Source: Acidobacteriaceae bacterium
GTDB taxonomy: Bacteria; Acidobacteriota; Terriglobia; Terriglobales; Acidobacteriaceae
DNA: 61,305 bases
Assembly (NCBI GenBank): GCA_003138975.1
Contig: PLHQ01000023.1
Location: 1-61,305, forward strand
Reading direction: 5' to 3'
Within the stretch, counting starts at the first letter, position 1, and each line of letters opens with the position of its first letter. A model generated the notes under the pieces. It saw nothing but the letters and a program-made list of their open reading frames with translations, was not told the origin of the DNA and ran no database searches. Shown here piece after piece: positions 1-61,305 of this stretch. The translations under genes and the position numbers were made by a program.

Positions 1-58
1 CCAAAACGAAAACTCTACTCAGACGCTAGTACGCAACCGGAGGCACCGAGGTTCCTGA

Positions 59-229
59 AAAGCGAAGTTTCTGCCCGAGACGAAAGTTGGTGAAACGCAA
101 CAGTATATCCGATGCGCCGGTCTCTCTTTTGAGCGCTCTGCGGCATTTGGAACTGATAAAGTGCTCGGCATGCTGGACGTCCCTCGAGAATCGGAAATCC
201 TCGGCTGCGTGGAAAAGTCTAATCCGTGA
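59..229 (+). other. Possible 3' remnant of a coding region at the window edge
   Basis: An open frame runs from just after a TGA at 56-58 to a TGA at 227-229 and ends in a protein-like stretch (GMLDVPRESEILGCVEKSNP). It has no ATG, GTG or TTG start near its beginning. A second protein-like frame covers bases 1-92 in another phase, so this could be a frameshifted gene end cut by the window. I do not recognise a family. It may also be non-coding DNA upstream of truA. Confidence 0.2.
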
Positions 230-274
230 AATGCTTTGGATGAACCAGCGCGGCTGTGGGACTCGAAAGATCGC

Positions 275-1027
275 ATGCGCAATCTCAAACTCATTCTCTC
301 CTATGACGGATCGGAATTCGCCGGCTGGCAGGTGCAGCCCGACGCGGTCACGGTGCAGGGCACACTCGCCTCAGCCATTGGACGAATTACCGGCGAAAAG
401 GTATTGCCACAGGGCTCGGGTAGAACCGACGCGGGCGTGCATGCGTTGGCGCAGGTTGTGACATTTGTCACGGAGGCTTCTGTCCCCACGGCGAACTTCG
501 TGAAGGCGCTGAACGATATTCTGCCGGCGTCAGTGAGAGTTCTCGAAGTGCAAGAGGCTGCGGCGGATTTTCATGCGCGGCATTCGGCGCGCGGAAAGAT
601 CTACAGGTACCGGATTTATCGCGCAGCGATTTGTCCCCCATTTCTGGCCAGGTATGTGTGGCATTATCCCTATCCTCTGGGTGAGGAGGCGATGGGGCTA
701 GCGGCTGCGCTTGTGGAAGGCGAACATGATTTCACTTCATTTGCGGCGGCGGACCCGGAGCGGGGACGCGATGGGGCTCCGGTATCGAATCTGCGGCACA
801 TCCTTTCCTCGAGCTGGGAGCGGCAGGGAGATGAGTTCGTGTACACGGTGAGGGGATCGGGCTTTTTGCACCACATGGTTCGCAACCTGGTCGGAACGTT
901 TATTCTGGTGGGCAAAGGAACGCTGCAAGCGGAAGACGTCACGCGCATACTCGAGGCGCGCAACCGGTCAGTGGCTGGGGCAACTGCGCCAGCCAGCGGC
1001 CTGTATCTGGTGAATGTGGAGTACTGA
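275..1027 (+). CDS. truA: tRNA pseudouridine synthase A
   Basis: Cytoplasmic enzyme of the TruA family, which makes pseudouridine at positions 38-40 of the tRNA anticodon arm. About 250 residues, normal for the family. The conserved catalytic motif GSGRTDAGVHA is present with the Asp at residue 52, the start reads MRNLKLILSYDGSEFAGWQ, and the C-terminal half carries the usual FLHHMVRNLVG motif. The start at 275 is chosen over an in-frame ATG at 236 because it matches the family N-terminus; the upstream Shine-Dalgarno is weak. It is followed after 62 bases by an aldehyde dehydrogenase on the same strand, with no functional link evident. Confidence 0.95.
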   Translation: MRNLKLILSYDGSEFAGWQVQPDAVTVQGTLASAIGRITGEKVLPQGSGRTDAGVHALAQVVTFVTEASVPTANFVKALNDILPASVRVLEVQEAAADFHARHSARGKIYRYRIYRAAICPPFLARYVWHYPYPLGEEAMGLAAALVEGEHDFTSFAAADPERGRDGAPVSNLRHILSSSWERQGDEFVYTVRGSGFLHHMVRNLVGTFILVGKGTLQAEDVTRILEARNRSVAGATAPASGLYLVNVEY

Positions 1028-1072
1028 GCCAGCGGTGCGGTGGACAGCGTTGAACGAGGAGTAGCAATCTAA

Positions 1073-1087
1073 GTAGGTACGACCTAC
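1073..1087 (+). promoter_or_regulatory. Small stem-loop just before an aldehyde dehydrogenase start
   Basis: GTAGGT and ACCTAC form a perfect 6-bp stem with an ACG loop, ending two bases before the ATG at 1090. The best purine-rich ribosome site (GAGGAG near 1055) is otherwise about 30 bases from the start, so folding would bring it closer. A role in translation is inference. Confidence 0.3.
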
Positions 1088-1089
1088 GA

Positions 1090-2661
1090 ATGGCTACCGA
1101 ACTACATGTCGCGGCGCGCAAGATTTCATCCGTGAATCCGGCGACGGGTGAAATTCTGCGCGAGTTGGAATGCGCGGGCGAGAGCGATGTTCACGCGGCG
1201 GTGGCGCGGGCGCGATCGGCCCAGGGAGACTGGGCTGAGATTGGCGTGCGGAAGCGGATCGCTGTGCTGCGCGAGTTTCAGCGCAGGTTGCACAAAAGGA
1301 AATCAGAGATCGCCGAGGCCATCACGCGCGAGGCCGGCAAACCTGTGGCCGAAGCTTTGACCACAGAAGTGCTGGTCGTGCTCGATGCGGCGCGGTTCTT
1401 GATCGACAACGCCTATCGTTTGCTGCGGGATGAACCGCTGCCCCATGGAAATCTTGCCACCAAGCTCAAGCGTGGACGACTGGTGCACGAGCCCTACGGG
1501 GTGGTGGGAATCATCTCTCCGTGGAATTATCCGTTTTCGATTCCTGCGACGGAAACGCTGGCTGCTTTGGTGGCCGGCAATGCTGTGGTGCTGAAACCTT
1601 CCGAGTTTACTTCTCTCGTGGCGCTGGAACTGGAGTCGTTGCTGCATGCCGCGGGAATACCCAAGGATGTTTTTCAGCTGGTAGTTGGCGACGGCACAAC
1701 GGGCGCGGCGCTGATCCATTCGCAAATCGACAAGCTTGTATTCACCGGTAGCGTAGCCACGGGCAAGCGCATCGCGGTTGCTGCCGCCGAGCGACTGCTC
1801 CCCGTCATGCTGGAGTTGGGCGGCAAAGATCCCATGCTGGTACTTGACGACGCCGACGTGGACGTGGCTTCGAGCGCGGCCATTTGGGGAGCGTTCGTGA
1901 ATGCGGGTCAGACATGTTTGTCCGTCGAACGCTGTTACGTGCATCGCACTCTGTATGAATCGTTCCTGAGAGCGTGCGCCGAAAAGACGAAGAAACTCCG
2001 CGTGGGCCACGGGCTGGATCCCGAAACTGACGTGGGGCCGATGATTCACGAGCGGCAGTTGCGAATTGTCGAGGCGCACGTGGAAGATGCCGTGACGCGC
2101 GGGGCACGGCTTCTGGTCGGCGGCTCGCGATTAACTGAACTTGGGCCGAGCTTTTATAAGCCTACAGTGCTGGCCGATGTGACCCACGAGATGCGCATCA
2201 TGCGCGAGGAAACATTCGGTCCGGTGCTGCCTGTCGCTGCCTTTGACAGTGACGATGAAGCGGTGCAACTGGCCAATGACTCGGAATTTGGTTTGGCGGC
2301 GTGTGTGTGGACGCATGACGACGCCCGCGGTGCGCGGCTGGCGCGGCGCATTCAGGCCGGTACTGTCATGGTGAATGATGTGGTTTCGTGCTTCGGCATC
2401 AGCGAGGCGCCACACGGCGGGGTGAAGTCCAGCGGCGTGGGCCGCGCCCATGGCCGGTTCGGTCTGGAAGAGATGGTGCGTCTGAAGTATGTGGATTCCG
2501 ACCTCATGCCCGGAATGAAAAAAGTCTGGTGGTATGGCTACGGCATGAGTTTTGCGCGGCAGATGGAAGGATTCTTGGATATGCAGTTTGCGCGCGGAGT
2601 GGGAGCGCGGCTGCGCGGCGCGTTGCGCGCGGCCGGCGTGATACGTCGGAAGCCATTGTGA
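1090..2661 (+). CDS. NAD(P)-dependent aldehyde dehydrogenase family protein
   Basis: Oxidises an aldehyde to the acid with NAD(P). At 523 residues it has the full aldehyde dehydrogenase fold: the cofactor-region motif SPWNYPFSIP, general-base Glu242 in LELGGKDP, catalytic Cys276 in GQTCLS, and the late motif ETFGPVLP. The last 40 or so residues (after MPGMKKVWWYGYG) extend beyond the common C-terminus and resemble the tail of membrane-associated or acyl-aldehyde members, but the substrate cannot be read from sequence. Its stop overlaps the start of the next gene (GTGA), so the two are probably translated together. Confidence 0.9.
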   Translation: MATELHVAARKISSVNPATGEILRELECAGESDVHAAVARARSAQGDWAEIGVRKRIAVLREFQRRLHKRKSEIAEAITREAGKPVAEALTTEVLVVLDAARFLIDNAYRLLRDEPLPHGNLATKLKRGRLVHEPYGVVGIISPWNYPFSIPATETLAALVAGNAVVLKPSEFTSLVALELESLLHAAGIPKDVFQLVVGDGTTGAALIHSQIDKLVFTGSVATGKRIAVAAAERLLPVMLELGGKDPMLVLDDADVDVASSAAIWGAFVNAGQTCLSVERCYVHRTLYESFLRACAEKTKKLRVGHGLDPETDVGPMIHERQLRIVEAHVEDAVTRGARLLVGGSRLTELGPSFYKPTVLADVTHEMRIMREETFGPVLPVAAFDSDDEAVQLANDSEFGLAACVWTHDDARGARLARRIQAGTVMVNDVVSCFGISEAPHGGVKSSGVGRAHGRFGLEEMVRLKYVDSDLMPGMKKVWWYGYGMSFARQMEGFLDMQFARGVGARLRGALRAAGVIRRKPL

Positions 2662-3386
2662 AAGGAATCAAGAGGCTGAGAAAAAAGGCACTCATATCCT
2701 GGAGTAGCGGCAAAGACAGCGCCTGGACGCTTCACGTTTTGCGTCAGTCGAATGAATACGAAATCGTTGGCCTCCTGACCACGATTAACACCACATTTGA
2801 CCGGGTCGCGATGCATGGCGTTCGCCGCGAACTGGTCGAAGCCCAGGCCGCTGCTACTGGACTTCCCTTGTGGAAAGTGCCTTTGCCGTGGCCGTGTTCC
2901 AACCAGGAATACGAAACGGCAATGCGCGCGGCTTGCGCAAAAGCGATCGAGGCCGGCGTACAAGCCGTCGCCTTCGGCGATCTCTTCCTCGAAGACGTGC
3001 GGCAATACCGCGAAGACCGCATGCGTGGGCTCAGCCTTACTCCCTTGTTTCCTTTATGGAAGCTTGAAACGCGGCAGCTAATCCATGACATGTGGGCTGA
3101 TGGAGTGCGGAGTCGAATCGTTTGTCTCGATCCCAAGAAACTGCCCGCTTCGTTTGCCGGACGTGATCTGGATCAAGCACTGGTTGACGAATTTCCCGTC
3201 GGAATCGACGCATGCGGGGAAAACGGGGAGTTTCATACCTTTGTGTATGACGGCGCCATGTTCACTCACGCCATCCCGGTACAGAATGGAGATGTAGTAA
3301 CGCGCGCTGGATTTGTTTTCACGGACCTGTTCATGCGCGAACCGGCGGAAGTAGCCGCGGAGGCCACGATAAAGACGCACGGTTAG
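2658..3386 (+). CDS. Dph6-like ATP-binding protein (PP-loop adenine nucleotide alpha hydrolase)
   Basis: A 242-residue protein of the diphthine-ammonia-ligase-like family. The PP-loop motif SWSSGKDSAW lies near residue 18, and the conserved GDLFLEDVRQYRE and CGENGEFHTF motifs are present. Dph6 itself amidates diphthine on eukaryotic and archaeal EF2; bacteria lack diphthamide, so the bacterial substrate is unknown and the name reflects fold only. The GTG at 2658 is chosen because it overlaps the upstream stop by four bases and gives the family length; an open frame extends further upstream but lies inside the dehydrogenase gene. Coupling to the dehydrogenase suggests co-expression. Confidence 0.85.
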   Translation: MKGIKRLRKKALISWSSGKDSAWTLHVLRQSNEYEIVGLLTTINTTFDRVAMHGVRRELVEAQAAATGLPLWKVPLPWPCSNQEYETAMRAACAKAIEAGVQAVAFGDLFLEDVRQYREDRMRGLSLTPLFPLWKLETRQLIHDMWADGVRSRIVCLDPKKLPASFAGRDLDQALVDEFPVGIDACGENGEFHTFVYDGAMFTHAIPVQNGDVVTRAGFVFTDLFMREPAEVAAEATIKTHG

Positions 3387-3417
3387 AAGTGACGTTGACG
3401 TTCTCATCGCCTGGCAA

Positions 3418-3780
3418 TCATTCCGTGAAGCGGTCGCCGTGGCTGGGCGGCTGTGAGATCACGAGAAAGCGCGCTGCACTCGACGACGGATTGCTGATCT
3501 GGTGACGCGCTCCCGGCAGGACGCGGATTCCCGTTCCTGCACGCAGCAAGGTGGTTCGTCCCTCAACTTCCATCATCACTTCGCCCGAGAGAATGTAGAA
3601 AAACTGCTGTGCCTTCCGGTGATAGTGGCGAACCTCGGAAGCGCCCGAGGGAATGAACTCTTCAATCACGCTCAGGCTTTCATCTTTCACCAGATGCCAG
3701 CCGTCGCAATCGTCGCCCCAACGGTAATGCTCGGCGTTCTCGCGGCTGACAGAACCTGACTGCGCGGCATCTCTCGGCAT
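3418..3780 (-). CDS. Small cupin-domain protein
   Basis: A 120-residue single-domain cupin. Motif 1 is seen as VRHYHRKAQQFFYILSGE and motif 2 as LPGARHQISNPS, giving the His and Glu residues that usually bind a metal. Such proteins may bind sugars or serve as small metal-dependent isomerases or dioxygenases; the ligand cannot be inferred. The ATG at 3780 is preceded by AAGGAGA at good spacing, so a longer upstream open frame is rejected. It is transcribed away from the gene at 3831, leaving about 50 bases for two divergent promoters. Confidence 0.85.
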   Translation of the reverse strand: MPRDAAQSGSVSRENAEHYRWGDDCDGWHLVKDESLSVIEEFIPSGASEVRHYHRKAQQFFYILSGEVMMEVEGRTTLLRAGTGIRVLPGARHQISNPSSSAARFLVISQPPSHGDRFTE

Positions 3781-3830
3781 GCTTTTCGTCTCCTTGTTCG
3801 TTACCCCGGGATCAAGTGTATCTTGTGTCC

Positions 3831-4322
3831 ATGAACACTCCTGCCCATTCTGATTCGCAGATCGAATTATTTCGCCACACGCTGGCCACCCTCGCTTACC
3901 GTGCTGGCAAGGCGCTGCGCAACGCGCCCGATACATTTGCCGCGTTCCATGGTGGTGAGGGATTGCGGACGCCTGAAGAGATTCTGGCGCACATGGGCGA
4001 CCTGTTCGATTGGGCGCTCTCGATCGCGAAGGGCAAACAGGCGTGGCAGAACTCGAAGCCTTTGCTTTGGGAAAAGGAAGTGGAGCGATTCTTCGCGGCT
4101 CTGCAGAGTTTTGACGACTTCCTGGCTTCCGCTGCGGCGGTGGAGGCTCCGCTGGAAAAGTTGTTCCAGGGTCCGGTAGCCGATGCGCTCACGCACGTCG
4201 GCCAACTTGCGATATTGCGGCGGGCGGCGGGAGCTGCGGTGAAGGGTGAGAACTACTATAAGGCAGAGATTACAGTAGGACGCGTGGGCGCCGATCAGGC
4301 CAGCCCGAAGCTGGAATTCTGA
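3831..4322 (+). CDS. DinB-like helical protein (tentative)
   Basis: A 163-residue, mostly helical protein. Spaced histidines in EILAHMGDLFDW and ALTHVGQLAILRR, about 70 residues apart, resemble the metal-binding pattern of DinB/YfiT-like four-helix bundles, but the match is by eye only. No signal peptide or membrane segment. The start at 3831 (MNTPAHSDSQ) is preferred; an in-frame ATG at 3816 is also possible. It is divergent from the cupin gene. Function unknown; thiol-dependent transferase activity is known for some DinB-like relatives and should not be assumed here. Confidence 0.65.
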   Translation: MNTPAHSDSQIELFRHTLATLAYRAGKALRNAPDTFAAFHGGEGLRTPEEILAHMGDLFDWALSIAKGKQAWQNSKPLLWEKEVERFFAALQSFDDFLASAAAVEAPLEKLFQGPVADALTHVGQLAILRRAAGAAVKGENYYKAEITVGRVGADQASPKLEF

Positions 4323-4340
4323 ACGTGCAACTTCAACGAA

Positions 4341-4903
4341 CTATTTCGAGCGGTTGCGGTACAGGGTTGCGTCGACCTGTCGGGTCATTGCTTCTACATT
4401 CAGTCCGATCCCGACGAACTGGGTAACCTTGTGCGCGATCGCTTGCGCATCGCTCGGCACCTCATGGTAGGGAACGCGCAGAGTCTTGATGTTCGGTTTG
4501 CTCTCAAGCCAGGCGTTGACTTCGCGCAAATGACTCTCGAACGCCGTAGCGATGGCCTCATTCCCAGCGCCTGCCTTGGCGGTTCCGCGGTTGCGCAGCA
4601 TCACTTCCTGCGATGCCAACACCTCCTTCAGTGGGCGCTGCATGAAGATCACGCGATATTCGTATCCTTCGGGAAGTGAAAGCAGAAGGCGCGAGATGAC
4701 TTCGCCACCTTACCCTCCGCTTCGGCAATGCATGCGGGATCTTTGGGCAGTTGCTTGATGCGCTCCCATTCTAAATAGCCGCGTGGATTGTCGACATCGG
4801 CCTGGCGTTCGCCATCGGAGAGGATGAGCATCCCGCCTGCGGCGAGCATCTGCATCATGAGTGAAGTGCCTGAACGCGGCAGCCCTGAAACAATCGTGAT
4901 CAT
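4341..4903 (-). pseudogene. Sulfotransferase-family gene broken by one frameshift
   Basis: Read on the minus strand, the N-terminus [20 protein letters not shown] has the phosphate-binding loop of P-loop sulfotransferases. Near 4700 the frame must move to continue with [16 protein letters not shown] and then FMQRPLKEVLASQ, the usual second motif region. A single missing base around 4700-4703 explains both halves; as read, the first frame ends at 4649 and the second begins there with a GTGA overlap. It could be a true pseudogene or a sequencing or assembly error. The whole protein would be about 187 residues, short for the family but consistent with small acidobacterial members. Confidence 0.75.
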
Positions 4904-4994
4904 GCGTTTCCGAGATTAATTCGCTTGCGGAACTTCCGCCCGGTAGACCCGGCCATTCACGGGGGAATAAGGGCTAGCATACGACATCGCTGGA

Positions 4995-5024
4995 TTGGGC
5001 TCACCTTTCGGCTTCGAGTACAAT
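4995..5024 (+). promoter_or_regulatory. Candidate sigma70-type promoter
   Basis: TTGGGC (4995-5000) and TACAAT (5019-5024) are separated by 18 bases and precede the gene at 5073. Assignment is by consensus only. Confidence 0.4.
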
Positions 5025-5072
5025 AACGCTGGTAAGGCCGAATCCGGCGGCGCGAGAGCCGCATGAACGAGG

Positions 5073-5426
5073 GTGAGTCCTTTGGCGACTGGCGAAATCA
5101 CAGCTTCAAGTCCGCAAACTCCTGCGCAACTTCCGCATCATAAAGTCAAAATCAAAAAGGCCGGACAGCGCGCCTGCAACGAGAAAAATGAAAAAGGCAA
5201 ATTCTGCGGCGGCCATTTGAAGCGCTGGTTCTATGCCACCGACGTCGTCGAGCAAACCTGTGGCGATGCCGAAAAAGCCTGGGGAGCCGATGCCGAGGTC
5301 TACCGCTGCGAACACTGCCAGATGCTCTATCTGCCGAATCCCAAGGAAGCGAAGGTAAACGTCGCCGGACAGGGAATGATTTCGGTGTTTGGGCTGACAT
5401 TGCCGCCGAAGGAAGATAAGAAATAG
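5073..5426 (+). CDS. Hypothetical protein with a zinc-ribbon-like cysteine pattern
   Basis: About 117 residues, no signal peptide. Cysteines occur as RACNEKNEKGKFCGG and, about 55 residues later, YRCEHCQMLY, with an extra Cys in EQTCGD. The C-x2-C knuckle and the first pair suggest a structural zinc site. The segment HLKRWFYATDVVEQ is typical of coding sequence rather than a shadow frame. The start is uncertain: GTG 5073 and TTG 5082 are both in frame, and GAGGGTGAG at 5069 favours the latter. The stop codon is embedded in a heptamer repeat (see 5425-5508). Function unknown. Confidence 0.6.
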   Translation: MSPLATGEITASSPQTPAQLPHHKVKIKKAGQRACNEKNEKGKFCGGHLKRWFYATDVVEQTCGDAEKAWGADAEVYRCEHCQMLYLPNPKEAKVNVAGQGMISVFGLTLPPKEDKK

Positions 5427-5508
5427 TTCCGAATACCGAGTACCTTGTACCGAGCGAAGATGAGCGCCTGCCGCGGTCTCCGAAGCCAGAAGCTAGCAGC
5501 TAGCTACC
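5425..5508. repeat. Heptamer-period repeat arms between two genes
   Basis: Bases 5425-5452 are four 7-bp units of the form ARTACCG with small changes, beginning inside the upstream stop codon. Bases 5481-5508 are four further 7-bp units of a different type (AGAAGCT, AGCAGCT). The second block ends eight bases before the next ATG at 5516. Same unit length as the repeats at 29104, 33291 and 59564. Confidence 0.6.
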
Positions 5509-5515
5509 TTTTTTC

Positions 5516-6766
5516 ATGAACCCCTCCGAACTCATCTACGACTGGAACAAGAATCATCCGCCGGGGCTGAAGCCGCCGGGTCCAGTGCTGCTGAATGATG
5601 AGAGTCTGCGCGATGGCTTGCAATCGCCCTCGGTGCGCGATCCTTCCATTCCCGAGAAAATTGAAATCCTTCATTTGATGGAGGCGCTCGGGATCGACTC
5701 GCTCGATCTCGGATTGCCCGGTGCGGGAGCGCGAGCGGTGGAGCATGTGACGGCGCTGGCGCGGGAGATCGTCGCGCACAAGATGAAGATTCGCGCCAAC
5801 TGCGCGGCGCGAACGCTTGAAAACGATATCCGTCCCATTGCCGAGATCGTGCAGAAAACGGGCCTGCCGATCGAGGCGGCAACGTTCATTGGGTCCAGCC
5901 CTATCCGCCGTTTTACCGAAGGTTGGACCGACGATTTTCTCTTGCACACCACCGAGAAAGCGGTGAAATACGCGGTTTCGCTCGGCCTCGACTCGATGTA
6001 CGTCACCGAGGACACGAGCCGCTGCGATCCCGAGACGGTGAAGCGATTGTATTCGACGGCGATCAGTTGCGGCGCCAGGGCCATCGTCATCTGCGATACC
6101 GCGGGACACGCTACTCCCATGGGGGCGTTAGCGTTGGTCCGGTTTGTGATCCAGGAAGTGGTGAAGCCTTCAGGCGAAAAGATTCGCGTGGACTGGCACG
6201 GTCACAGCGATCGCGGCCTCGCGATTGCCAACTCGATGGCGGCTGTGATCGCGGGCGCGGATTGCGTGCACGCGTGCGCGATTGGTCTGGGCGAGCGCGT
6301 GGGCAATACGCAGATCGATCAGATGCTGGTGAATCTGAAGCTGATGGGCATTGCCCCGTGGGACGCGCAGGACCTCACCAAGTTGAAGCACTATTGCCAG
6401 GCAGTTTCGCGGGCTACGGGCGTGCCGATTCCGGCGAATTATCCGGTGGTGGGCGATGATGCTTTTCGCACGGCGACGGGCGTGCACGCCGCGGCGATCA
6501 TCAAGGCGTATCACAAGAATGACGTTGTGCTCGCCAACACGGTTTACTCCGGCGTCCCTTCGCATGTATTTGGGTTGGAGCAAATCATCGATATTGGTCC
6601 GATGAGTGGAAAATCGAATGTGCTCTTCTGGCTGGAGCGGCGCGGCATCCCGGCGAGTGACGATCTGGTCGACCGCATCTACCAGCGCGCCAAGGCCAGT
6701 GATCACACGCTGAGCGATGCCGAGGTGGTGGAGTGTCTGCCGGCGGGGGTAACCAAACAGAACTGA
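5516..6766 (+). CDS. 2-isopropylmalate/homocitrate synthase-like enzyme (HMGL family)
   Basis: A 416-residue TIM-barrel acyltransferase or lyase. The N-terminal metal-site motif appears as NDESLRDGLQSPSV, the signature WHGHSDRGLAIANS supplies metal-binding histidines, and GLGERVGNTQIDQM plus GVHAAAIIKAYH are typical of isopropylmalate, homocitrate and citramalate synthases. There is no C-terminal LeuA regulatory domain, so feedback inhibition by leucine is not expected through that route. The exact keto acid cannot be assigned. It is followed six bases later by a ketopantoate-reductase-like gene, so the two likely share a transcript. Confidence 0.8.
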   Translation: MNPSELIYDWNKNHPPGLKPPGPVLLNDESLRDGLQSPSVRDPSIPEKIEILHLMEALGIDSLDLGLPGAGARAVEHVTALAREIVAHKMKIRANCAARTLENDIRPIAEIVQKTGLPIEAATFIGSSPIRRFTEGWTDDFLLHTTEKAVKYAVSLGLDSMYVTEDTSRCDPETVKRLYSTAISCGARAIVICDTAGHATPMGALALVRFVIQEVVKPSGEKIRVDWHGHSDRGLAIANSMAAVIAGADCVHACAIGLGERVGNTQIDQMLVNLKLMGIAPWDAQDLTKLKHYCQAVSRATGVPIPANYPVVGDDAFRTATGVHAAAIIKAYHKNDVVLANTVYSGVPSHVFGLEQIIDIGPMSGKSNVLFWLERRGIPASDDLVDRIYQRAKASDHTLSDAEVVECLPAGVTKQN

Positions 6767-6772
6767 ATCAAA

Positions 6773-7693
6773 ATGCCCGAAACCATTTCAAAACCGATGC
6801 GACATGCGATTCTCGGAGCCGGCGGCGTTGGAGGCCTAGTCGGCGCTTGTCTGGCGTACGCTGGAGCTTCCGTCACGCTGGTGGTCAGGCGTGGGGCGGT
6901 TCAGCACTATCCCAAACAACTTCGGCTGGAAAGTCCCTTCGGAAATTTCACGGTGGATGTCGCCGTCGCTCCGGAAGTGCCTGCCGTTGACGTGCTCTGG
7001 CTTACGGTGAAGGCCACGCAGCTGGAACCGGCGCTCTCCGCTTTCAGAGATCCAGATGCGGTGAAAGCCATCGTCCCGCTCCTCAATGGCATAGACCATG
7101 TGGCGTTGCTGCGCGCCAGGTACGGTACCGGCCGCGTGATTCCGGCGACGATTGCCGGCGAGACGGAGCGGGTGAGCCCCGGTCACATCGTCCATCGCTC
7201 TCCCTTTGCGATGCTGAATGTTTTTTCCGCGGGACGCGCTTTGCTGGGCGGTACTCTCGATCAGCTACAGCAGATCGGGTTTACGTGCCGCTTCATCGAC
7301 GACGAGCCCACCCTCATGTGGGGCAAGCTTGTTTTTCTTGCGCCCTTTGCTCTGACCACGACGGCCGCGGATAAGACGGTGGGGGAAATTCTCTCCGATC
7401 CGCAATGGCGGAGTCAGGGAGAGGCGTGTATTCAGGAAGCCTGTGCCGTTGCCATTGCGGAGGGCGCCAAAGTTGATCCCGAGAAGGTGCTCTCCGGGGC
7501 AGCGGGCATGCCCGGAAATATGCGGAGCTCAATGCAGAAAGACGTTGAGCATCACAACCCTCCGGAGTTGGACGCCATCGCAGGCCCGATTCTCCGCGGC
7601 GCTCACCGCCACGGGATCGACGTTTCAGCGACAAAGAAGCTCGTCGCCGCAGTAGAAAAGCGAGCGGGATATGTGGAGAGCCAGTTGGCGTAG
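6773..7693 (+). CDS. 2-dehydropantoate 2-reductase family protein (ApbA/PanE)
   Basis: A 306-residue NADPH-dependent reductase-like protein. The N-terminal Rossmann motif reads ILGAGGVGGLVGACLAYAGA; LVVRRG follows as the cofactor phosphate-binding region. The C-terminal helical domain has the conserved catalytic-region lysine in WGKLVFLAP and the SSMQKDVEHHNPPELDAI segment typical of PanE. In pantothenate synthesis PanE reduces ketopantoate to pantoate, but many paralogues act on other 2-keto acids, and its partner here is an isopropylmalate-synthase-like enzyme. Start ATG 6773 sits six bases after the preceding stop. Confidence 0.85.
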   Translation: MPETISKPMRHAILGAGGVGGLVGACLAYAGASVTLVVRRGAVQHYPKQLRLESPFGNFTVDVAVAPEVPAVDVLWLTVKATQLEPALSAFRDPDAVKAIVPLLNGIDHVALLRARYGTGRVIPATIAGETERVSPGHIVHRSPFAMLNVFSAGRALLGGTLDQLQQIGFTCRFIDDEPTLMWGKLVFLAPFALTTTAADKTVGEILSDPQWRSQGEACIQEACAVAIAEGAKVDPEKVLSGAAGMPGNMRSSMQKDVEHHNPPELDAIAGPILRGAHRHGIDVSATKKLVAAVEKRAGYVESQLA

Positions 7694-7753
7694 CTTCTTC
7701 TCACATCCCGCGTCCACCGATAGCCAATCCCAAACCTTCCCGCGCGTTGTAAG

Positions 7754-9034
7754 ATGACAGAACTTCCCATGAGCCCCGTTCCTCCGCGCGCGGATATGCC
7801 GGACGTTGCGCCTACGGTGCAACAGGACGTGGCGCGTATGGCTGCGTTGCCGGAGGTGCGGTCGGCGTTCAACTGGTTGCGTACGCAGGAGCCTCAACTG
7901 ACGCAGTGGCAGATGGAGATGGCGCGGATTCCGGCGCCTCCGTTTGGCGAGTCGGCACGCGGGGCATGGCTGGCCGAGCGCTTTCGCGAAGTCGCCCTCG
8001 ATGATGTTCGCGTCGATGATGTGGGCAACGTGTTCGGTTTGCATCCCGGATTCGGACAGCGCTATGTGGCGCTGAGCGCGCACATCGATACTGTGTTTCC
8101 GGCGAACACGCCGCTGAACATTCGCCAGCAGGGCAGCCGACTGTATGGGCCGGGAGTTTCCGATAACGGCGCGGGCGTGACGGCGATGCTCGCGATTGCC
8201 GCACTGCTGCGTTCGGTGCGGATGCGGCACGCGCTGCCGTTTGTTTTTATTGGCAATGTGGGCGAAGAGGGCGAAGGCGATCTGCGTGGGATGCGGCACA
8301 TTTTTTCCACGCCACGCTGGAAGGATTCTATCGCCTACAGCGTGGTTCTCGATGGCGCGGGCGCGGACACGATTGTGGCCGAAGCCTTGGGCAGCCGCCG
8401 CTTTGAAGTGATCGTGCGCGGTCCGGGCGGACATTCGTGGAGCGACTTTGGGGCGCCTAATCCTGTGGTCATTCTCGCGAAGGCGATCGATACGTTCACT
8501 GCGAGTCCGGTGCCAACCACACCGAAGACGACGTTTAACATTGGCGTGATTCGCGGGGGCACGTCAGTGAATTCGATTCCCGAGTCGGCCAGCATGAAGG
8601 TGGATATCCGCTCTACGTCGATGAACGAGATGGAGCGGCTGGAGCAGACGCTGCGGCTGGCGCTGAATCGCGCGGTGGAAGATGAGACGATGGCGGCGGA
8701 GATGCGGTCACCGCTGCAGAAACGGCCTTCGGGAGTGAATTGCGAAATCGTGCCGATCGGGAACCGTCCGGCGGGGGAGTTGGCGATAGGCGCTCGAATT
8801 TTGCATGTGATCCGCGCTGTGGATGCGCAACTCAATAACGCCGCGCAGGTGCAGCGGGCATCGACGGACGCGAATATTCCGCTGTCGCTGGGGCTGGAGG
8901 CCATTGCCATCGGTGGCGGCGGTTCTGGCGGCGGCGCGCACACTTTGCAGGAGTGGTTTGACAGCAACGGACGCGAGCTCGGGCTGAAACGAATTTTGCT
9001 GACGATGCTGGCGCTGGCGGGAGCGGGAGAATGA
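7754..9034 (+). CDS. M20-family metallopeptidase
   Basis: A 426-residue dizinc aminoacylase or peptidase. The first metal motif is LSAHIDTVFP, the second GPGVSDNGAGVTAML, the Glu pair appears in NVGEEGEGD, and the dimerisation-domain motif GPGGHSWSDFG follows. A late His in GGGAHTLQEWFD completes the metal site. No signal peptide is seen, so it is probably cytoplasmic, cleaving a small peptide or amide. The start ATG 7754 is used; an internal ATG at 7769 is possible. Its stop overlaps the start of the next gene (ATGA), implying coupled translation with the amidohydrolase. Confidence 0.9.
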   Translation: MTELPMSPVPPRADMPDVAPTVQQDVARMAALPEVRSAFNWLRTQEPQLTQWQMEMARIPAPPFGESARGAWLAERFREVALDDVRVDDVGNVFGLHPGFGQRYVALSAHIDTVFPANTPLNIRQQGSRLYGPGVSDNGAGVTAMLAIAALLRSVRMRHALPFVFIGNVGEEGEGDLRGMRHIFSTPRWKDSIAYSVVLDGAGADTIVAEALGSRRFEVIVRGPGGHSWSDFGAPNPVVILAKAIDTFTASPVPTTPKTTFNIGVIRGGTSVNSIPESASMKVDIRSTSMNEMERLEQTLRLALNRAVEDETMAAEMRSPLQKRPSGVNCEIVPIGNRPAGELAIGARILHVIRAVDAQLNNAAQVQRASTDANIPLSLGLEAIAIGGGGSGGGAHTLQEWFDSNGRELGLKRILLTMLALAGAGE

Positions 9035-10860
9035 TGAGGAGATTTGCGGCCTCGGGGGCTAAAGCCCCTCGCGGAAGGAAGCATCTTTTCGCAGCGCTGA
9101 AGCGCTGCGCCACCCAAAAACTAAACCGAGCCGGAACTTCAGCCTTTTTCATATTCTCGGCTGCGGCGCTGTGTTGCGCGCAAACTCAGATTCCTGCGGC
9201 TACGCCGTCGGCTGCTTCCGGGCCTAAGGCAGACACCGTTTACGTCCACGCAAATGTTTATACCGGCGTGCGGTCGAATGCGCAGTTCAGTTCGATTTTG
9301 CGCGAGGAAGCCATCGCGGTGCGCGGCGATCGCATCCAGGCCGTGGGAAAGAATGGAGACATCGAGAAGCTCAAGGGCCCGCAAACGCAAGTTATCGATC
9401 TGGGCGGGCACTTCGTCATGCCGGGATTCAACGACGCGCACCTGCACCTGGCCGATGCGGGACTGCAGAAGTTGAATGTGGATCTAACCGGAGTGAGGAC
9501 GCTGGATGAATTCCGCCAGCGCGTCTTGGCCAAGGTGGAGACGGCCAAACCGGGCGAATGGATTCTGGGCGGAGGATGGGATGAGACCATGTGGGCGGTG
9601 AAGGCTCTGCCCAGCCGCTGGGATCTGGATGAGGTTTCGGGCGGGCATCCAGTCATTCTGGATCGCGTGGACGGGCATCTTGCTGTGGCCAATACTCGGG
9701 CGCTGCGATTGGCGAGTATTACGATTGCCAACCGCGACCCGCAAGGCGGCCAAATTGATCGCGATGCCAATGGGCAGCCAACGGGGATTCTGCGCGATAC
9801 TGCGCAAGGTGCCGTACGCACTGTAATTCCTCAGCCGACACACGAAGCGCGGCGGCATGGAATTGAAGTCGCGCTGGCCGATCTTGCCGAGCAGGGCGTG
9901 ACTTCTGCGCAGGATTATTCGCCGGATTGGCAAAATTTCCAGATTTACGAGGAACTCGAAAAAGACGGCAAGCTGACAGCGCGCATTTCCGAATGGCTGC
10001 CTTTCGACGATTCCATCGAGGAGTTGCAGAAGAAGCGCGACTCGCATCCGCAATCGGATTTGATGCTGCACACCGGAATGCTGAAGGGCTTCATGGATGG
10101 CTCTCTGGGGGGCCACACGGCGGCGCTGCTTGAACCATATGCCGATGATCCCAACAACTCGGGCTTGCCGCGCTATGAGACCGCGAAGCTGAATGACATG
10201 GCCAGGGAACGAGTGCTCGCGGGCTTCCAGTTGGGGTTTCATGCGATCGGGGACAAAGGAGTGCAAATGGCGCTCGATGCTTTCGCCGAAGCGGAGAAAG
10301 TCGCACGCGAGCAGAAGGCGAAGGCTGCAAACGGAGGCGACGATTACCGCCCGCGCATCGAACATGCGCAGGTCACTACGCCCGCACAGATCGTGCGTTT
10401 CAAGGAACTGAAGGTGATTGCGTCGATGCAGCCAAGCCATGTTCTCACCGACATGCGCTGGGCGCAGGACCGACTGGGGCCAAAGCGCGCCGCCACTTCC
10501 TATGCGTGGGCGGCATTCTTGAACAAAGGCGTGCCGCTGGCTTTTGGCACCGATTATCCGGTTGAGCCGGTGACGCCGTTCCGCGGCCTCTACGCAGCCG
10601 TCACGCGCAAGAGTGAGGACGGCAAGCAGCAATATTTTCCGGAGCAGAAGCTGACCATGGATCAGGCTATCGCCGCTTACACGACCGGTTCGGCCTTTGC
10701 AGAGTTCGAGGAAAAAGAAAAGGGCAAGCTGGAGCCGGGGATGCTCGCGGATTTCATCGTTTTGGACCGCGATGTCACTGCGTCCTCGACGGAAAAAGTG
10801 CTGGCCACAAAGGTGTTGCGCACGGTGGTTGGCGGCAAAACGGTTTACGAAGCGAAGTAA
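9031..10860 (+). CDS. Secreted metal-dependent amidohydrolase (YtcJ-like)
   Basis: About 609 residues if translation starts at 9031. A hydrophobic segment, TSAFFIFSAAALCCAQT (near residues 35-50), looks like a signal peptide. The amidohydrolase core follows: metal motif FNDAHLHLADAG, FHAIGDKGV, and FGTDYPVEP with the catalytic Asp, ending with the small beta-sandwich region LADFIVLDRDV. Substrates of the family are varied amides and cyclic ureas. Unusually, the 30 or so residues before the signal peptide are encoded by a palindromic repeat element (9055-9108). ATG 9031 overlaps the upstream stop. A shorter start is possible but I see no good one between the repeat and the signal peptide. Confidence 0.85.
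   Translation: MMRRFAASGAKAPRGRKHLFAALKRCATQKLNRAGTSAFFIFSAAALCCAQTQIPAATPSAASGPKADTVYVHANVYTGVRSNAQFSSILREEAIAVRGDRIQAVGKNGDIEKLKGPQTQVIDLGGHFVMPGFNDAHLHLADAGLQKLNVDLTGVRTLDEFRQRVLAKVETAKPGEWILGGGWDETMWAVKALPSRWDLDEVSGGHPVILDRVDGHLAVANTRALRLASITIANRDPQGGQIDRDANGQPTGILRDTAQGAVRTVIPQPTHEARRHGIEVALADLAEQGVTSAQDYSPDWQNFQIYEELEKDGKLTARISEWLPFDDSIEELQKKRDSHPQSDLMLHTGMLKGFMDGSLGGHTAALLEPYADDPNNSGLPRYETAKLNDMARERVLAGFQLGFHAIGDKGVQMALDAFAEAEKVAREQKAKAANGGDDYRPRIEHAQVTTPAQIVRFKELKVIASMQPSHVLTDMRWAQDRLGPKRAATSYAWAAFLNKGVPLAFGTDYPVEPVTPFRGLYAAVTRKSEDGKQQYFPEQKLTMDQAIAAYTTGSAFAEFEEKEKGKLEPGMLADFIVLDRDVTASSTEKVLATKVLRTVVGGKTVYEAK
9055..9108. repeat. REP-like double hairpin inside a gene start
   Basis: GGGGCT (9055-9060) pairs with AGCCCC (9063-9068), and GCAGCGCT (9091-9098) pairs with AGCGCTGC (9101-9108). 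The sequence resembles palindromic units I associate with intergenic regions of acidobacterial genomes. Here it lies inside the open frame of the amidohydrolase, before the signal peptide. Confidence 0.6.
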
Positions 10861-10903
10861 CTTCTTTAAACGCAACCGCGATTTCGTGCGTCTAACCGAC
10901 TTG

Positions 10904-10923
10904 GGATCGCATATCCGCGATCC
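10904..10923. promoter_or_regulatory. Inverted repeat between amidohydrolase and HtrA genes
   Basis: GGATCGC and GCGATCC form a perfect 7-bp stem with a 6-base loop (ATATCC). It lies 44 bases after the amidohydrolase stop and 24 bases upstream of the HtrA promoter. With no T tract, it may be an operator or a weak terminator. Confidence 0.4.
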
Positions 10924-10946
10924 ATCGACCCGGCAGAGCTTCGTGA

Positions 10947-10977
10947 TTGCAGCTGTGTCTTCGCAAACGGGTATAAT
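10947..10977 (+). promoter_or_regulatory. Candidate promoter for the HtrA protease gene
   Basis: A perfect TATAAT (10972-10977) is preceded by TTGCAG (10947-10952) with a long 19-base spacer. It lies about 35 bases upstream of the htrA start codon. Confidence 0.55.
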
Positions 10978-11011
10978 AAAAGCGCTTATAGTCCTCGGAG
11001 GAAGCAGAGAT

Positions 11012-12592
11012 ATGGATTCGCGGGCATTTTGGCTGCGCCTGAAGACCCACGGTTGGGCCTATTCGTTTAGCATTGCGGCAACGCTGGCACTGGGTATTTT
11101 AATTGGCACGGTGGTTTCCTACGGAGTGAAGGGCAAGGAAGGGCAGAAGTCTTCCGACGCGACTCCGCTGACGGTTCCTTCTCCCAAGCAACTCTCCGGT
11201 ACATTTTCGCAGATCGCCAAGCAGTTGGGGCCGAGCGTGGTCAACATCAATACCGAGTCGACCATAAAGAATCCGCATCGGCGTCGAGGCGGGCAGAACC
11301 CCGATGATGACGACAGCGGCGGCGGCAATGGTGGAATGGATGACTTCTTCAACCGCTTCTTCGGCGGGCAAGGCGGCCCAAACGGTGACGCCGCAATTCG
11401 CGAGCGTTCGCTCGGTTCGGGAGTGATTGTCGATCCCAAGGGCTACATCGTCACCAACCGCCACGTAGTGGATAAGGCGGACCGCATTCGCGTGCGTCTG
11501 CAGGACGATCCTCCCGGGGTACAGCACGACGCCAAAGTGATCGGCCAAGATCAGGAGACCGATCTGGCGGTCATCAAGATCGATATGGACCGCTCGGTAC
11601 CGGCCGCCAAGCTGGGCAACTCTGACAGCATGCAGGTTGGGGACTGGGTTCTGGCCATCGGAAGCCCATTCGGGCAGGTGGGCACGGTCACTGCGGGCAT
11701 CGTTTCCGCCAAGGGACGAGATATCGTTCCTAACCGCCAGTTCCAGACGTTCATTCAGACCGACGCTGCGATCAATCCCGGAAATTCCGGTGGACCGCTG
11801 GTCAATATGGACGGCGAAGTGATCGGCATCAACACGGCCATCTTGAGCGAGACCAATGCCTATGCCGGCGTGGGCTTCTCGCTTCCTTCCAATACCGTGG
11901 CTGAGGTTTACAACCAGCTCATCGGACCTGAGCATCGTGTGGTGCGAGGTTCCATCGGCATCATGTTTGACGCAGTGGAGAATCCTGCCATCACGCGGGT
12001 CTACGGCGCGGGTACGGGTGTCACGGTGTCCAGTGTGGTGGCCGGCAGTCCGGCCGACCAGGCGGGATTGAAAGTGGGCGACACCATTACCACCGTAGAT
12101 GGCAAGAAGGTCACGAAGGGATCGGAGTTGGTGGCGGATATTGCCTCGCGCAAGCCGGGAGCCAAAGTGCAGCTCGATTTCCTGCGCAACGGCAAGAAGC
12201 AGAATACGACCGTGACGATCGCGGACCGTTCCAAGCTATTTGCGGCGCGCCTGAACGATGACGAGGGCGGTAACGACGAGAGCACGCCCAAGCAAGACAA
12301 GTTCGGCATCACGGTCCGCAGACTTACTCCCGAGATGGCGGAGAGGCTGGATATGCCGTCGGGCAAGGGCGTGATCGTGCAGGACGTCAAACCGGGCTCG
12401 TTTGCCGAGGACATCAATCTGGGCCGCGGCGACGTGATTCTTGAGGTCAACAAACAGCCGGTGAACAGCGAAGATGATTTTACCAAGGTGGAATCGAACC
12501 TGAAGAGCGGTCAGGACGTGGTATTCCTCGTGCGCCCCCGCGGTTCCACTCGCCAGGACGGAACCATCTTCGTGGCCGGGACACTTCCGTAA
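11012..12592 (+). CDS. HtrA/DegP-type periplasmic serine protease with two PDZ domains
   Basis: A 526-residue envelope protease or chaperone. A membrane segment at residues 15-35 (SFSIAATLALGILIGTVVSY) anchors or exports it. The trypsin-like domain has His151 in TNRHVV, Asp184 in TDLAVIKID and Ser259 in GNSGGPL, the full triad. Two PDZ domains follow (about 305-405 and 430-520), the first around AGSPADQAGLKVGD. A Gly/Asn-rich loop lies between the anchor and the protease core. GTG and ATG codons further upstream are rejected because ATG 11012 has an ideal GGAGGAAG ribosome site and lies downstream of a TATAAT box. It degrades or refolds damaged envelope proteins. Confidence 0.95.
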   Translation: MDSRAFWLRLKTHGWAYSFSIAATLALGILIGTVVSYGVKGKEGQKSSDATPLTVPSPKQLSGTFSQIAKQLGPSVVNINTESTIKNPHRRRGGQNPDDDDSGGGNGGMDDFFNRFFGGQGGPNGDAAIRERSLGSGVIVDPKGYIVTNRHVVDKADRIRVRLQDDPPGVQHDAKVIGQDQETDLAVIKIDMDRSVPAAKLGNSDSMQVGDWVLAIGSPFGQVGTVTAGIVSAKGRDIVPNRQFQTFIQTDAAINPGNSGGPLVNMDGEVIGINTAILSETNAYAGVGFSLPSNTVAEVYNQLIGPEHRVVRGSIGIMFDAVENPAITRVYGAGTGVTVSSVVAGSPADQAGLKVGDTITTVDGKKVTKGSELVADIASRKPGAKVQLDFLRNGKKQNTTVTIADRSKLFAARLNDDEGGNDESTPKQDKFGITVRRLTPEMAERLDMPSGKGVIVQDVKPGSFAEDINLGRGDVILEVNKQPVNSEDDFTKVESNLKSGQDVVFLVRPRGSTRQDGTIFVAGTLP

Positions 12593-12616
12593 CCAGGGAT
12601 TAGCCCAACGGGAACT

Positions 12617-12653
12617 GGCATTGCTTCCTTCCATGGGGGATGATTACAATGCC
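12617..12653 (+). promoter_or_regulatory. Promoter overlapped by an inverted repeat
   Basis: TTGCTT (12621-12626) and TACAAT (12645-12650) with 18-base spacing form a candidate promoter for the gene at 12728. GGCATTG (12617-12623) and CAATGCC (12647-12653) are a perfect inverted repeat covering both boxes, so a repressor could bind here. It could also act as the htrA terminator hairpin. Confidence 0.45.
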
Positions 12654-12727
12654 AGCTTCTGTTGGGCTTTGTCTTTTGGCGCAGGTGACCAGGTCCGGTC
12701 GTTTGGCGGAAACTCGAGGGTTACCCG

Positions 12728-13480
12728 TTGGAACAAAAGCATCGCGCGAAAACCGTAAGAAGATGGTTAGGCGCAGCCTGCGTGCTGGCGGTGGCCTGTG
12801 TCTGTTTCCTGCCCGGCAGAGCGGTCGCCCACACCGATGCTTCGAGCAAGACTTCGCCCGGCAACAAGACTGGTGGCACGAAGGCCCCGACCCCGAAGAA
12901 TCACGCGAAGGCGGCCGCGTCTGGTTCGAGTGCGAGTTCATCCTCGGCGGCGAAGGCTCATCCAGTATCGCATCCCGCGGCCAATAAGCATCCGAAATCG
13001 AACGCAGCCATCACCGCTCGCAACAGTAAATCCACGCACGCGATCTCGCGAAAGAATTCCAAGAGGAGAACAACCGCGCGCGGCCAGCAGAAGATTGAAC
13101 CCGAACGTGCGCAGGCGATTCAGGAAGCGCTGATCCGCGAACATTATATGAGCGGCGAACCGACGGGAACCTGGAATCAAGACAGCGAAGACGCCATGCG
13201 CCGCTATCAGGCCGATCACGGCTGGCAATCGAAAACCGTACCTGATTCGCGCGCTCTAATCAGCCTTGGGCTCGGACCCAGCCACGACCACCTGCTGAAT
13301 CCGGAGAGTGCGATGACGACTGGGCCGGAGGTTTCTCATGCAGCATCGGTGACTTCCTCATCCCAGAACCCGGTCTCGCACAGTGCCGAGCCTGGAGCGC
13401 GCATTAGCACCGCCCCGATGCCGTCTGCCGATCCGGCACCGGGCACATCTTCCGACCATGATGCGTCGGGGCCGCAGTAA
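12728..13480 (+). CDS. Secreted protein with a peptidoglycan-binding-like domain
   Basis: A 250-residue exported protein. A signal peptide is clear (VRRWLGAACVLAVACVCFLP, then cleavage near AVAH). A basic Ser/Ala/Lys-rich linker fills residues 40-115, then a compact domain at about 118-175 (RAQAIQEALIREHYMSGEPT, DAMRRYQADHGW) has the pattern of the PG_binding_1 fold, which binds cell-wall peptidoglycan. A Ser/Pro-rich tail follows. Translation starts at TTG 12728 with a GAGGG site eight bases upstream. The low-complexity parts suggest it spans a wide periplasm or wall. Role unknown; possibly in envelope anchoring. Confidence 0.7.
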   Translation: MEQKHRAKTVRRWLGAACVLAVACVCFLPGRAVAHTDASSKTSPGNKTGGTKAPTPKNHAKAAASGSSASSSSAAKAHPVSHPAANKHPKSNAAITARNSKSTHAISRKNSKRRTTARGQQKIEPERAQAIQEALIREHYMSGEPTGTWNQDSEDAMRRYQADHGWQSKTVPDSRALISLGLGPSHDHLLNPESAMTTGPEVSHAASVTSSSQNPVSHSAEPGARISTAPMPSADPAPGTSSDHDASGPQ

Positions 13481-13500
13481 GCACCGTTCGACCGATCCAA

Positions 13501-13535
13501 CAACTACCACTCAGCATTCAGCCTAGCTATAGCTA
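13501..13535. repeat. Heptamer-period repeat between convergent genes
   Basis: Five 7-bp units (for example CACTCAG then CATTCAG) run from 13501 to 13535 and end in a self-complementary stretch around TAGCTATAGCTA. The block sits between the stop codons of convergent genes and belongs to the same period-7 class as the repeats in the rod-shape operon. Confidence 0.45.
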
Positions 13536-13591
13536 GCATCCCGCGGAGTCTTCTTACGAAACGGTCCGCGCATGAGGGTGATTGCTAGCCG

Positions 13592-14350
13592 CTACGCGCC
13601 CGGGCTCTTCCGATAGCTTCCCGTCACTGGCCGGGGAAAATAAGGCAGAGGCTGTGAGTGAATGATCGCCTGAGGGTTAGCCTCGACGAGAGCGTCCGCA
13701 ATTTCTTCCCCGCAGATTTCGGCGGCGGCTTCGCGCGCCGTGGAGAGCACGGGAACACGTTTCTCGGTATCGTGCGCGTCCGTCGCCAGCACGTGGACGG
13801 CATCATGTTCGAGCAGCCATTGCGCGGCGCGGCGCACGCGTTCACCCCAGAATCCGGTGAGCGCCGATCCCGTCATCTGGATCACGCACCCTTGCTCAGC
13901 CCACTCCACCACCCTTTGCGGAGTCTCGCGAAGTATCGGATTGCGTTCGGGATGCGTGATCACTGCAGTGATCCCGCAGTCGCCCAGCTTCGTAAAACAG
14001 TCCGTAATCTGCTGCGGAACGCTATAGTTGCTCAGTTCGACCAGCATGTAGTGCGAGCCCTCGATGGCATAGCGTGCGGGATTTGCCAGCACATCCTGCA
14101 GATTGTCGTAGGAGAGATGGAAGTCGCAGCCCAGGCTGAGTGTGGGAAGGTCGCCCACAAGTTGCTGCAAGTGCGCGACCAGTCCCTGAAGATACGGCCG
14201 GTCATAGTGGTAACGGTCGTTGGCGTGAGGTGTGGCCACCTGGTGAGTAATGCCGTCGGCCGCGGCCATTCGGCACATGGCGACGGATATTTCCCACGAC
14301 TTGGATCCGTCGTCTACTTCCGGAAGAATATGCGAGTGAATGTCGACCAC
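13592..14350 (-). CDS. CpsB/CapC-like PHP-domain tyrosine phosphatase
   Basis: A 252-residue PHP-family metal-dependent phosphatase. The N-terminal motif VDIHSHILPEVDDGSKS, TPHANDRY, ITHPERN and ATDAHD supply the histidines and aspartates of the trinuclear metal site. Family members dephosphorylate the tyrosine kinases that control capsule or exopolysaccharide chain length. Here no polysaccharide cluster or BY-kinase is adjacent, so it acts on a distant partner or has another substrate. It begins with GTG 14350. It is convergent with the gene before it and divergent from the aldehyde dehydrogenase at 14565. Confidence 0.85.
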   Translation of the reverse strand: MVDIHSHILPEVDDGSKSWEISVAMCRMAAADGITHQVATPHANDRYHYDRPYLQGLVAHLQQLVGDLPTLSLGCDFHLSYDNLQDVLANPARYAIEGSHYMLVELSNYSVPQQITDCFTKLGDCGITAVITHPERNPILRETPQRVVEWAEQGCVIQMTGSALTGFWGERVRRAAQWLLEHDAVHVLATDAHDTEKRVPVLSTAREAAAEICGEEIADALVEANPQAIIHSQPLPYFPRPVTGSYRKSPGA

Positions 14351-14564
14351 GATTGTAGAAACACAAGCAACCGACCGGGGTTGCGCCTGGATTTGATTTA
14401 AGCAGATTCGTGCTGAAAGAGAAAGCAGACCACAGATTCTCTTTTGTAAAGCGGATAACTCCTCAGGCCCTCAAAGTGAAGCCTCAACCCAAAGTGTTCT
14501 CTCCCTTGCCGCACCTTCTATTCCGGCTGTAGCATCAATATTCAGACATTCATAAGGAGATATC

Positions 14565-16100
14565 ATGGCAACCGACACGCTGGCTTCCCCGGCCACTCTC
14601 AGTCACACCCCAACCAAAGTCCTCAAGAATTTCATCGACGGCGAGTGGGTCGAATCCTCGACCGGCGAAACTTTCGAAGATCGCAATCCCGCCGACACGC
14701 GCGACGTGGTCGGCATTTTTCAGAAATCCGCCAAAGCCGATGTTGACGCCGCCGTAGACGCCGCTACGCGCGCCTTCGCCAAATGGCGACTCGTGCCTGC
14801 GCCGCGGCGCGCGGAAATGGTTTTTCGCGCCGCGGAAATTCTTATCGGCCGCAAAGAAGACCATGCCCGCGACATGACTCGCGAAATGGGCAAGGTTCTT
14901 GCCGAAACCCGCGGCGACGTACAGGAAGCGATTGACGCCGCTTACTACAATGCCGGCGAGGGACGCCGCCTCTTCGGCCCCACCGTACCCTCCGAGATGC
15001 CCAACAAGTTTGCTATGGCTGTGCGGCAGCCGATCGGCGTCTGCGGCATGATCACGCCCTGGAATTTCCCCATGGCGATTTCTTCCTGGAAGCTTCTGCC
15101 CGCCGTCGTCTGCGGCAACACCTGCGTCATAAAGCCTGCGCAGGATACTCCGCTCTCAACGTTTAATCTGGTCCGCGCGTTCACCGACGCCGGCATTCCG
15201 AAAGGCGTTGTCAACATCGTGACCGGCTTCGGCGCCGACGTAGGTACTCCGCTCGCTGAGCACGCCGACGTGCGCGCCATCTCGCTTACAGGATCCTCTG
15301 CGGTCGGCCGCATCGTGGGCGGCATCGCTGCCAAGACTTTTAAGCACTGCTCGCTCGAACTGGGCGGCAAGAATCCAATGATTGTGCTCGACGACGCGAA
15401 CCTCGACCTTGCCATCGAAGGCGGACTCTGGGGAGGCTTCGGCACCACCGGTCAGCGTTGCACCGCGACGAGCCGCATCATCGTGCAGAAGGGCGTCTAT
15501 CGGGAGTTTATTGAGCGCTACGTGACGCGCGCCAAGAAGCTCAAAGTCGGTAATGGGCTGGACGAAACAGTTGAGATGGGTCCGGCGATCAACGAGAAGC
15601 AGCTCCAGACCGATCTCAGCTATGTCGAGATCGGCAAGAACGAAGGCGCTAAGTTGATGTGCGGCGGCAACCGCCTGGACCAGGGCGATTATCAATATGG
15701 CTGGTTTATGGAACCGACCGTATTTACCGATGTCGATCCCAAGATGCGCATCGCGCAGGAAGAAATCTTCGGCCCCGTGGTGTCGATCATTCCTTGCGAC
15801 GATATGGAAGATGCGATTGAGATCGCCAATGGGATCGAGTACGGCCTTTCGTCCGCGCTCTATACGAAGGACGTGAATAAGGCTTTCGCCGCTATTCGCG
15901 ATCTCTATGCCGGAATCACCTACATCAACGCGCCCACGATCGGAGCGGAAGTGCACTTGCCTTTTGGCGGCACGAAGGCAACTGGGAATGGTCACCGCGA
16001 AGGTGGCATTGGCGCCATCGACTTCTACACCGAATGGAAGTCCGTCTACGTTGATTACTCAGACACGCTGCAGAAGGCTCAGATCGACCGGGGAGAATAG
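14565..16100 (+). CDS. NAD(P)-dependent aldehyde dehydrogenase
   Basis: A 511-residue aldehyde dehydrogenase with the full set of family motifs: TPWNFPMAI for the cofactor site, the general-base Glu in LELGGKNP, the nucleophilic Cys in TGQRCTATS, and EEIFGPVVS. It resembles the branch that oxidises semialdehydes such as aminoadipate or pyrroline-5-carboxylate semialdehyde, but the substrate is not fixed by sequence. It shares only family-level similarity with the dehydrogenase at 1090, so it is not a recent duplicate. The start ATG 14565 follows a near-perfect AAGGAGATATC ribosome site, indicating strong translation. Confidence 0.92.
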
Positions 16101-16118
16101 ACGAACAAATCGTGACGC

Positions 16119-16136
16119 AGAGGCTACTTGCCTCTG
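16119..16136 (+). terminator. Stem-loop after the aldehyde dehydrogenase gene
   Basis: CAGAGGC (16119-16125) and GCCTCTG (16130-16136) form a 7-bp stem with a 4-base loop, 18 bases after the stop codon. There is no T tract, so it may be a Rho-assisted or mRNA-stabilising hairpin. Confidence 0.4.
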
Positions 16137-16255
16137 TGTTCCCAGTGTCGCGAGAGACTAAGTAATAAAAGTACGTTGGTAATCTTGCCTGTGTGTCTCG
16201 CGTGACCTAGCGTTAGCGCAACTTGGGGTTCAATCCGTCCGCAGAAGGATTTGTC

Positions 16256-16624
16256 TTGCCCAACCATCTTGTTTCTGCCACCACGGGAAGCGTTAAGAGA
16301 AGTGTTGCATCGGCGACTCTGACGCTTTGCTTCATCGGCGGACTCGTGCCTGCCTTGCTGGCCCAGAAAGGTCCCAAGTCTGATCGCAAAGTGCTGGTCT
16401 CCGTAAAACCTGAGTATTCCGAACTGTTGAAGCATGCTCAAATCGGAGGCCTGGTTCGTCTGAAGGTCACGGTTAATCCTGACGGGAAGGTGAGCAATGT
16501 GGATGTTGTTGGGGGCAATCCCATCCTGGCCGAGAGTGCTGCAACGGCGGTGATGAAGTGGAAGTTCGTTCCGGCCGGAGCGCAAACGGTCGAGGATATT
16601 TCCATCAGCTTCACCCCGCACTAA
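16256..16624 (+). CDS. TonB C-terminal-domain protein
   Basis: About 122 residues. A hydrophobic segment (VASATLTLCFIGGLVPALLA) at residues 18-37 is a signal peptide or anchor. The rest is a TonB-box-binding domain: LVRLKVTVNPDGKVSNVDVV then AATAVMKWKFVPA, the classic TonB C-terminal pattern. TonB proteins transmit energy to outer-membrane transporters, but this one lacks the long proline-rich spacer and has no ExbB/ExbD neighbours, so it may be a secreted stand-alone domain, common in Acidobacteriota. TTG 16256 is chosen for its AGAAGGA site; TTG 16223 is an alternative. Confidence 0.75.
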   Translation: MPNHLVSATTGSVKRSVASATLTLCFIGGLVPALLAQKGPKSDRKVLVSVKPEYSELLKHAQIGGLVRLKVTVNPDGKVSNVDVVGGNPILAESAATAVMKWKFVPAGAQTVEDISISFTPH

Positions 16625-16733
16625 ATCACACACCATCCGTTTTATCTGCACGCTCTGCGCTTCTGCGGTTAAAATCCTTCTTGCACTCTTAATGACAGGC
16701 CGCGGTCTTCATGCCCGCTGCGGCGAGGCTTCC

Positions 16734-17951
16734 ATGACTCCAGCGACAACAGCCCACGAAATCACCGCTGCCAAGCGCCTTGATAATGTTCGCTATGCCA
16801 TTCGCGATCTAGCTTGCGTGGCGGATGAAGTCATTCAGCTGGGACACAAAGTTCTGCCGCTGAATGTTGGCGATCCTCTTAACTTTGACTTCCAGACTCC
16901 CGCGCACATTATCGAAGCTGTCTATAAGGCAATGCGCGATGGGAAGAATGGCTACGCGCCGTCTCCGGGAATTCCAGAAGCGATTGAAGCGATTCGCGGT
17001 GAGGCGGCACGCAAGGGCATCACGACGGTGCGCGATGTCTTCGTCACTTCGGGCGTGAGTGAAACTGTCGATCTGTGCATTTCCGCGCTGGTGAATCCTG
17101 GCGAGGATATTCTTACGCCGAGTCCGGACTATCCGCTGTACTCGGCGGTGCTGTGCAAGTTGGGTATCGCGCTTAACGCTTACGACCTCAACGAAGACGA
17201 TGCATGGCAGCCGGAACTGGCTGACGTCGAACGCAAGCTCACGCCGCGGACGCGCGGTATTGTGCTGATCAATCCCAACAATCCGACAGGCTCGTTGTGC
17301 TCGCGGCAGATGCTGGAGCAGGTTGCCGAGATCGCGCGGCGAAACAATCTGGTTGTCTTCTCGGACGAGATCTACGACAAACTCATTCTCGATGGAACTC
17401 CGCATATTGCATTCGCTTCGGTTGCGCCGGATGTGCCTTGCATCACTTTCGGCGGGATGTCGAAGAACTATCTGGTTCCGGGATGGCGCATTGGCTGGGG
17501 GATTGTTTCCGGCGACGCTGCGGCGGTGAAACCTTATACAGAAGGCATTCACCGGTTGCTGCGGGCGCGGTTGTGCGCCAATCATCCGGAGCAATATGCC
17601 ATCAAGCCGGCGCTTGAAGGTCCGCAGGATCATTTGGTCGAAGTGCAGCGCAAGCTGCGCTCGCGCCGCGATCTTACGCAGAAGTGGTGCGAAGCGACGC
17701 CGCGCGTGAGTTGCGTTGCGCCTCGCGGTGCGTTCTACGCTTTCCCGCGCATCGATATTCCCGAGAGCGACGAAGTCTTCGTCAAGCAACTCATTCGGCA
17801 GAAGTACGTGATGGTCGTGCATGGTTCCGGCTTTGGTCAGAAGGCTGGGACGCAGCATTTTCGCATCGTGTTCTTGCCGGATGAAAAGACGCTGAGTGAG
17901 GCTTACGCTTCTATCGGCGAGCTTATTCAGGAACGCTACGGAAAATCCTAA
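16734..17951 (+). CDS. PLP-dependent aminotransferase class I/II
   Basis: A 405-residue fold-type I aminotransferase. It has YAPSPGIPEAIEAI, the PLP-contacting NPNNPTGS, the SDEIYDKL aspartate and the Schiff-base lysine in GGMSKNYLVPGWRIGW, in the order typical of the alanine or aspartate aminotransferase group (AlaA-like). The C-terminal RIVFLPDEKTL provides the carboxylate-binding Arg. ATG 16734 is used, with a GAGG site, over an in-frame ATG at 16692. It probably makes alanine, or another amino acid, from pyruvate and glutamate in the cytoplasm. Expressed alone or with the TonB-like gene 110 bases upstream. Confidence 0.9.
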   Translation: MTPATTAHEITAAKRLDNVRYAIRDLACVADEVIQLGHKVLPLNVGDPLNFDFQTPAHIIEAVYKAMRDGKNGYAPSPGIPEAIEAIRGEAARKGITTVRDVFVTSGVSETVDLCISALVNPGEDILTPSPDYPLYSAVLCKLGIALNAYDLNEDDAWQPELADVERKLTPRTRGIVLINPNNPTGSLCSRQMLEQVAEIARRNNLVVFSDEIYDKLILDGTPHIAFASVAPDVPCITFGGMSKNYLVPGWRIGWGIVSGDAAAVKPYTEGIHRLLRARLCANHPEQYAIKPALEGPQDHLVEVQRKLRSRRDLTQKWCEATPRVSCVAPRGAFYAFPRIDIPESDEVFVKQLIRQKYVMVVHGSGFGQKAGTQHFRIVFLPDEKTLSEAYASIGELIQERYGKS

Positions 17952-18104
17952 TTAGCACCCGCATTAGCCCGTCCGATCCCTACCCGCGTTAAACGACATT
18001 CGCGGGCCTTCACTAATTGCTCGCCATTCCTGCACGAAAACGTGTAGGATGCTCGCGTTCCTTCCATCTACACTCGGGCCCCTTACTAAAACTAGAAACT
18101 TGAG

Positions 18105-18127
18105 CTCGCAAGCCAAGCGACTGCGAG
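18105..18127 (+). promoter_or_regulatory. Weak stem-loop in the leader of a secreted-protein gene
   Basis: CTCGCA (18105-18110) and TGCGAG (18122-18127) can pair around an 11-base loop, 60 bases upstream of the next start. I see no recognised riboswitch in the 235-base gap 17952-18186. Confidence 0.2.
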
Positions 18128-18186
18128 GGGTTCTTGTGCGGTTTGAAGTGTGGGAAACCTAAACAATCGATAGAAAAGAGGACACA

Positions 18187-18951
18187 ATGAAACGCAATCA
18201 GCTGCTGTCAGCTGTTGGGATCATGTTGTTCGTAGCATGTTCGCTGGCCGCGCAGGATAAGCCCGGCACCTTGGCCAGCATCGAGTTCCAGAAAGTGAAG
18301 AATACAAACGTGCCGCAGTACGAGGCAGGACGAAAGCAGAAGGCGGCGTGGCACAAGCAGCAAAACGACCCGCTGCCATTGCTGGTATGGGAGACAATCA
18401 GCGGCGACAATACGGGAACCTTCCTGGTCGGCCACTTTAACCAGCATTGGGCGGATTACGACAAGCCGGCCGTTACCGATGAGGCGGACCTGGCGGAGTT
18501 CCAGAAGGTTGTGGGGACTTACGTGGACTCGCTCACCACTCGCTACTATGAGTACCTGCCCAAGATTAGCAACGAAAGCGGAGACACGGGGCCGGCCAAG
18601 TTCTCAGAGATCATCACCTTTCAAGTGCGCCCGGGGAAAGAGTCGGATTTTCGCTCGGGCATCGAACGGATTCACGAGGGCACAATAAAAACCAAGTGGG
18701 CCGTGAATTATGGATGGTACCGGTTGGTAAACGGCGGAACGGCAGGAACTTTTGTCCTATCCTTTGCTCACAAGAACTGGGCGGACTTTGAGGACAAGCC
18801 CGACGTGAAGCCCTACCGCGACATGCTCAAAGAAGCGTTTGGACAGGCCGAGGCGGATTCCATTGTCGATCGGCTCGACCGGTCGATCGAGAAGGAGACA
18901 AGCGACATCATCCAGTTTCGTCCTGATTTAAGTTACCTCCCAGCCAAATAG
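18187..18951 (+). CDS. Secreted protein with two tandem repeats of one domain
   Basis: A 254-residue protein with a signal peptide (NQLLSAVGIMLFVACSLAAQ). The rest is an internal duplication. In the first half VWETISGDNTGTFLVGHFNQ is followed by HWADYDKP, and in the second WYRLVNGGTAGTFVLSFAHK is followed by NWADFEDKP, at the same relative positions and each followed by a helical region. The size of each half (about 110 residues) and the pattern suggest ferredoxin-like dimeric alpha+beta barrel (ABM/NIPSNAP-like) folds, but I cannot confirm this. GAGGACACA precedes the ATG. No known function; the gene ends just before a strong two-way terminator. Confidence 0.75.
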   Translation: MKRNQLLSAVGIMLFVACSLAAQDKPGTLASIEFQKVKNTNVPQYEAGRKQKAAWHKQQNDPLPLLVWETISGDNTGTFLVGHFNQHWADYDKPAVTDEADLAEFQKVVGTYVDSLTTRYYEYLPKISNESGDTGPAKFSEIITFQVRPGKESDFRSGIERIHEGTIKTKWAVNYGWYRLVNGGTAGTFVLSFAHKNWADFEDKPDVKPYRDMLKEAFGQAEADSIVDRLDRSIEKETSDIIQFRPDLSYLPAK

Positions 18952-18998
18952 CGGTTCAACGATGATCCATGTTAGTTCGCAAGCAGTGAGGTATAGCC

Positions 18999-19029
18999 GG
19001 GTGCCCCCTTCAAAACCCTAAGGGCACCC
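18999..19029. terminator. Bidirectional terminator hairpin
   Basis: GGGTGCCC (18999-19006) and GGGCACCC (19022-19029) form a perfect 8-bp stem between convergent genes ending at 18951 and 19044. An AA before the right arm can also pair with the TT at 19009-19010. Confidence 0.65.
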
Positions 19030-19043
19030 GCACGCGGCTGCGT

Positions 19044-19271
19044 CTAGATGCCGTAGTTGACGGCGCGAAGGGCGTCTTTGTAGGCTTCGCGGGCTTCGGT
19101 GGCTTTCGTGTGTGCGTCGTGTTCCAGGAAGTGGGCTGCATCCCATTTCTCCATGGCGATCATGGAATGGTCGGGAGTGGCTAACGCTTCCTCGGCGCGA
19201 ATGGTAGCAACCCATTCGTCTGTGGCCTGCTTGTAGGCGAGACGCAATTGGTCAAGGTTGGCTGGGGGCAT
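19044..19271 (-). CDS. Small helical hypothetical protein
   Basis: A 75-residue protein rich in Ala, Glu and Lys (LDQLRLAYKQATDEWVATIR, then EAREAYKDALRAVNYG), predicted to be almost entirely helical with coiled-coil character. No signal peptide or cysteine. The start ATG 19271 (MPPANLDQ) is chosen because the helical region begins there; the open frame continues upstream into sequence that looks non-coding. Lone minus-strand gene ending at a two-way terminator. Function unknown. Confidence 0.6.
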   Translation of the reverse strand: MPPANLDQLRLAYKQATDEWVATIRAEEALATPDHSMIAMEKWDAAHFLEHDAHTKATEAREAYKDALRAVNYGI

Positions 19272-19445
19272 AGGCTTGCAAGAGTAATGCCGGGCTGTAT
19301 CGCGGTCAATTGGATGGGGCAAATTTAACGGAAAATTAACAGAGAGGCGGCGGGCGAAGAGTGGATGTCCTTCAGGGTTAATGTCCGCATTCATTCCCGG
19401 TGCTTTTGCGTGGCGTTGCTCTTCCAAGCGCCGTGGCTGACACAC

Positions 19446-19483
19446 AGTCAAAGGCAAAGGCAGCGGACAGGAGCGTCCGCTCC
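19446..19483. repeat. Dispersed hairpin repeat after the kinase gene
   Basis: Contains GCGGAC (19463-19468) pairing with GTCCGC (19475-19480). A second copy with an internal insertion lies at 22532-22581. Both are just downstream, on the minus strand, of a stop codon (12 and 7 bases). Confidence 0.65.
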
Positions 19484-19494
19484 ACACGAGCGAA

Positions 19495-22461
19495 CTATTT
19501 CAGCTTGGCGTACTCGGGTTTGGCTTGCTTGAGGATGGGGATGTCGGGGTCGGCGTTCTTCCAGAGGGCGAGGAAATCCTGGTAGGCGGTTTCGGCTTTG
19601 GCGGGATCGCCGAAGAGGGCATAGGCGCGGGCCAGGCCGAGGTGCGCGAGTGCGGCGATGGGTTCGTTCTGCACGACGCCGGGATGGTCGACAATTTTCT
19701 GGAACTCGGCTGCGGCGGCGCTGCTTTGGTGAGCCGCCACATAACCTTCGCCACGCAGATACGCGGGGTAGAGAGAGAACGTCAAAGCCTGCGCGGGAGA
19801 ACCGAGTTCATAAGGAAGAGCCGGGGCGAGCGCTTCGATGGCTTTGGCGGACTTGCCGGCTTGAAGAGCAATGGCGGCGCGGATCATGGCGAGATATTCG
19901 AACTGCACAATGGTGTCTTGCGAGAAGCGCTTGGCCAGATCGTCGGCGAGGCGCGTGGTTTGGGAGGCGTCGCCGGCGAGGCCGAGGGCGATGGCTGATA
20001 TCGCCTCAACATCTCTGCCGGTGGAGAGAGCGAGCGCATCTTGTGCTTGCTGCCTGGCTGGACCTATGTTGCCGACCAACGCTTCGCGCACCGCGGATTC
20101 GGCTTCATAGGCTGCCGCTGTCTCTTTTTCATCGGCGTGCTGGGCGGAGACGGAGGCGCGCCGCGTCAACTCGCGAGCTTTGGAAAATTGTCCGGCATAG
20201 GCGGCCGTGTCGGACTGGTTGTAGAAGAGAAAATCTTCGAATCCTGACTTGCCTATTACGGCGGCGGCTTCACGCTCCATTCCTGCCGCATCGTGTTGCA
20301 GGAAATCAATGCTGTAAAGGCTGAGGTGGATGAGAGGACTATCCAGATTGTGGGCTTGCGCCTCGAGCGCTGTTGCCCTGGCTTCATCCAGGCGATCAAC
20401 CACCAGATAGCTGTTGACGAGGTTGGCGTATCCGTTTCCGCTTGCGGGATTGAGTTTCAGCGACTGCTGGGCGGCGGCGAGGCTTTTATCGTAATCGCCG
20501 AGCGTGCCGTAGATGACGCCCAAACTACCGGGAGGAATGTCGTCGCGGGGGTAGGTCTGAGCCCAGAGTTCGCAGGTCTTGCGGGCGGACTCGAGATCTC
20601 CGGCGACGTAATTCTCATAGTGCGAAGCGATGTAGAACTTTTCGCGCTCGCTCACACGCTGCCGACGTTCGTAGGCCTGGCGGGCATTCTCGGCGGAGCG
20701 GGCGGTCTCGCCGAGGTTGCCATAGCTGGATCCAAGGCGTGCATACGCCATGGCAAAATTGGGATCGAGACTGACGGCGCGCTGGAATAACGGGATGGCG
20801 GCAGCGTAATCGTTCTTCACTATTTGTGCCTGGTAACCGAGGCTGTAGGCCTGCAACGCCTCGAGCGATGGCGTGGTGACGTTCTCGGGGGGCGCGTCGT
20901 ACTTTTGCACTGAGGTCAGGGATTCACCCAGCCTCTCGCGCATTTTTGTCGCCACGTCGGCGAGCGCTTTCAGAACCTGCTCCTTGCGGCTGGCTGTGGC
21001 CTGCTCATTTGCGAGTAAGTCGCCGTTGCGACAGTTCACAGCCTTTAGTCCCACAACATACTCGAGGCCCAGGGTGGAAATAGAGCCCTCGATGGTGGCG
21101 GCGCTGGCGGTGCGCTGGCAGACTTCGCGCGCCAATTCGTGAGTAAGCCGCGCGTCCTTGGGCTGCGACATCAGGGTGAGCGTTTGCGCGATGCGCTCGT
21201 CGGAGAGCAGGTTGAGGAACGGCGACTGCTCCAGTTGCGACGACAAGCCCTGGCGTAGCGTGCTCTCGAAGATCGGATCTCCGGTGGTGTTGGTGAACTC
21301 GGCGAGGACGATGCTGTCTTTTTCCGTGAGGCGCGGGGTGGAACGTACGCGAACGAAGAAGAAGCCTGCGATGGCTGCGACTACTACGACCACGGCGGCG
21401 GCAAGCGGCCACGGGCTTCTCCTCTTCGGTTTCGGTGTCACGGGAACAGCGACGCCGACGCTCCTGGATGACGCTGACGGAGTAACGGCAGGAGCGGAGG
21501 CAGAGCGAGCACGCGGCGTATTCGTTGACTTGCCTGAAGATTCGTCCGGGGCCGCGATCGATCCCGAACCACTCTGTACGCCGCGGCGTGATTCGGACTC
21601 TCGCTTCAGCCGTTTCAGGTCGGCGCGAATTTCCGACGCGCTTTGGTAGCGCAGGTCGCGATCTTTCTCCAACGCTTTGTTGATGATCTCTTCCAGCCGG
21701 GGCGGAAGGTCGGGGTTCAGGCGGATTGCGGGAGGCGGATCGTATTCCAGAATCGCATTGAAGATCACGGCAGAAGTATCGCCACGGAAGGGCAAGGCGC
21801 CCGTCGTCATTTCGTAGAGGACTGCGCCGAAAGAAAACAAATCGGTGCGCGCGTCGAGCTCTTTCCCCCGCGCCTGCTCCGGCGACATATAGGCGATTGT
21901 GCCCAGAGCCGCTCCGGGGCTGGTGAGGTGCTCGTTCATTGTCTGCGACTGCGTGTGATCGGCTGCGAAGTGGCTGGAAGAACTGGCGAGGGGAATGACC
22001 TTCGCCAAACCAAAGTCAAGAATCTTGGCATGACCGCGCTTGGTTAAGAAGATGTTTGCCGGCTTGATGTCGCGGTGGATGATGCCCTGGGAGTGAGCGG
22101 CGTCGAGTGCGTCGGTGATTTCGATGCCCAGCGACAGTACGGTTTCAGTGTCTAATGGCCGGCCTGCGATGCGGTGCTTCAAGGTCAGTCCGTCCAGATA
22201 CTCCATGACCATGAACGACAGGCCCTGGTCCTGGCCAATCTCGTAAATCACGCAGATATTGGGATGGCTCAGAGCAGAGGCAGCCTGCGCTTCGCGTTGG
22301 AAACGGGCCAGGGCGTGCTGGTCCCGGGCCAATTCGTCGGGCAGGAACTTCATGGCGACGAAGCGATGCAGAGTGGTGTCTTCGGCCTTGTAGACCACAC
22401 CCATGCCGCCACCACCGAGCTTCTCAACGATGCGGTAGTGGGAGATGAGCTGGCCGATCAT
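19495..22461 (-). CDS. Transmembrane Ser/Thr protein kinase with TPR domain
   Basis: A 988-residue signalling protein. Residues 9-275 are a Hanks-type kinase: Gly loop [15 protein letters not shown], catalytic [10 protein letters not shown] and DFG in LDFGLAK. A Pro/Ser/Ala-rich linker and a basic stretch lead to one membrane helix at about residues 350-373 ([18 protein letters not shown]). The outer part has an adenylate-cyclase-associated or TolB-like region followed by TPR repeats (for example [20 protein letters not shown] and [20 protein letters not shown]), a layout very common in Acidobacteriota. It probably senses an envelope signal and phosphorylates cytoplasmic proteins. The next upstream gene on this strand (M3 peptidase) ends 126 bases away, with a hairpin repeat between. 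Confidence 0.93.
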
Positions 22462-22531
22462 GGGGGAAGATTAGCCCTGTGGCGCGATGATAGGAGGGCC
22501 ATTGTGGCAAGTCAATCCAACTGCTGACTCC

Positions 22532-22581
22532 AGTCAAAAGCAAAGGCAGAGTCAAAAACAGCGGACAAGAGTGTCCGCTCC
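22532..22581. repeat. Second copy of the dispersed hairpin repeat
   Basis: Shares AGTCAAA, GCAAAGGCAG and a GCGGAC/GTCCGC hairpin (22561-22566 and 22573-22578) with the copy at 19446-19483, plus a 12-base insertion. It lies seven bases past the stop of the M3 peptidase gene. Confidence 0.65.
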
Positions 22582-22587
22582 CCCCGT

Positions 22588-24648
22588 TCATTTTCCGGCT
22601 GACTTTGGACCTGCAACGGATGCGTCGAATTCTTCGGCCATCCAGTGTTGGAGGGCGGTGATGTTTTGGGAGCGGCCGAGGAAGTTTTTCACTAAATCAT
22701 TAGCTGACATGGAGCCGCCGGGTTCGAGGACTACGCGGCGGTAGCGCATGGGGGCGTCGCCGGCGAGCAAGTTGTTATGGTCGAATTGCAGAAAGAAATC
22801 TTCGGCGATGACTTTATCCCAGAGATAAGTGTAATAGGCGGAGGAGTAACCGCCGAGGTGGCCGAAGGAAGCCCAGAGATGGGTCTCGGGCAGAGGAGTA
22901 AAGAGGGTGTAGCGACGGGCGTCGTCGAGGGTGACGGCGTCGAGATTCACGTCCTCGGGCTTGGTTTTGTAGATGTCGTAGGAGAGGGCGCTGAAGGAGT
23001 TCTGGCGGCCGACCCAGCCGCCGCGTCCGAAGGCGGAGGCGCGATTCATGCGGGCGACGAGGTCGGCAGGAATGGGCTCGCCGGTTTTGTAGTGGCGGGC
23101 AAACTTGGCGAGGACCTGCGGGCTGCGAATCCATTCTTCCAGCATTTGGGAGGGAGCTTCGACGAAATCGGATTCCATGCTGATGCCGCTGATGCCGGCC
23201 CATTGTTGCTGGCCGCCGAGGATGTGGTGCATGAGGTGACCGAATTCGTGGAAGAAAGTTTGTACGTCGCCGTAATCCATGAGGCCGGGATCGGTGGAGG
23301 TGGGTACGGGGAAATTGCAGACGAGGATGGCCTCGGGCAGTTGCTTGCCGCGGATGCCGTCGAGTACCGGAGCCATTTCGGCGTGGCTAAACTTGCCAGG
23401 GCGCGGATGCATGTCGAGATAGAAACGGCCGATGGGCTTGCCGCTGTCGATGACGATCCAGGTTTCGACGGCGGGATCCCAGGCGGGGACGTTTTGTTCC
23501 TGCTGAAAGCTGACGTGGAACAGGTCGGCGGCAGTATCGAGGATGCCTTGCTTCACTTCCATGAAAGGGAAATAGGGGCGGACGGATTGAGAATCGAAAT
23601 CGTACTTGGCGCGGCGAACTAATTCGGAAAGATAACCGCGTTCGTAGTCCCAGATTTCGTTGGCGCCGGGGTCGGTCTTCTGTTTTTCGGCGAGCAGCAT
23701 TTCAAATTCGCGTTGGGACAAGGCGCGGGAAGCGTCGTTCACTTGCTGGATGAAGTCGGCGATATTGTGGCCTTTGGCGATCATCTTATCGGCGGCATTG
23801 CAGTCGGCCCAGGAGGAATAGCCGAGCAGTGTGGCGATCTCGTAGCGGGTTTTCATGAGGCTGGTGAGGACTTCCTGATTCTTGGGGTAGGCGCGGGTGC
23901 CGAAGGCGAGAGCCATGCGTCGGCGCAGGGAATCGCTCTTGGCGAAGGTGGAGACGGGAAACGCATCGGGGTAGTCGGTGGTGATGTGAACTTTGCCATC
24001 GGCGCCTGGCTTATGGCGGTCGATGTAATCCTGGGGCAGGCCGTCGAGTTCGGAGGGATCGGCCTCGATCGTTTTTTGGCCGTCCGAAATATTGCGATCG
24101 AACATGGACTGCTCTTCGGTGGCCTGGTCGTTTAATTTCTTGAGGCGGGCGCGGGTGGCATCGTCTTTATCGACGCCCGCGAGACGGAATTCGAGGAGTT
24201 GGCGTGTCACGTAGTAACGAGTGGCGGCGTCAGCTTTGGAAAGATCGAGCGCGGCGAGAGCGTTGTAAACATCGTGATTGAGCGCGATAGCGGTCTGGGC
24301 GGCGCTGGCTTTAGTGAGCATGGCTGTGGCGTGATCGCGGAAAGTGGCGTCGGGATGGACCTGCTCCATCAGCATCGCGAAGTAGGCGGCGGAATTGATC
24401 TGGTGAAAAGCTTCGTCGAGCGGGACGAGAGTGTTCTCAATCGTGCGCGGGCCCTTGGCGCCGAGCAGAGTGTCGACGGAGCGCTGGGCGGCGGCGAGGC
24501 GGTCGGTCTCGATCTTCTCGAAGGCGGCGACGTCTGGGTTTTCAGCCCAGATGGTGGGCTGGGAGACAGAAACTTTTTGCGCGGAAAGGACGGCAGAGAG
24601 AACGAGTGGAAAACAGAAGAAGATGGCTAGGCGTGCAGCGCACATCAT
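22588..24648 (-). CDS. Secreted M3-family zinc oligopeptidase
   Basis: A 686-residue thimet-oligopeptidase-like metallopeptidase. A signal peptide is present (LAIFFCFPLVLSAVLSAQ), so it acts in the envelope or outside. The zinc site HEFGHLMHHILGG lies near residue 470, followed about 25 residues later by the Glu ligand region SDFVEAPSQMLEEW. The long helical N-terminal half is typical of the family, which cuts short peptides of up to about 20 residues. It may recycle peptides as nutrients together with other secreted hydrolases in the window. Confidence 0.92.
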   Translation of the reverse strand: MMCAARLAIFFCFPLVLSAVLSAQKVSVSQPTIWAENPDVAAFEKIETDRLAAAQRSVDTLLGAKGPRTIENTLVPLDEAFHQINSAAYFAMLMEQVHPDATFRDHATAMLTKASAAQTAIALNHDVYNALAALDLSKADAATRYYVTRQLLEFRLAGVDKDDATRARLKKLNDQATEEQSMFDRNISDGQKTIEADPSELDGLPQDYIDRHKPGADGKVHITTDYPDAFPVSTFAKSDSLRRRMALAFGTRAYPKNQEVLTSLMKTRYEIATLLGYSSWADCNAADKMIAKGHNIADFIQQVNDASRALSQREFEMLLAEKQKTDPGANEIWDYERGYLSELVRRAKYDFDSQSVRPYFPFMEVKQGILDTAADLFHVSFQQEQNVPAWDPAVETWIVIDSGKPIGRFYLDMHPRPGKFSHAEMAPVLDGIRGKQLPEAILVCNFPVPTSTDPGLMDYGDVQTFFHEFGHLMHHILGGQQQWAGISGISMESDFVEAPSQMLEEWIRSPQVLAKFARHYKTGEPIPADLVARMNRASAFGRGGWVGRQNSFSALSYDIYKTKPEDVNLDAVTLDDARRYTLFTPLPETHLWASFGHLGGYSSAYYTYLWDKVIAEDFFLQFDHNNLLAGDAPMRYRRVVLEPGGSMSANDLVKNFLGRSQNITALQHWMAEEFDASVAGPKSAGK

Positions 24649-24814
24649 GAAAGAACCTCGTCGAGGAAGTTTTCTGAACGGCGGAACGATTTGGTCGTGA
24701 CTTTAGAACCGATTTGAAGTGCGGATAATTGTTGATGACCGCGTCTGACGATGTCAAGGGCGGCCCGCGAAAAACTGCAGTTCAACAAGACTGAGACGAA
24801 CTGTTTTGTCGGTT

Positions 24815-26419
24815 CTAGCGCCAGCGTTTGAGTTGGGGCCAGAGTTGGGCGAGGGTGCCGAACTTCGCGCCACGGCAGATGAAGACGCCGATTTGTTTCT
24901 CGAGCGCGTAGGAATTGTCGCCGGATGTGCCGACGTATTCGACGTGATCGAAAAGCTGTTCCAGTTGTTCCCGGTTGTCGCCGAGAACGATCAGGCAGTT
25001 GCCGGAGTAGCCGCGCGGTCCCCAGAGAAACCAGGTTTGATGCCCACTGAGGGCTGGCGGCAGGCCGTAGCGGCGGCCGAGGAAATCGATGGCGCCAGCC
25101 TGGCCGTAGTCCTGGGCGAAGATGCCACAGTTGGCGCGGTCTTGGGCGGGGATGCGGTTCCAGGCTAGCGCGGTTTCGTCGACAATTTCTTCCCAACCGA
25201 ATTGATCGGCGTACCACTGCGGCAGTACCGCGCGGGCGTGGCTGTGTTCCATGACTGGAAGCTTGAAGGGGAGGCTTTTCGCGTAGGCGAGAAAGTTGTC
25301 CGGAGAAAGAACCGGGACGACGATGGGGACGAGCCGGACGCCGCCGGCAAGGAGCAGGATTATGATGGTCGCTTTGAGCCATCTGCGACGTGGGTGAGCG
25401 TTTTCTGTGCCTGAAGATTGCCGGCCGTGGATAGCGGATTCGATGATGACCGCGCCTGCGGCCAGCAGCATTGGATAAATCGGAGCGAGATAGTAATTCT
25501 TGCCGTGAAGAATAAAAAAGGTGGTGAAACAGACCAGGTAGCACCAGCCGAGCGCGCGGTAGGGCTTGAGGCGTGCAGAGAAGAGCAGCGCAAAGAGTCC
25601 ACTGAGCCAGATGGGCGCGGTGAAGGGGTGAACTAGCAGGGTCTGCTGAAAGAAGAATTGCGGCAGAGGGAGAATGACGTCGCGGCCTTCGGCGCGGATG
25701 TTATGCATGAGTTCGACGAAGGGCCAGTGATAGTGGACGTTCCACAGCAGGTTGGGCAGGAAGATTAAGAACGCTCCGAGGCCGCCGATCCAGATCCATG
25801 GGTTCAGGAAGACGCGGCGTTGAGCAGTTAGCAGAAGGCCGACAACCATGCCGAATCCGAAAACGGCGATGGAATATTTTTCCTGCAAGCCGATGCCTGC
25901 GATCACGCCAAACCACAGCCAATAGCGGGGATTGTTGCGCTTAATAGCGAGGATAGCGAAATACGCGCAGCCCATCCAGAGATTTGGTTCGAGGCAGTTG
26001 GTACCCAGCAGGCTTCCGTTGGAAAGATACTGCGGCGCGATAAGGATAGTGATGGCGCTGAGGAGCAGTGCGAAGCGGCGTCCGCCGAACTCGCGGGCGA
26101 GGACGGCGGTTTGCAGCACCAAAAGAGAAGAAGCCAGTGCGGGTATGAAACGAATGCTGCGGAGAGAATCTCCGAGTACGGTGCGGCAGATGTGGATGAG
26201 GAACGGGATGAGCGGAGGTTGGTCGACATATCCCCAGGCGAGGTGATCGCCGCAGGCCATGTAATCGAACTCGTCGCGAAAGTAGCCGTAGCGGTTGTTG
26301 AAGTAGATGTGGAAGAGTAACTTCGCGAGGGCGATTGCCCAGATGATCGCCATGCCGCTGGCGAAGAATGATTGGTGATCGCGACCGGGGAAAGAAACCG
26401 TTGGCGTAGGGCTGGCCAT
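24815..26419 (-). CDS. GT39/PMT-type membrane glycosyltransferase
   Basis: A 534-residue integral membrane protein with about ten to twelve hydrophobic helices. The first outer loop holds FRDEFDYMACGDHLAWGY, with the acidic pair and VDQPPLIP motif found in ArnT-like and dolichyl-phosphate-mannose transferases. Such enzymes move a sugar from a polyprenyl-phosphate donor to lipid or protein on the outer side of the membrane. The C-terminal soluble domain (about residues 400-530) is also typical. The acceptor is unknown. It is a single minus-strand gene divergent from the FecR gene. Confidence 0.8.
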   Translation of the reverse strand: MASPTPTVSFPGRDHQSFFASGMAIIWAIALAKLLFHIYFNNRYGYFRDEFDYMACGDHLAWGYVDQPPLIPFLIHICRTVLGDSLRSIRFIPALASSLLVLQTAVLAREFGGRRFALLLSAITILIAPQYLSNGSLLGTNCLEPNLWMGCAYFAILAIKRNNPRYWLWFGVIAGIGLQEKYSIAVFGFGMVVGLLLTAQRRVFLNPWIWIGGLGAFLIFLPNLLWNVHYHWPFVELMHNIRAEGRDVILPLPQFFFQQTLLVHPFTAPIWLSGLFALLFSARLKPYRALGWCYLVCFTTFFILHGKNYYLAPIYPMLLAAGAVIIESAIHGRQSSGTENAHPRRRWLKATIIILLLAGGVRLVPIVVPVLSPDNFLAYAKSLPFKLPVMEHSHARAVLPQWYADQFGWEEIVDETALAWNRIPAQDRANCGIFAQDYGQAGAIDFLGRRYGLPPALSGHQTWFLWGPRGYSGNCLIVLGDNREQLEQLFDHVEYVGTSGDNSYALEKQIGVFICRGAKFGTLAQLWPQLKRWR

Positions 26420-26562
26420 GAGTGGAAAAGGATAGCGGAAGACTGAGGATCTGTCATTGCACGCCTAGAGGTAGGGTTTAGACCTTAGCCACAGGGGACA
26501 CGGGTCACACAGAGGAAGATACGGGACGGTTGACAGTCCGGACGGACACGACACAACACGAA

Positions 26563-26627
26563 GGTAACGTTCCCCATTGATTACCTATTCTTACCGCTAA
26601 TGGGCTTGTGGTAACGTTTGAATTACC
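26563..26627. promoter_or_regulatory. Two direct copies of a GGTAA/TTACC palindromic site
   Basis: GGTAACGTT occurs at 26563 and 26610. Each copy is followed by TTACC (26581-26585 and 26623-26627), giving GGTAA-N8-TTACC at the second site and a looser spacing at the first. An extra TTACC lies at 26591. The cluster is 40-100 bases upstream of the FecR gene and is a plausible operator or activator site. The rest of the 245-base gap shows no gene. Confidence 0.4.
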
Positions 26628-26664
26628 GCATATTCAAAAGGCTTGAATAAGGTTTTTAGTCCAC

Positions 26665-27951
26665 GTGTCTTCGTCGACTCGCAAACCGGGCATCCACATC
26701 GCATGGACAACGGTCACGTACCGCAGTGTGGCCATGATGATCCTGGCGGGGACGCTGCTATGCTTGCTGGGGATGCGACTGGCCTTTCCGCAGTTTACCG
26801 AGAGCAGCATCAAGGCGGCCGACGGCGTGGCCAACAAAGTATTGGAGCGCGTGGCAGGCATGGCTCCTCCTGCGGGTAGTGGCCTCTCCACGGCGCAACA
26901 GGCTCACTTTACGGCGCTGGATGGTACAGTGCGAGTGAAAAAGGGCAGTAGCAGTAGCTGGCTGGCGGCGGACTACAACGTCCCTCTGGATAAAGGTGAC
27001 GTGGTGCAGACCGGCTCGGAAGGCATGGCGAAGGTGGTATTCAACGACGGCACCAGCTACACCGTGAAACAAGACTCGCTGATTGTGATTGAAGAAAACT
27101 CGGCCAACGATCAGCAGCAGACGAATGTGGCTGTGGCGGTGAGTACTGGGACGGTGGATCTTTCGACCGCGACTTATTCCCAGGGTTCGAAATCGCAGGT
27201 GATTGTGGATGGAGCGACGGCATCGCTGGCTCCGGAGTCGATGGCGCAGGTGCACAACGATCCCAAGATGGATCAACACGAGATCCTGATGAAGAAGGGT
27301 GCTGGCGAAGTGACGCGCAACGGGGAGACCGTGCAGTTGGCGAACTGGGAGAAAGTGAGTTTCCGGCAAGAAGAAACGCACATGGAGAAAGCGAAAGGCA
27401 CGGGGCCTCCGACACCGATTTCTCCGGCGAATATGGCGCCGATTTTTACTTCGGGAGAGACGACCAAGGATGTGGAATTTTCCTGGACGCAGATGGCGAA
27501 TGCTTCTGGTTACCGGCTTCGCATATCGAGAAATCCCTACTTTTCTTCTACACTGGTAGATAAGAGAGTGAATACAGCGGATGTTACGGTCACAAGTCTG
27601 GGCGAAGGTGCGTACTACTGGGTGGTACAGTCGTACGAAGCGTCAGGGAAAGAGTCGGTGGAGAGCGAGAAAAATCGCTTCACTATTATTCCCAAGGGCA
27701 AACAGAACGAAGCCATCGACTTGGAACTGGATCCCTTCATTCAGCACGGACATGTGATTGAAGTTACCGGCAAGACGCAAGTCGGGGCCCGGGTGATGGT
27801 GAATGGGCGGGAGGTGCCGATGATCTCCACGGATGGCACGTTCCATTACTTCACGCCGCCGTTGGCCACTGGAGAAGCCGTGATTACGATAACGGCGCAG
27901 ACGTCGCAGGGCGGAGTGAATACGCAGCAAAAGAAAATTATTATCCAGTAG
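26665..27951 (+). CDS. FecR-domain envelope protein
   Basis: A 428-residue protein with one N-terminal membrane segment ([20 protein letters not shown]). Residues about 85-235 are a FecR domain ([36 protein letters not shown]). It is followed by a fibronectin-like segment ([12 protein letters not shown] is at its end) and a C-terminal Ig-like domain starting near [20 protein letters not shown]. In siderophore systems FecR binds TonB receptors and controls sigma factors, but stand-alone FecR proteins of this layout are common in Acidobacteriota with unknown roles. GTG 26665 follows an AAGG site. It sits directly before mreB, so a cell-envelope role is a fair inference. Confidence 0.75.
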
Positions 27952-27986
27952 GTGGCGCAGTAGTCGGTGTAATAAGTTCGTGCAAG

Positions 27987-28000
27987 CCGGGTTTTCCCGG
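27987..28000. terminator. Hairpin between FecR gene and mreB
   Basis: CCGGG and CCCGG pair around a TTTT loop, about 36 bases after the FecR gene stop. It may terminate or reduce read-through into mreB. There is no T tract. Confidence 0.35.
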
Positions 28001-28046
28001 AAGCAGAGCTGTTCGAATAGGCAAAAGCGAGAGAGAAGAGTTCGTC

Positions 28047-29105
28047 ATGTCAAGCAACGGCTTTCATTCATCACGTTCCCATAACCTCAGGTCTTTATTC
28101 AGCCTGTTCTCGAGCGATCTGGCGATCGATCTGGGGACGGCCAACACGTTGGTGTATGCACGCGGCAAGGGCATTGTTGTGAACGAGCCCTCGATTGTCG
28201 CCATCAACAAGAACACCGGCGAAGTGGAGGCCGTGGGCAAAGAGGCGAAAGAAATGCTGGGGCGCACGCCCGGCAACATCGTCGCCATCAAGCCCATGAA
28301 AGACGGCGTGATCGCCGACTTCAAAGTCACCGAGAAGATGCTGAACTATTTCATCCAGAAAGCGCACAACCGGAAGATGCTGGTGCATCCGCGGATTGTG
28401 ATCGGAGTGCCTTCGGAGATCACGCAGGTGGAAAAGCGGGCGGTCATGGACTCCGCGTATCGCGCCAAGGCGAGCGAAGTGCATCTGGTGGAGCAGGCCA
28501 TGGTGGCGGCGATTGGAGCCGGGCTGCCGATTACGGAGCCTAGCGGCAACATGGTGGTCGACATTGGCGGTGGCACGACGGACATCGCCGTGATTTCTTT
28601 GAGTGGCATTGTCTACTCGCGTTCGGTGCGGATGGCCGGCAATCAAATGGACGAAGCCATCATGAATTATCTGAAGCGGAAATATAACCTGCTGATCGGC
28701 GAACGCACGGCCGAGCAGATCAAGATGGAGATCGGTTCCGCGCACCAACTCGACAAGCCGATGACCATGGAGATCAAGGGACGCAACCTGATCGAAGGCG
28801 TGCCCAAGACCATTACGGTGGATGATGGCGAAATCCGCGAGGCGCTCAGCGAGTGCGTTTCGACGATCATGAATGCGATTCGCGTGGCCCTGGAACGGAC
28901 GCCGCCGGAACTTTCGGCGGACATCAGCGACCGCGGCATCGTGCTGACGGGCGGAGGGGCACTGTTGAAGAATCTGGACAAGCGCATTCGCGAAGAAACC
29001 GGGCTGCCGGTTTCCATTGCAGACGATCCGCTGTGCAGCGTGGTACTGGGCACGGGCAAGATGCTCAGCGACTTCAAGCTGCTGCGGAAGATTTCGATCG
29101 AGTAG
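28047..29105 (+). CDS. mreB: Rod-shape-determining actin homologue MreB
   Basis: A 352-residue bacterial actin. It has the phosphate-1 motif [16 protein letters not shown], phosphate-2 [18 protein letters not shown] and the late [15 protein letters not shown], matching MreB length and order closely. It polymerises under the membrane and organises cell-wall elongation through MreC, MreD, PBP2 and RodA, all encoded next to it. The start ATG 28047 follows a GAGAGAGAAGAG site. A short Ser-rich N-terminal extension of about 20 residues precedes the core. A 180-base gap made largely of heptamer repeat arms separates it from mreC. Confidence 0.97.
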
Positions 29106-29278
29106 CTGCGAGTACCGAATTGCGAGTACTGCGACCAGTAGAAGAATTAAGAGAGTATCGCCGCTCCATGCAGACGAACAAAAAGTATGTTCCCGCGGGC
29201 AGCACTTCGTTGCGAGCGTCTGCCATTGCCTTCTGCTTGATGCCTCATTTCGGTGCTTGGTACTGAGTACTCGCAACT
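29104..29278. repeat. Inverted heptamer-repeat element between mreB and mreC
   Basis: The left arm (29104-29138, five 7-bp units such as AGTACCG) starts inside the mreB stop codon. The right arm (29251-29278, four units such as TGGTACT) is its inverted family and ends six bases before the mreC start. About 112 bases of unrelated sequence lie between them. See the corresponding finding. Confidence 0.75.
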
Positions 29279-29284
29279 GACGTT

Positions 29285-30649
29285 ATGGAATCCGTACTTG
29301 GCCGTTACCGCAATCTGACCATTCTGGTGGGAGTGTTATTTCTGCAGGTGCTGGGACTCGCGGTCCAGGTCAAGCGCACCGGGGACGCGGAGAACACGCG
29401 TCTGATCCGTGTCTGGGCAGTGGATGCGATCACTCCTCTCGAGCGCGCACTGGTGTGGGCGCAGAACGACACCAGCAATCTCTGGCACAACTATTTCTTC
29501 CTGCGCGGGGTGCGGGCGGAAAACCGCCAACTCAAACAGCAGATCGAGCAGATGCGCCTCGAGCAGGTGCGGCTGAGCGAAGACGCGGAGCAGGCCCACC
29601 GTTTGCAGCAGTTGCTGTCTTTTAAAGAGCAGGTCATCGCCAAGACGGTCCCAGCGCAGGTGATTGGGTCGAGCGGTAGCGATCTGTCACGGTCCATCTA
29701 TATCGATAAGGGTTCGAATGAAGGTATTGCAACCGACATGGCGGTGATTACGGCGGGTGGCATCGTGGGCAAAGTATTGCGGGTGTACCCTTCGACTTCG
29801 TTAGTTCTGATGATCAACGACCAGACCAGCGGAGTGGGCGCGATGCTGGAGAAGTCACGGTTACAGGGCGTGCTCAAAGGAACTCCTGACGGGGCGGTGA
29901 TTTTAGAAAGGGTGATGAGCGACGAGCAAGTCGCCCCCGGCGACACTGTGCTGAGCAGCGGAGGTGACCAGATTTTTCCCAAGGGACTGCCGGTGGGCAC
30001 AGTCACCAAGGTTAGCCCGGGGCGGGAAATGTTCTTGAAGATCGAGGTGAAGCCGGCGGCCGATCTGAGCCGTCTGGAAGAAGTGCTGGTGGTTACGGAA
30101 AAGCAGGAACAGAATGCGGTGGTCGACAGCGGGGTCCGAGTGCGCGCGGCCGACATTTTGGCGCAGCGGTTGCCGTCGGTTCCGGACAAGCCGGTGGCGG
30201 ATGCGGCGGCTGCAGCGGGTGCCTCGGGAACCGATAAGGTGGTCCCGCCGGGACAAGAGACGGGCGCTGGCACAAAACCGCTGACTCCGGTTGAGAGTTC
30301 GGTGAAACCTGAGGCTGCTCAACACGCTGCGACGCCGTCTATCGCCAAGTTTGCGGGCGTTGGCCCGACGGCTGCGACTCCAGCTGGCGCGAAGGCTGTG
30401 AGCACTGGTAGTGCGCAGGGTGTGCCAGTCAACGGGCAGACCGGGAACAGCCAGACCGGGAACAGCCAAGCTGCAAAGAAAACTGCGCCTAAGCCGGCTT
30501 CCGGCGATCCAGTAGTGAATAGCGGTTCTCCAAACGCGGCCGCATCAAATGCCGCGGGCGGGTTGGCGAAACCTGCAACGGCGCGGCCCAAACCTCCCGT
30601 CACACAGCCTAATCCTCAACCGCCTGCAACGGAAGATAATCCCAACTAG
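29285..30649 (+). CDS. mreC: Cell-shape protein MreC with long low-complexity tail
   Basis: A 454-residue bitopic membrane protein. A membrane helix near residues 10-25 (LTILVGVLFLQVLGLAVQVK) is followed by a coiled coil at about 65-115 (ENRQLKQQIEQMRLEQVRLS) and the MreC beta-domain (IDKGSNEGIATDMAVITAGG; GTVTKVSPGREMFLKIEVK). These organise PBP2 and other synthases. Beyond residue 290 is an Ala/Pro/Thr/Lys-rich, probably disordered tail of about 160 residues (for example NSQTGNSQAAKKTAPKPAS), not found in the short MreC of model species. Tandem QTGNS units occur in it. Operon with mreB and mreD. Confidence 0.93.
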   Translation: MESVLGRYRNLTILVGVLFLQVLGLAVQVKRTGDAENTRLIRVWAVDAITPLERALVWAQNDTSNLWHNYFFLRGVRAENRQLKQQIEQMRLEQVRLSEDAEQAHRLQQLLSFKEQVIAKTVPAQVIGSSGSDLSRSIYIDKGSNEGIATDMAVITAGGIVGKVLRVYPSTSLVLMINDQTSGVGAMLEKSRLQGVLKGTPDGAVILERVMSDEQVAPGDTVLSSGGDQIFPKGLPVGTVTKVSPGREMFLKIEVKPAADLSRLEEVLVVTEKQEQNAVVDSGVRVRAADILAQRLPSVPDKPVADAAAAAGASGTDKVVPPGQETGAGTKPLTPVESSVKPEAAQHAATPSIAKFAGVGPTAATPAGAKAVSTGSAQGVPVNGQTGNSQTGNSQAAKKTAPKPASGDPVVNSGSPNAAASNAAGGLAKPATARPKPPVTQPNPQPPATEDNPN

Positions 30650-30650
30650 C

Positions 30651-31169
30651 GTGCCCATCACTTACACATCAGGGGAGCAGATTGAGGTTTACCGGTTCAG
30701 CATACCGGTAACGGTGGGCGTGCCATTGCTGGCGCTGTTTCTGCAAGCGTTCGTGCCCAGACGTCTTCCGTTCTTTTCCATCTTCGACTTGCCGTTGCTG
30801 GTGACGATTTTCTTTGCCATGGCGCGGCGGAATCCGATTTCGGGCCTCTTCACCGGGGCAGCCATTGGCCTGGTGCAGGACATGCTGGGGGCTTATCCGA
30901 TCGGAATCTACGGTATCGCCAAGACGGTGGTGGGTTACGGGGCGTCGTCGCTGGGCGCGAAGCTGGATGTCGAGAACGCTGGCGCGCGGCTGCTGGTCAC
31001 GCTGGGGTTCTACCTGTTGCACCAGGCGGTTTACTTCACGGTTGCCCGCGGCATGGTCAGTCTGACGCTGAATTGGAGCTGGAGCCGGGAAATCCTGGCC
31101 GGGCTGGCGAACGCTGTTCTCGGCGTGGGCTTGTATTTTCTGCTGGATAGATTTAAGCAGAGAACTTGA
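30651..31169 (+). CDS. mreD: Rod-shape-determining membrane protein MreD
   Basis: A 172-residue polytopic membrane protein with about five helices (for example VPLLALFLQAFVP, FDLPLLVTIFFAMAR and LLVTLGFYLLHQAVYF). Sequence conservation in MreD is low; the call rests on position directly after mreC, size, and the motif GLFTGAAIGLVQDMLGAYPIG, which resembles the conserved G-x-x-x-G-x-x-x-D-x-L region. GTG 30651 is used, one base after the mreC stop, rather than an earlier ATG inside mreC. Works with MreB and MreC to direct lateral wall synthesis. Confidence 0.88.
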   Translation: MPITYTSGEQIEVYRFSIPVTVGVPLLALFLQAFVPRRLPFFSIFDLPLLVTIFFAMARRNPISGLFTGAAIGLVQDMLGAYPIGIYGIAKTVVGYGASSLGAKLDVENAGARLLVTLGFYLLHQAVYFTVARGMVSLTLNWSWSREILAGLANAVLGVGLYFLLDRFKQRT

Positions 31170-31170
31170 A

Positions 31171-31340
31171 AGACAGGTCTCAGTTTTCAGCCAGAGCGAG
31201 CCGTGACTTACGTTACTTTCCGACCTCCCGGATCAGGTCCCTTAAGAGCTAGAATTGGTATACACCCCTCACTGAGACTGAAGAGGCTGCGACCCGCATG
31301 GCGAGTCGTGTATGAACAAAGAACCGAGAACTGAGAACGG
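31171..31340. repeat. Inverted heptamer-repeat element between mreD and mrdA
   Basis: The left arm (31171-31198; units such as TCTCAGT) begins two bases after the mreD stop. The right arm (31316-31340; units such as ACTGAGA) is its inverted form and runs directly into the mrdA ATG at 31341, supplying the purine-rich sequence before it. About 117 bases lie between. Confidence 0.65.
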
Positions 31341-33332
31341 ATGTTCGGTCGTGACGAAAAAGTATCGGCAATCCGCCTAACGGCGGCGCAGTACCTGATC
31401 CTGGGTATCTTCCTTGTGCTGGCTTACGGATTGTGGCGGCTGCAGGTAATGCAGACCGATCTGTACGCTACGCTTGCCGAAAAGAACCGTATCCGCAATG
31501 TGCCGATTCTGGCGCCCCGCGGCAAGATTCTGGACCGCGAAGGGCGCATCATCGTGGACAACTATCCGTCCTTTTCGGCTTTGCTGTTGCGCGATTCTTC
31601 CCGTGACCTGAATGCTGACACGGATCTGATTGCGCAAGGTCTGCATCTGGATGCGAATGAAGTACGGGCGCGCATTCGCCACTTCGCTGCCATGCCGCAG
31701 TACCAGCCGATCTTTCTGAAGGAAGACATCACGCCGGATGAGCAGGCCTTCATCGAGGCGCATCGCAACGAGCTGCCTGAACTGGACACGATCAGGGCGG
31801 ACCGGCGTCTGTATCCGCGCAACGGGTTCATGGCGCACCTGATTGGCTACGTCGGCGAAGTGACGGAAGACATGCTCAACCAGCCACAGTTCGAACTTTA
31901 TAGCCCAGGCGATGTGGTGGGAGTTTCTGGCGTGGAGCGGCAGTATAACAACGCGTTAATGGGAAAGAACGGAGCGCGGCAGGAATTGGTGAACAGTCAT
32001 GGCCGCGAAGTGGGGCTGTTGGGGGAAACGGATGCGATTCCCGGAAAACAGTTGAAGCTTACGGTCGACATTGACTTACAGATCGCAGCCGAGGAAGCGC
32101 TGGAAGGGAAGAATGGCGCAATCGTCGCGATGGATCCGCGGACCGGGGAAATTCTGGCGATGGTGAGCCGGCCGACATTCGATCCCAACGATTTTGCCGT
32201 ACGCGTCTCTCGCGACGAATGGAACAAGCTGGTTACGGACCCGGACAAGCCGCTGTTGAACAAAGCGATTCAGGCGCAGCTTGCGCCGGGTTCGACCTTC
32301 AAGATCATCATGTCGGTCGCGGGTTGGCAGGAAGGAATCGCACAAGACCTGCACGTGAACTGCACCGGCGGAGCGGAGTTCTACGGACGTCGCTTTGGCT
32401 GCTGGGTGAAAAGCGGGCACGGCCCCGTCACTCTGGAGAAAGCCATCTACCAGTCCTGTGACGTGTTCTTTTATACTCTGGCGGAAAAGTTAGGCATCGA
32501 CCGCATCGCCAAATACGCTACCGCTCTTGGTCTGGGACAGAAAACCGGCATTGACCTGCCCAACGAAGTGACCGGAGTGATGCCCTCGGAGGAGTGGAAG
32601 ATTCGGAACTTCAAACAGAAGTGGTTCGCCGGGGAAACGATTTCGGTGGGCATCGGGCAGGGCGCGGTGGCAATCACGCCGGTGCAATTGATGCGCGCGA
32701 TCGCCGCGATCTCCATGGGCGGCCGCCTGGTTGTGCCCCACGTCGTCGATCCGCAAGAGCTCCCCAGCGGATACGTCGAGACGAGTCATGTTACGGAAAC
32801 GAAGAACGTTCCTATCGATCCGAACGGGTGGACCTTTATTACCGATGCGATGTCGCGGGTTCTGCTGCCGGAAGGCACTGCTCCTTCGGCGCATATTCCT
32901 GGGATTGATATAGCAGGAAAGACGGGATCGGCGCAGATTGTCTCGCTGGCGACTCGCGCCAAGTTCAAGAACAGTGAAGCGCTCAATCAGAATGGATGGT
33001 TCGTCGGATTCACGCCGCGGCGTAATCCCGACGTTATTGTGTGTGTGCTGTTTGAAGGTGGCGAGCACGGAAAGCTGGCGGCGCGTTTGGCGACGCAGGT
33101 GCTTAAGGCGTATGTCGACAAGCAGCGGCGCGTGCCCAATAAGATGGTGGATGCGCCGAAGAGCGATGGCAAAGTTGACATGGGGGCTTTGTGGACTGCG
33201 CCCGAGGGGGACAAGCTGGAGGGCGGACGGTTCTCTCTGATTTTACCGAAGAAGCCGTCGGTGCTGGCGACTGCTGCTCCAGGCATGGCCAGTACCGAGT
33301 ACCTAGTACCGAATACCGGGAAAATGCAATGA
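31341..33332 (+). CDS. mrdA: Penicillin-binding protein 2 (elongation transpeptidase)
   Basis: A 663-residue class B PBP. A membrane anchor at residues 15-32 (AQYLILGIFLVLAYGLWRLQ) and the dimerisation domain (LAPRGKILDREGRIIVDNYP) precede the transpeptidase. The active-site serine is Ser318 in PGSTFKI; SCD in YQSCDVFFYTLAEKLGI and KTG in AGKTGSAQI complete the penicillin-binding triad. With RodA it makes lateral peptidoglycan. The last 15 or so codons, STEYLVPNTGKMQ, are translated from heptamer repeat DNA that entered the gene end, so the native protein probably ended earlier. Second gene pair of the rod operon. Confidence 0.95.
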   Translation: MFGRDEKVSAIRLTAAQYLILGIFLVLAYGLWRLQVMQTDLYATLAEKNRIRNVPILAPRGKILDREGRIIVDNYPSFSALLLRDSSRDLNADTDLIAQGLHLDANEVRARIRHFAAMPQYQPIFLKEDITPDEQAFIEAHRNELPELDTIRADRRLYPRNGFMAHLIGYVGEVTEDMLNQPQFELYSPGDVVGVSGVERQYNNALMGKNGARQELVNSHGREVGLLGETDAIPGKQLKLTVDIDLQIAAEEALEGKNGAIVAMDPRTGEILAMVSRPTFDPNDFAVRVSRDEWNKLVTDPDKPLLNKAIQAQLAPGSTFKIIMSVAGWQEGIAQDLHVNCTGGAEFYGRRFGCWVKSGHGPVTLEKAIYQSCDVFFYTLAEKLGIDRIAKYATALGLGQKTGIDLPNEVTGVMPSEEWKIRNFKQKWFAGETISVGIGQGAVAITPVQLMRAIAAISMGGRLVVPHVVDPQELPSGYVETSHVTETKNVPIDPNGWTFITDAMSRVLLPEGTAPSAHIPGIDIAGKTGSAQIVSLATRAKFKNSEALNQNGWFVGFTPRRNPDVIVCVLFEGGEHGKLAARLATQVLKAYVDKQRRVPNKMVDAPKSDGKVDMGALWTAPEGDKLEGGRFSLILPKKPSVLATAAPGMASTEYLVPNTGKMQ

Positions 33333-33401
33333 GGACAATCGGCGAGGGAAATCTGCGGATGGAGGGAGTTGCTCGGTACTCGATACTGGGTGCTCAGAAC
33401 T
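33291..33401. repeat. Inverted heptamer-repeat element between mrdA and rodA
   Basis: The left arm (33291-33318) is four near-perfect ARTACCG units inside the end of mrdA. The right arm (33374-33401; four units ending ACT, such as CGGTACT) is the inverse complement family and stops one base before the rodA ATG at 33403. CGGTACT is the exact reverse complement of AGTACCG. Confidence 0.8.
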
Positions 33402-33402
33402 C

Positions 33403-34500
33403 ATGAGCCGTTACGTTTCATATCGCGATTTCGACTGGCTGCTGCTGGTCTTGGTGCTCATGATCTGTGGGCTGGGCGTGATGGAGATCCGAAGCGCCAC
33501 AATGCACACCAAGTTTGCTGGGTCGCACATCAAGCAGATTTACTGGGTTTTCGCCGGCGTGGGGATGATGTTTTTGATCAGTCTGGTCAATTATCAGGCG
33601 CTCTTGGACAGAATCCACTGGTTTTACATTGCGGCGGTCGCGTCGCTGATGGCCGTGATGATCTTTGGACAGAAATACTTAGGAGCGCGGCGTTGGATTA
33701 AAATGCCCGGCGGCAACCACTTCCAGCCTTCCGAATGGGTGAAGCTGATCCTCATTCTCGCCGTGGCGAAGTATTTTGCCGATCTCCGGCACCGGGAACT
33801 TTCCTGGCCGGACTTCATGAAAGCCGGAGCAATCGTCGGCATTCCAATGCTGATGGTGCTGGCGCAGCCTGATCTGGGGACGGCTCTCACTTATATTCCC
33901 ATCGCCATTATGGGAGTTTTCCTGGGCGGAATGCAGTGGAAACAAGGATTGGCGGTGGCTCTGCTTGCGGCGGTAGGCGTGGGAGCGGTGTTCTTCACCC
34001 CGCGAGTGCACATTCTAAAGACTTACCAGAAGCAGCGGCTGACCAGCTTTCTGCAGCCGGAAGACGATCCTCAGGGGTCGGGGTACCAAGTTGAGCAATC
34101 CAAGATTGCCGTGGGCTCTGGGGGATTGTGGGGTGGGAAAGGCTCGCAAACTCACGGGGCGTTCCTGCCAGTTCCACAAACGGACTTCATTTTCGCGGCA
34201 TTCTCCGAGGAGCACGGATTCGTGGGCGCACTCGGGGTTCTGCTGTTATACTTCATAGTGCTGATGCGTTTGACCCAGAACGCGCAAACAGCGCCCGACC
34301 GCGCTGGCACGTTCGTCGTGATGGGTGTGGTGGCGGTGCTTAGCTTCCATATCCTGGTCAATGTTGGCATGGTGGTCGGTTTTATGCCGGTCACTGGAAT
34401 ACCTCTGCCGCTGATGAGTTACGGTGGGTCTTCCGTTCTGTTCATGTTCCTGGCGCTGGGGATGGTAATGAATGTTCGAATGCGCCGGTTTGTGAATTAG
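33403..34500 (+). CDS. rodA: RodA peptidoglycan glycosyltransferase
   Basis: A 365-residue SEDS-family membrane enzyme with ten predicted helices. It polymerises lipid II into glycan strands during elongation, paired with PBP2. The family motif LGARRWIKMPGGNHFQPSEW is seen near residue 90, with the conserved large extracytoplasmic loop region GSGYQVEQSKIAVGSGGLWG and FSEEHGFVGALGVLL containing the catalytic-region acidic residue. MTGIPLPLMSYGGSS is present near the C-terminus. It lies one base after the right repeat arm and is followed by a long untranslated stretch before the RNase gene. Confidence 0.95.
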   Translation: MSRYVSYRDFDWLLLVLVLMICGLGVMEIRSATMHTKFAGSHIKQIYWVFAGVGMMFLISLVNYQALLDRIHWFYIAAVASLMAVMIFGQKYLGARRWIKMPGGNHFQPSEWVKLILILAVAKYFADLRHRELSWPDFMKAGAIVGIPMLMVLAQPDLGTALTYIPIAIMGVFLGGMQWKQGLAVALLAAVGVGAVFFTPRVHILKTYQKQRLTSFLQPEDDPQGSGYQVEQSKIAVGSGGLWGGKGSQTHGAFLPVPQTDFIFAAFSEEHGFVGALGVLLLYFIVLMRLTQNAQTAPDRAGTFVVMGVVAVLSFHILVNVGMVVGFMPVTGIPLPLMSYGGSSVLFMFLALGMVMNVRMRRFVN

Positions 34501-34927
34501 CTGGGTGAGCCAGCTAAGGGTTCGTGAAGCTTGAAGTGGGAAGACGGTAGAGAGCAAATTGCTGCGCTCGATGGGCGCAGCCCCAAAAATATCGATCGCC
34601 CTCGCGTAAAGGGGGCATTTCACCGGCCAGTCGAGCAGTTGAAGGCCGGGCAGGATTGACGCAATAACGCTGCCGGCAGGGAAACGGCCCCCCGACCGGA
34701 AACGGTCAGAGAGTGCGGTCACAAACCCGGCAGACGAAAGCGAATAGTGCAGAAGATACCCAAGCTTGTGCAGCGGATTCGGTCAGGGAGCAACCTCCCA
34801 GGCCCTAGCCGTCCCTCCTCCGGGGCCAGCATCGCGACGCTCGATATCCTCCCGTTTCCTTCCTCGCTTCGCCCCGGTGAAGCCCGCCCGACTTTCGTAC
34901 ATTAGTCAGGGCGGGACCGGAGTGTCC
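34501..34927 (+). ncRNA. Gene-free, highly structured leader upstream of the RNase E/G gene
   Basis: This 427-base stretch has no convincing reading frame; a frame from 34766 joins the RNase gene but looks non-coding. Predicted hairpins include GCTGCGC/GCGCAGC (34561-34567 and 34575-34581), GCCGG-G-CAG with CTGCCGGC (34644-34677), and GACCG-GAAA-CGGTC (34694-34707), a GNRA-type tetraloop. I tested it by eye against RNase P RNA, tmRNA, SRP RNA and cyclic-di-GMP riboswitch patterns without a match. It may be an autoregulatory 5' leader, as known for E. coli rne, or an independent small RNA. Confidence 0.4.
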
Positions 34928-37711
34928 ATGAATAAAGAGTTGTTTGTTTCTTCCACGCCTCACGAGACCAAAGTGGGCCTGGTGGAGGACGATCTGCTCG
35001 CGGAAATCTACCTCGAGCGCGAAAATGAATATACCCTGGCGGGGTCCATCTACAAAGGCCGTGTGACCCGTGTGCTGCCAGGAATGCAATCGGCCTTCGT
35101 TGACATCGGCCTGGAGCGCGATGCCTTCCTCTACGTTTCCGACTTTATGGAGTTGGAAGAGCACGACGAGGATGTGACGGACGTCGTACCGGCCAGTCGA
35201 GGCGTACAGGATTTGCGGGTGCAGCCGAGTCACGAGGAAGACGAGACTTCCATTGTGTCAGCGACTCAAGGAGATGGCGCAGCCGAGACGGCAACGAGGT
35301 TTGAGGGGGAAGAGAGCCGGTATCTTGATGGAGCCGACGAACATGTGGACGGCCAACCGTCGATAGCGGCCGCAGCTTCCGTGGAAACTTCCGGCGGCAG
35401 GGATTCTCAAGAGCGTGAACGCGGAGGCTGGCGGGGTCGCCGGCGTCGTCGTGGCGGACGTCGCGATGGACGCAGCGATGGGCGTGACCGAGCTGCAGAG
35501 CCGCGCTTGGCAACGCCAACGGTGGAAAGTGCGCCGCCTGTAACAGCTCCGCGTCAGCAAGAATCCAGCAGAAGCCATCAGTTTGGACCGCCAGCGGGAT
35601 ACCAGCCGATCCTTCTTCCGGGAGAATCAATTTCCAAGTATCGTGGGTTAGCGCAGCCTCCCATAACGCAGCCGTCACGTGCGCAAGATCGAGGCTTCGA
35701 GCGAGCTAGCGAATTGGGGGCCGAATCTGCCGCGCCGATCGCCGCCACTTTCCCGGACGACGAACCGATTTTCGCCGCCCCTGCCGTCGAGTTGCAGGCT
35801 GAGCAGCACGAGGACGTGCAGCCTGTTCACGAAAAACCCATAGAGTCGGCTGCAACTTCAGTGGACTGGAATCGCGAATTTCACCGGCGGGATTCGGTGG
35901 CTGCTGGAGCGGCTGCGGCGCCTGCGAAGGGAACTCAGACGATTCGAGACGTTGTCGAGGAAGACGATGAGATGGTACCTGCCCCCGAGGCTTCTGATCG
36001 GGCTGTGGCTCCGGCGCAGGAACAGGTTGCGGCTTTCGCACGCCCAGGGACGCTGGAAGAGGAGACCATCGACGAAGAAGAAGCGGATACCGTCCGCTAC
36101 GAACAGGCGTCGGATGAAGGCTATGACGAGTTTGAAGAGGAGACGCGAGCTGCCGGCCAGCAAGGTTCGGAGCCTGCACCGCGCGAGTTTTCTGAAGTCC
36201 GCGAAACGGTAGATGAGATCCATATGACGTCTTTGGCGGAGTCTGGTGCGGCGCCTGCGGAAGGTGTGGTGGAGAGTGAGGAAGACCCCGAGGAACTGGA
36301 ACTCGAAGAAGCGCAAGCCCAAGCGGAGGCGTTGCTCGATGCGGAAGCGGGCGGCAGCGTTGTGGTCGATGGGCGGGCCGAGGTTCGTGCTCCGGCAGGG
36401 ACGGCAGGTTACACGCAGCGAGCGCCTCGTCCTCGACCCGGCTTTGACCGTCGTAGTGGCGGACGCCGGGCTGGTGGGCGCCGCTTCCCACGTCGAGAGT
36501 CGCATGAAGTTCCGAAGATCAGCGATCTTCTAAAAGAAGGTCAGGAAATTCTGGTACAGATTGCGAAGGAGCCTATCGGCAAGAAGGGCGCGCGCATCAC
36601 CAGTCACATCGCGCTGCCGGGACGGTTTTTGGTGTACATGCCGACGGTGAACCATACCGGAGTTTCGCGCAAGATCGCGTCGGATGAGGAGCGCCAGCGG
36701 CTGAAGCGCATTGTGATGAGCGAGCGCGACAATGGCCATGGTGGCTTCATCGTGCGGACCGCCGCACAAAGTGCGAATGAAGAGGAATTGCGGGCGGATA
36801 TCCGCTTTCTGAAGGGCCTGTGGAACGACATTAAGACCCGCGCCGAGGCATCCAAGCCGCCGGCGTTGATCTATCACGACCTCAATGTGGTAGAGCGAGT
36901 TCTGCGAGATCAGGTTACGTCGGACTTCTCCGTGATCTGGGTTGACACCGAACCGGAGTATGAGCGCATCCTGCGTTTCTTCAACCGCTTTCAGCCTGGG
37001 CTGGTGAAGCGGGTGAAGCTTTATACCAAGGAGACGCCGCTGTTCGAGCAGTTCGGTTTGACCGAGGAGATGAACAAGGCGCTCAAGTCGAAGGTGTGGC
37101 TGAAGAGCGGCGGCTACATCGTGATCAACCAGACCGAGGCGCTGGTGGCAATCGACATCAATACCGGCAAGTATGTCGGCAAGACCTCGCGGCTGGAAGA
37201 TACCATCGTTAAAACCAACGTGGACGCGATCAAGGAGATCGTGCGGCAGGTTCGTCTGCGCGATCTCGGCGGCATCATCATCATCGACTTCATCGATATG
37301 GATGAGCGACGCAACCGCCAGCGCGTGATGCAGGCGTTGGAAGAAGAACTCCGGCATGATCGGGCGCCGTCGAAGGTGCTGCAGTTCAACGATTTCGGGC
37401 TGGTCGCGATTACCCGAAAACGGGTGAAGCAATCGCTGGAACGCACCATTGGCGCGCCTTGTCCCTACTGCCAATCCACTGGCTACGTGAAGTCGCTGAC
37501 CACGGTGGTCAATGAGATTTACGTGGAGATGCGCAAGATCGCGAAGCATCTGGAACACGAAGACGTGATGCTGCGCGTGAATCCCGATGTGGCAAAGGAG
37601 TTGAAGACCAACAATGGCCGCCTGCTGAACGAGATGGAAGAACTCACAAAGCGGACGATCATTGTGAAGAGCGATCCGGCGCTGCACCAGGAGCAGTTCG
37701 ACATTAACTAG
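34928..37711 (+). CDS. rng: RNase E/G family endoribonuclease with a large S1-domain insertion
   Basis: About 927 residues. Residues 1-80 begin the S1 RNA-binding domain (YKGRVTRVLPGMQSAFVDIG, ERDAFLYVSDF) and it resumes at residue 530 (ISDLLKEGQEILVQIAKEPI). Between is a roughly 450-residue low-complexity insertion, mostly acidic, with Arg/Gly-rich patches near each end (GWRGRRRRRGGRRDGRSDGR and FDRRSGGRRAGGRRFPRR). After it come the 5'-sensor and DNase I-like catalytic regions (YIVINQTEALVAIDINTGKY, IIIIDFIDMDE with metal-binding Asp) and the Zn-link CPYCQSTG. It processes mRNA and rRNA. ATG 34928 is chosen because the family N-terminus starts there. The gene name is by family; it could equally be called rne. 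Confidence 0.93.
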   Translation: MNKELFVSSTPHETKVGLVEDDLLAEIYLERENEYTLAGSIYKGRVTRVLPGMQSAFVDIGLERDAFLYVSDFMELEEHDEDVTDVVPASRGVQDLRVQPSHEEDETSIVSATQGDGAAETATRFEGEESRYLDGADEHVDGQPSIAAAASVETSGGRDSQERERGGWRGRRRRRGGRRDGRSDGRDRAAEPRLATPTVESAPPVTAPRQQESSRSHQFGPPAGYQPILLPGESISKYRGLAQPPITQPSRAQDRGFERASELGAESAAPIAATFPDDEPIFAAPAVELQAEQHEDVQPVHEKPIESAATSVDWNREFHRRDSVAAGAAAAPAKGTQTIRDVVEEDDEMVPAPEASDRAVAPAQEQVAAFARPGTLEEETIDEEEADTVRYEQASDEGYDEFEEETRAAGQQGSEPAPREFSEVRETVDEIHMTSLAESGAAPAEGVVESEEDPEELELEEAQAQAEALLDAEAGGSVVVDGRAEVRAPAGTAGYTQRAPRPRPGFDRRSGGRRAGGRRFPRRESHEVPKISDLLKEGQEILVQIAKEPIGKKGARITSHIALPGRFLVYMPTVNHTGVSRKIASDEERQRLKRIVMSERDNGHGGFIVRTAAQSANEEELRADIRFLKGLWNDIKTRAEASKPPALIYHDLNVVERVLRDQVTSDFSVIWVDTEPEYERILRFFNRFQPGLVKRVKLYTKETPLFEQFGLTEEMNKALKSKVWLKSGGYIVINQTEALVAIDINTGKYVGKTSRLEDTIVKTNVDAIKEIVRQVRLRDLGGIIIIDFIDMDERRNRQRVMQALEEELRHDRAPSKVLQFNDFGLVAITRKRVKQSLERTIGAPCPYCQSTGYVKSLTTVVNEIYVEMRKIAKHLEHEDVMLRVNPDVAKELKTNNGRLLNEMEELTKRTIIVKSDPALHQEQFDIN

Positions 37712-37735
37712 CTGCTAGCCTCAAGCTACTGGCTT
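37708..37735. repeat. Heptamer-period repeat at the RNase gene end
   Basis: Four 7-bp units (CTAGCTG, then CTAGCCT and two more) begin inside the RNase stop codon and end just before the terminator. Same period-7 class; no inverted partner is seen. Confidence 0.5.
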
Positions 37736-37737
37736 GC

Positions 37738-37768
37738 AAGGACGGGCGAAGTCGGCCCGTCCTTTTTT
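37738..37768 (+). terminator. Strong Rho-independent terminator after the RNase E/G gene
   Basis: AAGGACGGGC (37738-37747) pairs with GCCCGTCCTT (37755-37764) around a 7-base loop, followed by a six-T tract (37763-37768). It lies between convergent genes and is the clearest intrinsic terminator in the window. Confidence 0.9.
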
Positions 37769-37804
37769 AGTTTTGCGCCGAATTTAGAGCGAGGTGAACG
37801 GAGC

Positions 37805-39340
37805 TCAGTTTCCGGGATGGGCCAAGGCCTTCACGGCAAGATCGGAGCGGCCGAGCAGTTTCTGGACGGTTTCGCGGATGGCTTTGGCGGATGCGCCAGC
37901 ATCGCTGTTCGCCGCCATCTTTGCAACTCTTTCGGCGTCCTCCGTGGTGGTGCCGGCGATGTCGAGCAGTACTACCAGCGCATCCGCGTGAAGCTTCCAT
38001 AGTGAGGACATACTCTGGCTGCGTTTGAGTTCTTCTAGCTCGGTGTTGACTCTGGCCACGCAGGAAACCAGACGGATGAGCGTGCGAGCCACATCGGCGC
38101 GAAGGCTTTTTTCTTCGAGGAAGCCGGCATTATAGGCCTCGGCCTCGGGCGCGGTCAGGGTCAGGTTGAAGAAACGCATGGGCACAATCTGGCGATACTT
38201 GGGATCAGCGACGCGCACGAATACACGGATCGATTCCTCGACGCGGCGCAGTTTGCCTTCTTCGGCGGAGATTTGTTGCGCCGTGATGACCGGCGGCCGA
38301 AATGCCTGAGCCGGAGGGGGCGCTTTTGCAGCGGCGACTCTTGCAAGTTTGGCGGCAGCCGCTGCCCCTCCGGATGCCGGCGTGTTGCGGCCGGCGGCCG
38401 GCGCGAGCAATGACTTACGAATGGGTGGGCGCCGGTCGAGTTCCTTTTTTAACCTGGAGACGCGCCGGAATTTTTCCAATGCGCTGCCGTAGTCGGCCTT
38501 GAGCATCTCTTTCTGTTCGATTGCGGCCACGTGCTCAACGGTCACTTCCACGCCGTCGACTGTGCTGAGGATACTGCCGCCCATCTCGTCGAGAGCTTGG
38601 GCGAATTGTTTGATCTCCGCTAGAGCCTTGACGAAGAGTTCGTCGAACCGGGCGCCGAATGCGGCATTGTGGGCGGCGACCGTAGCCAGCACGCCGGGAT
38701 GATAGAAGGAAGAATCCAGCCAGCGTTTCAGTTCACGCACGCGCGAAACAATTCCGGAATCCATCAGCGAATTGAAATCGCGATACCTGGCAATCTCTTC
38801 CCGCAAAGGGTCGAAATTTCGGAGCAGTTGCACATGTTCTTCCGGCAGCGAGGGCACGTCGGTATCGGCCAGAATCTCGATCAAGGCAATTTCGAACGGA
38901 GAAAGAGGCAGCGCTCCGTCCAAGCCATAGCCTTGTTGCTGCCATTGGCCATGGACGCGGGGATGGCGGTAGAGAAAAGTTGAAATCAGGTCAGTCTTGT
39001 CGCGGTTAATGTCACTGGGCTCGCGGCGCCGGACAAAGTAGCGAAGCAGGGCCTCGGCGACTTCCGAATCCGTATCCGGGGTGAGCGCCTGCCGCAACAC
39101 CGCGGGAGTGATGGCCATGTCGAGCACATGCAGCCAGCGATACATGCGGGAGAGAGTTTCCGGCAGATCACGTTCGGTGTGGCGGAGGGCAAGCTCGTCC
39201 AGCCCGCTCGGAACGGGGATCTCGCCGCCGAGCAAATCGCGCAGCAGCTTCTGGTAAAAACCCTGGACGGTCGCCAGGATTGCTAACTCAAATTTAAGAT
39301 CCTCGGCCAAGAAACGCTCCGCGAGCGAGATTCTCCCCAT
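37805..39340 (-). CDS. Large helical hypothetical protein
   Basis: A 511-residue protein of unknown function, no signal peptide or membrane helix. It is mostly alpha-helical: an N-terminal domain of about 300 residues (ERFLAEDLKFELAILATVQG; ITPAVLRQALTPDTDSEVAE), an Ala/Pro-rich linker near residues 320-345 (SGGAAAAAKLARVAAAKAPP), and a C-terminal helical domain of about 160 residues. I do not recognise a family. Regular charge patterns suggest coiled-coil or scaffold packing. The ATG at 39340 begins MGRISLAERFLAED. It is convergent with the RNase gene and lies about 140 bases downstream of purU, on the same strand. Confidence 0.7.
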   Translation of the reverse strand: MGRISLAERFLAEDLKFELAILATVQGFYQKLLRDLLGGEIPVPSGLDELALRHTERDLPETLSRMYRWLHVLDMAITPAVLRQALTPDTDSEVAEALLRYFVRRREPSDINRDKTDLISTFLYRHPRVHGQWQQQGYGLDGALPLSPFEIALIEILADTDVPSLPEEHVQLLRNFDPLREEIARYRDFNSLMDSGIVSRVRELKRWLDSSFYHPGVLATVAAHNAAFGARFDELFVKALAEIKQFAQALDEMGGSILSTVDGVEVTVEHVAAIEQKEMLKADYGSALEKFRRVSRLKKELDRRPPIRKSLLAPAAGRNTPASGGAAAAAKLARVAAAKAPPPAQAFRPPVITAQQISAEEGKLRRVEESIRVFVRVADPKYRQIVPMRFFNLTLTAPEAEAYNAGFLEEKSLRADVARTLIRLVSCVARVNTELEELKRSQSMSSLWKLHADALVVLLDIAGTTTEDAERVAKMAANSDAGASAKAIRETVQKLLGRSDLAVKALAHPGN

Positions 39341-39481
39341 CGGTTGAGGGAATTCTTTGCTGCACTGCTGTTCAAGTAAAGACGAAAGTCACCGCTGCCG
39401 CAAGTTACCACCGGAGCGATACCGTATGTGCGTGCTTCCGCTTTCCGAAAGTGCATGAACTTCCGCGCGGGGGAAGGCGCT

Positions 39482-40348
39482 TCAGAAAACTACGGTCTTA
39501 TTCCCGTAAAGAAGAACACGGCTTTCGACGTGCCAGCGGACGGCGCGGGAAAGGACGACCTTTTCAAGATCGCGGCCTTTGCGGATGAGATCTTCGACGG
39601 TGTCGCGGTGCGATACGCGGACCACGTCCTGCTCGATGATGGGACCGTCATCGAGTACTTCAGTGACATAGTGGCTGGTCGCGCCGATCAGTTTGACGCC
39701 ACGCTCGAAGGCCTGGTGGTATGGCCGGGCACCAATGAATGCGGGCAGAAATGAATGGTGAATGTTGATGATGCGTTGCGGATACCGATTGACGAAATCG
39801 TCGGAGAGAATTTGCATGTAGCGCGCCAGCACCATGAAGTCGGCCTTGTGATCTTCGATCAGCGACTGAAATTGTTCTTCCGCCTGCCGCTTGTTGTCTT
39901 TTGTGATGGAGACGACAGCGTAGGGAATTTTGTAAAAGTCGGCGATGGGCTGGTTGTCGGCGTGGTTGGAGATGATCAGTGGGATGTCGCAGGCGAGTTC
40001 GCCGCTCTGGTGACGGTAGAGAAGATCGACGAGGCAGTGATCGTACTTCGAAACCAGAATGATCATGCGCGGGCGATGTGAGGACTGCGCCAAGCGCCAG
40101 TTCATTTGGAACTTTTCAGCGATGGGCGAAAAATGTTTGGCGAAATCGGCGAGATCTTTATCAGAGAGATCGATGTCGAAGTCTTTGGGATCGAACTCCA
40201 CACGCATCAGGAAGAGGCCGGACTCTTCGTCGGCGTGTTCGTCGGCGTGCAGGATGTTACCGTTATGCCGGTAGACGAAGTCGGCGATGGAGGCGACTTC
40301 GCCTTTCGCATCGGGGCAACTGACGAGGAGGATGGCGGAATTCTTCAT
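39482..40348 (-). CDS. purU: Formyltetrahydrofolate deformylase
   Basis: A 288-residue PurU. The N-terminal ACT domain (LVSCPDAKGEVASIADFVYR, HADEESGLFLMRVEFD) is followed by the formyltransferase-like domain with YMQILSDDFVNRYPQRIINI, the catalytic HHSFLPAFIGARPYHQA, and GATSHYVTEVLDDGPIIEQD. It hydrolyses 10-formyl-THF to formate and THF, balancing the one-carbon pool. In other bacteria purU is often linked to sarcosine or glycine catabolism. ATG 40348 is preferred over an ATG at 40390 that would overlap the upstream gene. It ends the minus-strand operon with the flavoproteins. Confidence 0.93.
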   Translation of the reverse strand: MKNSAILLVSCPDAKGEVASIADFVYRHNGNILHADEHADEESGLFLMRVEFDPKDFDIDLSDKDLADFAKHFSPIAEKFQMNWRLAQSSHRPRMIILVSKYDHCLVDLLYRHQSGELACDIPLIISNHADNQPIADFYKIPYAVVSITKDNKRQAEEQFQSLIEDHKADFMVLARYMQILSDDFVNRYPQRIINIHHSFLPAFIGARPYHQAFERGVKLIGATSHYVTEVLDDGPIIEQDVVRVSHRDTVEDLIRKGRDLEKVVLSRAVRWHVESRVLLYGNKTVVF

Positions 40349-40367
40349 GGTCTCAAAGGCAGCGCGG

Positions 40368-40757
40368 TTAGCGGCCTTTCTTATGCTCATTCTCTGCGAT
40401 GCGCGCCCTCACCAGCTTTTTCAGAAGAGTCGTGGGTACGGGCTTGTCCGGTGCGAAGCGGATGGTGCCCTTGGCGGTGGGGAAGCACTTGAGTTCGTTC
40501 TTAAACTTTGCGATCGGTCCCGCGCCTGGAAAAAGGCCGCAATGGTCCGAGAATGCGGCGAAACTCATTAGCATTCCGTTGTACTTGAAGGTCGGGATGC
40601 CGTAGCTGATTCCCTCGGTTGCCTCAGGTGGCGCAATCTTCCGAACGAGCGCGCGGACCCGATTCAAGGCACCGCGGGCTGGTTCGGGGACGCGGTTCAG
40701 ATATTCGTCTACTGTTTGAGGAACCTTTGTTGTTTTGCCGGTCTTCGTTTTCTTCAC
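40368..40757 (-). CDS. DUF1801 (YdhG-like) small protein
   Basis: A 129-residue single-domain protein. QTVDEYLNRVPEPARGALNR opens the domain, and GISYGIPTFKYNGMLMSFAA with SDHCGLFPG are the typical DUF1801 segments. A basic Lys/Thr-rich tail precedes the domain. Members are linked to iron-sulfur delivery in some annotations, but function is not firmly known. GTG 40757 is chosen for the AGAGG site seven bases upstream; the longer open frame overlaps the flavoprotein gene. It lies between the flavoprotein genes and purU and is part of the same run of genes. Confidence 0.85.
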   Translation of the reverse strand: MKKTKTGKTTKVPQTVDEYLNRVPEPARGALNRVRALVRKIAPPEATEGISYGIPTFKYNGMLMSFAAFSDHCGLFPGAGPIAKFKNELKCFPTAKGTIRFAPDKPVPTTLLKKLVRARIAENEHKKGR

Positions 40758-40771
40758 ACGACTGACCTCTG

Positions 40772-42367
40772 TTACTTCTTCAGTTGCTTCAGAATCTCTC
40801 GCGCGGCGTTGGCACCCGAGCCGCCCGTCAAGCCTGCGCCGGGATGCGTGCCGCTCCCGCAAAGATAAAGATTCTCAATCGGAGTGCGGTAGCGTGCCCA
40901 GTCGAGCAGAGGACGCATGGTGAAGAACTGGTCGAGCGCAAGATCGCCGTGGAAGATTTGTCCGCCTGTTAATCCATAGACGTCTTCCAGATCTTGCGGA
41001 GTGATGATCTGGTGCGTCAGAATCAGCTCCGGCAGATTGGGCGCATACTGCGCGAGCGTCTGCACCACCGTTTGGCCGAGCGCTTTGCGCTGGCTTTCCC
41101 AGTCTCCCTTGAGCTGGTATGGCGCGTACTGCATGTAGATCGACATTACGTGCTTGCCGTCAGGTGCAAGCGTGGGATCGGCCAGCGATGGGATGGTGGC
41201 TTCGAGATAGGGCTGGCGCGAGAAGTTCCCGTACTTCGACTCGTCGAAAGCGCGTTCGAGATAGTCGATCTCGGGTCCGATGTGAATGCGTCCCTTGAGC
41301 GCGGCGCCGTCTCCGTTTTTCAACGCAGTGAAATTCGGCAGGCCGCAGAGCGCCAAGTTCACCTTCGCGACCGTGCCGTTGCCGCGGTAATGCTGAAGTT
41401 TCTGTACAAAGTCTGGGGAAAGATGCGTGGGATCGGTGAGCTTGAGCAGGGTGCGTTTGGGGTCGGCGTTGGAGATAACGGCATTGGCGCTGATCTCTTC
41501 GCCACTGGAGAGCAGCACGCCCGTGGCTGCGCCGTCCTTGACGCGAATCTCAATGACCTCGGCTGCGGTGCGAATCTCGACGCCCGCTGATTTGGCGGCG
41601 GAGGCCATGGCTTGCGTGAGTGTGCCCAGTCCGCCAGCTGCGAAGAACGCCGAGCCGGCGAGATGAGAATCTCCGGCCGCGCGAATCAGCAGTTGCAGGC
41701 TGCTGCCAGCTGACCAGGGTCCGAGAAAGGTCCCGAAGATTCCGCGAGCTGCGATCACGGAGCGCAATAACTCGGTCTCGAAATATTCCGCCACCAGATC
41801 GGCCACGGCCATTGGACCCCAGCGCAGGACGCGGTACATATCTCTCTTGCCGAGGTTGCGCAGGGCGCGACCGGTTTTGAGCATGCTCCACAGATCGGCG
41901 CCGCTCGGGTGGTCGATGTCGGGCGGCGTGGTGGCAAGCGCCTCGGCGAGCACCTTGCTGATCTTAGTTAGCGATTGCTGAAACTCCGAATATTTGACTG
42001 CGTCTTTCTGTGAAAACGCGCTGATCGCCTGAGCGGACTTGTTTGTGTCCTGATAAAGCGAAAGCGCGCGCCCCTCGGGCGAGAGTGCTGTGACGCAAGT
42101 CTCCGGCGTGATCAGCCTCAGCCCATGTTTTTCCAGTTGCATGTCTTGCACGATGTCTGGGCGAATGGGACCAGCGGTGTGCGCCAGCGTGGAGCAACGG
42201 AAGCCGGGATGGATTTCATCGGTGATCGCCGCGCCGCCAACCTGGGCCCGGCGCTCGAGTACGAGAGGCTTGAATCCTGCTTTGGCGAGGTAGAACGCGG
42301 CGACCAGCCCGTTGTGGCCGCCGCCGATGATGACGATGTCGCGCCGATCGGATTTGGTCTCGGGCAT
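40772..42367 (-). CDS. FAD-dependent oxidoreductase, phytoene-desaturase/PYROXD2-like (copy 1)
   Basis: A 531-residue flavoprotein. The dinucleotide-binding motif IVIIGGGHNGLVAAFYLAKA is at the N-terminus, followed by LVLERRAQVGGAA. The C-terminal flavin motif is NLYLCGSGTHPGAGLTGGSG. The whole pattern matches carotenoid desaturase-like proteins and the PYROXD2 group, which usually are not carotenoid enzymes. Substrate unknown. It lies two bases downstream of the next gene, a diverged paralogue, so the two are translated together and may form a heteromer or act in sequence. No crt genes surround it. Confidence 0.85.
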   Translation of the reverse strand: MPETKSDRRDIVIIGGGHNGLVAAFYLAKAGFKPLVLERRAQVGGAAITDEIHPGFRCSTLAHTAGPIRPDIVQDMQLEKHGLRLITPETCVTALSPEGRALSLYQDTNKSAQAISAFSQKDAVKYSEFQQSLTKISKVLAEALATTPPDIDHPSGADLWSMLKTGRALRNLGKRDMYRVLRWGPMAVADLVAEYFETELLRSVIAARGIFGTFLGPWSAGSSLQLLIRAAGDSHLAGSAFFAAGGLGTLTQAMASAAKSAGVEIRTAAEVIEIRVKDGAATGVLLSSGEEISANAVISNADPKRTLLKLTDPTHLSPDFVQKLQHYRGNGTVAKVNLALCGLPNFTALKNGDGAALKGRIHIGPEIDYLERAFDESKYGNFSRQPYLEATIPSLADPTLAPDGKHVMSIYMQYAPYQLKGDWESQRKALGQTVVQTLAQYAPNLPELILTHQIITPQDLEDVYGLTGGQIFHGDLALDQFFTMRPLLDWARYRTPIENLYLCGSGTHPGAGLTGGSGANAAREILKQLKK

Positions 42368-42369
42368 GG

Positions 42370-43971
42370 TTAGGCCGCTCCCTTGTCTTTAAGAATTTCG
42401 AGAGCTGCCAAACGTCCGGGCGCGCCCATGATACCGCCGCCGGGATGCGTCGCCGAACCACACATGTAGAGATTCCGGATGGGCGTGCGGAAGCGCGCGT
42501 AACCGGGCGCTGGGCGCAGGAAGAAAAGTTGTTCAAGCGAAAGCTCGCCTTGGAAGATGTTGCCCTCGCTCAGTCCCCACTCGCGTTCGAGATCGAGCGG
42601 GGTGACGACTTGCCGGTGGAGAATGATGTCCTTGATGTTGGGCGCGTACTCGGCGATGGTATTGATGACCGTGTCGCCGAACGCTTCCTTCTGATCGTCC
42701 CAATTGAGCCCGGCGCGAAGCTTGTAGGGCGCGTACTGCACGAAGCAGGACAGCACGTGCTTTCCGGGCGGCGCCACCGAGGGATCGGTGAGCGAGGGAA
42801 TGACCATGTCGATGTAAGGACGGCGCGAGAAGTTGCCGTACTTCGCATCGTCGTAGGCGCGCTCCATATATTCGACGGAGGGCGAAATGGAAATTGCGCC
42901 GCGCAGGTGTGCGCCGGGTCCGGGCATGCACTTGAAGTTGGGAAGCGCGTCTAGCGCCATGTTCACCTTGCCGGACGACCCACGGTACTTGAAGCGGTTG
43001 ATGTCTTCGAGAAAATCCGCGGGAAGATGGTCGGCTTCGATGAACTTGTTGAAGGTGAGTCGTGGATCGACGCTTGAGGAAATTGTGTCCGCATAGATTT
43101 CGTCGCCGTTGGCGAGGACCACTCCCTTGGCCTTGCCGTCCTCGACGATGATCTTCGCTATAGCGGATTGGGTGCGAATCTCAACGCCAGCTTCGCGGGC
43201 CGCGTCGCCAATGGCGTTTGAAATTGCGCCGGTACCGCCCCGCGCGAATCCCCAGGCACGGAATGCACCGTCAATTTCTCCCATGTAGTGATGGAGCAAA
43301 ACATATGCGGTGCCGGGCGAGCGTACGCCGAGAAATGTGCCGATGATGCCCGAAGCCGACATGGTGGCCTTGAGCACGTCGGTCTCGAACCACTGATCGA
43401 GAAAATCGATGGCGCTCATGGTCATGAGCTGAACCTGGTTGTACTTGTCGTAGCTCGACATGCCCTGGAAGCGGCGGCCGATGAAGAGCAGTTTCATCAG
43501 TTCGCGCGGGTTGAGCGTGTTCGGGTCGGGCGGCACCATGCTGAGAATCGGCTTTACGAAGCGGCACATGGCCTGCATGGCTTTGCCGAATTCGTCGTAG
43601 GCCTCGGCGTCGACGCGGGAGTGGCGGGCGATCTCGCGGTGAGTCTTGCCGTGGTCGTTCACGCGCCACAGGTAATCGCCGCTGGGCATGGGTGTGAAAG
43701 TGCCGTCGAGCGGAAGGATTTCGAGACCGTGGCGCGGGAGATCGAGGTCGCGGATGATTTCGGGACGCAACAGCGATACCACGTAAGAACACACAGAGAA
43801 CTTGAAGCCGGGGAAGACTTCTTCGGTGCAGGCGGCACCGCCGAGGACGTGGCGGCGTTCGAGCACGAGAACTTTTTTCCCGGCGCGCGCCAGGTAGGCG
43901 GCGTTGACGAGGCCGTTGTGGCCGCCGCCAATCACGATGACGTCGTATTTTGATGTGTTAGAACCAGCCAT
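42370..43971 (-). CDS. FAD-dependent oxidoreductase, phytoene-desaturase/PYROXD2-like (copy 2)
   Basis: A 533-residue paralogue of the downstream flavoprotein. The FAD motif is DVIVIGGGHNGLVNAAYLAR with LVLERRHVLGGAA, and the end has NLYMCGSATHPGGGIMG. The two proteins share order and length, with many diverged positions, implying an old tandem duplication. ATG 43971 has an AAGG site six bases upstream; an in-frame TTG at 43983 is less likely. First gene of the minus-strand run. Divergent from the GcvT-like gene, across a 351-base gap. May desaturate or oxidise an amine or lipid; not known. Confidence 0.85.
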   Translation of the reverse strand: MAGSNTSKYDVIVIGGGHNGLVNAAYLARAGKKVLVLERRHVLGGAACTEEVFPGFKFSVCSYVVSLLRPEIIRDLDLPRHGLEILPLDGTFTPMPSGDYLWRVNDHGKTHREIARHSRVDAEAYDEFGKAMQAMCRFVKPILSMVPPDPNTLNPRELMKLLFIGRRFQGMSSYDKYNQVQLMTMSAIDFLDQWFETDVLKATMSASGIIGTFLGVRSPGTAYVLLHHYMGEIDGAFRAWGFARGGTGAISNAIGDAAREAGVEIRTQSAIAKIIVEDGKAKGVVLANGDEIYADTISSSVDPRLTFNKFIEADHLPADFLEDINRFKYRGSSGKVNMALDALPNFKCMPGPGAHLRGAISISPSVEYMERAYDDAKYGNFSRRPYIDMVIPSLTDPSVAPPGKHVLSCFVQYAPYKLRAGLNWDDQKEAFGDTVINTIAEYAPNIKDIILHRQVVTPLDLEREWGLSEGNIFQGELSLEQLFFLRPAPGYARFRTPIRNLYMCGSATHPGGGIMGAPGRLAALEILKDKGAA

Positions 43972-44256
43972 ATTTGCCTTCAAGTTTCAGCGTCGGTTAG
44001 GAATCGCACGGATTGTAGCAGTTGCGACTCGGTGTGCAGATGGGTTTAAGTGGCGCTGTCAAATGGCCGCCGAGACATCGGCGCTACGATGCTAAAGCCC
44101 GCTGGGAAGAACGCTCCAGCTACGCAGAACGCTCGACGGTGATGGCAAGGTTGCGGGCATAGCCGATGAGAACAGTGAGTCGTCATTCTATCGGGAACGC
44201 GGCCTTTTGTCTGCTCATTTGCACATGCCGTGACTGGAAGTCATGAATTACGCGGG

Positions 44257-44286
44257 TTGCCGTACGTGTCTGCGCGTGCATATAAT
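44257..44286 (+). promoter_or_regulatory. Promoter for the GcvT-like gene
   Basis: TTGCCG (44257-44262) and a perfect TATAAT (44281-44286) have an 18-base spacer. The start of transcription is expected near 44293, downstream of the alternative GTG start at 44230. The rest of the 351-base gap 43972-44322 shows no gene. Confidence 0.65.
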
Positions 44287-44322
44287 TCGCCTTCGAGCCA
44301 AATCTTTTTCGAGGCCACTCCA

Positions 44323-45519
44323 TTGCCCATTGGAACCGCATTTCACGAGAGGACTTTTCCGCTTTGCCATAGCCTGAACTACCGCGAGTGGTCGGGATAC
44401 TACACGGTCAGTGTGTACGAGGTGCATCACGAGCACGAGTACAACGCCATTCGCAATGCGGCGGCGCTGATCGATATTTCGCCGCTCTACAAGTATTTGA
44501 TCACGGGTAAAGACGCGACGCGGCTGGTGAACCGCGTGATCACGCGCGACATCAACAAGGTGAAAGTGGGTCAGGTGATTTACTGTTGCTGGTGCGATGA
44601 AGAAGGCAAGGTCATCGACGACGGAACGATTTCGCGGCTGGAGGAGAATGTTTATCGCTGGACGGCTGCCGATCCCAGCCTGCGCTGGTTTCGGCAGAAC
44701 GGCTTGAACATGGATGTGCAGGTCGAAGACATTTCCGAAAAAGTTGCTGCGCTGGCGCTGCAGGGGCCGACCTCGGCAAAGCTGCTTAGGTCCGTGGCCG
44801 ATGCCGACATCGCGAACCTGAAATATTTCCGTGTGACGCACGGCAAGATTGCGGGCGTACTGGTGGATATTTCGCGGACCGGATATACCGGCGATCTGGG
44901 ATATGAAATCTGGGTTCCGTGGAATGATGCGGTGAAGGTCTGGGATGCGCTGGCGGAAAAAGGCAAGCAGTTTGATCTGCACGCGGCGGGAATGCTGGCG
45001 CTGGATGTGGCGCGCGTAGAGGCGGGATTGCTGTTGATCGAAGTGGATTACAGCAGTTCGAAGAAGGCGCTGATTCCGTCGCAGAAGTATTCGCCGTATG
45101 AACTGGGCTTCGCCAAGATGGTCCATCTCGAGAAAGAAAATTTTATTGGCAAGCGGGCGCTGGAGCAGGACGCCAAGCATGGCGCGCCGCGGCAACTGAT
45201 CGGAGTGGAAGTTGATTGGACCGACGTGGAAGCGCTCTATGAACGCTATGGACTCACGCCGGCTGCACCGAGCCAGGCTTCGCGGGTTGCGGTGCCTTTG
45301 TACTCCGGAGAAAAGCAAGTTGGAAAGGCGACGACCACGAGTTGGTCGCCGATTTTGAAGAAGATGATCGCGCTGGCCAGCGTGGAGACCGAGTATTCGA
45401 AGCTAGGAACGCAGTTGCAGATGGAGATCACGATTGAGGCGATCCGGCTGAAGACGAATGTCAAGGTGACGGGGCTGCCGTTCTTTAATCCTCCGAGGAA
45501 GACGGCGACGCCGGAATAG
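44323..45519 (+). CDS. GcvT-family aminomethyltransferase (folate-dependent)
   Basis: A 398-residue folate-binding protein of the GcvT/dimethylglycine-dehydrogenase C-domain family. It starts LPIGTAFHERTFPLCHSLNY, and has AALIDISPLYKYLITG, VALALQGPTSAKLL, ISRTGYTGDLGYEIWVP and LALDVARVEAGLLLIEVDY, the signature order. These bind tetrahydrofolate and accept a methylene or methyl group. It differs from the true gcvT at 57965, so it is probably a demethylase or transferase for another substrate. TTG 44323 is chosen because of a GAGG site eight bases upstream and because the promoter at 44257-44286 would be inside a longer frame from GTG 44230. Divergent from the flavoprotein pair. Confidence 0.85.
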   Translation: MPIGTAFHERTFPLCHSLNYREWSGYYTVSVYEVHHEHEYNAIRNAAALIDISPLYKYLITGKDATRLVNRVITRDINKVKVGQVIYCCWCDEEGKVIDDGTISRLEENVYRWTAADPSLRWFRQNGLNMDVQVEDISEKVAALALQGPTSAKLLRSVADADIANLKYFRVTHGKIAGVLVDISRTGYTGDLGYEIWVPWNDAVKVWDALAEKGKQFDLHAAGMLALDVARVEAGLLLIEVDYSSSKKALIPSQKYSPYELGFAKMVHLEKENFIGKRALEQDAKHGAPRQLIGVEVDWTDVEALYERYGLTPAAPSQASRVAVPLYSGEKQVGKATTTSWSPILKKMIALASVETEYSKLGTQLQMEITIEAIRLKTNVKVTGLPFFNPPRKTATPE

Positions 45520-45537
45520 GTTCGTGGTGGCTGACTT

Positions 45538-45576
45538 GCCGGGCTTCGCCCGGCGAACAGCCGAGGGCGGTTGTCC
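45538..45576. terminator. Two-way hairpin with a dispersed repeat
   Basis: GCCGGGC (45538-45544) and GCCCGGC (45548-45554) form a perfect 7-bp stem with a TTC loop between convergent genes. The next 22 bases (45555-45576) carry GCCGAGGGCGG followed by TTGTCC, a repeat also seen near 55452 and in degraded form at 52842. Confidence 0.55.
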
Positions 45577-45601
45577 TCACGTGGCTCCTGCTAGAACGCC
45601 T

Positions 45602-47086
45602 TCACTTTTCCGGGATGGACTTTGCTGCTCTTCTTTTCCCGGCTATATAAATTCCCACTCCCAGCAGTACCAGCGCTCCCGTTCCTCCCACAATCTTGAA
45701 CAGCGCGAGCGGCTTGTTCGGTTCGTCCGGTTGCGGAATCAGCGACAGGATAATAGTCAGCAGGGTGGTGAGGAATCCGAGGGTGGCGACCCACTTCGCC
45801 AGCGTGCTTCCTCCCGGAAACCGAATCACTCCCGTCCCGCCGCGCTCCCGCTGCAGCTTGATCATGGCGGCGAACAGATACAGGTAAGGGATGAAGTACG
45901 CAATCACGCCCATGCTCACCAGCACGTTGTAGGCACCTTTGACACTGGTTCCGGCCTGTCCGAGAAAAATGAAAACCACACCTAGTACGAACTGCGTGAG
46001 CAATGCGACCCACGGAGTTTTCCAGCGCGGGTGGAGCGCGCCGAACGCCGGAGGCAGGAAGCGGTCAATGCCCGCGACGAAGGGCAAGCGAGCCACAGCG
46101 GCAAGGTAGGCCCCGGCAGCGCCAATGTTGCTGAGCGCGATCAGGAAGGCGGCGACCGGCAACACTCCGGGAAAACCCACGCGGGATGCGGTTTTCGAGA
46201 TGGCCTGCACCAGTCCCTGCAGGCTGCTGACTTCGCCCGAGGGCAACGCCAGCAGGACACAAGCTGTTCCCAGGATGTAGCACAGCGTCACGGTGATGCC
46301 GCCGAATAATAAAGCGAACGGAATCGAGCGCCGCGGATTCTTGATCTCTTCTCCCATAAAGGACGCGGTCTCGCATCCACCGAATGCAAACGTTAGCACT
46401 GACCAGAAAATGATGTCGTTGAAATGCACGCTGGGCGTCATCGAGTGCAGCGTGAACGACGTCGCCGAGCCGTAGCGGTGCCAGGCAATCAGTCCCATCA
46501 CGATGACGATGCCGACCGGAATCCACATGGCGAGCGCCCCCACGTTGTGCAGCCACTTGCCGACGTCGAGGCCGACAATGTTCATCAGCGTGGCGACGCT
46601 CAGGGTGAGCAGGGAAAAGACGATGTAGAACGTGGCGTTGTTCGAGAGATGGGTCCATGCATTCTGGCGCATGAAGAGGATGTTGCTGGCGGCGAAGTAG
46701 AGAACAGCAGGGAAGTAGGGAAGATTGCTCGTCCAGTAAGTCCAAGCCGACATGAAGCCGGAGAAATCTCCGAAAGCGCGCTTGCTCCAGACGTAGAGTC
46801 CGCCCTCGCTGGGATAGCGGGAAGAAAGTTCCAGCACGGAAAGTGCGAGAGGGGTGTAGAAGCAGAGCCAGGCGCCGATCCAGATAACGATGGAACTTGG
46901 GCCAGCGGCCGCGGCGGTGGCGATCCAGCGCAGGCTGATGCCGGTAACCACGTAAAACAAAACGAGATCGCGGAAGCCGAGCACACGCTTGGGCCGGTTG
47001 GGATCTTCGGCTTCGGCAATCGACACGCCCGACGAGACGAATGAAATTCGGTTCAGCGCGTTGCGGTCCGCGTCAGGGTCAGGCAA
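45602..47086 (-). CDS. APC-superfamily amino acid permease
   Basis: A 494-residue inner-membrane transporter with about 12 helices, for example LSLRW then AAAGPSSIVIWIGAWLCFY and GVLPVAAFLIALSNIGAAGA. The first-helix region LVLFYVVTGISLRW matches the unwound substrate-binding GxG-type region loosely. Substrate is likely an amino acid or amine. It is convergent with the GcvT-like gene. Its upstream region holds a direct repeat (47120-47145). If the flavoprotein/GcvT group is a catabolic module, this could be its importer, but that is inference. Confidence 0.85.
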   Translation of the reverse strand: MPDPDADRNALNRISFVSSGVSIAEAEDPNRPKRVLGFRDLVLFYVVTGISLRWIATAAAAGPSSIVIWIGAWLCFYTPLALSVLELSSRYPSEGGLYVWSKRAFGDFSGFMSAWTYWTSNLPYFPAVLYFAASNILFMRQNAWTHLSNNATFYIVFSLLTLSVATLMNIVGLDVGKWLHNVGALAMWIPVGIVIVMGLIAWHRYGSATSFTLHSMTPSVHFNDIIFWSVLTFAFGGCETASFMGEEIKNPRRSIPFALLFGGITVTLCYILGTACVLLALPSGEVSSLQGLVQAISKTASRVGFPGVLPVAAFLIALSNIGAAGAYLAAVARLPFVAGIDRFLPPAFGALHPRWKTPWVALLTQFVLGVVFIFLGQAGTSVKGAYNVLVSMGVIAYFIPYLYLFAAMIKLQRERGGTGVIRFPGGSTLAKWVATLGFLTTLLTIILSLIPQPDEPNKPLALFKIVGGTGALVLLGVGIYIAGKRRAAKSIPEK

Positions 47087-47119
47087 GGCGATGCCCCGGG
47101 GTCAGGTGCACGATTCCGT

Positions 47120-47145
47120 CTCGATCCAAACTTTCTCGATCCAAA
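47120..47145. promoter_or_regulatory. Direct repeat upstream of the permease gene
   Basis: CTCGATCCAAA occurs twice (47120-47130 and 47135-47145), 15 bases apart, in the divergent gap between the permease gene (minus) and the BON gene (plus). It is a possible regulator-binding site. Confidence 0.4.
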
Positions 47146-47413
47146 TAAAGAGAGTCAGGAATAACACCGATAGAGCTTGGAAACAAGGGAAACTTTGCCC
47201 TCCGCACAATGATTAGCGCGGGAGGTAGTCATACAATTGCTGGAGCACGTTGCCCTCCCCAGTTGCTTACAGATTCCCATTTGCTATTCAACTTTCGGAT
47301 TACAGCAAACCCTGTGGCCCCTTTCTTTTCCGACAGGGGTAGGCTTCCGTGAGATGCAGCTTGCGGTAAACTGTCCCAACCCCTGGGAAACCTTCGAGCA
47401 AGGAGAGACAGCT

Positions 47414-47956
47414 ATGAAGCGCACGTTAGTGGTTGTCGTGGTTACTCTGTTAACACTCGCAACCTTGGGCTTTGCCCAAGATCGCGCCCAGCCCTCGGCC
47501 AGATCTGAAGAGCGCATCACTCGGGAGGTTCGCCACGAACTTCTCATGCTCCCCTATTTTGGTGTCTTCGATTACATCGCCTTTAGAGTGGACGGAAGCA
47601 CCGTCACGCTGCTCGGGCAAGTCGCGCGACCTTCGCTGAAGTCCGACGCCGAGAACGCGATCAAACACATCGAAGGAGTCGAGAAGGTGGATAACCAAAT
47701 TGAGATACTTCCACCGTCGCCCATGGACGACGGTCTGCGTATCCGCTTGTTCCACGAGATCTATGGCTACCCGCCGCTGGAGAAATATGCTTTGGGGGTG
47801 CAGAAACCGATTCGTATCATCGTGAAGAGTGGCCGCGTTACCTTGCAAGGCGTGGTGGATAACGATGCCGACAAGAACTTTGCTGGAGTTCGCGCCAACG
47901 GCGTCCCCGGTATCTTTTCGGTGACCAACAACCTGCAAGTGGTCCCGTCCAAGTGA
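47414..47956 (+). CDS. Secreted BON-domain protein
   Basis: A 180-residue periplasmic protein. The signal peptide is TLVVVVVTLLTLATLGFAQ. Two BON domains follow: the first from ITREVRHELLMLPYFGVFDY to VEKVDNQIEIL, the second from DGLRIRLFHEIYGYPPLEKY to GIFSVTNNLQVVP. BON domains, as in OsmY, bind membrane lipid or lysophospholipid and respond to stress. ATG 47414 has an ideal AAGGAGAGA site; the frame opens earlier but that part looks non-coding. A hairpin follows its stop. Confidence 0.88.
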   Translation: MKRTLVVVVVTLLTLATLGFAQDRAQPSARSEERITREVRHELLMLPYFGVFDYIAFRVDGSTVTLLGQVARPSLKSDAENAIKHIEGVEKVDNQIEILPPSPMDDGLRIRLFHEIYGYPPLEKYALGVQKPIRIIVKSGRVTLQGVVDNDADKNFAGVRANGVPGIFSVTNNLQVVPSK

Positions 47957-47974
47957 AATCGCTGCATAAGCCAG

Positions 47975-47999
47975 GCGGGAGGCGATACCGCCCTCCCGC
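47975..47999. terminator. Bidirectional hairpin between convergent genes
   Basis: GCGGGAGG (47975-47982) and CCTCCCGC (47992-47999) form a perfect 8-bp stem between the BON gene and the M24 peptidase gene, followed by ATTAACTTT. Confidence 0.6.
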
Positions 48000-48046
48000 A
48001 TTAACTTTGCGAGAATCGACCCGCGCGAAGTGGAGTTGGCGCGTTG

Positions 48047-49363
48047 TCACGCGGCCCTGAAAGGGTCTTCCAGCGACGGGCTTTGTGGAGTGAACAGCTC
48101 CGCGCCGTTTTCTGTAACGTGCATATCGTCTTCGAGGCGGATGCCGAATTCTCCCCGAATGTAGATGCCGGGCTCGTTGCTGGTCGTCATGTTGGGCGCA
48201 AGTTTGGTCGCATTACCACGGACGAGATAAGGCCATTCGTGCATATCCATCCCCATGCCATGACCCAGGCGGTGGGAAAAGTATTTGTAGTCGGGTCCAT
48301 AACCCGCGTCGGTAATTACTCTTCTTGCCGCTGTATCGATCGAGCCACATTCAGCTCCTGGGTGCGCCGTCGCCAGTGCCGCCGCCTGCGCGCGGTGTAC
48401 GATGTCGAATACTTTTTTCATTTTGTCGCCTTGCTTTTCTGGGATCTTGCCCAGCACAAATGTACGCGTAATGTCAGATTGATATCCTTCCACCGTGCAC
48501 CCGTCATCGATCATGACGATCGAACCTTCGCGGATCACCTGCGGCGTGCTCGATCCGTGCGGGTAGGCCGTGTATTTATCCACTTCCATGCTGGCTTCGC
48601 CGGGGAAGCCCAATTGTCCATAAGCCGCCGCAATCAGACTTTCTACCTGCGGCTGCGTCATGCCATCGCGCAACGCGTGATAGACCGCCTCGTAGGCAGA
48701 CAGTGTCACCTGTGCCGCCAGACGCATGAGCGCGATCTCATGGGTGCTCTTGATCATGCGGCAACCGGCCGTAACAGGTGTCGCGCTCGTCAGCGTGACT
48801 TGCGGTGCGGCCTTGGCAATCCCGTCGGCGAAGAAGAAGCGCACTGTTTCTTCGATCCCCAGTTTGCCGCTGGCCATGCCACGCTCTTTCAGTCCTTGCG
48901 CAACGCGATCATAGGGGCTTTCATCTTCTTGCCAGGTGCGCACATCGGGGCGCTCGCCGTTTGGCGCATGGGAGATCTGCTCGCGTGCTCGTCCCTCCTC
49001 AAATGCCGGACACACATAGAACGCAGCTCCTTTCGCCGGCAGCACGAAAGCAAACATGCGTTCGCCGCCCCACCAGCGAAGTCCGGTGAAATAATTCAGA
49101 GAAGTACCAGACGTCAGAAAGATGGCGTCGATCGCGTTCTCGCTCATCAGTTTGCGGGCGCGCTCGAGGCGTTCACTGCGTTCCTCGCGCGTAATGGGAG
49201 ACGCTTCACTTTTGCGCGCCTTTAACCGCGCCAGAGACGGTGGCAGCGAAACTTCGTTGGGCTTCTCGTCTCTTTCTGCTCCACGCGCCAGCAAGGGATG
49301 AGATAGCACGGCGACTCCTGCCGCCACCCCGCCAACTTCGAAAAAGCATCGCCGAGAAATCAT
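48047..49363 (-). CDS. Exported M24-family aminopeptidase (Xaa-Pro type)
   Basis: A 438-residue pita-bread metallopeptidase. The start MISRRCFFEVGGVAAGVAVL carries an SRRCFF twin-arginine signal, so it is exported folded via Tat. The creatinase-like N-domain is followed by the M24 catalytic domain: YPHGSSTPQVIREGSIVMID, with the first Asp, DDGCTVEGYQSD, and the HRLGHGMGMDMHEWP histidine, ending with ENGAELFT. Such enzymes remove N-terminal residues before proline. Convergent with the BON gene. The 67 bases between it and the CPXCG gene must hold two divergent promoters. Confidence 0.9.
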   Translation of the reverse strand: MISRRCFFEVGGVAAGVAVLSHPLLARGAERDEKPNEVSLPPSLARLKARKSEASPITREERSERLERARKLMSENAIDAIFLTSGTSLNYFTGLRWWGGERMFAFVLPAKGAAFYVCPAFEEGRAREQISHAPNGERPDVRTWQEDESPYDRVAQGLKERGMASGKLGIEETVRFFFADGIAKAAPQVTLTSATPVTAGCRMIKSTHEIALMRLAAQVTLSAYEAVYHALRDGMTQPQVESLIAAAYGQLGFPGEASMEVDKYTAYPHGSSTPQVIREGSIVMIDDGCTVEGYQSDITRTFVLGKIPEKQGDKMKKVFDIVHRAQAAALATAHPGAECGSIDTAARRVITDAGYGPDYKYFSHRLGHGMGMDMHEWPYLVRGNATKLAPNMTTSNEPGIYIRGEFGIRLEDDMHVTENGAELFTPQSPSLEDPFRAA

Positions 49364-49430
49364 GAAGCCTCCGGATTCGGAAATGACAGCCCGGTCATTA
49401 TAGGGCTAAGTTGTTGGAAGGAACCTCAAC

Positions 49431-49610
49431 ATGGAAGCAGGGTTTCAATGTGCCGGCTGCGGCGAGTGGAATATCACCAGGGTGGATGACTCCGTGGGTA
49501 GCCGGCAGAACTACATCGAAGACTGCCAGGTCTGCTGTAGGCCGAATCTGTTGTGCGTGGAATACGATACTTCGTCGCAGGAATTCTTCATCACGGCCGC
49601 GCTGGAGTGA
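49431..49610 (+). CDS. CPXCG-motif cysteine-rich small protein
   Basis: A 59-residue gene, easily missed for its size. It reads MEAGFQCAGCGEWNITRVDD, then QNYIEDCQVCCRPN; the C-x2-C knuckle and the EDC-x2-CC motif give four zinc-ligating cysteines, which is the hallmark of the CPXCG family found in many proteobacteria and acidobacteria. Function is unknown; it likely binds zinc in the cytoplasm. ATG 49431 follows AAGGA at a suitable distance. Its 3' end overlaps, on the opposite strand, the end of a decayed gene by 20 bases. Confidence 0.85.
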   Translation: MEAGFQCAGCGEWNITRVDDSVGSRQNYIEDCQVCCRPNLLCVEYDTSSQEFFITAALE

Positions 49611-49833
49611 CAGCTTCCGCCACGGGCGGCTGATACTCGTACGCTCCCATATCGATGATCGCGATCCCCCCGCCGTTGCCATCCACGATATTGGGCTTAC
49701 CACCGAGATCGAGTGGCGGAAGATCAGGTGCCGAGTTGTCGCCAGCGTCAATGACGGCGGAGCCTGCCTTCAGGTGAAAGTTTGTTTTGCCCACGAACAT
49801 AGGATTGGTGGAGATATTGCCGTCGGTGCTTGC
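49591..49833 (-). pseudogene. C-terminal fragment of a choice-of-anchor Q (beta-helix) protein
   Basis: On the minus strand, about 80 codons encode the typical end of a right-handed beta-helix surface protein: DGNISTNPMFVGKTNFHLKA, SAVIDAGDN and IDMGAYEYQPP. Upstream of 49833 the similarity stops and the sequence looks like a gene-free region running to the YbjQ gene. The large N-terminal beta-helix is missing, so it is the decayed 3' end of a formerly larger gene. Confidence 0.75.
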
Positions 49834-50040
49834 CTGAGCCGCGCAGGCTGAAGGGGAGGGGCGGATAATTTCTATTCTTATATACCTCAAGGAGAAAGGC
49901 AAACCAAGGAAATGTTTCTCAGGAAACGGCAACCCTAGGACGGCGGTTTCCAGAAATGGTCGCCGTAGGGCGCGCCTCGCGCTATAGTTAGCTCGGCATG
50001 GCTCCTCGAATTGGCGGGTCTGTGGAAAGGACTTATGGCG

Positions 50041-50406
50041 ATGGCACCCAGCTATACAGGCGGCGGACGGATGGTGGCGCATAACATGGTGACGACGCAG
50101 TTCGAGCTGGATGGTTTTCGCGTGACACGCACATTGGGAGTTGTACGGGGAATCGTGGTACGCTCGCGCTCGATCTTCGGCACGATTGGCGCGGGATTGC
50201 AGACGCTGATCGGCGGCAACATCACGCTGCTCACCAACTTGTGCGAGAAGACGCGCGCCGAAGCTTTCGATCTGATGCTGCAGCATGCGGCGGAACTGGG
50301 CGGGAACGCAGTGGTCGGCGCTCGCTACGACGCGACGGAAGTGATGCAGGGTGTCACCGAAGTGCTGGCTTATGGGACCGCTGTGTTCGTGGAACCCGTG
50401 AAGTAG
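50041..50406 (+). CDS. YbjQ/UPF0145 heavy-metal-binding-domain protein
   Basis: About 121 residues. The signature [20 protein letters not shown] and [20 protein letters not shown], then [16 protein letters not shown], matches the UPF0145 family, which forms pentamers and may bind metal; role unknown. ATG 50041 is used with an AAGGAC site; ATG 50035 and the more family-like ATG 50086 are alternatives. It lies in an accessory stretch with decayed neighbours but its own frame is intact. Confidence 0.85.
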
Positions 50407-50464
50407 TTGGCTCCGCACACCGGAACGCGGGAGTTCAAGTCAAACTGTCTGCGGGTCGCACGAT

Positions 50465-51169
50465 TCAATCAGAATTCGCAGCGCCGGTCTTGCAAGGTCG
50501 CAAGGAATTGGGATGGATGCCGTCATATTCGCCAGCCTTGAGATCGAATTCGAGTCGCAGCATTGTCGGAGCGAATCCCAACCGGCCCACCGAGTCCGGC
50601 GGCGTGTGATCCAACGTTCCCGTCCCAGACTTCGCGGTTATCGATGAATATCTTCAATTCCTCTTTTTTCATTTCAGCGCGTAAAGTGTGAGACTCCCCG
50701 GCGCGCAGGCGGGGCACGGGAGGCTTTCCGTGGCTTGATGTTTTCATAGCCATGGTTTCCGCATTCCGCGCTGGTGTGCGCGTTCTGATTTGTCTTTACC
50801 GATACCACCAGCTTTGACTCGGGATCGATGCGCCACATCGCGTAGACCAGGTTGCAGGGATCCTGAGCGCGCAGCTTGAGTCCAAAACTGGCGGCGTATT
50901 TCCCCCGAACCCAAAGCCGCTTGGCTCCGCGTTGGCCCCAGGTAGGTGAAGCGAACCTCGATGGATTGCGAAGTCCATGCGTTGATGTAGGCGCGCATCT
51001 TGGGAGTATTTACTGACAGATGGCCGCCTGCCACTTTATCAACAGCACCCTCAGTCACGCAGAGACTGTCAGGGTTGACGGAGAGCCAGCCTCTCACCGG
51101 AGCCTGAGAAAAACCGGCACAAAGCAGGATGGAGCTCAGCAGCACAGAAACGATCGTCCGATTCCTCAT
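50465..51169 (-). pseudogene. Secreted LamG/DUF1080-like gene with three frameshifts
   Basis: The minus strand encodes a signal peptide (TIVSVLLSSILLCAGFSQAP) and WLSVNPDSLCVTEGAVD in one frame. The reading then moves to a second frame (KYAASFGLKLRAQDPCNLVY, PESKLVVSVKTNQNAHTSAE) near 50940. A third frame near 50730 gives HTLRAEMKKEELKIFIDNRE and GGPVGIRSDNA, and a last change near 50555 gives LRLEFDLKAGEYDG before TGA at 50465-50467. Together these make a protein of about 230 residues of a concanavalin-like carbohydrate-binding fold. Three shifts argue for decay rather than one read error. Confidence 0.7.
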
Positions 51170-51191
51170 GACGATTAGATCCTAGACGATC

Positions 51192-51614
51192 TCATTCCTT
51201 GTAGAAGAAGCCTGCGACCAACGCGGCCAGGATGGCGCCCAGCCACATCTCGATCATCCAGCCAAAAGGAAGCGCGCGATCAACGGCGGACCAGGTCGCC
51301 TGCGCGAAATTCTCCGGGAAGCCGGCGAAGAAGCCAGCCAGAAAGCCGATTTTCAGCGCTGTGCCGGGACCAGGCCCCAGTCCCGGGCGTGCCCAGGCGT
51401 ACAGATGCGCGACTGCGATCGCCAGGATAAACACGAGCACAGTCCACTGGCCCACGAAGAAGGGATAGCGCGGCGTTTTCAGAAACAACCCGGCATTCTG
51501 GGCTTCCACATAGCGCGTACCGGTAATGTAGCGGTACACAAGAAAGCTCCACAGATTCCAAACCACGCCTCCAGCCAATCCGCCCAGCCAGACCCTGCCT
51601 CGGTTTAAATGCAT
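51192..51614 (-). CDS. Small four-helix membrane protein
   Basis: A 140-residue integral membrane protein with about four helices (WLGGLAGGVVWNLWSFLVYR; GQWTVLVFILAIAVAHLYAW; LKIGFLAGFFAGFPENFAQA; MWLGAILAALVAGFFYKE). The family is not recognised; similar small hypothetical proteins occur in Acidobacteriota. ATG 51614 follows GGAGG at the right distance; an earlier in-frame start is rejected. It precedes the decayed secreted gene by about 20 bases on the same strand. Function unknown. Confidence 0.75.
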   Translation of the reverse strand: MHLNRGRVWLGGLAGGVVWNLWSFLVYRYITGTRYVEAQNAGLFLKTPRYPFFVGQWTVLVFILAIAVAHLYAWARPGLGPGPGTALKIGFLAGFFAGFPENFAQATWSAVDRALPFGWMIEMWLGAILAALVAGFFYKE

Positions 51615-51765
51615 AAGCGCCTCCGTAGATTGTCGCTGCGTAAACGGACGCAGTGTACACCCATGGGTGAGCGCGTGGGAGATCAATTTGACCGGCTGTA
51701 ATTGCGGTGGCTCTTCGGTGCGTCAATTTTCCTACGGCGATCTTGTGGGGTATAGTCGTCGGATC

Positions 51766-52767
51766 ATGAAACTCGCGCGCGTTGTGCTCCTTAGTCTGAT
51801 CTTTTACAGCGGCGTCGCGGTTGGCCATACGGCGTCCTATAAATACAAGCGCCTGGGCAGCGACCTGGATGCGCAAACTCATACCGAACCCGGGATCGCC
51901 ATGATGGGCGGCGGCAGCGATCTGGACGAAGCGTTCCGCTGGCTGTGTGGCAAGGCCCACGGCGGCGACTTTCTGATTCTTCGTGCGCATGGAAAAGACG
52001 ACTACAACAAGTACGTGAATAAAGTGTGCCAGATGAATTCCGTGGCGACGTTGATCATTCCCAATCGCAAAGCGGCGGGCGAGCCGCGTGTAGCGGAGAT
52101 CATCAGGCGGGCAACTGTTATTTTTATTGCTGGCGGCGACCAGTCACGCTACGTCAACTTCTGGAAGGGAACGCTGGTGGAAGACGCCATCAACGCCCAC
52201 GTGACTGTCGGCAAGCCCATCGGAGGAACCAGCGCGGGTCTGGCGGTGTTGGGCCAGTTTGTTTACGGATGTCTGGAGGACAAGCCGAACGATGCCGATC
52301 TCACGTCACGCGAGGTTCTAGCCGATCCCTACGCTAAACGCATAGCGCTGGTGCGCGATTTTTTTGATGTCCCGGGACTGGAAAACATTCTCACCGACAG
52401 TCACTTCGCCAAACGCGACCGCATGGGCAGAAGTCTGGGGTTCCTGGCAAGGATCGTGGCGGATGGTTGGTCGAGGACTCCGCGCGAAATTGCCATCGAT
52501 GAAAAGTCGGCGCTGCTGGTGGAAGTCGACGGGCGAGCCAAGGTTGTTGGCACGGGGCTGGGCGCCTATTTTCTGCAAGTCACGGACGCGCCAGAGGCGT
52601 GCAAGCCCGGCCAGCCGTTAACCTTGCGCAACGTGGCCGCCTATCACGCGCCCGCGGGATCGACGTTCGACATCCGAGGATGGAATGGCGACGGCGGCGA
52701 GGCGTATTCGATCTCGGTGGAGTCTGGACAGATTCACACCAGTCGCGCGGGGAACGCGGTGTACTGA
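51766..52767 (+). CDS. Secreted cyanophycinase-like S51 peptidase
   Basis: A 333-residue exported protein. The signal peptide is ARVVLLSLIFYSGVAVGHTA. The S51 fold follows: GIAMMGGGSDLDEAFRWLC, IFIAGGDQSRYVNFW and the nucleophile motif GGTSAGLAVLG with the catalytic Ser, then DSHFAKRDRMGR. Cyanophycinases cut the Asp-Arg polymer cyanophycin; related enzymes cut other isoaspartyl peptides, so the substrate is open. ATG 51766 is chosen because the signal peptide starts there; a TATAGT about ten bases upstream would give an almost leaderless message. Adjacent genes do not suggest a pathway. Confidence 0.85.
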   Translation: MKLARVVLLSLIFYSGVAVGHTASYKYKRLGSDLDAQTHTEPGIAMMGGGSDLDEAFRWLCGKAHGGDFLILRAHGKDDYNKYVNKVCQMNSVATLIIPNRKAAGEPRVAEIIRRATVIFIAGGDQSRYVNFWKGTLVEDAINAHVTVGKPIGGTSAGLAVLGQFVYGCLEDKPNDADLTSREVLADPYAKRIALVRDFFDVPGLENILTDSHFAKRDRMGRSLGFLARIVADGWSRTPREIAIDEKSALLVEVDGRAKVVGTGLGAYFLQVTDAPEACKPGQPLTLRNVAAYHAPAGSTFDIRGWNGDGGEAYSISVESGQIHTSRAGNAVY

Positions 52768-52841
52768 GAGGGCATCCTTAGTAGAGTAGCGCCGTCGGGA
52801 CGGTAGTGCTACGTTCTGCCGTTGCCGCTTCAGGACGCCCG

Positions 52842-52879
52842 GGGACAGTCAAGGCGGCTGTTCCTATGCGAGCTTTTTT
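52842..52879 (+). terminator. Candidate terminator after the S51 peptidase gene
   Basis: GGGACAG (52842-52848) pairs with CTGTTCC (52858-52864), allowing one G-T pair, with a six-T tract at 52874-52879. The hairpin is also a degraded copy of the repeat seen at 45555. Confidence 0.4.
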
Positions 52880-53058
52880 CTGATTTTCCACAGGAACTCC
52901 GCCACCAGCGCGGATTGCAAGAAAAATATCAGCGAATGAATAGCGAAGGAATCCAAAGCGTAAACCCAACCTATTGTGGTCGTATAACTGGTTAACCACA
53001 AGTCCTCGTGCTTTGCTGGATGTCGCTGGAGTGGCGGGTCCTACCTCTAAGTTTCCTC

Positions 53059-53086
53059 TTGACAATCAACAACTTACAGCTAAGAT
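53059..53086 (+). promoter_or_regulatory. mraZ promoter
   Basis: TTGACA (53059-53064) and TAAGAT (53081-53086) with 16-base spacing form a strong promoter. It gives a leader of about 180 bases. The gap 52768-53058 holds a terminator-like repeat and nothing else I can identify. Confidence 0.8.
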
Positions 53087-53110
53087 GTGGTACAAAGTGG
53101 TACGGAGTGG
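53087..53110 (+). promoter_or_regulatory. MraZ operator: three GTGG direct repeats
   Basis: GTGG occurs at 53087, 53097 and 53107, a 10-base period (GTGGTACAAA, GTGGTACGGA, GTGG), starting directly after the -10 box. MraZ is known to repress its own operon by binding TGGGN-type tandem repeats with 10-base spacing at the promoter, so autoregulation is likely. Confidence 0.75.
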
Positions 53111-53273
53111 CCAAGTCGTTTAAGATCGTGGGGACGGGAAGCTGAAAAAGAGGAGCCGGTGGAAATCCGACCCGAAAGCAGGCCGAACAACCCGAACCAG
53201 CTGAGTTTGACCAAGTTTTGCGCCGTTTTTACCTCCCCGGTTGCAGTCGCAGTGACAGACAAAGAAAAAGAAC

Positions 53274-53714
53274 ATGTTTCGCGGCAATCACCCAACTCGC
53301 GTCGACGAAAAGGGACGGTTAAAGGTCCCGGCGGAGTTCAAGCGGGTGATCGACGAGAAGTATGGACAGCAATACTACATCACAAGTCTGGATGGGAAGG
53401 TTGCTCAAGTGTATCCCTTCGAGGAATGGGAGCGGATCGAGCAGAAGCTGGCGGGGCTCTCCACCTTCAATCCGACGAAGAAGAAGTTTCTGGACCGCGT
53501 GAACTATTACGGGCAGATGGTGGAAATGGATGGACAAGGGCGGTTGCTGATACCGCAACTGCTGCGCGAGGCGGCACAAATCAAAGGCGAGGTTGCGGTT
53601 ACCGGCAATCTGACGCACTTGATCGTGCGCAACCTAGATGCGTACCGCAAGCAGGTCGAGGAAGAAAAGTTCACGCCTGACGATGAGAAGACGCTCGACG
53701 AATTGGGCATTTAG
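53274..53714 (+). CDS. mraZ: MraZ transcriptional regulator
   Basis: A 146-residue AbrB-like double-SpoVT-fold protein: MFRGNHPTRVDEKGRLKVPA at the start and QMVEMDGQGRLLIPQLLREA in the second half, the two DNA-binding repeats. It forms a ring-like oligomer and represses the dcw cluster at its own promoter, where the matching triple repeat is present. It starts the division and cell-wall operon. The next gene begins on the last base of its stop. Confidence 0.95.
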   Translation: MFRGNHPTRVDEKGRLKVPAEFKRVIDEKYGQQYYITSLDGKVAQVYPFEEWERIEQKLAGLSTFNPTKKKFLDRVNYYGQMVEMDGQGRLLIPQLLREAAQIKGEVAVTGNLTHLIVRNLDAYRKQVEEEKFTPDDEKTLDELGI

Positions 53715-54646
53715 TGGGCCAGGGTTCGACAGACACCCCTCAGGGGGTTGGGCATGGTGGTGGAAGGGAAGCGAGCCATGTTCCGGTTCTTTTAAAAGAA
53801 GCCATCGACTTTCTAAACGTGCAGCGTGGTGGGACCTACATCGACGCCACGGTGGGCTTGGGCGGACACAGTTACGAAATCGCAAAACGCCTCGGCGCAC
53901 CGGGACATTTGATTGGGCTCGATAAAGATCCTGCGGCGTTGGACATCGCGCAAGCAAAGTTGACCGGGGAAGAATTTCCGAAGGTCACGCTGTTGCAGTG
54001 CTCGTTCGCGGAAGTGGGAGATCGGTTCGGCAAGAATTTTGCGGACGGACTGCTGGCCGACATTGGAGTAAGCAGTTTGCAATTGGACAATGCGGCGCGC
54101 GGATTTAGTTTTCAGGCGGACGGACCGCTCGACATGCGGATGGACCCGCGGTCGGAGCGAACCGCCGAACAAGTGGTAAACCACCTCGACGAGCGCGAGC
54201 TTGCCGATGTGATTTACGAATTCGGAGAGGAAAGGAGGTCGCGGAGAATCGCCAGAGCCATTGTCCGGTCGCGGCCGATACGATCTACCGCACATCTTGC
54301 GGATGTCATATCAGCCGCGGCCCGGCCAATGAATTCTGAACAGAGGCGAATTCATCCGGCGACCCGAACTTTTCAAGCTCTCCGAATCTTCGTAAACCGC
54401 GAACTGGACGATCTGCGGGCGCTGCTGGAAGCGGCGCCCCGGGTTCTGAAGCCGGGAGGACGCGTGGTGGTGATCAGTTTTCATTCGTTGGAAGATCGCA
54501 TCGTAAAGGATGCCTTCCGCGAAGCACAAATTAAGTACAAGTACTTCCGGGTGCTGACCAAGAAACCGGTGACGGCATCCGAAGAAGAGCATGATCGGAA
54601 TCCGCGAGCACGAAGCGCGAAGTTGCGGGCAGCGGAAAAAGTTTAG
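53714..54646 (+). CDS. rsmH: 16S rRNA (cytosine-N4) methyltransferase RsmH
   Basis: A 310-residue SAM-dependent methyltransferase that modifies C1402 of 16S rRNA. The motifs ASHVPVLLKEAIDFLN, SAM-binding YIDATVGLGGH and DGLLADIGVSSLQLDNAARG, plus RGFSFQADGPLDMRMD and the C-terminal VVVISFHSLEDRIVKDAFRE, are all present. Start GTG 53714 overlaps the mraZ stop by one base, so translation is coupled. Part of the dcw cluster. A hairpin and a small coupled ORF follow. Confidence 0.95.
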   Translation: MGQGSTDTPQGVGHGGGREASHVPVLLKEAIDFLNVQRGGTYIDATVGLGGHSYEIAKRLGAPGHLIGLDKDPAALDIAQAKLTGEEFPKVTLLQCSFAEVGDRFGKNFADGLLADIGVSSLQLDNAARGFSFQADGPLDMRMDPRSERTAEQVVNHLDERELADVIYEFGEERRSRRIARAIVRSRPIRSTAHLADVISAAARPMNSEQRRIHPATRTFQALRIFVNRELDDLRALLEAAPRVLKPGGRVVVISFHSLEDRIVKDAFREAQIKYKYFRVLTKKPVTASEEEHDRNPRARSAKLRAAEKV

Positions 54647-54669
54647 GCTCCGGAAAACCTGCTGGAGTC

Positions 54670-54698
54670 CCCGGCATAGCCGTACAAGCCGTGCCGGG
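54670..54698 (+). promoter_or_regulatory. Stem-loop between rsmH and a small ORF
   Basis: CCCGGCA (54670-54676) pairs with TGCCGGG (54692-54698) around a 15-base loop that can itself pair (GCC with GGC-type bases). It lies in the 154-base gap and could adjust read-through to ftsL. Confidence 0.45.
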
Positions 54699-54800
54699 TC
54701 GTTCAGGTTCTGAAAAAGGCGGACAAAGATTCGCCGATGAAAAAAGGTTTCCGCTTCGGAAGCCAGGTTCTGGGTGGGAATTCGAGTTGGAAGGTGCGAG

Positions 54801-54974
54801 ATGTATTCAGGAACGATGTATTCGGGAACATTGATCAAGGATTTGATGGCGGCGGTGGAACGCGCTGAACGGAGCGCTCAGCAAAAGCGCATAACCGAGG
54901 AAACGGAACTGAGGAGGCTTTTCGAGTTGCAATCTTGGCAGCACACGGAACAGGTTTTCGCAGGAGCGGCATAA
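54801..54974 (+). CDS. Small ORF translationally coupled to ftsL
   Basis: A 57-residue frame. It begins MYSGTMYSGT, the product of a 15-bp tandem duplication, then a helical, charge-rich region (DLMAAVERAERSAQQKRITE, EETELRRLFELQSWQH). No signal peptide or membrane segment. A GGAAGG site lies six bases before ATG 54801, and its TAA overlaps the ftsL ATG (TAATG). The site, the overlap and the dcw location support it as a real gene; its job is unknown, perhaps to set FtsL level or to bind FtsL cytoplasmically. Confidence 0.6.
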   Translation: MYSGTMYSGTLIKDLMAAVERAERSAQQKRITEETELRRLFELQSWQHTEQVFAGAA

Positions 54975-55441
54975 TGGCGACGGCAGCAGCTGTAATGCGG
55001 GGTGCACTTCCGGCAGCGCGGCGGAACACTTTCTTCACGGGAACACCGGAGATTTATTTCGCCAAGGCGATCGACAATTCGCGTCTGGTGAAGGTGGAAG
55101 ACCCCGGACACAATCGCGAGATGAAACAGTTTGGTACCGCACTCGCTGTCCTGTTCATGCTGGTATTTACCTATGCCTGGCAGCACTTCCGCGCGATTGA
55201 ATATGGCTATCAGATCGAGTCGGCAAAGCGGGAGCTCAGCAACCTGACCGAGATGAACCGGGCGCTGCGGTTGGAGGATGCAAGCTTGCGCGATCCGGAA
55301 CGGATTGACGTAATGGCGCGTCGCATGGGGCTGGTTCCGCTGGAACCGGGACAGGTGATCCGTATGGACAGCGCGTCAGCGGATTCGAATGCTCCGGTGA
55401 TGGCGAGCGCAGTCCCTATTTCTGTGTTGGCCGGGCAGTAG
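54974..55441 (+). CDS. ftsL: Cell-division protein FtsL
   Basis: A 155-residue bitopic protein. A cytoplasmic N-part of about 60 residues is followed by one membrane helix (FGTALAVLFMLVFTYAWQHF, residues 56-74) and a periplasmic coiled coil (YQIESAKRELSNLTEMNRAL, LRLEDASLRDPERIDVMARR). It forms the FtsQLB complex and binds FtsW/FtsI. Sequence identity to model FtsL is weak; assignment rests on size, topology and position between rsmH and ftsI. The longer in-frame start at 54935 is rejected in favour of ATG 54974, which overlaps the upstream stop. Confidence 0.85.
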   Translation: MATAAAVMRGALPAARRNTFFTGTPEIYFAKAIDNSRLVKVEDPGHNREMKQFGTALAVLFMLVFTYAWQHFRAIEYGYQIESAKRELSNLTEMNRALRLEDASLRDPERIDVMARRMGLVPLEPGQVIRMDSASADSNAPVMASAVPISVLAGQ

Positions 55442-55485
55442 CTTAGCGAACTGCCGAGGGCGGCTGTCCCCGCAAGAACTTAAGT

Positions 55486-55513
55486 GGCGGTCCGCCGGAT
55501 TGGTGGGACCGCC
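55486..55513 (+). promoter_or_regulatory. Hairpin between ftsL and ftsI
   Basis: GGCGGTCC (55486-55493) and GGACCGCC (55506-55513) form a perfect 8-bp stem. A GTCTAAGCG direct repeat follows (near 55519 and 55534). It may be a partial terminator or a stabilising element; a GCCGAGGGCGG repeat copy lies just before at about 55453. Confidence 0.45.
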
Positions 55514-55566
55514 ATGTTTGTCTAAGCGATGTCTGTCTAAGCGGGCCAACGATTAGCGAAAGCTTC

Positions 55567-57792
55567 ATGGCGACCAGCTCCAACCTCGGCAAGAATTCGC
55601 GGCTCTACCTGCTCGGCAGCTTGCTTTTGTTCTGGTGCCTAGCCATCTGCGGGCGCCTGGTTTATTTGCAGATTTTCCGATACGGCAGCTTTGTGAAGCA
55701 GGCGGAACACCAGCAGCAGCGCGAGATTCCGCTTTCCGCCAAGCGCGGCGTGATTTACGACCGCGCCGGACATGAGCTGGCGATGTCGGTGTTGGTCGAT
55801 TCCGCTTTCGCTGTGCCGTCGGAAGTGAAAGACCTTCCCACCGCAGTCTCTCTCGTCACGCGCATCACCGGCGAGGATCACAACGTCGTACTCGCCGATT
55901 GCCGCAATCACAAAACTTTTTGCTGGGTCGGGCGCAAGGCCGATGACGAGACCATTGAGCGCATCAAGTCGCTCAACCTGCAGGGCATCCATTTTCAGAA
56001 AGAGCCGAAGAGATTTTATCCCGCGCGTGACCTGGCGGCGCAGGTGGTGGGAACCGTCGGCATGGAAGACGCCGGCCAAAGCGGCATCGAGCACGCGTTC
56101 GACGATGAACTGCGGGGACGCGCCGGTAAAATGTTCATCTCAGTGGATGCGCGGCGGCGGTGGTTCTCCGATGTGGAGAAGCAGCCGGAGCCGGGCGAAA
56201 ACCTTGTCCTGACCATTGACAAGAACATTCAGTACATCGCCGAGAAGGAACTGGATCAGGCGATTCACGATACGCAGGCGATCGCGGGCACTGTGATTGT
56301 GGAGAATCCGCATACCGGGGAAATTCTGGCACTGGCCAACCGGCCAACGTTCAATCCGAATCTGCGTAAGCAAATCACTCCCGCCGCGCTGACTAACCGT
56401 GCTGTAAGTTATGTGTACGAACCGGGATCGACGTTCAAGCTGGTAACGATTTCGGCGGCGCTCGAAGAGAAGCTGACGAATCCCGATGAAGTGTTCGACT
56501 GTCAGATGGGATCGATTGTCTACAACGGCATGCGCATTCGCGACTCGAAGCCGCATGGTCTGTTGCCGGTGTGGGGCGTGCTGGCGGAATCGAGCGATGT
56601 GGGCGCGATCAAAATTGCGCTCCGGCTAGGTGAAGATAGGTTTTACAAATACATTCGTGCCTACGGATTTGGACAGCAGACCGGGATCGAGTTGCCAGGC
56701 GAGACGCGCGGACTGACCAAACCTGTGAGCCGCTGGTCAAAGGTGTCGATCGCGGCGATCTCCATGGGTCAGGAGATTGGGATTTCCCCGCTTCAGTTGG
56801 CGGGATTAATTTCGACGTTTGCCAATGATGGAGTTTGGGTCGCGCCGCGCATCGTCGCGGGCCCGGTTGAGGCGCAGGGCTCGCCGCGGACTGTGGCGTT
56901 TCATCCGGGAGCGTCGCGGCGAGTTATTTCCAGTTACACCGCGGCCGAGATGCGGTCGATGATGCAGAAGGTGGTGCTCGAGGGCACGGGACGCAAGGCG
57001 CTTCTGGAGGGGTACACTTCGGCGGGAAAGACAGGAACGGCGCAGAAGGTGGATCCGGCCACAGGGGCCTATTCGAAGACCAAATATATCGGGTCATTCG
57101 CGGGATTCGCGCCAGTGAATAATCCGCAGATTGTAGTGGCCGTAATTCTGGATTCAGCCGTGGGACTGCACCAAGGTGGGCAAGTGTCCGCGCCGGTGTT
57201 TCGTCGCGTATCGCAGCAGGTGCTCGAATATCTCCATACGCCGCACGACCTGCCGCTCGCGCCGAACCATCAGTTGCTACTGGCGCAAGCCAGGATGAAG
57301 GATAAGGATTTGGAAGAAGGCACGCCGGATCACCCGGGCGAGCCGCTGGAGACCGCGGAGGTGGATGGTGATTCCTCACATCCCGCAGGGGACAAGGATG
57401 GTGCGGCGCGGGCGCTCCCTTCGAGAAGCTCAGGGCAGACTTTGCCCGCGACGGGCGGCAGCAACGGAAACGTAGTGCAGGCGGCGATGCGGCAAAGTGA
57501 GCCGCTAACGGGAGCGGCCAGCCAGCCCGTGCCAGCAAAAGATCCAAGCGCTGCCGATGCTGCAGGCCAGGAGAAACCGCCGACGAGTGGAACCGTGGTC
57601 TTGGACGTCGAGCAAGGCGGAATTGAAGTGCCGTCCTTCGTCGGCAAGACCGTACGGGGAGCGTTGGAAGCCGCGCAGGATGCTGGCCTCGAATTGGAGG
57701 CCGTCGGCTCCGGTGTGGCGCGGCAACAATCTCCGCCAGTAGGGACGCATGTGGCCGCGGGCGCGCATGTGACGGTGCAGTTCGGGCGGTAA
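55567..57792 (+). CDS. ftsI: FtsI division transpeptidase (PBP3) with PASTA domain
   Basis: A 741-residue class B PBP. Membrane anchor LYLLGSLLLFWCLAICGRLV (residues 14-33), a pedestal domain (LSAKRGVIYDRAGHELAMSV), and the transpeptidase domain with Ser288 in PGSTFKLV, AESSDVGAIKIA as the SxN motif region, and KTG in AGKTGTAQK. After residue 590 an Ala/Gly-rich linker leads to one PASTA domain (VEVPSFVGKTVRGALEAAQD-like, about 680-741), which may bind lipid II or muropeptides. It cross-links septal wall with FtsW. The linker is partly encoded by a REP-like sequence (57417-57451). Confidence 0.93.
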   Translation: MATSSNLGKNSRLYLLGSLLLFWCLAICGRLVYLQIFRYGSFVKQAEHQQQREIPLSAKRGVIYDRAGHELAMSVLVDSAFAVPSEVKDLPTAVSLVTRITGEDHNVVLADCRNHKTFCWVGRKADDETIERIKSLNLQGIHFQKEPKRFYPARDLAAQVVGTVGMEDAGQSGIEHAFDDELRGRAGKMFISVDARRRWFSDVEKQPEPGENLVLTIDKNIQYIAEKELDQAIHDTQAIAGTVIVENPHTGEILALANRPTFNPNLRKQITPAALTNRAVSYVYEPGSTFKLVTISAALEEKLTNPDEVFDCQMGSIVYNGMRIRDSKPHGLLPVWGVLAESSDVGAIKIALRLGEDRFYKYIRAYGFGQQTGIELPGETRGLTKPVSRWSKVSIAAISMGQEIGISPLQLAGLISTFANDGVWVAPRIVAGPVEAQGSPRTVAFHPGASRRVISSYTAAEMRSMMQKVVLEGTGRKALLEGYTSAGKTGTAQKVDPATGAYSKTKYIGSFAGFAPVNNPQIVVAVILDSAVGLHQGGQVSAPVFRRVSQQVLEYLHTPHDLPLAPNHQLLLAQARMKDKDLEEGTPDHPGEPLETAEVDGDSSHPAGDKDGAARALPSRSSGQTLPATGGSNGNVVQAAMRQSEPLTGAASQPVPAKDPSAADAAGQEKPPTSGTVVLDVEQGGIEVPSFVGKTVRGALEAAQDAGLELEAVGSGVARQQSPPVGTHVAAGAHVTVQFGR
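57417..57451 (+). repeat. REP-like palindrome inside the FtsI linker
   Basis: Contains TTCGAGAAGCTCAGGGCAGA followed by a short inverted sequence (GGGCAGAC and TTTGCCC). It matches the form of the CTTCGACAAGCTCAGG-type repeats common in several phyla. It encodes part of the disordered linker. Confidence 0.4.
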
Positions 57793-57964
57793 TAGATCTC
57801 GATAGCTGAGCGCACAAAGACGCGAAAGAATTTCCGATCAGCGCCTGGTTCTTTCTGTGACCTCTGGGGTTAGGACTTCTCGTTTGACCGCCTGAAAAAC
57901 CACGTGTTACGGTAATCAGTCACACCGTTCTTGACGACCCTGCTCGCTGATTGAGGTTTGGATT

Positions 57965-59113
57965 TTGTCTTCTGTTGAGGCTACTGCCGCCATCCGCAAA
58001 ACTGCGCTGAACGCCGTCCATCGCCAGATGGGAGCGAAGATGGTGGACTTTAATGGCTGGGACATGCCGGTGGAGTACCCCGCGGCGATCGGCTGCGGCA
58101 TCATCAACGAGCACATGGCGGTGCGCACCGGCGTGGGCATTTTCGACGTCAGCCACATGGGCGACATCCGCCTGGTCGGCCCGCAGGCGTTGGTCGCGGT
58201 GCAGCATATTTCCATGAATGATGCTTCACGGCTGGCGGTGGGGCAGGCGCAGTATTCGGCGCTGCTCTATCCGCAGGGGACGTTTGTGGACGATGTGATC
58301 GTTCACCGACTGGGCGAAGATGAATACCTGCTGGTGATTAATGCGGGCACGCGCGAAAAAGACTTCCATTGGGTGCGCGACAATACACGGCAGTTCGACT
58401 GCGCGGTGGAAAATCTGTCGGACGACTTCACGCAGATAGCGATCCAGGGGCCCAAGGCTGTGGGCGTGCTGCAGAAATTGACTGACGCGGATTTGAGCGC
58501 GGTAAAGTTTTATTGGATCACGCGCGGTTCTGTCTGCGACTTGAAGAAAATTCTGATTGCGCGGACGGGATACACAGCAGAAGATGGCTTTGAAATCTAC
58601 GTTCCGGCGGATGAAGCGACCAGCGCGCGCGTTTGGAATGAGATTCTGAACGCGGGCAAGGAATTTGGGATTGTTCCCTGCGGTTTGGGCGCGCGAAACA
58701 CTCTGCGCCTCGAAGGCAAACTCCCGCTCTACGGACACGAGATTTCCGATACGATTAATGTTTGGGAAGCTGGGCTCGACCGCTTCTGCAGGATGGAGAA
58801 GCCGGAGTTTGTCGGCCGGGCCGCGCTGGAAAAGGCGAAAGCCGAAGGCGTGAAGCGGACCCTGATTGGCTTGGAGATGGTAGAGCGCGGCATCGCGCGC
58901 GACGGATATAAAATTTTAGGTGGCGGCGGGCGCGAGATTGGGTGCGTAACCAGCGGATCGCCCGCGCCATTCCTGAAAAAGAATATTGCGTTGGCCTACG
59001 TGCCACCAGAGTTCGCCGAGGTGGGCACGGCGGTGAAGGTGGAGATTCGCGGGCAGGGCGTTGCGGCGCAAGTGGTGCCGACGCCGTTTTATAAGAGGCC
59101 GAAAACGGCTTAA
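57965..59113 (+). CDS. gcvT: Glycine cleavage system T protein
   Basis: A 382-residue aminomethyltransferase. RQMGAKMVDFNGWDMPVEYP, FDVSHMGDIRLVGP, QIAIQGPKAVGVLQKL, IARTGYTAEDGFEIYVPADE and the C-terminal PPEFAEVGTAVKVEIRGQGV follow the family order, with the folate-binding Asp in the MGDIRL region. It moves the methylene from the H protein lipoyl arm to THF. TTG 57965 is used; a GAGG site lies eight bases upstream. First gene of gcvT-gcvH-gcvPA-gcvPB. It follows ftsI after 172 bases, with no glycine riboswitch seen. Confidence 0.95.
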   Translation: MSSVEATAAIRKTALNAVHRQMGAKMVDFNGWDMPVEYPAAIGCGIINEHMAVRTGVGIFDVSHMGDIRLVGPQALVAVQHISMNDASRLAVGQAQYSALLYPQGTFVDDVIVHRLGEDEYLLVINAGTREKDFHWVRDNTRQFDCAVENLSDDFTQIAIQGPKAVGVLQKLTDADLSAVKFYWITRGSVCDLKKILIARTGYTAEDGFEIYVPADEATSARVWNEILNAGKEFGIVPCGLGARNTLRLEGKLPLYGHEISDTINVWEAGLDRFCRMEKPEFVGRAALEKAKAEGVKRTLIGLEMVERGIARDGYKILGGGGREIGCVTSGSPAPFLKKNIALAYVPPEFAEVGTAVKVEIRGQGVAAQVVPTPFYKRPKTA

Positions 59114-59143
59114 CCGCACAGGGAGCAACACACAGAGAGTTTC

Positions 59144-59167
59144 GCTAGAAGCTTTAGGAGCTAGAAG
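59144..59167 (+). repeat. Short repeat before gcvH
   Basis: Units GCTAGAA and GCTTTAG at 7-base spacing, then another GCTAGAA two bases later. The block lies five bases before the gcvH ATG. It is similar in length to the heptamer arms but only partly regular. Confidence 0.35.
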
Positions 59168-59172
59168 CCATC

Positions 59173-59562
59173 ATGGCCTATCCAACAGATCGCAAATATA
59201 CGAAAGAGCATGAGTGGATTCAGGCGAGCGGAGCGACGGCTACCGTCGGCATCACCGATCATGCGCAGGAATCGTTGGGTGACATTGTTTTCGTCGAACT
59301 GCCGAAGGTCGGCGCGGAACTCGCGGCCGGCAAGACGTTTGGAACGGTCGAATCGGTGAAGGCGGTGTCGGATTTATATGCTCCGGCCTCGGGAACGGTG
59401 ACCGAGATCAACGCGGACCTAGCTACCTCGCCGGAGAAAGTGAATAAGGATCCACACGGCTCCTGGATGATGAAGATCACGCTGAAGAATGCGGGCGAGC
59501 TGGATGCGCTGCTTTCCGCTGCTGATTATGAGAAGTTCGTGGCGGAAGAAGCGGGGCACTGA
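59173..59562 (+). CDS. gcvH: Glycine cleavage system H protein
   Basis: A 129-residue lipoyl carrier. The lipoylated lysine is Lys63 in GTVESVKAVSDLYAP, and the motif is preceded by FVELPKVGAELAAGKTFGTV and the start YTKEHEWIQASG. It shuttles the aminomethyl and dihydrolipoyl arms among the P, T and L proteins. Length and spacing are normal. Located between gcvT and gcvPA; the gap to gcvPA is filled by a heptamer repeat element. Confidence 0.96.
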   Translation: MAYPTDRKYTKEHEWIQASGATATVGITDHAQESLGDIVFVELPKVGAELAAGKTFGTVESVKAVSDLYAPASGTVTEINADLATSPEKVNKDPHGSWMMKITLKNAGELDALLSAADYEKFVAEEAGH

Positions 59563-59563
59563 A

Positions 59564-59649
59564 GAATTGCCGATTGTCGATTTCCAGTTGCCGAATGGGT
59601 GGTGCCCCGGTTCCGATCGGAAATTGGAAATTGGTAATCGAAAATCATG
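59564..59649. repeat. Inverted heptamer-repeat element between gcvH and gcvPA
   Basis: Left arm (59564-59598): five 7-bp units such as CGATTGT, beginning two bases after the gcvH stop. Right arm (59615-59649): five units such as AATTGGA, the inverted family. Only 16 bases separate the arms. Confidence 0.75.
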
Positions 59650-59726
59650 TGATTCTGGACACGGATTGAGCCAGCGGGCACCTGTCATAATCGAACTGAC
59701 CTCGAATCACATCTAAACAACTTCCT

Positions 59727-61106
59727 ATGCGCTATCTACCGAAATCTCCTGCCGACCGCGAGGCCATGCTGAAGGCGATTGGCCTGTGCTCGGTCGACGA
59801 ACTATTCGCGCCAATTCCAGCGGAATACCGGCTGAGCCGCGACCTGAAAATTCCGCGCCAGATGGCGGAATCGGAAATCGTCGACTATTTCCGCCAGCGT
59901 TCGCGGGAAAACGGTGAAGGTTACACCAGCTTTCTGGGCGCAGGCGCCTACTCCCATTACCGGCCTGTGATTATTGATTCGCTGATCTCGCGGGGCGAAT
60001 TCCTTACCGCCTATACGCCTTATCAGGCAGAGATTTCCCAGGGCACCCTGCAGTCGATTTTTGAATTTCAGACCATGATTTGCGAACTGACCGGCATGGA
60101 AGTGGCCAATGCTTCCATGTACGACGGCTCAACCGCCGCGGCTGAGGCGGTCATGATGGCCGTGCGCCTGACGAGCCGGCGGTCGGTAGTGGTGGCGCGC
60201 AGCTTGCATCCGGAGTATCGCGAAGTGCTCGCGACCTACGCGACGCATCAGGGAATGCCGCTTTCTGTGGCGAGTTTTGGCGATGATGGGCGGCTGAATC
60301 TGACGGAATTCGAGAAGTTGATTACGCCGGAAACGGCCTGCGTGCTGATTCAATCGCCGAACTTCTTTGGTTCCATAGAAGACGTGGCGGCGATCGCCGA
60401 GATCGTGCACAGGCACGACGCAATGCTCGTGGTATCGATTGCCGAAGCAGTGTCATTGGGAATCGTGGAACCGCCGCGCCAGGCGGACGTCATCGCGATG
60501 GAGGCACAATCGTTTGGCGTACCCCTGGGATTTGGTGGGCCTTACTGCGGAGTGATTGCCACGCGGGAAAAATTTGTGCGGCAAATGCCCGGGCGATTGG
60601 TGGGTCAAACCGTCGACAGACAGGGCAAACGCGGATTCGTACTCACGCTAGCCACCCGCGAACAGCACATCCGGCGCGAGAAGGCGACATCGAATATTTG
60701 CACCAATCAGGCGCTGGTTGCGCTGATGGTGAACATTTTTATGACGGTGTATGGCAAGGTTGGATTGAAGGAGTTGGCCAAGCAAAACTTGGCTAAGACG
60801 GCCTATGCGGCTGGAACTTTTTCCGAGCATGGGAAGGTGCTATTCGCCGCGTCGCCTCGGTTCAACGAGTTTGTGGTGCAGACCAAAGAAGATCCCTATG
60901 CCATCAACAGCCGGCTTCTGGGACACAAGGTGATCGGCGGATTCCCGCTGAAAAAGTTTTATCCCGAGTTGGGGAATGCAGCATTGTGGTGCTGTACGGA
61001 ACTCACTACGCGGAGCGCAATCGATACGGCGGTGGGGTTGGTCGCGGAAAGCGAACGCTCGGTGCGTTCCCCTAAAGAAGCCGATGTCGAGGAGGTGACG
61101 CGATGA
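59727..61106 (+). CDS. gcvPA: Glycine decarboxylase subunit 1 (P protein, N-terminal half)
   Basis: A 459-residue fold-type I PLP-family subunit. [56 protein letters not shown] and the C-terminal region [14 protein letters not shown] mark the PA half. The active PLP lysine is carried by the partner subunit gcvPB. In this organism the P protein is split in two, as in Thermus and many Gram-positives. Its TGA overlaps the gcvPB ATG by ATGA, so the subunits are made in matched amounts. Confidence 0.95.
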
Positions 61107-61305
61107 AGCATGAGACACGTAAAGCGACGCGCCACGTCAACCAGAACGAAGGGTTGATTTTCGAGAAGTCTTCAGCCGGCAAGGCGGCTTGGAAGCTGCC
61201 GCCGCTCGACGTGCCGGAAGTGGATCCGTCTGCGCTGCTGGGCGCCGCTGCGAGAGGAGACTTGGGAAACATGCCCGAAGTGAGCGAGATCGAAATCATC
61301 CGCCA
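61103..61305 (+). CDS. gcvPB: Glycine decarboxylase subunit 2 (partial, cut by window end)
   Basis: The first 67 codons: [20 protein letters not shown] and LDVPEVDP, a typical gcvPB N-terminus. ATG 61103 overlaps the gcvPA stop (ATGA) and follows a GGAGG site. The PLP-binding lysine region lies beyond the window. With gcvPA it decarboxylates glycine and hands the aminomethyl group to GcvH. Confidence 0.93.

Follow-up and report, generated by a model that had tools for sequence, protein, structure and literature searches.

Among bacterial heptanucleotide repeats, the cyanobacterial STRR repeat has the unit CCCCAGT. Inverted heptamer pairs, with the units GGGAATC / GGGGA(C/T)T, have been described from Xanthomonas and Nostoc, including 70 and 75 convergent-orientation pairs in two Xanthomonas genomes that lie mostly 0-50 bp from ORF ends and are under-represented between divergent ORFs (Rehm et al. 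2015, PMC4692102, in part). In marine Beggiatoaceae, TAACTGA direct repeats most often end 1 nt before start codons that are mostly without an RBS (MacGregor 2015, PMC4679880, in part), while in the P6b stems of Nostoc trnL one repeat class takes the place of another, with indels of seven nucleotides (PMC4476775, in part). Heptamers also occur within rRNA: a 428-nt 23S rRNA intervening sequence (IVS) has a 28-bp stem and tandem heptamers upstream of an S23p ORF, has been termed a selfish element, and is excised by RNase III, as assayed in vitro (PMC4990558, in part). The same source describes S23p proteins as without known function and the function and origin of IVSs as unclear after more than 25 years.

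The stretch of DNA analysed here (the window; 61,305 nucleotides from an Acidobacteriaceae soil bacterium) carries a rod-shape operon, three gaps of which were originally predicted to be bounded by inverted blocks of degenerate heptamers, ARTACCG-type at two sites and TCTCAGT-type at the third. These units are present in the sequence and are inverted across each gap. The genes, arms and other relevant features are as follows:

28047..29105, forward strand: mreB (PF06723, E 2.8e-148)
29107..29133, forward strand: site 1 left arm (mreB/mreC gap), degenerate GCGAGTA/CCGAATT/GCGAGTA/CTGCGA units directly 3' of the mreB stop (29103-29105), inverted partner at 29267-29278
29253..29279, forward strand: site 1 right arm, ending 5 nt upstream of the mreC ATG (29285), complementarity score 11, predicted to pair with the left arm when the RNA folds
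29285..30649, forward strand: mreC (PF04085, E 6.9e-43)
30654..31169, forward strand: mreD (PF04093, E 4.4e-6)
31178..31190, forward strand: site 2 left arm (mreD/mrdA gap), TCTCAGT-type, about two units, complementarity score 9
31203..31257, forward strand: site 2 promoter-like core between the arms, GTGACTTACGTTAC box and TAGAATTG
31314..31341, forward strand: site 2 right arm GAACAAAGAACCGAGAACTGAGAACGGA, ending at the mrdA ATG (31341), at least 17/21 matches at period 7
31341..33332, forward strand: mrdA, PBP2-type transpeptidase (PF00905 and PF03717)
33289..33319, forward strand: site 3 left arm CCAGTACCGAGTACCTAGTACCGAATACCGG, within the mrdA 3' end, complementarity score 17
33367..33402, forward strand: site 3 right arm ..CTCGGTACTCGATACTGGGTGCTCAGAACTC, ending at the rodA ATG (33403), RNA fold z -3.55
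33403..34500, forward strand: rodA (PF01098, E 4.7e-87)
5427..5515, forward strand: another tandem gap with an array on each side, left of GTACCGA type and right of AAGCTAG type, the two sides not matched to each other
59566..59647, forward strand: additional paired element ATTGCCGATTGTCGATTTCC / GGAAATTGGAAATTGGTAATCG, complementarity score 15

Blocks of about four units had been described, each left block beginning in the upstream stop codon or at most two bases from it; we found two to four degenerate units, and the left arm lies just past the stop at site 1 but starts 8 nt past it at site 2 and lies inside mrdA at site 3. Inverted pairing is clear at site 3 and weak at sites 1 and 2 taken alone, where the best complementary stretches (29120-29130 with 29266-29276, score 11; 31178-31188 with 31326-31336, score 9) compare with mean scores of 7.4 and 8.3 for ends swapped between species. 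Predicted RNA folds pair the arms at all three sites, although only site 3 folds better than shuffled sequence (site 1, z -0.63; site 2, z +0.26). An automatic survey within called gaps scored none of the three window sites as paired, site 3 being detected only once the end of mrdA was included, and Rfam gave no match across positions 27900-35000. The predicted seven-base period was borne out by a scan of 434 kb of this genome, which found 11 arrays with at least 17/21 matches at period 7 (0 or 1 at periods 4-6 and 8-13, 3 at 14, 5 at 15 and 0-2 at 16-21), a density that is biased since 7 of the 20 stretches making up the 434 kb were chosen for a hit to the pattern GAGTAC.

The inverted heptamer arms are real, and the decisive confirmation is comparison with relatives, whose same gaps have paired arms with units that differ between species and ends that match each other. 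Across the mreB/mreC, mreD/mrdA and mrdA/rodA gaps, own-species ends reached a score of at least 10 in 41/53, 36/54 and 16/50 loci, compared with 17%, 20% and 6% for swapped-species ends. Both arms differed in 21/31 locus pairs at 85-90% MrdA identity and 8/17 at >90% for mreB/mreC, and in 48/79 and 13/20 for mreD/mrdA, while no such difference was seen for mrdA/rodA (0/13 in each range). The view that these arms are a class defined by structure and not a set of copies of a single sequence is therefore right, and stronger than the window alone could indicate, as the unit changes at orthologous gaps of close species. STRR repeats had been named as the nearest precedent, a fair comparison, although the Xanthomonas and Nostoc inverted pairs (PMC4692102, in part) and the 23S rRNA IVS heptamers (PMC4990558, in part) are closer; STRR and the Nostoc trnL P6b repeats share short units with the arms but differ as dispersed repeats and an intron stem, respectively, and the available passages of PMC4476775 give no IVP link.

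A core similar to that of the mreD/mrdA gap was identified in 33/53 further loci, with several arm types, and its pattern has one match in 434 kb of the genome. A core common to alleles with different arms is not what plain insertion of an entire element would produce, and this observation counts against the element reading preferred below.

Heptamer arms also lie on either side of genes for the 23S rRNA-intervening-sequence protein (IVP/S23p, PF05635), a four-helix bundle. Complementary flanks (score at least 12, 160-nt flanks) occurred at 53/72 acidobacterial IVP loci and a heptamer array on a side at 65/72 (Fisher p 1.8e-39), leaving 19 and 7 loci without, respectively, versus 9/216 (170-nt flanks) and 18/216 for control genes of at most 700 bp. 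These 72 loci comprise 30 initial ones, 39 chosen by match strength and contig room with their flanks unseen, and 3 from an arm scan; they come from about 105 matches listed in all and are not all independent, some being near-identical (for example, L174/L176). Similarly, among plasmid IVP loci (13 cyanobacterial and one from Azospirillum, taken from 14 of the 25 matching records; L223 is near-identical to L227), 10/14 had complementary flanks and 13/14 an array, compared with 2/48 and 6/48 control short genes on two of these plasmids. Arms around IVP genes thus occur in Acidobacteriota, Cyanobacteriota and at one Azospirillum locus. The arm scan, covering 1.77 Mb, found five arm pairs that enclose a whole gene; three of these genes are IVPs (PF05635, E 1.7e-36 to 6.5e-39) and the other two lie between two neighbouring arm-bearing gaps.

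The ychF/ZIP-transporter gap, the sole site of its kind compared (of 18 loci retrieved, 15 were inspected and ychF was placed in 9), measures 37 nt in relative G003, 857 nt in G011, with an IVP and long AGTTCTC arrays, and 482 nt in G016, with an IVP and AGTACCG arms. A palindrome of one unit persists at the 37-nt site, which might have arisen by deletion. Comparison at this one site did not establish a target-site duplication of the kind expected of a MITE, and heptamer ends would hide a short one.

Gaps without an ORF share their heptamers with the IVP loci, and the arm-sharing partner found for such gaps carries an IVP, where a MITE would have an autonomous partner with a transposase. Among clear ORF-less gap arms, 40/89 were identical to an acidobacterial IVP-flank heptamer (letter-shuffled mean 3.4, maximum 8) and 87/89 were within one letter of one (mean 42.4, maximum 54). 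The arm unit also tracks IVP lineage, the unit being shared by 67/134 IVP pairs more than 60% identical (shuffled mean 6.0, maximum 14). This pairwise test replaced single-linkage heptamer clusters placed on the IVP tree, which lumped 58/78 into one cluster and gave 17 changes, where shuffling gave 18 at the least and 19.9 on average; a three-letter classing of arms was also dropped.

A mutational process could produce arms with no element at all, if period-7 slippage grew the arrays and template switching between arms (quasi-palindrome correction) kept them alike. Heptamer slippage has been proposed (PMC4692102, in part), arrays lie almost entirely outside coding sequence (3 of 216 are within genes), and mixed units occur on both arms, for example at loci L095, L126 and L130. 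Unit order was also alike on both arms in an untrimmed test, where 77/86 gap pairs exceeded their unit shuffles (z 11.8) compared with 49/86 in the control (z 1.7), but this signal became marginal with the end units fixed (IVP loci, z 2.4; gaps, z 2.1; controls, -0.8 and -0.1), so position-by-position covariation between arms is not claimed. An earlier register test was biased by the choice of best register, and the version with its own control showed no excess. As slippage alone does not account for the arms around IVP genes or for the link between arm and IVP lineage, we consider this process an unlikely explanation.

Paired arms were found in 105/695 tandem, 8/103 convergent and 0/170 divergent gaps. 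Where neighbours were placed (91 pairs, that is, 103 minus 12 left out), 71/91 had both outer edges at most 20 nt from a gene, with medians of 2-5 nt. A duplex-energy survey of gap ends was dropped as noisy, since short gaps overlap and GC hairpins dominate, and local complementarity plus period was used instead. The contact of arms with stop and start codons could reflect an RNA stem that places the upstream stop beside the downstream start, allowing translational coupling without a Shine-Dalgarno (SD) sequence. SD-like motifs were scarcer in genes with a right arm (11/141) than in those without arms (165/525; p 1.5e-9), with 14/29 for a left arm only, and the mreD/mrdA gap is 8-14 nt long in 5 of the 6 outgroup loci with mreD placed (276 nt in the sixth). 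The Beggiatoaceae TAACTGA repeats resemble the right arms in their position at starts, although they are a single unit in direct sets with one inverted case, for which a translational regulation role has been proposed (PMC4679880, in part). However, an arm by its own sequence takes the place of SD-like letters. Selection on intergenic RNA folding is disfavoured because it leaves unexplained both the left-only and right-only arms and the convergent gaps, which lack a start and, outside the mre-operon stretch, are armed as often as tandem ones (6/89 versus 40/520). Such a stem is very unlikely to explain the arms.

The same distribution invites comparison with the Xanthomonas and Nostoc pairs, which are likewise degenerate tandem heptamers in convergent pairs near ORF ends and rare between divergent ORFs, but have one G-rich unit per genome rather than many units that switch at one gap (PMC4692102, in part). 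Binding arrays for a regulatory or nucleoid protein, or G-quadruplex repeats, as considered for those genomes, would fit this placement; the 89 pairs show 40 or more different consensus units, of which few contain GGG, and this argues against either one binding motif or a G-quadruplex common to the class, making this reading extremely improbable.

Between slippage, a mobile element and RNA-folding selection, which the original prediction had left open, the presence of IVP genes between arms leads us to favour an element. The arm pairs are probably the terminal inverted heptamer arrays of small intergenic elements, ORF-less relatives of IVP (PF05635) elements. Like the 23S rRNA IVS, these are small and have stem-forming inverted repeats and heptamers, although the IVS lies in 23S rRNA, while the window elements lie between mre/mrd genes, lack the S23p ORF and would be cut by RNase III only by analogy (PMC4990558, in part). 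Stem-capable terminal inverted repeats are present in the window (weak at sites 1 and 2), and an IVP is encoded in related arm-bounded loci but not in the window gaps, where there is no room for one (longest stop-free stretches 59, 54 and 23 aa); we therefore call the window elements ORF-less relatives, not members, of the IVS/S23p elements. With two pairs decayed and no PF05635 match over the cut-off in its own genome (one weak match, E 3.4e-4), the window arm pairs look like relics. The absence of that match, the lack of space for an IVP in the window gaps, the IVP loci without arms, the ychF gap with its possible deletion and no established target-site duplication, and the two window sites whose RNA folds no better than shuffles also count against the element view.

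If the arms belong to such elements, these may be mobilised by IVP together with some other enzyme. In a read-through transcript, the arms would pair and loop out the gap RNA, and, as in rRNA IVSs, the paired arms might be cut by RNase III, the gene for which is present in this genome. Elements would survive by sitting exactly between genes.

A bolder idea, which we regard as decidedly unlikely, is that arms are written rather than merely inherited, with IVP, as a distant Avd relative, and a reverse transcriptase or polymerase acting in trans to lay heptamers inward from both gap edges, each IVP lineage with its own heptamer. The IVP of L122 has weak matches to the bAvd and Avd models (PF22296 / NF033474; E 2.8e-5 and 4.6e-5), below both curated cut-offs; unlike the Avd-bearing diversity-generating retroelements, which combine a reverse transcriptase with Avd and a template repeat, the IVP elements seen, at about 0.4-0.9 kb, leave no space for a reverse transcriptase. 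The genome has seven reverse transcriptase matches. Written arms would be replaceable around a kept core, as at mreD/mrdA, and such a heptamer-writing system would have left its traces as intergenic heptamers in Acidobacteriota and Cyanobacteriota, perhaps also in Xanthomonas and Beggiatoaceae.

While heptamer pairs were already known in Xanthomonas and Nostoc, their link to IVP and the switching of units seem to be new. In the titles and abstract openings covered, intergenic heptamer pairs were not tied to IVP, the heptamers of PMC4990558 (in part) being those of rRNA IVSs, and the available main text of PMC4692102 names no partner protein ('S23', 'intervening' and 'four helix' each occur zero times). 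Xanthomonas campestris has a known S23p (2gsc, XCC0516, E 1.1e-16; also PMC4990558, in part), which fits the heptamer/IVP link. Unusually, these orthologous gaps preserve pairing even though the paired sequence changes from one close relative to another. Intergenic heptamers have been reported in several phyla without an agreed role, and the IVP link offers the repeats a candidate partner gene and the protein a candidate recognition site whose unit follows the lineage of the protein, making heptamers and S23p testable together.

The window lies within contig C71 of a genome of 5.45 Mb assembled in 223 contigs, and the relatives compared are Terriglobia MAGs, several of them Candidatus Sulfotelmatobacter. 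The gene names of the original prediction are correct (the operon is mreB, mreC, mreD, mrdA and rodA), and the inverted degenerate heptamers that it placed in three gaps are present in the sequence. The observation is sound in kind but weak within the window, where the best complementary stretch between gap ends scores 11 at mreB/mreC, 9 at mreD/mrdA and 17 at mrdA/rodA, the first two being poor by themselves. Only mrdA/rodA folds better than shuffled RNA, although the arms pair in the predicted RNA folds of all three sites. An automatic survey that began each gap at the called stop counted no paired arms at any of these sites. The window by itself would make a thin case. The left arm at mrdA/rodA (window 33289-33332) encodes the MrdA tail; MrdA matches in many congeners end at about residue 650 of 663.

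The same gaps were compared across 80 loci plus the window, and were placed in 53 (mreB/mreC), 54 (mreD/mrdA) and 59 (mrdA/rodA) loci, of which 53, 54 and 50, respectively, were long enough to test. Long, plain arms occur in many loci at mreB/mreC and mreD/mrdA, with units including AGTACCG, AGTTGCC, AGTTCTC, AGTGGCC, AGTTTCA, AGTCGTT and GGGCTTC, among others. Left and right ends match within one locus and mostly do not match between different loci.

Agreement of left and right gap ends: own-locus ends scoring at least 10, the same for swapped pairs, consensus heptamers at most one letter apart (loci where both sides have an array), the same between loci
mreB/mreC: 41/53; 16.8%; 17/28; 14%
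mreD/mrdA: 36/54; 20.4%; 27/30; 20%
mrdA/rodA: 16/50; 6.3%; 12/18; 37%

The period is not fixed, as period 8 gives the best joint reading of the two mreB/mreC arms in three loci (L061, L064 and L129). Close relatives carry different units at mreB/mreC and mreD/mrdA, while mrdA/rodA shows no unit switch in 26 close pairs. In the outgroup, mreD was placed in six loci; mreD and mrdA are 8-14 nt apart in five of them and 276 nt apart in the sixth. A separate recurring sequence, TCCTTCG...CTCAGGATGACA, lies beside the heptamers in mrdA/rodA gaps of L059, L066, L067, L079, L091 and L109.

Placement was surveyed in 1049 gaps from the window's own genome, three relatives (G019, G025 and G039) and the 80 loci, with genes called by a home-made caller, which gave 390 genes and 86% coding sequence over 434 kb. 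Paired arms, defined by a score of at least 12 plus a period-7 or -8 array in gaps of at least 50 nt, were found in 105/695 tandem gaps (a figure that takes in the mre-operon stretch from which the study began), 8/103 convergent and 0/170 divergent gaps; swapping right ends left 5, 0 and 0. Outside the mre-operon stretch, the counts were 40/520, 6/89 and 0/146. Of 216 arrays, 3 lay inside genes, and both outer edges fell within 20 nt of a gene in 71 of 91 paired arrays, a further 12 of the 103 being left out because a gene lay between the arms or a neighbour was not placed. Read in gene sense, 81 arrays next to stops follow RGYNNNN and 5 the reverse (26 ties), and 87 next to starts follow RCY and 6 the reverse (25 ties), although paired arms necessarily fix each other's orientation. 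The same polarity holds in most single arms and convergent gaps, but not in all: among the exceptions are a convergent gap (L042) and the three starts adjoining IVP elements in L070, L077 and L122. A further kind of inverted arm, CACAGAG-type and of period 8 as judged by eye, occurs in gene gaps of L034 (14496-14654) and L240, and AGCTTCT arms are present in three neighbouring gaps of G019 (C4, 114361-117103), the last two of which are separated by a gene resembling nuoK (named by eye).

In L070, L077 and L122, an arm pair encloses a whole small gene for a 23S rRNA-intervening sequence protein (IVP; PF05635, E 1.7e-36 to 6.5e-39), related to X. campestris XCC0516 (structure 2gsc, E 1.1e-16) and matching TIGR02436 in L122, the one checked. 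A scan of 1.77 Mb gave five arm pairs round a whole gene, three of them IVP, and IVP matches (about 105 in total) occur in 33 of 41 genomes. Across 72 acidobacterial IVP loci (30 given, 39 from a list, and these three; L220 of the own genome was left out, with no tblastn match), flanks were complementary in 53, and arrays were present on at least one side in 65 and on both in 44, compared with 9, 18 and 4 of 216 control short genes of the own genome and G019. Plasmid IVP genes (25 records, mostly cyanobacterial) are similar: in 14 examined loci the counts were 10, 13 and 9, against 2, 6 and 3 of 48 control short genes on two of these plasmids. In two cyanobacterial plasmids (L222 and L228), cas6 and cas4 flank an IVP gene with heptamer arrays. 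Long TCTCAGT-type arrays without visible faults, apparently young, stand either side of one IVP gene in L187 (~465-620 and ~1131-1302). A CRP/FNR-like palindrome, GTGAY-N4-RTCAC, lies 34-73 nt upstream of the IVP start in 11/86 IVP loci (L159, L160, L161, L162, L169, L177, L195, L196, L201, L204 and L219), against 6/511 genes of the own genome and G019 and 0/86 IVP downstream flanks. The own genome's only PF05635 match is weak; a reverse-transcriptase match lies 1.2 kb away, and the two may form an Avd/DGR pair:
Contig C155, 86-289 and 1468-1614: weak PF05635 match and reverse-transcriptase match

ORF-less gap arms and IVP arms share their units: 40 of 89 gap-arm heptamers are identical to acidobacterial IVP-flank heptamers and 87 lie within one letter, where letter-shuffled heptamers reached at most 8 and 54. 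Among IVP pairs over 60% identical, 67/134 agree exactly or nearly in their unit (mean 6.0 and maximum 14 after shuffling), as do 48/112 of those below 80% (shuffled maximum 13); among pairs under 50% identical, 39/2374 agree. An IVP lineage and its arms thus travel together, a pattern that either action of the protein on the arms or simple linkage of the two on one element would produce. Unit order is similar in both arms, mainly owing to the end units.

At mreD/mrdA, a promoter-like core sits inside the arms in alleles with differing units, its box being present in 34/54 loci (six of which, including the window, lacked a clear unit by our count and were left out). Core identity is higher in same-unit than in different-unit pairs at MrdA identities of >90% (0.60, n=5, versus 0.46, n=16), 85-90% (0.54, n=30, versus 0.43, n=52), 80-85% (0.46 versus 0.43) and 75-80% (0.51 versus 0.45), with no difference at 60-75% (0.43 versus 0.42). 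This partial tie between core subtype and arm type suggests that gap alleles have been exchanged between species. One core within several kinds of arm does not fit simple insertion of a whole element, and exchange of alleles does not account for it.

Gain or loss may be visible where ychF adjoins a ZIP transporter gene; of 18 loci fetched from relatives, 15 were inspected for this gap, and ychF was placed in 9. The gap is 857 nt in G011, with an IVP gene flanked by long AGTTCTC arrays, and 482 nt in G016, where AGTACCG arms accompany the IVP gene; an IVP gene is also present in G002, its arms being AGTTCTC-type and ychF out of reach. Without IVP, it is 106 nt in G014, with CACAGAG-type arms, and about 1-1.3 kb in G005, G015 and G012; it is 105 nt in G007, 99 nt in G006 and 37 nt in G003. 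Because CAGTT...AACTG is retained, the G003 site may be either empty or what is left of a collapsed element.

Pairing of arms in RNA would bring the stop of the first gene close to the start of the next, and such translational coupling may account for the scarcity of SD-like motifs behind right arms (11/141 genes versus 165/525 without arms), although the low count may arise only because the arm takes up that place. As convergent pairs exist, coupling cannot be the general reason for the arms. For rRNA intervening sequences (IVSs), one report describes a 28-bp stem, excision by RNase III and heptamers (PMC4990558). By analogy, we think that the arms may be tolerated because the RNA of the gap would be folded out and cut.

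Heptamer pairs are of an already known kind; as far as our literature search shows, their link to IVP and the exchange of one unit for another at a single gap have not been described. The best explanation for the window arms is that they are remnants of ORF-less elements related to IVP/IVS elements.
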